This document shows, in pieces, positions 1-25,206 of a DNA stretch of 25,206 bases. Every line of letters starts with the position of its first letter. The first letter of the stretch is position 1. The stretch is from a virus: the IMG/VR virus record IMGVR_UViG_3300025164_000297, positions 1-25,206 of that record, one strand, 5' to 3'. Under the pieces are notes generated by a model that was not told the DNA's origin, did not search any database, and was given only the letters and a program-made list of their open reading frames with translations. A program made the translations under genes and the position numbers.

Positions 1-99
1 CACATAACTAATTGAAATTATTAAAAAAAGTTTTCTATAGGGGGGTGCTCAATTAACTATATGTAATCATTGAATAAAGTTGAATATTGGTTGTTTTCT
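1..99. repeat. Terminal direct repeat, left copy
   Basis: Bases 1-99 are identical to bases 25108-25206. A 99-bp exact overlap at the two ends is what a de Bruijn assembler emits for a closed cycle, so the biological unit is probably a 25,107-bp circle or a circularly permuted molecule. A true short terminal repeat on a linear phage genome is the less likely alternative. Confidence 0.95.
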
Positions 100-139
100 T
101 AATAATTTCAATGACTTACAAATCCTTTCCCTTTCCGCG
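83..139 (+). repeat. Large inverted repeat, left arm (outer 57 bp)
   Basis: Bases 83-139 are the reverse complement of 460-516 with one mismatch (base 103). The symmetry continues inward less perfectly. Bases 171-186 (GCGCGCGTATAACGTA) pair perfectly with 414-429, and the T15 tract at 201-215 faces the A11 tract at 390-400. The whole dyad is about 430 bp with a loop of roughly 175 bp. It could act as an origin structure, a recombination site or a packaging-related site. Confidence 0.9.
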
Positions 140-288
140 ACGCGTTGGGCATCTGCTCTCTACTCCATAGGCGCGCGTATAACGTACGTACGGGAAACAA
201 TTTTTTTTTTTTTTTAAGAGTACGTGCGCCCGACCGACTAACAACTTCACAAACAGTTGATTCCATTGAATCTTATTAGAACAAGCTT

Positions 289-310
289 CAACCAATATTC
301 AACCAATATT
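289..310 (+). repeat. Tandem iteron-like repeat CAACCAATATT x2
   Basis: CAACCAATATT occurs twice back to back (289-299, 300-310) in the loop of the large dyad. It occurs again at 506-516 and inverted at 83-93. A second motif, ATTGAAATTATTA, is at 11-23 and 319-331, inverted at 100-112, and with one change at 486-498. Recurrence of two AT-rich motifs in both orientations resembles initiator-binding iterons. No cognate initiator is encoded here. Confidence 0.6.
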
Positions 311-407
311 TATAACTCATTGAAATTATTATCTTTTTAAGCCAAATATTAGAACTATTAGAATTATTAGATGAAACCAAAAATAAAATAAAAAAAAAAA
401 TCCTTCC

Positions 408-426
408 CGCGTATACGTTATACGCG
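408..426. repeat. Perfect CpG-rich hairpin
   Basis: An 8-bp stem (CGCGTATA / TATACGCG) closes on a 3-base loop inside the right arm of the large inverted repeat. The corresponding place in the left arm holds the self-complementary CGTACGTACG (183-192). Both arms thus keep a local dyad although the primary sequence has drifted. Confidence 0.65.
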
Positions 427-459
427 CGCCCGCTACCCTACAGAGGGCAGTCTCCAACG

Positions 460-516
460 CGCGGAAAGGGAAAGGATTTGTAAGTCATTGAAATCATTAA
501 GAAAACAACCAATATT
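460..516 (-). repeat. Large inverted repeat, right arm (outer 57 bp)
   Basis: This is the reverse complement of 83-139 with one mismatch. Near identity over 57 bp in non-coding DNA implies recent duplication with inversion, or active maintenance by recombination or function. The inner part of the arm (about 390-459) has diverged more from its partner, with small insertions and deletions, but keeps the CpG-rich core. Confidence 0.9.
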
Positions 517-521
517 TGGGA

Positions 522-556
522 TTTTGCTCTCTGTACTCTATGGAGTAGAGGGTATG
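522..556 (+). repeat. Outer inverted repeat, copy A
   Basis: This stretch begins TTTTGCTCT and contains TGTACTCTATGG. It matches the reverse complement of 25025-25058 with a few substitutions and a one-base gap. It abuts the right arm of the large dyad and includes a small hairpin at 535-548 (TACTC / GAGTA). On the circle the pair flanks the origin-like region. Confidence 0.65.
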
Positions 557-603
557 GGGTGATATTTTGGAAATGCTACATAGGGTTGAATTTATAATTT
601 AAA

Positions 604-640
604 ACCTTAAACAAAGCCCTTAAACTTGACTTTGTTTAAG
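604..640 (-). terminator. Rho-independent-like terminator of the late operon
   Basis: A perfect 12-bp stem, CCTTAAACAAAG (604-615) against CTTTGTTTAAGG (629-640), closes on a 13-base loop. Read on the minus strand it lies about 65 bp past the last gene and is followed by TTTTAAATTATAAATT, a U-rich but interrupted tail. The position is as expected for ending the single long minus-strand operon before it reaches the control region. Confidence 0.75.
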
Positions 641-676
641 GGGTATATAAAGCCCTGGGTTAAAGTATAAAGTACA

Positions 677-706
677 AAATTCACCCTATCCTTGGCCCTT
701 GAATCA
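677..706 (-). repeat. 30-bp direct repeat, copy at end of last lysis gene
   Basis: Bases 677-706 are identical to 12290-12319, and similarity continues weakly on both sides. On the minus strand this copy starts at the TGA stop of the spanin-like gene. It contains complementary CCCT and AGGG words able to form alternative small hairpins. The two copies bracket the whole distal-tail and lysis block (704-12230). Confidence 0.85.
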
Positions 707-1255
707 GGGTTTATAAACTAACTCTATTGCCCCTTTTCCTTCTTTTGGGTTTATCTCTCCGTATACGCCAAGATGGATGGAACCTACCCTTACAAACTGC
801 CATCTTGCAAAGACATCTATTTGCTGATTTGACCCAACCCTCACCCCTATCTCTTGTTTGTTTTCAAAGGCAAAAAGGCTTGGTTTGGTTGGCTTAGTCA
901 ATATAGTAGTGGCACCAGTGTTAGTATCTATTATTGAAATTGCCTCTATACTTGTGCCTTCAGGGCAAGGAGTAACTGCTGTGGCTGTGATTTCCTTAGT
1001 ATCATCTTGCTTTATCTCTTCAGGAATGGCCTTTATGACTTTGATTACATCTTTCTTTTTCAGAGTAACCACTTTCTTTATAGGAATATCAACCCTTTCT
1101 ATGGTATCAGTTTTCTTAATTGGTGGTTGAATTGTGAAATGAGTGGGGTCTGGGATTGGCTCTGGGATATACCATTGCCATATAGCTGAACATATAGCAA
1201 GAATGATTAGAACTATGACTATAAAAGCAAATGCATCATATCTTTTTGGTGTCAT
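704..1255 (-). CDS. Membrane-anchored spanin-like lysis protein (tentative)
   Basis: The product has 183 residues. An N-terminal membrane segment (about residues 8-28, FAFIVIVLIILAICSAIWQW) is followed by a proline/lysine-rich extended stretch and a C-terminal compact segment with FARWQFVRVGSIHLGVYGEI. The frame can be extended upstream to a TTG at 1285. ATG at 1255 is preferred because AGAGG lies six bases before it. It overlaps the holin-like gene and is the last gene of the operon. Type II membrane topology and position suggest an inner-membrane spanin, but no Rz1-like lipoprotein is embedded or adjacent and no family is recognised. It could instead be an unrelated membrane protein. Confidence 0.6.
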   Translation of the reverse strand: MTPKRYDAFAFIVIVLIILAICSAIWQWYIPEPIPDPTHFTIQPPIKKTDTIERVDIPIKKVVTLKKKDVIKVIKAIPEEIKQDDTKEITATAVTPCPEGTSIEAISIIDTNTGATTILTKPTKPSLFAFENKQEIGVRVGSNQQIDVFARWQFVRVGSIHLGVYGEINPKEGKGAIELVYKP

Positions 1256-1484
1256 CAACTGCCTCTTTGCCTTTGAATGCTCCAACTATGATATCCCCTC
1301 GGTTCACACCATATAAAGCAATCAAAAGGCCAACCACTTGTATAGGTATATCAGGGATGACTTCTGTTTTCCATGTTATATATGAACCCCACATAATATA
1401 AAATCCAATCAATGCTAATGTTACCAACCTTGTCATTGATAGATTGTGACGCTCATCCTCCAAAAACTCAATTATACGCTTCAT
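1236..1484 (-). CDS. Holin-like small membrane protein
   Basis: The product has 82 residues: a charged N-terminus, two predicted membrane segments (about 19-37 and 45-61) and a charged, lysine-rich tail. This is the size and topology of two-span phage holins, which permeabilise the inner membrane and release the endolysin. Its ATG at 1484 overlaps the endopeptidase TGA (TGATG) and has GGAGG six bases upstream, so translational coupling is likely. A TTG at 1499 in the same frame is less likely as start. The assignment rests on topology and the endolysin neighbour, not on a recognised holin family. Confidence 0.65.
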   Translation of the reverse strand: MKRIIEFLEDERHNLSMTRLVTLALIGFYIMWGSYITWKTEVIPDIPIQVVGLLIALYGVNRGDIIVGAFKGKEAVDDTKKI

Positions 1485-1954
1485 CAGTAACCTCCACAAT
1501 ACTGGAAGTGCATGGGGTCACCAAAATCTCCACCCCAAATGAATCCAAAATCTCTGAATATAGCAACTATCTCTGGATTCATGTCACCTTTGGTGCCCAT
1601 CTGATTAGTATCTATATTCAAATCAATGGCTATGCCCCAAGCATGAGTACTGAGTTTACTGGATGACCGCTTCACCCTAAAATTATAGCAGCCACCAAAA
1701 GTCTTGATTAGATGGGCAAAGCCTCTTGCCTCTATAGTTTTAAATACCCCTATAAATGTGTCAGCCAAGGCTTTATGGCATCTCATTTTGGTGGTATGCA
1801 TAGGCATCCAACTTAGTTGTATGGGGAAAGGCAATTGTATAGTAGTTACGAATGTGGCCTCTTCAGCAGGGGTGAGGATTCCATCTATGGCCATGAATGG
1901 TATATTGCCAAAGGTCTTGATTATTTCTGGGAGTCCAGTTGGTCTTTTAACCAT
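1484..1954 (-). CDS. Endolysin, peptidase M15 family (D-Ala/L-Ala-D-Glu carboxypeptidase type)
   Basis: The product has 156 residues and is predicted to be a zinc peptidase that cuts the peptide stem of peptidoglycan at lysis. The M15 signature is clear. STHAWGIAIDLN at 102-113 gives the zinc ligands H104 and D111. WGGDFGDPMHFQ at 140-151 gives the catalytic acid (probably D146) and third ligand H149. There is no signal peptide or membrane segment, so release should depend on the holin encoded next. ATG at 1954 follows GGGGTGATAAT, a usable ribosome site. Family assignment is firm; the exact bond cut (VanY-like or CwlK/Ply500-like) is not determined. Confidence 0.92.
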   Translation of the reverse strand: MVKRPTGLPEIIKTFGNIPFMAIDGILTPAEEATFVTTIQLPFPIQLSWMPMHTTKMRCHKALADTFIGVFKTIEARGFAHLIKTFGGCYNFRVKRSSSKLSTHAWGIAIDLNIDTNQMGTKGDMNPEIVAIFRDFGFIWGGDFGDPMHFQYCGGY

Positions 1955-1958
1955 ATTA

Positions 1959-2306
1959 TCACCCCTTTATTTTGATAATGGAATGCAAAGACTGTATAAA
2001 CTCAACTATTTTCCATATTGATAGAATAAATGCCACAATCAAGGCAATGCTAACTCCTGTGACTATCCTATCAAAGCGTTTAGAATATGTATTTAATCTG
2101 TCTAATAAAGGGTGGTGTTCTTCTATGATGGCAATCTTTTCCAGGATAGGTGCTACTTCAGCATGGCAAATTTCAGCACGTCTTTCACGAAGGTGCTCAA
2201 GCTTTTCCTTTGTCTCTGATATGTCCACTTTGACAGAATCAACAGTGGCCTTCATTTCCCCTATTGTCTGCATGAGATTAGCAAATTGTTCTGAAGACAT
2301 TTCCAT
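1959..2306 (-). CDS. Coiled-coil protein with C-terminal membrane anchor, XhlA-like topology
   Basis: The product has 115 residues. A charged heptad-rich helix covers about residues 5-75 and a single membrane segment about 81-103 (IVTGVSIALIVAFILSIWKI), with a short basic tail. The order (coiled coil, then C-terminal anchor) is that of XhlA-type haemolysin-like proteins, which assist holins in some phages. It sits directly upstream of the endolysin, which fits a lysis accessory role. No specific motif proves this. The start ATG at 2306 lies immediately after the upstream stop; a second ATG two codons on is possible. Confidence 0.6.
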   Translation of the reverse strand: MEMSSEQFANLMQTIGEMKATVDSVKVDISETKEKLEHLRERRAEICHAEVAPILEKIAIIEEHHPLLDRLNTYSKRFDRIVTGVSIALIVAFILSIWKIVEFIQSLHSIIKIKG

Positions 2307-2588
2307 TTAGACCATGTCTCCTTGAATTTTACCAATAAGTATTAGCTTGGCATATAGTAATTTCCCAATATTATCATATATACTCAATGCAGGGTCAATC
2401 ATAGCAGTAGCAAGCTCAATAAAATCAGCTCCTGAAAAAGTATGGGTTGCTTCCCCAACAATAATATTTAAAGTTCCGTCCCAAAAACTCTCATTCCACC
2501 TAACAGCAATGCTTTGTGTGAATCTATTTATATGAACATCAAAAATTTCATATCTCATATTAGCAGTCTTTAGTGATTGAATTGGCAT
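2307..2588 (-). CDS. Small hypothetical virion or lysis-region protein
   Basis: The product has 93 residues, is soluble, and is not recognised. It starts MPIQSLKTANMRYEIFDV and has a beta-rich middle (WDGTLNIIVGEATHTFSGADF) and a helical end. GGAGG five bases before the ATG gives a strong ribosome site, and the gene abuts its neighbours on both sides, so it is translated as part of the late operon. It sits between presumed appendage proteins and the lysis genes and could belong to either. Confidence 0.75.
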   Translation of the reverse strand: MPIQSLKTANMRYEIFDVHINRFTQSIAVRWNESFWDGTLNIIVGEATHTFSGADFIELATAMIDPALSIYDNIGKLLYAKLILIGKIQGDMV

Positions 2589-3212
2589 TTAATCCTCCTT
2601 TGTAAACCCATAAGCAACAGCATCAAACCTATCCAATCCCACGCTTAGATTATCTTTGATGATAAACTCAACCCTATCCTGAGTGCCTTTCCCCAACTTT
2701 AACCCATAAGGCATTATATTTGTGAAGTCAAATACAGGGCAATAAGCCTCACTTGTTCCAACTACATTCACCCCTCTAAAGGCATCAGCACCAGTACCAA
2801 ATGATGGATTGAATAGACAAACTTGTACTAAATCAAAATTAGACTTAATTGCTGGGTGTAATGCCACTTCTCTTGTTGGAGTTACCCATCTAAATAAGCA
2901 TCCATTAGTCAAACTGGTTAAATTCCCAAATGTATTAAAGTTGGCTGCTGCATCAGCCAAAGTAAACATAATGCCTTTTACATAAATGTCTTCATCACTA
3001 TTTGCTTTGATTGAGAATGTCTGGTTTGTTGTTGCACCGTTCACTCTCATATCAGTTGTTATTCCAAGCCCATCCATAGATAGGTGTGACCTGAATGGGA
3101 ATATTTGTGAATTCTCCTCTGGAGGAGCAGATGACAAGGTTATATGCAAAGCTCCCAGTTTACTAACCTTGGCCAGATAATCATTGACCCCTTTCAATAA
3201 AAACTTAATCAT
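2589..3212 (-). CDS. Putative virion appendage protein
   Basis: The product has 207 residues and is predicted mostly beta, without membrane segments. The middle (NQTFSIKANSDEDIYVKGIM) and C-terminal part resemble the jelly-roll style of small phage structural proteins, but no family is recognised. The gene follows the 185-residue gene by three bases and is co-oriented with the tail-fibre cluster. A tail appendage or capsid-decorating role is inferred from position and predicted fold only. Confidence 0.6.
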   Translation of the reverse strand: MIKFLLKGVNDYLAKVSKLGALHITLSSAPPEENSQIFPFRSHLSMDGLGITTDMRVNGATTNQTFSIKANSDEDIYVKGIMFTLADAAANFNTFGNLTSLTNGCLFRWVTPTREVALHPAIKSNFDLVQVCLFNPSFGTGADAFRGVNVVGTSEAYCPVFDFTNIMPYGLKLGKGTQDRVEFIIKDNLSVGLDRFDAVAYGFTKED

Positions 3213-3215
3213 TTG

Positions 3216-3773
3216 TTAATCCTCATGTTCCCAAGGCTCTTCCCCATGAATCATCATAGTAAGGGCTATTTGCGGAGTTCCTGAATCAGCATCAAATCTG
3301 ATGGCCATTTTTGTCTGAGGTGCAAGAATCATCACACCCTCTTCCCCCATCATGTCAAGTAAATTGTCTGCTGGAACTCTCTTCCATATTACCTCAGTTG
3401 CTGTACCTGTCAATGTTATTCCATTTGACATATAGGCTAATACAGATTGAATCTTGCCTGAGTCTGTTCTAAATTGATTAATGGATTTGGCTACACCACC
3501 TGAAGCATAGATACGGCCAGTTTCAATCACCATAAGTCCAGCTATAGCTGAAGATAGGAATATCCCATGTATTTCCAAATCTACATCTGATGTATTTTCA
3601 AGATAAAAAATGACATGGTCAGCTGCATCTGCTGCTGTTATCACTCCCCCAAGTGACCACCCTATTCCACCCTTCACACATGCATGGAATAAGGGTTCGT
3701 TGATGGCCACGACATTCGCAAAGCCTCCAGGCTTCACTTTCATGGCTCTTCCGTTTGCATCATTTACTACCAT
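3216..3773 (-). CDS. Putative virion-associated protein
   Basis: The product has 185 residues, is beta-rich, and has no membrane segment. GGAGG precedes the ATG with a spacing of about eight bases, so expression should be good. Its centre (HVIFYLENTSDVDLEIHGIF) reads like a beta-sandwich face, and the neighbouring 207-residue protein has a similar NSDEDIYVKGIM stretch. The two may be distant paralogues forming one appendage. I do not recognise a family. Confidence 0.6.
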   Translation of the reverse strand: MVVNDANGRAMKVKPGGFANVVAINEPLFHACVKGGIGWSLGGVITAADAADHVIFYLENTSDVDLEIHGIFLSSAIAGLMVIETGRIYASGGVAKSINQFRTDSGKIQSVLAYMSNGITLTGTATEVIWKRVPADNLLDMMGEEGVMILAPQTKMAIRFDADSGTPQIALTMMIHGEEPWEHED

Positions 3774-3775
3774 AA

Positions 3776-4141
3776 TTAAACCTCCTCATCTGTAATTACG
3801 GCCAAGTGTATATTAACACTTTTCAACTCAAAAAGTATCTCTTCCAAAATGTTTTCAATCTTGCTAAGCGGATATGTAGTATCAAATATAGTATCTACAA
3901 AGATTTGAAGCCTATCTGTATCATTCATTCCTGTTAAATCAAGGGCTGCTAAATCAAGAATATTCCCATGAATAGTTACCAAAGGTGCAGAATTAAATAC
4001 ATACATCTGCTGGCCTTTGGTAACATTGGTTATAAGTAAAATCTGTTCCAACTTTAAAGGCTTTACATCAAGGATTGATAAGGTTTTGGCTGTAACATCA
4101 AAATCATAACTACCTATGTTTGTCCCTATCAATTGCTTCAA
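3776..4141 (-). CDS. Hypothetical appendage-cluster protein with TTG start
   Basis: The product has 121 residues, is soluble, and is not recognised. It has a beta-rich first half and a helical acidic second half (KIENILEEILFELKSV). No ATG is available near the N-terminus. TTG at 4141 is supported by GGGAGG placed six bases upstream, overlapping the end of the preceding gene. This looks like a genuine TTG initiation. Its place among fibre genes suggests a virion role. Confidence 0.7.
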   Translation of the reverse strand: MKQLIGTNIGSYDFDVTAKTLSILDVKPLKLEQILLITNVTKGQQMYVFNSAPLVTIHGNILDLAALDLTGMNDTDRLQIFVDTIFDTTYPLSKIENILEEILFELKSVNIHLAVITDEEV

Positions 4142-4143
4142 AA

Positions 4144-4332
4144 CTAACCTCCCAAGGCTATGGCCATGGCTATAGCATTACCAGAGGGTGGTGTTGCCCA
4201 AACCTTATCCCCTCTCAAAAACTTATTAACATCAGCAGCACCAGCACCAAGGGTTGCTGGGTCAACAAAATCTCCTGATGGAACTTCTTGGACAACACCA
4301 GCTATAATACACAATGGCTTTTCAATGGCCAT
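4144..4332 (-). CDS. Short tail-fibre-like protein
   Basis: The product has 62 residues. The segment NKFLRGDKVWATPPSG closely resembles the FLRGDGTWxxP motif that recurs in the shafts of phage tail fibres. Standing alone it is much shorter than a normal fibre, so it is either a small fibre subunit or a remnant of one. AGGTGATTT before the ATG supports translation, and its stop region supplies the ribosome site of the next gene. Confidence 0.65.
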   Translation of the reverse strand: MAIEKPLCIIAGVVQEVPSGDFVDPATLGAGAADVNKFLRGDKVWATPPSGNAIAMAIALGG

Positions 4333-4339
4333 AAATCAC

Positions 4340-4855
4340 CTATGCAAGCACTATTGGTTGTGCTGCCTCAAAACTTACCTCTGTAGCAGAGATAGAACGG
4401 CCAACCCTTTGAACTATATTCCCAGCAGCTGAAGGTGCTGTTGCAGTACCAGCCCCAGGAGTTACTGCTGACAAGAAGTAAGTTGCCCCAGGAGTCAAGC
4501 CAGACAACTGGTTATTCTTGCCTTCAAAGTACACAGCAGCATTAGCAGGTGAGGTTACAGCAGCAAGCACAAAGCCATGTGCCTCTTTACCTATAGAAGA
4601 GCCATCAGCTTTTCTTACCTTGGCAGTGCCAGTATCATCCCAGATATTGACATAGTCACCAGCCGCAAGATTTTCAGATGTGGGAATATCCTTTGTATCT
4701 GGGCCTATGCCTGTTGGCATCATAGACTGGGCCAATAAGCCTGCTGCGTCCAATGCCACAAGCTTTCCAGCATCTCCAGCACCAGCACTTGATTGAATTG
4801 CTGCCTGTTCTGTGAGTGTACCACCTGAATTCTTAATATACTTGTCTCCAGCCAT
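4340..4855 (-). CDS. Tail-fibre or head-decoration-like structural protein
   Basis: The product has 171 residues. The N-terminal part (GAGDAGKLVALDAAGLLAQS) is of the repeat type common at the start of phage fibre proteins. The C-terminal part (LSGLTPGATYFLSAVTPGAG) matches a small beta domain found in many phage structural proteins. AGGAGG with good spacing precedes the ATG. It lies between two other fibre-like genes. Fibre component is the best guess; capsid decoration cannot be excluded. Confidence 0.7.
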   Translation of the reverse strand: MAGDKYIKNSGGTLTEQAAIQSSAGAGDAGKLVALDAAGLLAQSMMPTGIGPDTKDIPTSENLAAGDYVNIWDDTGTAKVRKADGSSIGKEAHGFVLAAVTSPANAAVYFEGKNNQLSGLTPGATYFLSAVTPGAGTATAPSAAGNIVQRVGRSISATEVSFEAAQPIVLA

Positions 4856-4882
4856 TTTACTACCTCCTATGAGTTTTAATAC

Positions 4883-5467
4883 CTATAAAATTATAGGTTT
4901 GTCAATATCAATCATCATGCTTGTTGTAGATAAAGGCCAGCCAACTACCAAGGCAAACCCTGATGCTGGCATATCTTGAACTAAGGTTCCATTTGGCCCG
5001 ATAAATATCATTTTGGCCAAATCCCAATTCCAAGATGGTTCCACCATAACCCCATAGGTTTGAATATCTACATTAGCATCCAATATAGCTGAGCCTTTAG
5101 TTACTCCCAAAACCTTATTAGCATGAGCAACTATTGTATTATCAGCATAGTATGCTTTCCCATTTGAACCTATTGTCACCCCTCTGTTGCCACCAAGAAT
5201 TTCACCAGCAACTTTAGTCACTGAGTCAGACACAGTAGTTTCTCCAGCAACTCCTTGTGGGCCTTGAACTCCAACTACTACAGGCACTTGAATAGCATCA
5301 TCCACAGATATATTGACCCCTGTGGTATTCACCACTACAGGGATAGGTTCAGGGGTAGTCACCACTACAGGGATAGTGGGAACCATCACAGTAACAATTT
5401 GGTTTACTAAGGGTTCAACTACCACATTAACTATATTATCAACATTAATAACTACAATTTCATCCAT
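4883..5467 (-). CDS. Tail-fibre-like protein with valine-rich repeats and collagen-like segment
   Basis: The product has 194 residues. The first 65 are strikingly rich in valine, with repeated IPVVV units. At DNA level an 18-bp sequence is repeated 30 bp apart (5329-5346 and 5359-5376). A short collagen-like GPQGVAG follows. The C-terminal 110 residues form a predicted beta domain (ANKVLGVTKGSAI; GFALVVGWPL). Collagen-like turns and repeats are frequent in trimeric phage fibres. Function as a host-contact fibre is inferred. Confidence 0.7.
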   Translation of the reverse strand: MDEIVVINVDNIVNVVVEPLVNQIVTVMVPTIPVVVTTPEPIPVVVNTTGVNISVDDAIQVPVVVGVQGPQGVAGETTVSDSVTKVAGEILGGNRGVTIGSNGKAYYADNTIVAHANKVLGVTKGSAILDANVDIQTYGVMVEPSWNWDLAKMIFIGPNGTLVQDMPASGFALVVGWPLSTTSMMIDIDKPIIL

Positions 5468-5935
5468 TTACTTTGTAACCTCTGGGTCAACAAATAATTT
5501 GCCTTCAAGAATTCTTGTTACCACTTCTGGGGCACTTCCTGTATATATCTCTATATCATAAACATATGTACTTGCTGCATCCTTGCCTGATTTACCTGTT
5601 ACTATGGCAGCAGAATCAACTGAAGATAACCCTATGCTGACTATACCATTAGTTGGTGGGCTTAATATTGTGCAAACAAATGTTTTTGTTATTTCTGTGG
5701 ATGCATGTAATTTGCGGATTTGACCCCTTGCTGAATATCCTGTCAAATCCATAGGAGTTATATTATCAGATTGTTTGATGGATATGGTAAAGCTCCAAGT
5801 TGAGCCTTGCTTCCCTGTTAAATCCACAGTCCCATCAGTATTGCTTACAGCAGAGATATTCATAATTTCAACTCCCCAATTGGCCATAACATAGTCTATA
5901 TCAACATAATCAGCATCACAATATAATGTAATCAT
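5468..5935 (-). CDS. Putative baseplate/appendage protein, BppU-N-like
   Basis: The product has 155 residues. The segment GKQGSTWSFTISIK followed by MDLTGYSARGQIR is the pattern of the N-terminal beta domain of upper-baseplate (BppU-like) and related tail proteins that attach receptor-binding parts. ATG at 5935 is preferred over an in-frame TTG at 5947. GGGTG lies a few bases before the ATG, and the TTG would overlap the preceding gene without a ribosome site. A structural role in the adhesion device is likely. Confidence 0.7.
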   Translation of the reverse strand: MITLYCDADYVDIDYVMANWGVEIMNISAVSNTDGTVDLTGKQGSTWSFTISIKQSDNITPMDLTGYSARGQIRKLHASTEITKTFVCTILSPPTNGIVSIGLSSVDSAAIVTGKSGKDAASTYVYDIEIYTGSAPEVVTRILEGKLFVDPEVTK

Positions 5936-5937
5936 AA

Positions 5938-6618
5938 TTACACCCAAAAATCTGGTGCTTTTTGCTTTGTAGGGATATTTGTGCTTTGGTAGTGAATATC
6001 TACAAAATGCAAGAATGGTGCCACTCCAGTGGTATTAGCAGAAAGAAAAATGCGAGTCAACAGCAAGCCATCCACTTCTATGTTATCAGTATCTATCTGC
6101 ACGCCACTTGGAGTTGATGCTGAGAATTGTACTTCTGCTATCATATGTTGCAATGCAATATTTGGGGATGCTTGTAATATTGTAGTTGTAATAGGAGCAC
6201 TAAAGGCTGCTTGATTATGACCTTTTGCATAAGATACTTCAAAGCCCCAAGTTACATTTCCAACAACAGGAACTTTGTGAGACCAATGAGTGTGAATATA
6301 AATATCTGTTCCTGGAGCATAGTCATGGGGCAAATGGAACTCAACAAAAACTTCATCACTAATATCAAATGCATATTGCTTAATATTGCCTATGTAAGCA
6401 TTAAGATTTGGGGTATTTGGGCCACCTTCTTCTTTCCCAATGGCACCAAGCAAATCTTGCCAGCCAAAAGAGGGAGTGCCAAGAGAATCAACTTTTAACC
6501 CCTTGCCTTTGGTTTTTGGAACCTTTAAGTCAACACCATCTCGCAAGTCTGTAAAATTAATATCCATCTCACTATGGGTGAGAGCAGCACCTTTGATTGA
6601 CCGTATAGTTATTGACAT
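5938..6618 (-). CDS. Putative tail-fibre protein with jelly-roll-like C-terminus
   Basis: The product has 226 residues. Its start (IRSIKGAALTHSEMDINFTDL) matches the KGxxLTxxEMDxNFxxL motif often found at the virion-bound end of tail fibres. The rest (VEFHLPHDYAPGTDIYIHTH) looks like a compact beta sandwich. AAGGAG precedes the ATG. It is the first gene after the internal promoter and palindromic leader, so it may head a separate transcript for the appendage and lysis genes. Confidence 0.75.
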   Translation of the reverse strand: MSITIRSIKGAALTHSEMDINFTDLRDGVDLKVPKTKGKGLKVDSLGTPSFGWQDLLGAIGKEEGGPNTPNLNAYIGNIKQYAFDISDEVFVEFHLPHDYAPGTDIYIHTHWSHKVPVVGNVTWGFEVSYAKGHNQAAFSAPITTTILQASPNIALQHMIAEVQFSASTPSGVQIDTDNIEVDGLLLTRIFLSANTTGVAPFLHFVDIHYQSTNIPTKQKAPDFWV

Positions 6619-6639
6619 AAATCACACTCCTTCAAGGAT

Positions 6640-6659
6640 TATATTCATATATGAATATA
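6640..6659. promoter_or_regulatory. 20-bp perfect palindrome in the leader of the appendage genes
   Basis: TATATTCATATATGAATATA is perfectly self-complementary and lies between the putative -10 box and the ribosome site of the gene at 5938-6618. On the minus strand it would be roughly +14 to +33 of the transcript. It could be a repressor operator or an mRNA hairpin. It lacks a following T-run, so it is not a typical terminator. Confidence 0.6.
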
Positions 6660-6679
6660 TGTGAAAAGTAAAGATAAAT

Positions 6680-6688
6680 ATTATATCA
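6680..6688 (-). promoter_or_regulatory. Putative internal promoter, extended -10
   Basis: On the minus strand TGATATAAT is a consensus extended -10 (TGnTATAAT). There is no good -35 at 17 bp, which extended -10 promoters can tolerate. It lies in the 105-bp gap between the 740-residue gene and the fibre cluster, the right place to boost expression of the appendage and lysis genes. Confidence 0.5.
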
Positions 6689-6723
6689 GAATGCTGCACT
6701 TGAACGCACCCTACATTTCTTTT

Positions 6724-8946
6724 TCAAAAGATTTTTGTCCCCAATACCCCATAATCACTATCAGCAAATGGGTTTATCCAACCTATATGTGTAATCTCCT
6801 CAGCCCCAGCATCAAATATATATGTGCCCCCCATCTCATCCACTTGGCCATTTTGTTCAATTATTTTCTTATCCATAGATAACCACCAACCCCATTTACT
6901 TGCAGATAACCCCTTAACACCCATTTCTGAATGATAATAATAATAATACCCATCCAGTGGGCCTTCATACCCTGAAACAGTGCCCTCAAGAGGCAAAGGT
7001 TTCATAAATAATGGGAACCCTTGTTTCACCAAAACAATCCCAGCTGTGATATCAAATATAAAAACACGGTCATATGTTCTTCCAGCATAAGGGTGTTGGA
7101 GTGATGCCCCAACATAAAGTTTGTTTTTATACATGTCCAGCTTAGCTGGAGAGTAGACTGTTGGATATTCTCCCATGTGATACCCTGTAAATATATTATT
7201 TTCCACTGGGAGTGTATATGTGCCAACAATATACCCAGTGGATATATCCAAAAGATATATTTTACCACCAACATTAGCATCACCTAATACCCCAATAATA
7301 ACATGCTGACCATTTGATGATACTGATAAAAGCTCTTTGCCACCCAGAGATGTAGACCACAATGGGTTCATATTAGCATCAAAGCCTGCCACCCAGTAAA
7401 GCCGGACATTATTGTTGTAAATATCTGGCATATCATACCCACATACAATCACTTTTTCTTTTGCCCACCCAGTAATCAGCACCCCTTTGAAATTGATTGT
7501 TGTTGTTTTTTGGTATGCCCAATCATGGTTAAATTCAATCACCTCATAAATTGTTGACCAGCCACCACCAACCAATTCTGGGCCAGGCACAACATATATC
7601 TTTTCACTTGACCAATATGCATCAAGAAAAGCAAATCCATAAGGCCAAGTAATATTCACAGTGTTGATAAGCACCATATCCAAATCATATGACATTATTC
7701 TTGCCTTGGCCCCTCCACTTAATTGCTGATATTTGCCACCACTAATGAGCTTAACATATTTATAATCATGGATATATATCACATCACTCTTCACCTCCAA
7801 GCGTTTCACATCATATTCTTGCCCATTGGGTGGAAGCTCTTCAATAGGGGCCAAAAGATATTCAACAAGAGGTTCACTTGGCTTTTGAATCACAAGTTTA
7901 GGGGCTGCTGGGTTGGTGTAAAGTGTGTATGTAACCCCTTTGTATATTTTAATTATTTGGTATGGAGTGACAAATGGGTCTTTCATTGATGTTTCTCTTT
8001 CAGGCCACAATTCATCAATAAGGTTATAAGGCCGGCATGTAGGGAATGACGGCTCAAAATACATAATTCGTTTCCACTTACATTCTTGTGGGTTGCTCTC
8101 AAACCCAATAACTGTTGGTGTGATACCATCAAACTCTACAACTACTTTGTTGCCAACACCAAAAGCATAGCTATTACAACGCATATAAATTATTGGTACA
8201 TCCTCATATATGCTGGATTGATTCACATTGAAGGCTATGCCAGATTCATCCTTCTGGCTGCTGAATGCAGGGTCAAGAACAATCTCGCAGGTGTCTCTGT
8301 CATTATCAATTGCTGTAATAGTGGCAAGCCGATATTTTGATTTCCATTTTTGCCATCCTGGCATCATAGCCTCATTATAAAAACACTCAGCTGTAGATAA
8401 CCCAAGTACAGGGGTGATTTGGCCATCTGTAACTGGAGTATTAGCAGCAGCAACCCCAAAGTTCCCTCCAGGTTTGATTATAATGGGTGCTAATCGTTCC
8501 CCAGGAACTTCAATGGTGCCAACATCACCTACAATCTCTTCATTAAAGTCAGCACACCAAACCCTCTCCATCACAATATCTTCAGGTAAATTATTTTCAA
8601 GATAAGTCTTTTCAGCCTTTAATGAGGTAATCTCTATTTTTTTGCCTGATACTTCTGATTTTTCACTATCCCTTTGCATTCTGGAGGTGTTGATATATGA
8701 TGTTAATTTTCTTATCTCATCCATATTCTTATCTGATATGGCAGCATTTAATTGGATTTGCAAATCTAATATAGTTGCCTCTACAGAGGCTAATGATGCT
8801 TCCAATACTGGAAGCTCCACAGATTCAGCTATTGTAATATTTTCAGCCAATTTTGTAATTTTGGCTTCCATGCGTATCTTGCTAATCTTGTATAAAATAT
8901 TATACTTGCCATCAAGACCACCTGATTGTATGGTTGCTTTCCCCAT
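6724..8946 (-). CDS. Large tail-tip/baseplate protein with coiled coil and propeller-like C-terminus
   Basis: The product has 740 residues. An N-terminal helix pair or coiled coil covers about residues 20-120. A conserved central beta domain covers about 205-290 (YRLATITAIDNDRDTCEIVL; YMRCNSYAFGVGNKVVVEF; VIGFESNPQECKW), a pattern I associate with baseplate-like proteins of proteobacterial siphophages. From about 380 to the end there are repeated beta units such as KIYLLDISTG and RVFIFDITAG that look like a beta-propeller. The start overlaps the upstream stop (TAATG). It probably forms part of the tail tip that contacts the host. Domain boundaries are estimates. Confidence 0.7.
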   Translation of the reverse strand: MGKATIQSGGLDGKYNILYKISKIRMEAKITKLAENITIAESVELPVLEASLASVEATILDLQIQLNAAISDKNMDEIRKLTSYINTSRMQRDSEKSEVSGKKIEITSLKAEKTYLENNLPEDIVMERVWCADFNEEIVGDVGTIEVPGERLAPIIIKPGGNFGVAAANTPVTDGQITPVLGLSTAECFYNEAMMPGWQKWKSKYRLATITAIDNDRDTCEIVLDPAFSSQKDESGIAFNVNQSSIYEDVPIIYMRCNSYAFGVGNKVVVEFDGITPTVIGFESNPQECKWKRIMYFEPSFPTCRPYNLIDELWPERETSMKDPFVTPYQIIKIYKGVTYTLYTNPAAPKLVIQKPSEPLVEYLLAPIEELPPNGQEYDVKRLEVKSDVIYIHDYKYVKLISGGKYQQLSGGAKARIMSYDLDMVLINTVNITWPYGFAFLDAYWSSEKIYVVPGPELVGGGWSTIYEVIEFNHDWAYQKTTTINFKGVLITGWAKEKVIVCGYDMPDIYNNNVRLYWVAGFDANMNPLWSTSLGGKELLSVSSNGQHVIIGVLGDANVGGKIYLLDISTGYIVGTYTLPVENNIFTGYHMGEYPTVYSPAKLDMYKNKLYVGASLQHPYAGRTYDRVFIFDITAGIVLVKQGFPLFMKPLPLEGTVSGYEGPLDGYYYYYHSEMGVKGLSASKWGWWLSMDKKIIEQNGQVDEMGGTYIFDAGAEEITHIGWINPFADSDYGVLGTKIF

Positions 8947-9623
8947 TATGCCTCTGAAACTTCCATAACAGTAGTATCTTTGCCCACTTGATAAGATATT
9001 TCACCAACTGTTAGTTCTTCTAATGTGGCTTTGATTTGTGCTATATCTGAGGGTCTTAGTTCTTGGTCAAATCTACACCGGAAACGCCTTTTACCACTGT
9101 ATTCAGCCCTATAATTAACCCCTTCAAGTGCTATGCGTTTTTGGCCCTCTGTATATGCTATAGTTTTATGACCACTTAAAGTCAAGGAAGAGTGCTGTGA
9201 GCCTCGGTCTTGTCTTATATCTTCCAATATAGTGCTAACAATTTCATCAGATTTGAAAACACCATTCTCTTGAATGCCTTGCCTTGTGATAATTATAAGA
9301 CCATCCAACCTTAATAATATATCATCTGCATATGCTTTACCATTTGGAATCACTAAACTCAACCATGTAGGGTCACTATCTTTCAATCTGCCTTGAAATG
9401 ACTTCATAGGAATAACTAAATCATCATATCCTGCTTTAGTTATTGTGCAAATATATTTGACTTTGACTAATAATACTGAATCCCTTGGCCCTGCTTGCAG
9501 CCACCATTTCTGATTCAAGAATTGATATCTTTTAGCAGGTGCATTAAGCATCCATGATTGAGTTAATTGAGCCCCTGAATTAGCATCTGAGAAGAAAAGC
9601 ACTACTGCCTTATAATATGACAT
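8946..9623 (-). CDS. Putative distal tail/baseplate protein
   Basis: The product has 225 residues, is soluble, with mixed alpha/beta content and no recognised motif. It carries a basic stretch (EYSGKRRFRCRFDQELRPSD) followed by a helix and a C-terminal beta segment. It is coupled to the downstream 740-residue gene by TAATG and to the small upstream gene by a one-base gap, so the three are co-translated and their products may form one structure. The role is inferred from this position between tail genes. Confidence 0.65.
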   Translation of the reverse strand: MSYYKAVVLFFSDANSGAQLTQSWMLNAPAKRYQFLNQKWWLQAGPRDSVLLVKVKYICTITKAGYDDLVIPMKSFQGRLKDSDPTWLSLVIPNGKAYADDILLRLDGLIIITRQGIQENGVFKSDEIVSTILEDIRQDRGSQHSSLTLSGHKTIAYTEGQKRIALEGVNYRAEYSGKRRFRCRFDQELRPSDIAQIKATLEELTVGEISYQVGKDTTVMEVSEA

Positions 9624-9624
9624 C

Positions 9625-9768
9625 TCATCCTCTCTTCTTGATGACTTTCCTGAATTGTATAGCTTTTTGATATGTCCTATTGATGATATATATTGATTTC
9701 ACATAACCATATTGCAAAAGGGCCAAGAATGGTGATGGGTCAACAATAAATCCATTGAAATGTCCCAT
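9625..9768 (-). CDS. Hidden 47-residue protein of the distal tail block
   Basis: ATG at 9768 overlaps the preceding stop (TAATG) and is preceded by AGAGGGG. The frame reads 47 codons and ends in TGA at 9625-9627, one base before the next ATG (9623). The product begins MGHFNGFIVDPSPFLALLQY and ends in a basic helix (FRKVIKKRG). Tight coupling on both sides and a good ribosome site argue that it is real, although too short to be caught by usual length limits. It is not recognised; it could be a small tail chaperone or connector. Confidence 0.7.
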   Translation of the reverse strand: MGHFNGFIVDPSPFLALLQYGYVKSIYIINRTYQKAIQFRKVIKKRG

Positions 9769-11453
9769 TACATCCCCTCTCTATACACCATAGCTTTGTT
9801 AATACTGAAATATCTATATCCTTCATTGCAAATAACATACTGGCTGGTATTATCAGGAATTGTGACCCAGACTTCTCCAGCTGCAAGGGTAAGGATTGTG
9901 CCAGTGTTACTGCCTATCTTCTTTATTTGCCCTGCACCAACACCAAAAGTTATGATGACTACTTTACCTGCCTGGACATCTGTCCCCCAAGCCTTTGTAT
10001 TATCCTTGAGAGTGGTGGATGTATTTGGGTCTGAAGTAGATGTCCCTGTATCTATCTCACCAACTCCTACAGTGTCTTCAGCACTCAATCCTGTTGTTGG
10101 AATTGCATAAAAATATTTATCATTATAGGCAAATGCTGCTACACCCCCTTCTGCCCAAATTATAGGTGTTAAAATATATCTGGATTCACACCTTGAGTCT
10201 GGGTCAACAGCACCATCAGTAATTAATGATGTAGCTATCCCCCCAGACGTTGATGTATCTGTAAGCCCTGCCACACTGGCAGAACAAGTCATATACAAAA
10301 TATAACCACTCCCTAACATGCCAAATGTTGAAGGGCATTGGCCTATGAATGAACCACTGGCATAGTTCCTGGGCAGGCTTGCTATAGTTAATGTATTTGA
10401 TGTCTTGGCTGTTACTTGAACTCTATCCCTACCCTCATTATTGATTCCAACTATTTGGTAATAGTTGTTTATTATGAAGTCTGTAGCATTAGCCACATTT
10501 ATTACCACACTTGTTCCTGATGTAGCTGGTGAAGTCAATGATGTGATAGTGGACCAAAACCGTTTGGGAATGTGACCAAAACCTATTGAATAATATGTGG
10601 CTGATACTTTATTAAGAATAAATATCAGATTTTTATCACCATACATCCACATATAACTTCCAGTTTCTGATGTAGTGATAGCTGCAACGGCGGTGTTGCC
10701 ACCACTCCCAGCATGTGTCGTGGCATTCCAAGTATACCAAGGTTGAAGGGTGATGGCATTTGCTGGACTCCAATATATGCAAATATATTCATATATTCTA
10801 TCAGCATTCTCTCCATTAGATTTATACACCCTTTGGCCTTCCCCAATGGTATGAGTCCCTGTTCCCTGTGAAGTGAAGTTTATAGCAACCCCACCTTGAG
10901 TGGCTGCTAATTGGAAAGTATCTGCTGTGGCTGCTATTACAAAATACATAGTATTTACAGTCAATCCACCAATGGCAGTTCCAGTGCCTTGGTACAATAC
11001 TTTGTCCCCAGTAGTAAGCCCATGGGCAATAGCATTAATTTTGTCAAGAGTGATGTCCACCCCAGCAGGTAAGATATCCACATTTACACGCTCAAAAGTA
11101 TGAGTCCCACCACCTTGTGAAGTAAAGTTTATAGCAGCCCCACCTTGTGTCAGGGATAGTTGGAAAGTATTTAATGCAACTCCAACTATAAAATAGTTTG
11201 TACCATGAGATAATCCACCAATAACATCAGCAGTTTGGGTGGCTGTGTAAAATATTCTATTGCCATTAACAAATCCATGAGAAGTAGCATTAACTAAATC
11301 TGTACCAGTATCAATAGATGCTGGTAATGCTTCAACAGTTTTACTTGCTGAATCGTGAAGAGTCCACCCTGTATTTCTCAAAAACTTCCAAATCTCTGTG
11401 AGTGCAATTGCTCTATTCCCTGTTGGCCTGTTTACTATTGATTTATATCCCAT
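9768..11453 (-). CDS. Large tail protein with internal duplicated domain
   Basis: The product has 561 residues. Residues about 43-120 and 128-203 are two copies of a 76-78 residue unit, each with HG near the start, then IGGL, NTFQLS or ADTFQLA, and ending in INFTSQGxGTHT. The rest is Gly/Ser/Thr-rich and beta-predicted, as in tail-tip or fibre proteins, with a tail-end segment of YFYAIPTTG and YRYFSINKA. AAGGAG precedes the ATG. Its place between tape measure and baseplate-like genes suggests a distal tail component. No family is recognised with certainty. Confidence 0.7.
   Translation of the reverse strand: MGYKSIVNRPTGNRAIALTEIWKFLRNTGWTLHDSASKTVEALPASIDTGTDLVNATSHGFVNGNRIFYTATQTADVIGGLSHGTNYFIVGVALNTFQLSLTQGGAAINFTSQGGGTHTFERVNVDILPAGVDITLDKINAIAHGLTTGDKVLYQGTGTAIGGLTVNTMYFVIAATADTFQLAATQGGVAINFTSQGTGTHTIGEGQRVYKSNGENADRIYEYICIYWSPANAITLQPWYTWNATTHAGSGGNTAVAAITTSETGSYMWMYGDKNLIFILNKVSATYYSIGFGHIPKRFWSTITSLTSPATSGTSVVINVANATDFIINNYYQIVGINNEGRDRVQVTAKTSNTLTIASLPRNYASGSFIGQCPSTFGMLGSGYILYMTCSASVAGLTDTSTSGGIATSLITDGAVDPDSRCESRYILTPIIWAEGGVAAFAYNDKYFYAIPTTGLSAEDTVGVGEIDTGTSTSDPNTSTTLKDNTKAWGTDVQAGKVVIITFGVGAGQIKKIGSNTGTILTLAAGEVWVTIPDNTSQYVICNEGYRYFSINKAMVYREGM
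10845..11327 (-). repeat. Tandem intragenic repeat, two units of about 230 bp
   Basis: The units at about 11094-11327 and 10845-11072 encode the duplicated domains of the 561-residue protein. The match is also visible in DNA, most clearly where both units read TTATAGCA followed by CCCCACCTTG and then TTGGAAAGTAT. This indicates a fairly recent duplication within the gene. Confidence 0.75.
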
Positions 11454-11462
11454 GTGCTCTCC

Positions 11463-12230
11463 TTATAAATATGCTAATACTGAGACTATGCTGGAGTCAT
11501 TCAACTCAGCTATGCTGGTTAGTGCTGGAACTACACGCTTTTGCCAAAATGCAGCAAACTCTCCTGGTGCCAAACTGCCTATTGATAAAGGTATATCTTC
11601 AGATGGTTGGCTAAATGTTACCCCTGCTGGGGCTGTATTTTCATTGGCTATAGTTGTTGGAGTGCCTCCAATTCCTGCTGGGTCTTTGCCAAGGTAAAGA
11701 GTGTCACCTCCAATAGTATTGGTATCTATAATTAATGAAGCACCATAAGCAGTTTCAGATGGGTGAGTATTTTTAGCATAAAAACACCTATAATCAGTCA
11801 TCCCTGAAAATGATTCTTGCTTAGTTACATCATCATAAGTTTTATTTGGATAGTTTGCTATGGCTATGGTATCTGAAGCATCAATTACAGGCAGACTTCC
11901 TGGAGTCACAGTCACACAAAGTTGCTGCTTTTCTGTATAATCACTTATTACAAATCTGCCTCCATCAATTACAGAAATAGCAGCTCCAATAAGACTGCCA
12001 TAAGGTGTCCATTTTAACTGATTTGTAGCTACTACAAAAGCCAAAGTCCCATTTCCCTGGGCATTGCCACCAGCAAAGTCTATTACAACCCCAGTAACAT
12101 TAACAGGTGCAGAGGCACTTTGGGCCAAAACTCTGGTGTTAGATATGGCCCCACCTAATGAAGCATTTTGGTTTGAGTTCCCAGCCCCACCAGAAAGTCT
12201 TATTTCAAGATATGCAGCATTTATTCCCAT
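11463..12230 (-). CDS. Putative tail structural protein
   Basis: The product has 255 residues, is soluble and beta-rich, and starts MGINAAYLEIRLSGGAGNSN. The end (IPLSIGSLAPGEFAAFWQKR) looks like a virion protein edge with an exposed helix, but I do not recognise a family. It is the first gene after the 93-bp spacer that carries the 30-bp repeat, so its transcription may be set separately from the tape-measure block. Position suggests a distal tail protein. Confidence 0.65.
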   Translation of the reverse strand: MGINAAYLEIRLSGGAGNSNQNASLGGAISNTRVLAQSASAPVNVTGVVIDFAGGNAQGNGTLAFVVATNQLKWTPYGSLIGAAISVIDGGRFVISDYTEKQQLCVTVTPGSLPVIDASDTIAIANYPNKTYDDVTKQESFSGMTDYRCFYAKNTHPSETAYGASLIIDTNTIGGDTLYLGKDPAGIGGTPTTIANENTAPAGVTFSQPSEDIPLSIGSLAPGEFAAFWQKRVVPALTSIAELNDSSIVSVLAYL

Positions 12231-12289
12231 TGAAATACCCCTTTAAAATGTTACCCTTGAGGGTTACTACCTTTTTTTATTAAAGTCTT

Positions 12290-12319
12290 AAATTCACCCT
12301 ATCCTTGGCCCTTGAATCA
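12290..12319 (-). repeat. 30-bp direct repeat, copy in 12231-12323 spacer
   Basis: This is the identical partner of 677-706. It lies just after the stop of the small tail gene at 12324-12674, in the longest gap between the tape measure and the fibre genes. On the minus strand CCTTGATTCAAGG at its edge is a near-perfect hairpin. It could be a leaky terminator, an RNA-processing site or a recombination linker; no clear promoter boxes accompany it. Confidence 0.85.
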
Positions 12320-12323
12320 AGGT

Positions 12324-12674
12324 TCAAATTACCTTTTCCTTGACCAAAAAGTTAAAAGTAATGATATTGTTGTTCTGGTTTAAAAAATCTATCACCCCTT
12401 TGAATATTCCCTCGGAAGTGGTGATGCAAATGCTTGGATAGAGTTCTATCATCTGAGCCAAAATGCCTATTTTATCATCAGAAAGTGAGCTTGATGAAAC
12501 TTTAAAAACTCGGTCTGAATGGGAAAGTCCATTGTCTTCTATAGAACACCCACCATCAAGGGTTGCAATCCTTGACACACGCCTTGTCCTGCTTATAATA
12601 TCTGTGCCTGGGTCATAATCCATTATGACCAAAGCTCCTTCCAAATCATATGTTGGTGTAGAAAGTGCTATCAT
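12324..12674 (-). CDS. Small tail protein downstream of tape measure
   Basis: The product has 116 residues. The pattern DYDPGTDIISRTRRVSRIAT, then LDGGCSIEDNG and FNFLVKEK near the end, resembles a small conserved protein often encoded just after the tape measure in siphophage tail modules. The function of that family is not established. ATG at 12674 overlaps the tape-measure stop (TAATG), which couples its translation to it. Probably a tail-tip or tape-measure partner. Confidence 0.7.
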   Translation of the reverse strand: MIALSTPTYDLEGALVIMDYDPGTDIISRTRRVSRIATLDGGCSIEDNGLSHSDRVFKVSSSSLSDDKIGILAQMIELYPSICITTSEGIFKGVIDFLNQNNNIITFNFLVKEKVI

Positions 12675-15184
12675 TATAACCCCAATAAGAACTCTGCCCC
12701 ATCAGCATTGGCTCTGACCTGAATTCTTTTTAAAATTTGCCACATAAATGCCTCAATCTCTGGTTCTAAACCATCTGCTGATATATTGATTAAAGCCTCT
12801 CCTGTTCGTATAGCCTGTGATTTCATGGCCATATACTCAATCTGTGCTTCAATCAACTTTTCCTGCAAATCAAATTCCTTTTGCCTCAACTCTTGCTCTT
12901 TTTCTATGGCTTCAAGTAATGCTTGCTGCCCAAAAGGTGTAGTGGATGCTTGACCCATCAACCCAAATAAACCAACTAATGTCTCACCTGTGCTTGATAT
13001 ACCATCATCAATAGAGGTAAACATGGTTTCAAATGCTTTACTTGTAGCTTCAATTTGTGCTAAATCCACTTTTGTTTGCATCTCAAATATTGAAACTCTT
13101 TCCTTGCTTTGTATCTCTTCCAGACCAAGCTTAAATTTTATCATTTGGTCAACTTGCTTTGCTAATTCAGCAGCAGCATTCTTATTAGCCTCAGTATTTT
13201 TTTTGGTTCCTTCTGTAACCCCAGCAAGTGCCTCAGTTGTTTCCCCCAATGCCACATAATTATCATTAAATACAGCAATCCCATCCTCTGTGACCTCTAC
13301 AAATGATTTGAGCCCTTCAACACCTTCTTTGGCAGCATTACCTATTTTACCAGTGTTATTTGCTGCTTCTTCAGCATTTATACTGAAATTATCAGCACTA
13401 TCAGCACAACTATTAAGGGCAAGCTGAAGTGGGTCAAGTGCTAATCCCAACCCTGTCATGGAGTCTTTTGCTTTATCCCCACCATCTTTAACTTTGTTAC
13501 CAGTCTTTTCCCCATCTTCACCAAGTCTATTGATAGCTTCATCAACAACTATTATTGAATTTGCAACATTATCAGACCAATATTCAAATGGGGCAGTTGC
13601 TGTGACATCATCAATTATCACCTTACTCAAATTCTCAGCTGATTGTCCAAGCTTCTCAATTGGCCCAGATAAATCCATACCTGGGATGAGGTTGAGCCCC
13701 TCTAAAACAGTTAACAAAGCCAATTCTACCAATAACAATGGGGCATTTAATGCTGTATTAACAATATTCTTTAACCCATTGATGGTATTACCTATCCCAG
13801 CAAACCCATCATGCACTAATGCTACTGATAATACAAGCCCTTGAATGATTGTATTTGCTGTGGTTAATACATCCTTGATGGTATCAATATCTCCAGCCCA
13901 CTTAGCAAAATCCACAGCAGCAGAAGCTCCTTCAATCCCTGAAAGCTCTGAATATATGGTTTGAATATTATCCACAAATACTACTAAGTTGCTGACCCAA
14001 TTAGCAATGACCTCTCCCAATGCTTCAGCAATTGCTACCCCTTCTTCACTTGTGAGGGCTTTAACTAAGGAGTCAAGGATTGGTTTAACTTCTTCAAGGA
14101 TAGATGACCCTGCCACAGTTAAAAATGCATCCCATGATGTTTTTAACTGCTGAACTTTAAACTCAGCAGACCCCATCCTGATTTCAACCTCTTTCATGGC
14201 AGAGCCAGCAGAGTTCATTCCAACTGCTGTTATCTCTATGGACTTACTAAGCCCATCAAATACCTCTACCATTTTGCCAGCTTGATGTAATCCTACAAGC
14301 TCTGTTGCTAAATATAGTTTATCATTCTCATCAACCGTCTTAAATGCTATTGCTACCTCATTTAAAATATCCTTACCTGATTTGAGATGACCATTAGCAT
14401 CCTTTTGTGATACTCCAATCCCAGCTAATGCTGTTGCTACCTCGTCTGAGTCATCCAATAGTTTTAACAAACCAGTTTTCAATGCTGTGGCTGCCTCATC
14501 ACCAGACCTGAAAATCTCTATAACTGGGGTTAATAACCCAGCAGTTTCAGCAAATGAAAAGCCCATAGTGCTGGCAATAGGTGATATTGATGCCATACCT
14601 ATAGCCAATTGTTGGACATCAGTGGCATATCTATTGGATACTTCATTAAGAATATCAACTACTTCAGCAGCATCTGTGGCAGGGGCTTTAAAGCCTTTGA
14701 GGATTGAGACCAAATATTCAGATGCTTCAGCAGCAGCAATATCTCCAGCAATGGACAGATTCAAAGCATCTGTCTGGAGTTGTAAAGATTCAGCAACATC
14801 AAACCCAGCCTGTTTGAAATTTGCAACACCTTGAACTATCTCTGTTGTTGATTTGCCATAATTTATGGCCATTTGAAGGAATGTCTCAGAGTATTGAGAC
14901 ACACTCCCCTCTGAATCATCCATAACTTTCTGAAGGTCAAGAAGTGCAGATTCATATTCAGCAGCACTTACAACTGCTAAAGTAGCAAAAGTGGTTGCTA
15001 TAGCTGTGACAGCAAGGCCAAGCAAGGCTATATCTTCAACCAAACCTTTGGCCCTGCCACCAAGCCCACCAAATGATGAGTCCACAGTGCCAATAGACTT
15101 GTCAATATCACTCATTACTGATGTAGCATCATCAGTTGCAGTGAATATCAACTCTATAATCTTGGTTATATCACTTGTTGCCAT
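12674..15184 (-). CDS. Tail tape measure protein, TP901/PhageMin_Tail type
   Basis: The product has 836 residues and is predicted to set tail length and to be the scaffold on which the tube polymerises. Helical heptad-like N-terminal region, hydrophobic segment at about 48-75 (LLGLAVTAIATTFATLAVVS), then the TP901-type core with TEIVQGVANFKQAGFD and QLAIGMASISPIASTMGFSF at about 115-225. A second hydrophobic stretch lies near 480-500 and a charged coiled coil near the C-terminus. At about 0.15 nm per residue the tail would be about 125 nm. AGGAG precedes the ATG. The frameshifted chaperone extension overlaps its start by 14 bases. Confidence 0.92.
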   Translation of the reverse strand: MATSDITKIIELIFTATDDATSVMSDIDKSIGTVDSSFGGLGGRAKGLVEDIALLGLAVTAIATTFATLAVVSAAEYESALLDLQKVMDDSEGSVSQYSETFLQMAINYGKSTTEIVQGVANFKQAGFDVAESLQLQTDALNLSIAGDIAAAEASEYLVSILKGFKAPATDAAEVVDILNEVSNRYATDVQQLAIGMASISPIASTMGFSFAETAGLLTPVIEIFRSGDEAATALKTGLLKLLDDSDEVATALAGIGVSQKDANGHLKSGKDILNEVAIAFKTVDENDKLYLATELVGLHQAGKMVEVFDGLSKSIEITAVGMNSAGSAMKEVEIRMGSAEFKVQQLKTSWDAFLTVAGSSILEEVKPILDSLVKALTSEEGVAIAEALGEVIANWVSNLVVFVDNIQTIYSELSGIEGASAAVDFAKWAGDIDTIKDVLTTANTIIQGLVLSVALVHDGFAGIGNTINGLKNIVNTALNAPLLLVELALLTVLEGLNLIPGMDLSGPIEKLGQSAENLSKVIIDDVTATAPFEYWSDNVANSIIVVDEAINRLGEDGEKTGNKVKDGGDKAKDSMTGLGLALDPLQLALNSCADSADNFSINAEEAANNTGKIGNAAKEGVEGLKSFVEVTEDGIAVFNDNYVALGETTEALAGVTEGTKKNTEANKNAAAELAKQVDQMIKFKLGLEEIQSKERVSIFEMQTKVDLAQIEATSKAFETMFTSIDDGISSTGETLVGLFGLMGQASTTPFGQQALLEAIEKEQELRQKEFDLQEKLIEAQIEYMAMKSQAIRTGEALINISADGLEPEIEAFMWQILKRIQVRANADGAEFLLGL

Positions 15185-15344
15185 GTTTCTCCTGGAGGTA
15201 TCTTGACCACAATTCCATCTCTGTGTGGGTTAAAAAGCCCTGTGGGAAGAGGTCTGGCCTGATTTGGAATAAAAACTGACCTTTCAAATCAGCCAAAGCC
15301 AAACTTGCCTTTACTCCTTCACTTCCCCAGAGCTTTTCACTTCC
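15171..15344 (-). CDS. GT-like C-terminal extension of tail chaperone, reached by -1 frameshift
   Basis: In the -1 frame relative to the upstream chaperone, 57 codons run without a stop to TGA at 15171-15173, overlapping the tape-measure start. There is no start codon with a ribosome site, so it must be read as a fusion of about 197 residues. It contains ASLALADLKGQFLFQIRPD and ends LWSRYLQEKHGNK, like T domains of siphophage tail chaperones, which bind the tape measure. This fills the 126 bp between the chaperone stop and the tape-measure start that would otherwise be empty. Confidence 0.8.
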   Translation of the reverse strand, partial: GSEKLWGSEGVKASLALADLKGQFLFQIRPDLFPQGFLTHTEMELWSRYLQEKHGNK

Positions 15345-15763
15345 CCCAATTGTTGGCCCATCCCTGTCAGAGTCATGATTTCAGTGGCTATCCTAAAAAA
15401 CTCAATAGGTGCCACATTGGCTATTTTCACTGCTACATCCAAGTCTATGGCTGGAGTCACTGAGCCAATCACAAGATATTCCATCCGCTTGGCCACCTCA
15501 GAGTGTACTGAAGGGTTTACTCCCAGCAACTCTTTAATGGCCTCAGATTGGTCTGCCTTTGAACTCAGTGCCTCTACAATGGATGCTATATTTTTATTCT
15601 TTGATGAGGCATCATTACACTTTGATACCTCATCAGCAGTCAAGCCTTTAATCACCCATACAGGCTTTTCTCCTGGGTCAAAAAATGGAGCTAACCCAGG
15701 AACATCAATATTCTTATTCCTGGGTGAGAACTTAGCATCCATAAATTTCTGCTTATCAAACAT
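15311..15763 (-). CDS. Tail assembly chaperone (G-like)
   Basis: The product has 150 residues, is mostly helical and acidic, and lies between tail tube and tape measure as siphophage G genes do. The C-terminal helix (APIEFFRIATEIMTLTGMGQ) precedes a polar tail that is replaced in the frameshift product. ATG at 15763 overlaps the tube-protein stop (TAATG). Its role would be to keep the tape measure soluble and recruit tube subunits during assembly. Assigned from position, size, helical content and the overlapping extension. Confidence 0.8.
   Translation of the reverse strand: MFDKQKFMDAKFSPRNKNIDVPGLAPFFDPGEKPVWVIKGLTADEVSKCNDASSKNKNIASIVEALSSKADQSEAIKELLGVNPSVHSEVAKRMEYLVIGSVTPAIDLDVAVKIANVAPIEFFRIATEIMTLTGMGQQLGEVKSSGEVKE
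15343..15347 (-). promoter_or_regulatory. Candidate -1 frameshift site (G5 run)
   Basis: On the minus strand TTG GGG GAA contains five G's. The P-site GGG can re-pair one base back, after which the downstream frame opens as GGA AGT GAA. The -1 frame has a stop just upstream (TGA overlapping the ACT GAA codons), so slippage must occur between there and the TAA at 15311. The site is not a textbook XXXYYYZ heptamer. The word GGGGAAGTGAA recurs 21 bases downstream, so slippage could occur there too. Confidence 0.5.
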
Positions 15764-16743
15764 TATGCTACTCCTTTCCCTATGGAATCAGCTGAGATGG
15801 TACATGCTGCTGAGATGGAATCAGCTGATGGGAATGTTCTTGCTATCCCAAGCTTGCCCTGTACCAACATATATGGTGTCTTGTAACGGTCTGGCAGGAA
15901 CTTGAACCAAAGTATCTGGCCATTCTGTGCCATCAATGGGTCTGTAATGCCATCAGCAAGATATGCTGTAAACTTGCCTTGACCCAAAGACTCAGCTGTC
16001 TTGCTGATTGTGCCACCATATATCTGCGAGGATGATGAACTAAATGACTTTTCAGGTGGAGCAAAGTCAGAAGCCAATGAGACATCAGCAAATATAGGGG
16101 TGTAAAACTCGGCATATACCCTCTTTGGCAATGTCCCTGTGTGGATTAGAGGCAAAACTGAGGCAAAGGTCACTTTGCCATCAGCAAAGTTCTCATCCCA
16201 TACAGGGTAATCATACCTTTCTACATGCTGTCCAGCTACCTGGAAAATCTCAGAGGCAAGAATTACAGCAGCAACATCATTGCTTGTCCTTACCTGCCCA
16301 ATCTCTATTGACCCTACAGGGATGAGTGGAGGCCCACCAATAGCTGCCCTTGTCTCACTGAAAGCATCTCCATCAGTACCATCTATCACCACAAGAGCAC
16401 CTGTGCTATCCACTGTAATGCTGCTGATGCTGAATTTATCCCCAACTGCCCCTCTCACAATAGCCTTTGCTGATGCACCAACAGAGGTCAAAACCCCTGC
16501 CAAGTAGCATGTAAGAGCAGCCACTTCAACAGAGTCATTGCCTACACTTGGTGTTATCCCTCCACCTGTGATTACTCCATTAGGGATAACCTTTGGCACA
16601 AACCCTGTTTTGTTACTCCATGGGGAAGATGCCCCTGAGAAGATAGCATGGTCACCACTATCAGTCATAGTGGCCATTGCCACCAATGTCTGACCTGCTT
16701 CATATTGAAGTTTAGCATTTTCTGCTGTTTTACTTTTTGCCAT
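15763..16743 (-). CDS. Major tail tube protein (probable)
   Basis: The product has 326 residues and is soluble. A Gly/Thr-rich first half (with ASAKAIVRGAVGDKFSISSI) is followed by beta segments such as RVYAEFYTPIFADVSLASDF. It is encoded immediately before the tail chaperone and tape measure, the usual place of the tube protein in siphophages. GGAGG sits at good distance from the ATG, fitting high expression. Larger than many tube proteins, it may carry an added domain. The call rests on gene order rather than on a recognised motif. Confidence 0.7.
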   Translation of the reverse strand: MAKSKTAENAKLQYEAGQTLVAMATMTDSGDHAIFSGASSPWSNKTGFVPKVIPNGVITGGGITPSVGNDSVEVAALTCYLAGVLTSVGASAKAIVRGAVGDKFSISSITVDSTGALVVIDGTDGDAFSETRAAIGGPPLIPVGSIEIGQVRTSNDVAAVILASEIFQVAGQHVERYDYPVWDENFADGKVTFASVLPLIHTGTLPKRVYAEFYTPIFADVSLASDFAPPEKSFSSSSSQIYGGTISKTAESLGQGKFTAYLADGITDPLMAQNGQILWFKFLPDRYKTPYMLVQGKLGIARTFPSADSISAACTISADSIGKGVA

Positions 16744-16756
16744 TTCAACCTCCTGT

Positions 16757-17176
16757 TTATGGTATGCCTATCAAATGTGAATACCTTACTGTATACCCAA
16801 GCTTTAAAACTACTATTGCCCTATCAACATCAATGGCTATTATATCTGAATCACTTCTGTAAGATGTCTCTGCATTTGACTCAGATAGATATGTGCCTCT
16901 ACCCCTATCAACTGCCATAGCAGTGTGTATAAGGCCAATCATCTCTTCTGAATCTATCCCTTGACACCAAACCTCCAACAATACATCCCAATCCCAAACC
17001 TCATAGCCATCAGCTTGACGCACCTTTCTGTCTGAACCTGGGCATATAAAAATAGCAGACAAAGGGATAACATCAGTATCAACTGGAGTTGGCTTTACCA
17101 CATCTACAAACTTGATGGAGGGCATAGCCTTTAGAGTATCATTGATATTTGATATTATCCTTTGCCTGGTTGTCAT
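16757..17176 (-). CDS. Tail terminator/completion-like protein
   Basis: The product has 139 residues. An N-terminal helix (RQRIISNINDTLKAM) is followed by a beta sheet (WDWDVLLEVWCQG) and a final strand pair, the alpha/beta plan of tail terminator proteins such as lambda gpU. It lies directly upstream of the tube gene and after the connector genes, the expected slot. Terminators cap the growing tail tube and join it to the head. Assigned from order and fold impression. Confidence 0.6.
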   Translation of the reverse strand: MTTRQRIISNINDTLKAMPSIKFVDVVKPTPVDTDVIPLSAIFICPGSDRKVRQADGYEVWDWDVLLEVWCQGIDSEEMIGLIHTAMAVDRGRGTYLSESNAETSYRSDSDIIAIDVDRAIVVLKLGYTVRYSHLIGIP

Positions 17177-17578
17177 TTATACTGGCCCTGTCTTGGCCTG
17201 ACCAAGACTAATACTTGCTGCTACCATAACATCTGGGGATGTACCACCAACAAAAGTAGTGGTTTCAGTGATTCTTACATACCGCTTGAGGCCTGTTAAG
17301 TCCACATTCATCTCACCAATAGCAGTTGCAGTGGTGATAGTGACTGTGGCACCTGTGACATCTGCAACATCACTAAGGTTAGCAGCATCCCCATGCTGAA
17401 CCTTTCCAACCATGGACATTGATGTTGGGGTGCCTGTGATTGCCCCAGTAATTAAAGAGGCCACAAGACTATCATAGCCAAGTCTGTCTATGATAGTTCC
17501 ATTCTTTGCTGAACCCCCAGTATCTGCCTGGGGTGAAAGGGCATGCTTGCTCGTTATCTCACTGCCTGTCTGTCTCAT
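17177..17578 (-). CDS. Small virion protein, possible head decoration
   Basis: The product has 133 residues, rich in Thr, Gly and Val and predicted all beta. The run LITGAITGTPTSMSMVGKVQ, then LTGLKRYVRITET and ending in a hydrophobic strand, resembles small phage structural proteins that sit in connector modules. ATG at 17578 is chosen because GGAGG precedes it by five bases; an in-frame TTG at 17590 lies within that ribosome site. A decoration or stopper role is inferred only. Confidence 0.65.
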   Translation of the reverse strand: MRQTGSEITSKHALSPQADTGGSAKNGTIIDRLGYDSLVASLITGAITGTPTSMSMVGKVQHGDAANLSDVADVTGATVTITTATAIGEMNVDLTGLKRYVRITETTTFVGGTSPDVMVAASISLGQAKTGPV

Positions 17579-17591
17579 AATTACCTCCAAT

Positions 17592-18182
17592 TCAAGTTTT
17601 AATTGCTCTGCCTATTGCTTTGCCAAACCCATCTGCTATCCTATCTTTATTGGCATTCAAGATATCAATGGGGTGTATCCTTGCTTTGATACTGACTTCT
17701 TTGACCAATACATAATAAGGAATGCCAGACATAATCAATAATGGATTTTTGCCAGCCTTCCGTCTCATAAAACTCAAGCCTGTCCACTCTCTGGGGCCAC
17801 TCTTTTTAGCTACTCCAGCAGCAGTTAAGGCAGGGCCAATAGGAATGGCCAAATATGGATGGCCTTTGGGTTTGATGGTTGTAATCTTGCCCTTATCCCC
17901 AAAGTGTACCACTCCATAATGTACACCAAACCCAACCCCACCCTTAATCTTGCCAAGAGTTTCAGTCACATCCAGTGCCCTTGTTGACTTCTTTAAAAAT
18001 CCTGACCGTGTACCAAGCACAGTATCTGAAGCACTGCCAGTCATATGATGCTCAATGATGTAATTAGCCAATGTATCATTTTGGTCATACATCTCATCCT
18101 TAATTGCTGCTTTGATAGCAGGTGTAAGTTCTTTGATGTAGAATATAATATCTTGGCCTTTCATCTTTACATTGATTGGCAT
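17592..18182 (-). CDS. HK97 gp10-like head-tail joining protein (probable)
   Basis: The product has 196 residues. The central GVGFGVHYGVVHFGDKG and the later KGHPYLAIPIGPAL are in the style of the gp10/tail-component family, where a G-x-x-Y-x-x-x-x-x-x-G turn precedes a partly disordered loop. The start overlaps the adaptor gene by 16 bases, with AGGAAG upstream. Located between adaptor and terminator, it probably helps join tail to head. It is longer than typical gp10 proteins (about 130-150), the extra being in the basic middle. Confidence 0.65.
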   Translation of the reverse strand: MPINVKMKGQDIIFYIKELTPAIKAAIKDEMYDQNDTLANYIIEHHMTGSASDTVLGTRSGFLKKSTRALDVTETLGKIKGGVGFGVHYGVVHFGDKGKITTIKPKGHPYLAIPIGPALTAAGVAKKSGPREWTGLSFMRRKAGKNPLLIMSGIPYYVLVKEVSIKARIHPIDILNANKDRIADGFGKAIGRAIKT

Positions 18183-18736
18183 GGCTTCCTGTATAACTTC
18201 AGCAAATCCTTGACTTCAGGCAATAACTCAAATGCTGAAAATTTGGTAACACTACCATCAGGGCCATTAACCCCAGTCAAACCAATATCCTTTCTGCGTC
18301 TGAACTCAAATACAGTTTGCATCAGGCAAGCCCTTTTGATACCTGAAGGGATATTTGTTAATATTCCTTCAGCATCAGGGCTGTATCCACCAGTGTAAGT
18401 AACTTCTGTAACCATAGGTGGCCAAGGTGGTAGCTCCAAATGTAAGGTTATTATGCCATTCCCAGCATCTACATAATAGTCATCATCAATAGTCATAGCA
18501 CTACCATTGAATTTAACTGTAAATGGCTTTGTTAAATCAACTGGAAAAGCTTGTAATCCCAGATATGTTTGGCCACCTTGAAACTTCTCCACCCTTGACA
18601 ATGCCTCAAGCTTCCTGTTTAAAGCAGCTTCAATCCTATCTGATAAGCCAAGGATGATTAAATCCAGCAACTCATCATGGGTTGAATCTGTTTTCTCTAA
18701 GGCTATCTTGGCATCATCTATGCTTACTAATTTCAT
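18167..18736 (-). CDS. Head-tail adaptor (gp6/gp15-like connector)
   Basis: The product has 189 residues. The N-terminal helical part (SIDDAKIALEKTDSTHDELL) and GLSDRIEAALNRKLE are the hallmark of DNA-packaging adaptor proteins that sit under the portal ring. The middle is a beta insertion (VTEVTYTGGYSPDAEGILTN), and a C-terminal helix carries IKRACLMQTVFEFRRRKDIG. ATG at 18736 overlaps the upstream stop (TGATG); a GTG one codon earlier is possible. The order portal, protease, capsid, adaptor is typical of HK97-like phages. Confidence 0.82.
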   Translation of the reverse strand: MKLVSIDDAKIALEKTDSTHDELLDLIILGLSDRIEAALNRKLEALSRVEKFQGGQTYLGLQAFPVDLTKPFTVKFNGSAMTIDDDYYVDAGNGIITLHLELPPWPPMVTEVTYTGGYSPDAEGILTNIPSGIKRACLMQTVFEFRRRKDIGLTGVNGPDGSVTKFSAFELLPEVKDLLKLYRKPCQSM

Positions 18737-18924
18737 CACTTAACCTCTGGTGGTGTCTTAATCATCTTGTCTAATGGTGGCTTTGATATGGCCTTTTTTA
18801 CATTCTCCAGTTTCCAACCCTGCTGGGCCATCTCTGTGGAGCTTACATCAGGCACTATATCACCACCCTCAAAGACTTGACGCCCTCTCATAAATGTATA
18901 TCCAACTCTGACTACCTTTGACAT
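18736..18924 (-). CDS. Small protein between capsid and adaptor genes
   Basis: The product has 62 residues, is soluble and basic, and not recognised. It begins MSKVVRVGYTFMRGRQVFEG and ends with a proline/lysine-rich tail. AGGAGG directly upstream and the stop/start overlap with the adaptor gene show that it is translated. Many phages carry a small ORF at this point; some encode head-to-tail proteins, others nothing known. Its ribosome site lies just below the 34-bp palindrome, so hairpin formation could affect its expression relative to capsid. Confidence 0.75.
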   Translation of the reverse strand: MSKVVRVGYTFMRGRQVFEGGDIVPDVSSTEMAQQGWKLENVKKAISKPPLDKMIKTPPEVK

Positions 18925-18939
18925 GTGCCCTCCTGAAAT

Positions 18940-18973
18940 ATCCTGATGATGGTAATATTACCATCATCAGGAT
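18940..18973. promoter_or_regulatory. 34-bp perfect palindrome after capsid gene
   Basis: ATCCTGATGATGG is followed by TAATATTA and then CCATCATCAGGAT, with no mismatch, starting seven bases past the capsid stop. In RNA it gives a 13-bp stem with the AT-rich centre as loop. No T-run follows, so it is probably a leaky terminator or a 3' stabiliser that raises capsid mRNA over downstream genes. Its centre also contains TAATATTAC. Confidence 0.8.
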
Positions 18974-18979
18974 TAGTGA

Positions 18980-20158
18980 TTATAACTGGACTGAAGAGGC
19001 ATCATTGACCAGACAGAAGCTCTCTGGATGCCTGAGGCCACAATCAACCTCCTGAACAACCCTTATCCAGGTCTGATTCTTCTGAAATGCATCTGAGGTC
19101 TCATTAGAGGCCATGATTTCCAGACCACCCCACTGGCCAATGAGCAACTCCTGCCAGTTTGCAAAGATTATCTCAGACAGAGCCACACCTGAGGCTTTGG
19201 TAAGGTTAGTTGGTATCTGACTGGATGTCCCAAAGTCATACCCCATAACATCCTTGAGCTTTGCATCACTCAAGAATGGGATTCCAAGAATGGGTTCACC
19301 ATCAGTCTGACCACTGTACTGTGCTACCTTGATATTCTTGAGCAGCCTCTTGACCTTTCCGTGCCAAGCAAACCCAAGCTTTCCTCTCAAGGCATTTACA
19401 TCCTCAAGCATCCCTTCCATCTCAGATGCTGTGTTGAAGGTGAACATACCACCATTGGTGCCTATCTCCACATTCTGGATGCCTGGAGTATTCACTATCC
19501 CCAATGGCTGATTGGAAGTCCCAGAGCCACGCAGGGCAGCAAGGTCAAGGGCAAGGCTCAATGACTGAGCTATATCCCTTCTAATCATGGCTTCTGCAGC
19601 AGGGCTGGAAAACTTCAGCAGCCTGTTGGATACCTTTACCAAAGCAGCAACCTGATGAGGGGACATGGTTAGCTGACCAAGAGTCTGCTGAGATGGTGTT
19701 ATATCAGTGTTCTCACCAACCCAAAATGCAGTTGCTCCACCTACCTGCTTTGGAAACTCCACAGGGTTGCCCTTGAGGTCATTGATAACTGTGGCCCCAA
19801 GTTTCACAACTATAGCCTCTGCCACCAGCATCTCAATAAGCTCTGCTACATATTCTGTTGGAACTATGTAGCCACCATCTGCTGGTGTACCTGCCCCAAG
19901 TGCCTTCTTGCGGGTCTCATCAAACACTTCTTTCTCAAACCCAGCATTGCCCCACTGACCTGTCCTTATGGCCTCTGCTGCCTTGAGGAATGAGAACTTG
20001 GTCTGTTCAACTCCAGGCAAAGACACCTTCCTTGGAGTCATCCTCTGCTCCAAGTCTTTCAACTTGGCTTCTGCATCAGCAAACTTGCCATCAATACCAG
20101 CAAACTTGCCTTCTAACATTTCCTTTTGGTCATTTAAAGCCTTTAACACTGCATCCAT
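18980..20158 (-). CDS. Major capsid protein, HK97 fold
   Basis: The product has 392 residues. An N-terminal coiled coil of about 40 residues (delta/scaffold-like) is followed by the mature capsid protein. GAGTPADGGYIVPTEY at 88-103 marks the start of the N-arm, and FPKQVGGATAFWVGENTDIT at about 144-163 is the classic E-loop region. ALDLAALRGSGTSNQPLGIV at about 210 and the final RVVQEVDCGLRHPES are also typical. GGAGG precedes the ATG. Codon choice looks richer in C/G-ending codons (CTG, ACC) than its neighbours, as expected for the most abundant protein. No separate scaffold gene is visible, so the N-terminal segment and the protease C-terminus may serve. Confidence 0.95.
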   Translation of the reverse strand: MDAVLKALNDQKEMLEGKFAGIDGKFADAEAKLKDLEQRMTPRKVSLPGVEQTKFSFLKAAEAIRTGQWGNAGFEKEVFDETRKKALGAGTPADGGYIVPTEYVAELIEMLVAEAIVVKLGATVINDLKGNPVEFPKQVGGATAFWVGENTDITPSQQTLGQLTMSPHQVAALVKVSNRLLKFSSPAAEAMIRRDIAQSLSLALDLAALRGSGTSNQPLGIVNTPGIQNVEIGTNGGMFTFNTASEMEGMLEDVNALRGKLGFAWHGKVKRLLKNIKVAQYSGQTDGEPILGIPFLSDAKLKDVMGYDFGTSSQIPTNLTKASGVALSEIIFANWQELLIGQWGGLEIMASNETSDAFQKNQTWIRVVQEVDCGLRHPESFCLVNDASSVQL

Positions 20159-20221
20159 ACTTACCTCCTGTTTAAGTTATTTGTTTTTATTGCCCTTTAC
20201 TCTTCATGCATATTGCTTTCG

Positions 20222-21364
20222 CTATGCAAGAGTTTGGGAAATGTCTTTTACTCCTTGAAGAATCAATGCTATATGGTTTTCTTCTTGTTTCTGTCCTTGA
20301 TGGCCTAATTCACCCTGAATTAAGGTCTTAACCTCTTTTACAATACTTTCCCTGTCCTCAGTAGTTAAGACATAAATTTCAGGGTGCTCCTTTTGTGCTA
20401 TGAGATATATTCCGGTTAACATATCCTTGTTTCCGGTTAAAATATCCTCATCTGAGATATAGGTTTTGAATTCTGGAGCATCCTTTTTGAACTCTGCATA
20501 GTGTTTGCTGAGGTGATTGTATACCTTTTTCCTGTCTGCCTCAGGAATATCTGTGCCCCCTCTGGCTCCAAGTAGTGCAGCCATAGCAGAGGCCACACCT
20601 TTCCAATTAGTCTGAATGGCTTCCCCTACAACATCATGATGAGGCAACTTATATGCTGCCTGAGTTCCTTTGTTATCATCATCAAACCAAGCAAAGCCCT
20701 TGGCATATTTGTTGAAATCCTCACCTGAAAGGGCAAATAAACGCTTTCTTGCACCAGCCCCATCCCATTTAGCATCTTCAGGCATGAGGTCATAAGCCTT
20801 AAAGGGCACAACCCCTTTCTCTTCAGCCCAATTTATAGTACCAGCTGCATCAAGCATCCTTTGAATAATGGGGTTTGACCCTTCATCCCCTGAATCTACA
20901 CTCTTGCCAAGGGCTGAAGGGTTACATGGAACCAAAACTTGGCTTATCTCCAGCAATTCAACATCTGTGTATGTCCTTCTTACTCCTGATTCCCTATCAC
21001 CATCAACCCAAGCCTTTGGGTAAAATCCAACACTGAAGGCCACAATGCCCTTCTTAGCAAGGTTAAATGCCCAATCAGCTTCAGGGTTGCCCTCTCCCAC
21101 AAAATATTTGAACTCTACATCAAAGGAGTCACCAATCATGAGTTCCTTTGCCATCCCTATCTGGTTGAGCAATCCATAATAGTTATGGGAACTCAACAAA
21201 ATAGGGTGTTTCTTGTAGTTCTCAAGTCTGTTGACCCAAGCTGATACTTGAATAACCTCACCTGAACGGTCAATAGTCTCATCAGAGACAGTGGCCAGTA
21301 CAGTAAAATCCTTTTCATTCACACTTTTAACCTTCCCAGCAAACATCCTTACCTGTTTATCCAT
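20222..21364 (-). CDS. HK97-family prohead protease with long C-terminal region
   Basis: The product has 380 residues, about twice the size of HK97 gp4. The U35 protease core is at 1-160. ILLSSHNYYG holds the catalytic His (H60), FSVGFYPKAW the catalytic Ser (S111), and LLEISQVLVPCNPSA the closing strand. Residues about 185-300 form an added domain (WDGAGARKRLF; FAWFDDDNKG; YNHLSKHYAEF) also found in some other phage proheads. The end may have scaffold function. It is encoded one base after the portal stop with AAGGAGA as ribosome site. It should mature the capsid N-terminus and be lost from the virion. Confidence 0.9.
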   Translation of the reverse strand: MDKQVRMFAGKVKSVNEKDFTVLATVSDETIDRSGEVIQVSAWVNRLENYKKHPILLSSHNYYGLLNQIGMAKELMIGDSFDVEFKYFVGEGNPEADWAFNLAKKGIVAFSVGFYPKAWVDGDRESGVRRTYTDVELLEISQVLVPCNPSALGKSVDSGDEGSNPIIQRMLDAAGTINWAEEKGVVPFKAYDLMPEDAKWDGAGARKRLFALSGEDFNKYAKGFAWFDDDNKGTQAAYKLPHHDVVGEAIQTNWKGVASAMAALLGARGGTDIPEADRKKVYNHLSKHYAEFKKDAPEFKTYISDEDILTGNKDMLTGIYLIAQKEHPEIYVLTTEDRESIVKEVKTLIQGELGHQGQKQEENHIALILQGVKDISQTLA

Positions 21365-21365
21365 G

Positions 21366-23414
21366 TTATGTCTCCTTCACTGATATAGTTGTACACCTGC
21401 AATTTATGACCTCTTTGGCTGGGGCTGATGAGTCCCCTGGATATTTTAATGAGCTGCCTGGGAATTTATCACCTATCAAAGCCACCTTACCATGTAAACT
21501 ACTGTGTGAATCACGCACCTCTTCATCCAAAGCAGTTATCCATTTGTGTTTCTTAACCCCATTTTTCTTCATAGTTAAGAATTTACCATGGGATATTGCT
21601 GACCCAGCTTCTGTCCTTGCTATAGTTAATGCTCTGGAATGAGCCATGTTATATACATGACGCACTCTATCTGATATTTCAACAACACTCTCTCCTGCTG
21701 CTATCCCTGCTGTAATGGCTTCATCCAATTGCTTCTTGATTGTTCCCACTATCTGAGCAGGAATATTAGTCAACTTCATACTCATAGCACCAAGATAATC
21801 AGGGTCAAGTGGGACAAATTGAACTCCAGATAACCCAAGTTCATCAATGGCTATTAAGAATCCAGTCTTGATAGAAAGTTCATATATGGGCTTCATAATA
21901 TTTTCCAACATCTTGGCCTCTTCAGCAGGGTCAAATATCCCATCCGACACACCTTTGCTAAATTGAAGGTTTACTTTCCCCAATACCCTCTTGCGCTGGT
22001 CAAAAAAATATTTTTCAATCTTGGCTTTGAATAACCTTTCTACTGGGCCTTGTGATGTTAAATAACTTTTCCAAACTCTTTCACGCTCAGCATCTTCAGC
22101 AATCTTCACCAAATTTTCCAGGTCATCAAAACTCTTTGTCAAAGAGTCTATTGATTTTGCTGGTTCCTTTGGTGTTGCTTCAACAGAGGCAATAGGCACA
22201 AGATTGATAGGAGCATACCATACATCACCCCAAGACACATCTTCCATACCAAGCTCAAGCCTTTTATTGATGGCATTTATTGGCCAGCCCATCTTCTGGA
22301 GCTTCTCACCAATGTCTACCTTCTTTTCAAAATCTTCTTGAAGGGCAGAGACTGTTGATAAATCAAACTTTACCCAAACTTTGCCCCCATTAATGCTTGA
22401 AAATAGCCTTGACCAAATCTGTTCTTCCAAATAAGTTGTTTTTGGCACAAGGCACTCAGTCCAGAAGGTCTTGTGTGCTGTCTTTATGCCTTCAAATGAC
22501 TTGATATCCTCATATAAGCCCATAACTACTGAATTCACTTTGTATACTGCAAAAATCTCTTCCCTGGACAACTTCTTCATCTGAACAAAATCCATGTCCC
22601 GCTGGGTGAGTTTAGCTTCTTTGTAATCTGCTCCACCCTCTATGATGCCTACTCTATGAGCCTTGTTATATCCTTTATGTCTATTATCAAATTGTTTCTG
22701 GAGTCTATTGTATTGAGTATCTGATAACTCACCTGGAACAGTGATATACCCACCAACTGCCGCACCCTCTTGAAAGAATGTCTTGTTAAATTGGCCTGAA
22801 TAATAGTCTTGGTCTATGCTTGTCTTTGCTGCTTGTAAAGGGGCAAGCCCTCTTACATCATTATAGGGGTTAAAATATTTGAAATGTATGATTTCATGAA
22901 GGCCAAAGTCAATAGCACCAACCTTCCCTGTGTATCTCCAACCTATAACCATCCCACTGATTTGGTCTAATATGGGCATAAACCTGATAGGGTCAAAGCA
23001 CCATATCCTTGTGGGAAGTTTTGTTACATCCTCTCGGTCTTCCAATATCCAAAAGGCTTCACCCCTCAACCCCATATATATCATGGTGGCTTCAATGAGT
23101 TGTTTACCATTCATCAAAGGGTTTGGTTGGTTAAACAACTCATATTCTGGGCCTGACTCAATAGTGATTGGCTCTTTATCCTTGACTTCAGTGGTAATTT
23201 TGAGAGGGACATTAGAGATATTTTGGGATATTGCTGATATAGAAGCATAAACCCAAACACTTTGGGCATATGCCTGAGATACTTCACCAGAAATTTGGGA
23301 CATCACTGAGGATAATGACTTGAAAGTAGCATCAGCCAGTACCATATTTGGGCCAGCTATCTTTTCCACAGGTATATACCCAAGCTTTGACATTATACTT
23401 TGGATTATAGCCAT
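21366..23414 (-). CDS. Portal protein fused to MuF/SPP1-gp7-like minor head domain
   Basis: The product has 682 residues. Residues about 1-430 are an HK97-type portal: QSVWVYASISAISQNISNVP, then the GLRGEAFWILED wing, then the KLSREEIFAVYKVNSVVMGL stem region. After a charged linker, residues about 500-682 match the phage Mu F/SPP1 gp7 head morphogenesis domain, with ALTIARTEAGSAISHGKF, WITALDEEVRDSHSSLHGKV and the end NCRCTTIS. These two proteins are usually separate genes. It overlaps terL by 10 bases. The fusion places one minor head domain on each of the twelve portal subunits. Confidence 0.92.
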   Translation of the reverse strand: MAIIQSIMSKLGYIPVEKIAGPNMVLADATFKSLSSVMSQISGEVSQAYAQSVWVYASISAISQNISNVPLKITTEVKDKEPITIESGPEYELFNQPNPLMNGKQLIEATMIYMGLRGEAFWILEDREDVTKLPTRIWCFDPIRFMPILDQISGMVIGWRYTGKVGAIDFGLHEIIHFKYFNPYNDVRGLAPLQAAKTSIDQDYYSGQFNKTFFQEGAAVGGYITVPGELSDTQYNRLQKQFDNRHKGYNKAHRVGIIEGGADYKEAKLTQRDMDFVQMKKLSREEIFAVYKVNSVVMGLYEDIKSFEGIKTAHKTFWTECLVPKTTYLEEQIWSRLFSSINGGKVWVKFDLSTVSALQEDFEKKVDIGEKLQKMGWPINAINKRLELGMEDVSWGDVWYAPINLVPIASVEATPKEPAKSIDSLTKSFDDLENLVKIAEDAERERVWKSYLTSQGPVERLFKAKIEKYFFDQRKRVLGKVNLQFSKGVSDGIFDPAEEAKMLENIMKPIYELSIKTGFLIAIDELGLSGVQFVPLDPDYLGAMSMKLTNIPAQIVGTIKKQLDEAITAGIAAGESVVEISDRVRHVYNMAHSRALTIARTEAGSAISHGKFLTMKKNGVKKHKWITALDEEVRDSHSSLHGKVALIGDKFPGSSLKYPGDSSAPAKEVINCRCTTISVKET

Positions 23415-24586
23415 CTGACTTTGAACTCCTGTCTTTGTTTGAAGTGGGTATATAAGGCATACCGTTCTGCATCTAACAAATGGTCATTATACTCCACAGG
23501 TTCATCATACACAGTCCCATCTTTATCAGTCTTCCAACTATATGACCTTTTTTCTTTTATCAGATTTTCTGATGTTTTAACTATGCATATCTTTGGGAAT
23601 GATTGGACAAAATCTATCCCTTTATTCACTGCTTTATTTGCTGGGTGTATATTAAACCCTGCTTGCTTAATCTCTTGAATTCTTTGAGGCTCAGCACAAT
23701 CAGCATACAAATACTTTTTACGGTCTGGTATAAGTATTTTTAATCTGTCTATCAATTGAGAATTTGTTAATCCAGTCCTGTATAAGAGTTCTTGCTCATA
23801 AGGCACCCCATCAACCATTGATATTCTCATAAGAGCAGTGGGGTTGTTGAACCCAAAATCCAGGCCATATATGGTTTCGTCTTTCCCAAAAGGGATTGTG
23901 TCTACAGACACCCAATTTGGGTATATCAAATTATCAAGCTTTCCCCACTCACCAAGGGCATATATCCTGTGAAGATTTGGGTCTTGCTCTTCCAACCTAT
24001 TCAAGATTGATATATAATCAGCATCTAAATATGGATTATCTTTGTATGTTGACTGTATCTCAATAACATCTTCAGATGAAGCATCTACAACCTTTGTTTT
24101 CACCCAACTGAACATATCAGCAGGGTTCAAGCTCATTGTTAATTGGTTCCTGCCATCCTTATTAGCAGCACTCAACCTGAGTTTTAACTGAATAAAGTCT
24201 TCATAAGTAAACTCATTGGCCTCTTCCATCCATATCTGAGTCCATTCTGTAGACTTTATCTTTTCAGGGTCATCCACAGAACCAAAGTGAAGCCAATTAT
24301 CCTTGAAGGTGTAATCTAAACTGACCTTGGCCTCTTGTACTCTATTATGTACACCCCACTTATAAAACAAGTGTTTAAAGGTCTTCAGGGTGGATAATTT
24401 TAAAGATGGCAGTGCCTTTCTTACAACTAACAACTTTTGCTCTCTCCCCATCAAGAGAGAGTGTGTATATTTCTGGGCTATAGAATATGACTTGGAGCTT
24501 CTGGCACCACCCCTGTTGACTATTATCTGGGATTGTGCCTCCATATTCTTGAAGAATATGGAGGTTGCTTCAATCTTCTGTTCCAT
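23405..24586 (-). CDS. terL: Terminase large subunit
   Basis: The product has 393 residues and is the ATP-driven DNA packaging motor and nuclease. The ATPase shows Walker A RGGARSSKS (25-33), Walker B IWMEE (118-122) and the coupling motif MSLNPAD (151-157). The RNase H-like nuclease shows D243 in GLDFGF, D296 in LYADCAEP and D372 in DHLLDAERYA, all acids present. The sequence type is the PBSX/Terminase_3 family. ATG at 24586 overlaps terS by 17 bases; a second ATG at 24544 would remove 14 residues and still keep Walker A. Neither has a strong ribosome site, so coupling to terS is likely. Confidence 0.95.
   Translation of the reverse strand: MEQKIEATSIFFKNMEAQSQIIVNRGGARSSKSYSIAQKYTHSLLMGREQKLLVVRKALPSLKLSTLKTFKHLFYKWGVHNRVQEAKVSLDYTFKDNWLHFGSVDDPEKIKSTEWTQIWMEEANEFTYEDFIQLKLRLSAANKDGRNQLTMSLNPADMFSWVKTKVVDASSEDVIEIQSTYKDNPYLDADYISILNRLEEQDPNLHRIYALGEWGKLDNLIYPNWVSVDTIPFGKDETIYGLDFGFNNPTALMRISMVDGVPYEQELLYRTGLTNSQLIDRLKILIPDRKKYLYADCAEPQRIQEIKQAGFNIHPANKAVNKGIDFVQSFPKICIVKTSENLIKEKRSYSWKTDKDGTVYDEPVEYNDHLLDAERYALYTHFKQRQEFKVRWL
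24541..24561. repeat. Inverted repeat at the start of terL
   Basis: CCATATTCTT and AAGAATATGG are perfect 10-bp arms around a single central G, covering the second possible start codon of terL. It could form an mRNA hairpin that hides the inner start or be a binding site for the small terminase. It may also be chance within coding sequence. Confidence 0.5.
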
Positions 24587-24932
24587 CTGGAGCCTTTGCT
24601 GGAACTATAGAAATGTGGATTGGCTGGTCTGGAACCCCAGCATGCTCTTGCCGCTCGACATAACCTCTCTGCTTCCCTATGCACTTCAAAAAGAAACATA
24701 TGGCACCAAGGTTGCCTTCTTTGACCTTAGTGATTAATTTATCTTCAGCCATATCCAAATAGCTTTCATCTATGGCCTTTTTGGCTTCCGCTATCACTGG
24801 ATGCTTACTGATATAGCCAGCAACTGTGCTATAGTTGCAGCACAAGAGTTGTGCAGCACCAGACAACCTGCCACCTGCCCTGTCTAAAGCATCTATGATT
24901 TGTTCTGGTGTAAAGTGTGGATTATCACCCAT
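24570..24932 (-). CDS. terS: Terminase small subunit (probable)
   Basis: The product has 120 residues. A helix-turn-helix lies at about 8-45 (TPEQIIDALDRAGGRLSGAA, then NYSTVAGYISKHP), followed by a helical oligomerisation part and a Pro-rich tail. This is the plan of small terminases that recognise packaging sites and stimulate the large subunit. It is the first gene of the late operon and overlaps terL. GAGGT lies nine bases before the ATG. A plain transcription factor is the alternative, but the position next to terL makes terminase much more likely. Confidence 0.88.
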   Translation of the reverse strand: MGDNPHFTPEQIIDALDRAGGRLSGAAQLLCCNYSTVAGYISKHPVIAEAKKAIDESYLDMAEDKLITKVKEGNLGAICFFLKCIGKQRGYVERQEHAGVPDQPIHISIVPAKAPDGTED

Positions 24933-24973
24933 GTTAAGTTGACCTCGACTTTTTATTCAGGAAAGATAAGAAG

Positions 24974-25001
24974 ATTATAGGCCTGACAATGGGAAAGTAA
25001 A
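24974..25001 (-). promoter_or_regulatory. Main late promoter, sigma70-like
   Basis: On the minus strand TTTACT (24996-25001) and a perfect TATAAT (24974-24979) are 16 bp apart. Transcription would start near 24967, about 35 bases ahead of terS. It is the only good promoter upstream of the head genes and could drive the whole 24-kb gene series. Confidence 0.65.
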
Positions 25002-25024
25002 GAAGAAAATTACATCAAGGGTTA

Positions 25025-25058
25025 CATACTCCCTACCCCATAGAGTACACAGAGCAAA
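25025..25058 (-). repeat. Outer inverted repeat, copy B
   Basis: This is the inverted partner of 522-556. It lies just upstream of the late promoter, between that promoter and the left arm of the main dyad. Spacing is asymmetric: about 130 bp separate it from the left arm on the circle, while copy A touches the right arm. Confidence 0.65.
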
Positions 25059-25107
25059 AGTCAAAAAATATCAACCTGGAGCAAACCCAACCCCCTCCAG
25101 CATCTAT

Positions 25108-25206
25108 CACATAACTAATTGAAATTATTAAAAAAAGTTTTCTATAGGGGGGTGCTCAATTAACTATATGTAATCATTGAATAAAGTTGAATATTGGTTG
25201 TTTTCT
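25108..25206. repeat. Terminal direct repeat, right copy
   Basis: This is the exact second copy of bases 1-99. It ends inside the left arm of the large inverted repeat (from 83 in the left copy), so the contig was opened within the intergenic control region and not inside a gene. Confidence 0.95.

Follow-up and report, generated by a model that had tools for sequence, protein, structure and literature searches.

The window analyzed here, the whole 25,206-nucleotide stretch of the viral record IMGVR_UViG_3300025164_000297, ended in an exact 99-bp direct terminal repeat (1-99 = 25108-25206). This overlap indicated a circle, and closure gave a molecule of 25,107 bp, which is the simplest reading of the record; 99 bp is also a common assembly k-mer length. 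The same virus was also represented by another assembly, L007, which showed 100% identity over 10,448 bp (L007 1-10448) and ended at the equivalent of position 33, within the 99-bp closure overlap, without crossing the closure point. That both assemblies broke within the same 100 bp hinted that a branch, variation between strains or a physical end lies there. All predicted genes were located on the minus strand and constituted a single complete late module from TerS, the candidate terminase small subunit, to lysis. The main genes were as follows, and the module further included head-tail connector, tail and fibre-like genes.

704-24932, minus strand: late module of capsid, tail, packaging and lysis genes
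24570-24932, minus strand: TerS candidate, named by its position before TerL and by synteny, 45% identity to its counterpart in the relative G017
23405-24586, minus strand: TerL
21366-23414, minus strand: portal/head morphogenesis
20222-21364, minus strand: protease
18980-20158, minus strand: MCP
12674-15184, minus strand: tape measure
1484-1954, minus strand: endolysin

A 34-bp perfect inverted repeat at 18940-18973, downstream of the capsid gene, was probably a terminator, and a 44-bp direct repeat of 91% identity was observed at 668-711 and 12281-12324, both copies adjoining gene ends. The family scans covered nearly all genes of the minus strand (PHROGs, Pfam or NCBIfam) and eleven of the longest frames of the plus strand (Pfam); none of these scans found a replication or recombination family above chance on the circle. 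Searches for RNA families and tRNAs found none. Several genes near the lysis end had no family match, and an initiator of an unrecognised kind may therefore be among them; the majority of their predicted products were acidic, a character that does not suggest DNA binding.

The main non-coding gap of the circle contained its only strong dyad, at 83-516. The features of this gap and its surroundings were as follows.

1-99: direct terminal repeat closing the circle, containing one 20-bp box (4-23)
4-23, plus strand: 20-bp box ATAACTAATTGAAATTATTA, outside the arms
83-139, plus strand: outer left arm, 57 nt, one mismatch to 460-516
83-93, minus strand: 11-bp box CAACCAATATT, exact copy
100-119, minus strand: 20-bp box GTAAGTCATTGAAATTATTA, in the left arm
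136-236: CpG cluster, 14 of the 118 CpGs of the circle
170-186, plus strand: inner perfect block GGCGCGCGTATAACGTA, left copy, 17 bp
201-215, plus strand: T15 tract in the inner left arm
289-310, plus strand: two tandem 11-bp boxes CAACCAATATT, exact copies
305-404: AT-rich candidate unwinding element, from the nearest-neighbour profile
312-331, plus strand: 20-bp box ATAACTCATTGAAATTATTA
390-400, plus strand: A11 tract facing the T15 tract
408-463: CpG cluster, 10 CpGs
414-430, minus strand: inner perfect block GGCGCGCGTATAACGTA, right copy, 17 bp
460-516, minus strand: outer right arm, pairing with 83-139
480-499, plus strand: 20-bp box GTAAGTCATTGAAATCATTA, in the right arm
506-516, plus strand: 11-bp box CAACCAATATT, exact copy
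522-556, plus strand: inverted 89% copy of 25025-25059
617-642, minus strand: terminator-like hairpin where the late operon ends, weak (one found against a shuffle average of 1.0)
25025-25059, minus strand: 35-bp element upstream of TerS, a possible late promoter or operator region

The original prediction described a large inverted repeat whose outer arms differ at one base, and our results agreed with it: 83-139 and 460-516 (57 nt) were 98% complementary with one mismatch. The inner arms had drifted as described (170-216/384-430, 47 nt, 83% without gaps) and carried the facing T15 and A11 tracts, but their perfect match was 17 bp rather than the 16 bp claimed. A gapped alignment joined the arms over 83-216/384-516 (134 bp with indels, 82% alike overall), in which conservation was much stronger over the outer 58 columns than over the remainder (p about 8e-6, from counts made by hand from the alignment), and it was blocky, with the outer 57 bp and the inner 17 bp as its blocks. 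Within 1.5 kb, 43 exact 20-mer inverted seeds were found on the circle against 0 in 50 Markov shuffles; these came from the dyad arms, with some counted twice across the closure. The single strand of the dyad folded at z = -14. The symmetry also extended outward, as represented by the inverted copy at 522-556 of the element upstream of TerS. A fold-back chimaera was excluded since the arms differ by substitutions and indels, and a linear genome with terminal inverted repeats was excluded as well, because the arms lie inside the sequence, the outer pair 320 nt apart, and are 82% alike overall.

Two families of boxes, each in four copies, had been reported inside and at the edges of the repeat. 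The copies of CAACCAATATT were found as described, at 83 (minus), 289 (plus), 300 (plus) and 506 (plus), with no further exact copy in the circle, and an 11-mer with four copies in 600 bp occurred in 0 of 1000 shuffles. The centre of symmetry (299/300) coincided with the junction of the two central CAACCAATATT boxes, the outer copies being located 206 bp away on either side. The ATTGAAATNATTA-type motif also numbered four, at 11 (plus), 100 (minus), 319 (plus) and 487 (plus), but the copy at 11 fell outside 83-516; elsewhere in the circle ATTGAAATNATTA was absent, even when one mismatch was allowed. This motif formed the core of the 20-bp box, with copies at 4-23, 100-119, 312-331 and 480-499, whose irregular spacing and mixed orientation differed from a same-orientation tandem array.

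The 100-bp stretch with the lowest duplex stability in the circle, more than 4 s.d. from the mean in a nearest-neighbour profile (100 bp), was positioned between the arms at 305-404. Each arm contained one pair of TTGAAA/AATATT hexamers with 17-bp spacing, the two pairs facing outward, and promoter-like hits were no commoner than in shuffles (3 versus 4.5). The DnaA-like box TTATNCACA, for which the host consensus may differ, did not occur in the dyad region, its circle copies being confined to 13968 and 16924, both in coding DNA. A skew signal had been proposed as a check on the origin; the GC skew did not change sign at the dyad, fourfold-site skew included, and because all genes lie on one strand it was uninformative on the direction of replication.

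The dyad also differed from the rest of the circle in its CpG content. CpG rho was 0.12 for the circle as a whole and 0.09 when the dyad was left out, with a TG/CA excess of about 1.36, which we infer to be the expected residue of methylated-CpG deamination. At silent positions CpG reached 0.04-0.06 of expectation, and the codons for Ser, Pro, Thr and Ala included only 13 of the NCG type in all. Within the dyad, in contrast, 24 of the 118 CpGs of the circle were clustered in both arms, the other 94 being spread over the remaining roughly 24.7 kb; the other non-coding DNA of the circle contained 3 CpGs in 1032 bp. The chance of this clustering was below 1e-17 (binomial count), in a test that was devised after the sequence was seen and in a window that was chosen for the dyad and not for CpG, so that the clustering was no scan artefact. 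The CpGs of the two arms mostly corresponded in the arm alignment, and GCGC was present in six copies in the dyad, against a single copy in the rest of the circle. The dyad was either protected or selected to retain its CpGs or acquired from another genome, and the drift of its arms argues against a very recent arrival. Some distant relatives were likewise CpG-poor (L059 0.12, L048 0.17), without TG excess.

The closest relative found was a 77-kb viral contig (L043, here G017) with the late module in matching order, showing identities to the circle of 45% for TerS, 55-58% for TerL, 43% for the portal, 58% for the capsid and 32% for the tape measure. G017 carried replisome and DNA methyltransferase genes upstream of TerS and in the same orientation: a family A DNA polymerase with a uracil-glycosylase domain, a sliding clamp, a clamp loader and a DnaB-like helicase, together with a UvsX-like recombinase, SSB, SbcCD-like subunits and two DNA methyltransferase genes. 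Judged by these predicted genes, the late module is attached to a replisome in G017 and not on the circle. The G017 DNA polymerase A-uracil-DNA glycosylase fusion (L119 13012-15609) had its nearest annotated relatives in Vibrio phages of about 76 kb, and the TerL of G017 (31777-33990, L118) contained an in-frame insert of ~1 kb, possibly an intein, near the match to residue 112 of the TerL of the circle.

Searches for relatives of the dyad itself were negative within their scope. Plasmid and phage records contained no homologue of the dyad region, the weak phage hits being short AT-rich stretches. In viral contigs, the exact arm 25-mer, the tandem CAACCAATATT, the 13+11-bp box pair with its gap and the promoter element were found only in L007 and in one chance match inside a tail gene, and in genome contigs the box pair matched gene sequences only (the gene-sequence matches of the motif searches were L041 and L148-L160). 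A search for a partner via the G017 PolA yielded, beyond G017, only relatives of 21-39%, none with the motifs, and a host search with the portal protein against genome contigs yielded no match. The single-protein TerL scan missed the 58% relative, which was later found by capsid alignment, so these negative locus scans are of limited reach. Related phages without the dyad and motifs had been named as evidence against an origin. Those examined contained no comparable dyad, but since they share only about 20-60% protein identity, conservation of non-coding DNA was not expected in them, and an origin-type reading was left standing.

From these features, the stretch running from about 25025 across the closure to 560 is tentatively regarded as the cis-acting control region of the circle, in which the dyad 83-516 most likely serves as the replication origin, a reading to which we give slightly less than an even chance. 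It is drawn because the boxes, the unwinding stretch, the symmetry and the non-coding location resemble an origin and because a replicating circle needs one; the dyad, the only strong one, combines the main non-coding gap, the least stable 100 bp and both box families. The blocky conservation of its arms and the concentration of CpGs in both of them were further points in favor of an origin. Counting against it were the missing TTATNCACA box, the missing regular array, the missing skew flip and the lack of a homologue for comparison. The initiator would act in trans because no initiator gene was recognised on the circle. Supplied by a partner replicon, a helper phage or the host, it would bind the 20-bp and 11-bp boxes at the edges and the centre, the symmetric arms would draw its sites together, and the AT-rich stretch at 305-404 would then be opened, while transcription of the late operon would begin on the TerS side of the control region. 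The CpGs retained in both arms may mark positions that are bound by protein or read through methylation. The dyad is perhaps also the start of packaging or of late transcription, and the origin, terminase and promoter functions are not mutually exclusive. Since the region holds candidate promoter elements and adjoins TerS, its repeats might instead be operators or sites for the terminase. A resolution site had been suggested as well; the circle offered no recombinase gene to accompany one.

Among the other explanations, the one that survived best, though unlikely, was a terminase site (cos/pac), with TerS binding to the boxes and cleavage of the packaged genome near 1-99, upstream of TerS. Such sites are usually located on the upstream side of TerS, and here TerS starts at 24932, with the beginning of the dyad about 260 bp and the closure point about 175 bp upstream of it; a physical end could also be the cause of the breaks of the window and L007 within the same 100 bp, although strain variation can break an assembly graph too. 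The element is, however, larger and more symmetric than usual sites, and it spans the side away from TerS.

Somewhat more doubtful was an inverted duplication of a late promoter/operator, in which one outward TTGAAA-17-AATATT per arm would drive the late operon on the left and a short RNA ending near 600-640 on the right, the boxes being promoter or regulator sites. The hexamer pairs with their 17-bp spacing in both arms, the inverted recurrence of 25025-25059 at 522-556 and the terminator-like hairpin at 617-642 were consistent with such a duplication, but promoter-like hits were no commoner than in shuffles, and the centre boxes, the instability minimum and the CpG clusters were left unexplained by it.

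It is improbable that the circle is unnatural, having arisen either when the assembler closed a piece of a larger phage that carries the late module or as a deletion derivative, with the dyad near the junction. In favor of this possibility, the nearest relative detected was a 77-kb contig with replication genes, and L007 stopped short of the closure point, whereas the overlap was exactly 99 bp, a usual k-mer, as for an unbranched loop, and a repeat common to a larger genome should be expected to branch the graph. Equally improbable was a mobile or foreign, MITE-like insertion with 57-bp terminal inverted repeats that brought normal CpG content into a CpG-poor genome: the arms resembling such repeats, the non-coding core and the alien CpG content fitted it, but inspection by eye of the flanks AAGTTG/TGGGAT showed no direct repeat where the arms end, leaving no clear target-site duplication, one 20-bp box and the 35-bp element lay outside the arms, the arms had drifted by substitutions and indels yet kept their CpGs in both, and no second copy was found in the circle or the searched collections.

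The original prediction had also offered a region shared between partner replicons. The lack of any replication gene found on the circle and the full replisome of the 77-kb relative favored this idea, but no partner was detected in viral or genome contigs. In its strongest form, to which we assign a low probability, the circle would be a natural late-gene segment of a bipartite or helper-dependent tailed dsDNA phage, and the CpG-rich dyad would be a common cis region on both molecules for the initiator, and possibly the terminase, of the second replicon, CpGs being kept only there in an otherwise CpG-purged genome. The alternatives to this form are a host-replicated phage, a deletion derivative and an assembly closure.

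A tailed-phage circle that has a complete structural, packaging and lysis module but in which replication genes could not be recognised would need help for its copying. Provided that the circle is real, its replication comes from the host, from a helper or from a partner molecule, and experiments on the dyad could tell these sources apart; a tailed dsDNA phage with a segmented genome, if true, would be new. In addition, a CpG cluster limited to the likely control region of a CpG-purged genome offers a direct test of the control of phage origins by CpG marks or by bound proteins.

Among known systems, the iteron-type origins of plasmids and phages resembled the dyad region in combining several boxes of about 20 bp with an AT-rich stretch of low stability in one non-coding region. 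The circle contained four 20-bp boxes, none of them repeated elsewhere, within the 17-22 bp range of candidate initiator boxes, and an AT-rich unwinding element beside them at 305-404. It differed in that the boxes are scattered, three of them within the 434-bp dyad and one next to it, and do not share one orientation, where a regular same-orientation tandem array, DnaA boxes and a cognate Rep gene on the molecule would characterize iterons; no Rep gene was found on the circle and no DnaA-like box in the region. Phage cos/pac sites were alike as non-coding repeats upstream of, and here adjacent to, the terminase small subunit gene, but differed in size, dyad symmetry and CpG clusters, the dyad being a candidate terminase site. 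MITEs shared with it the terminal inverted repeats and the non-coding core, but not the target-site duplication or the further copies in the same or other genomes. Herpesvirus oriL and SV40 ori are symmetric viral origins, and the dyad was like them in its inverted boxes around AT-rich DNA with possible divergent promoters flanking; with no homologous initiator and with unrelated hosts and virus lineages, the comparison concerns only the way of working. Bipartite genomes of the begomovirus type have common regions. Unlike in these systems, no partner was found for the circle among viral and genome contigs; the likeness consists in a non-coding region acting in cis, through which a replicon lacking an initiator of its own could be served in trans.
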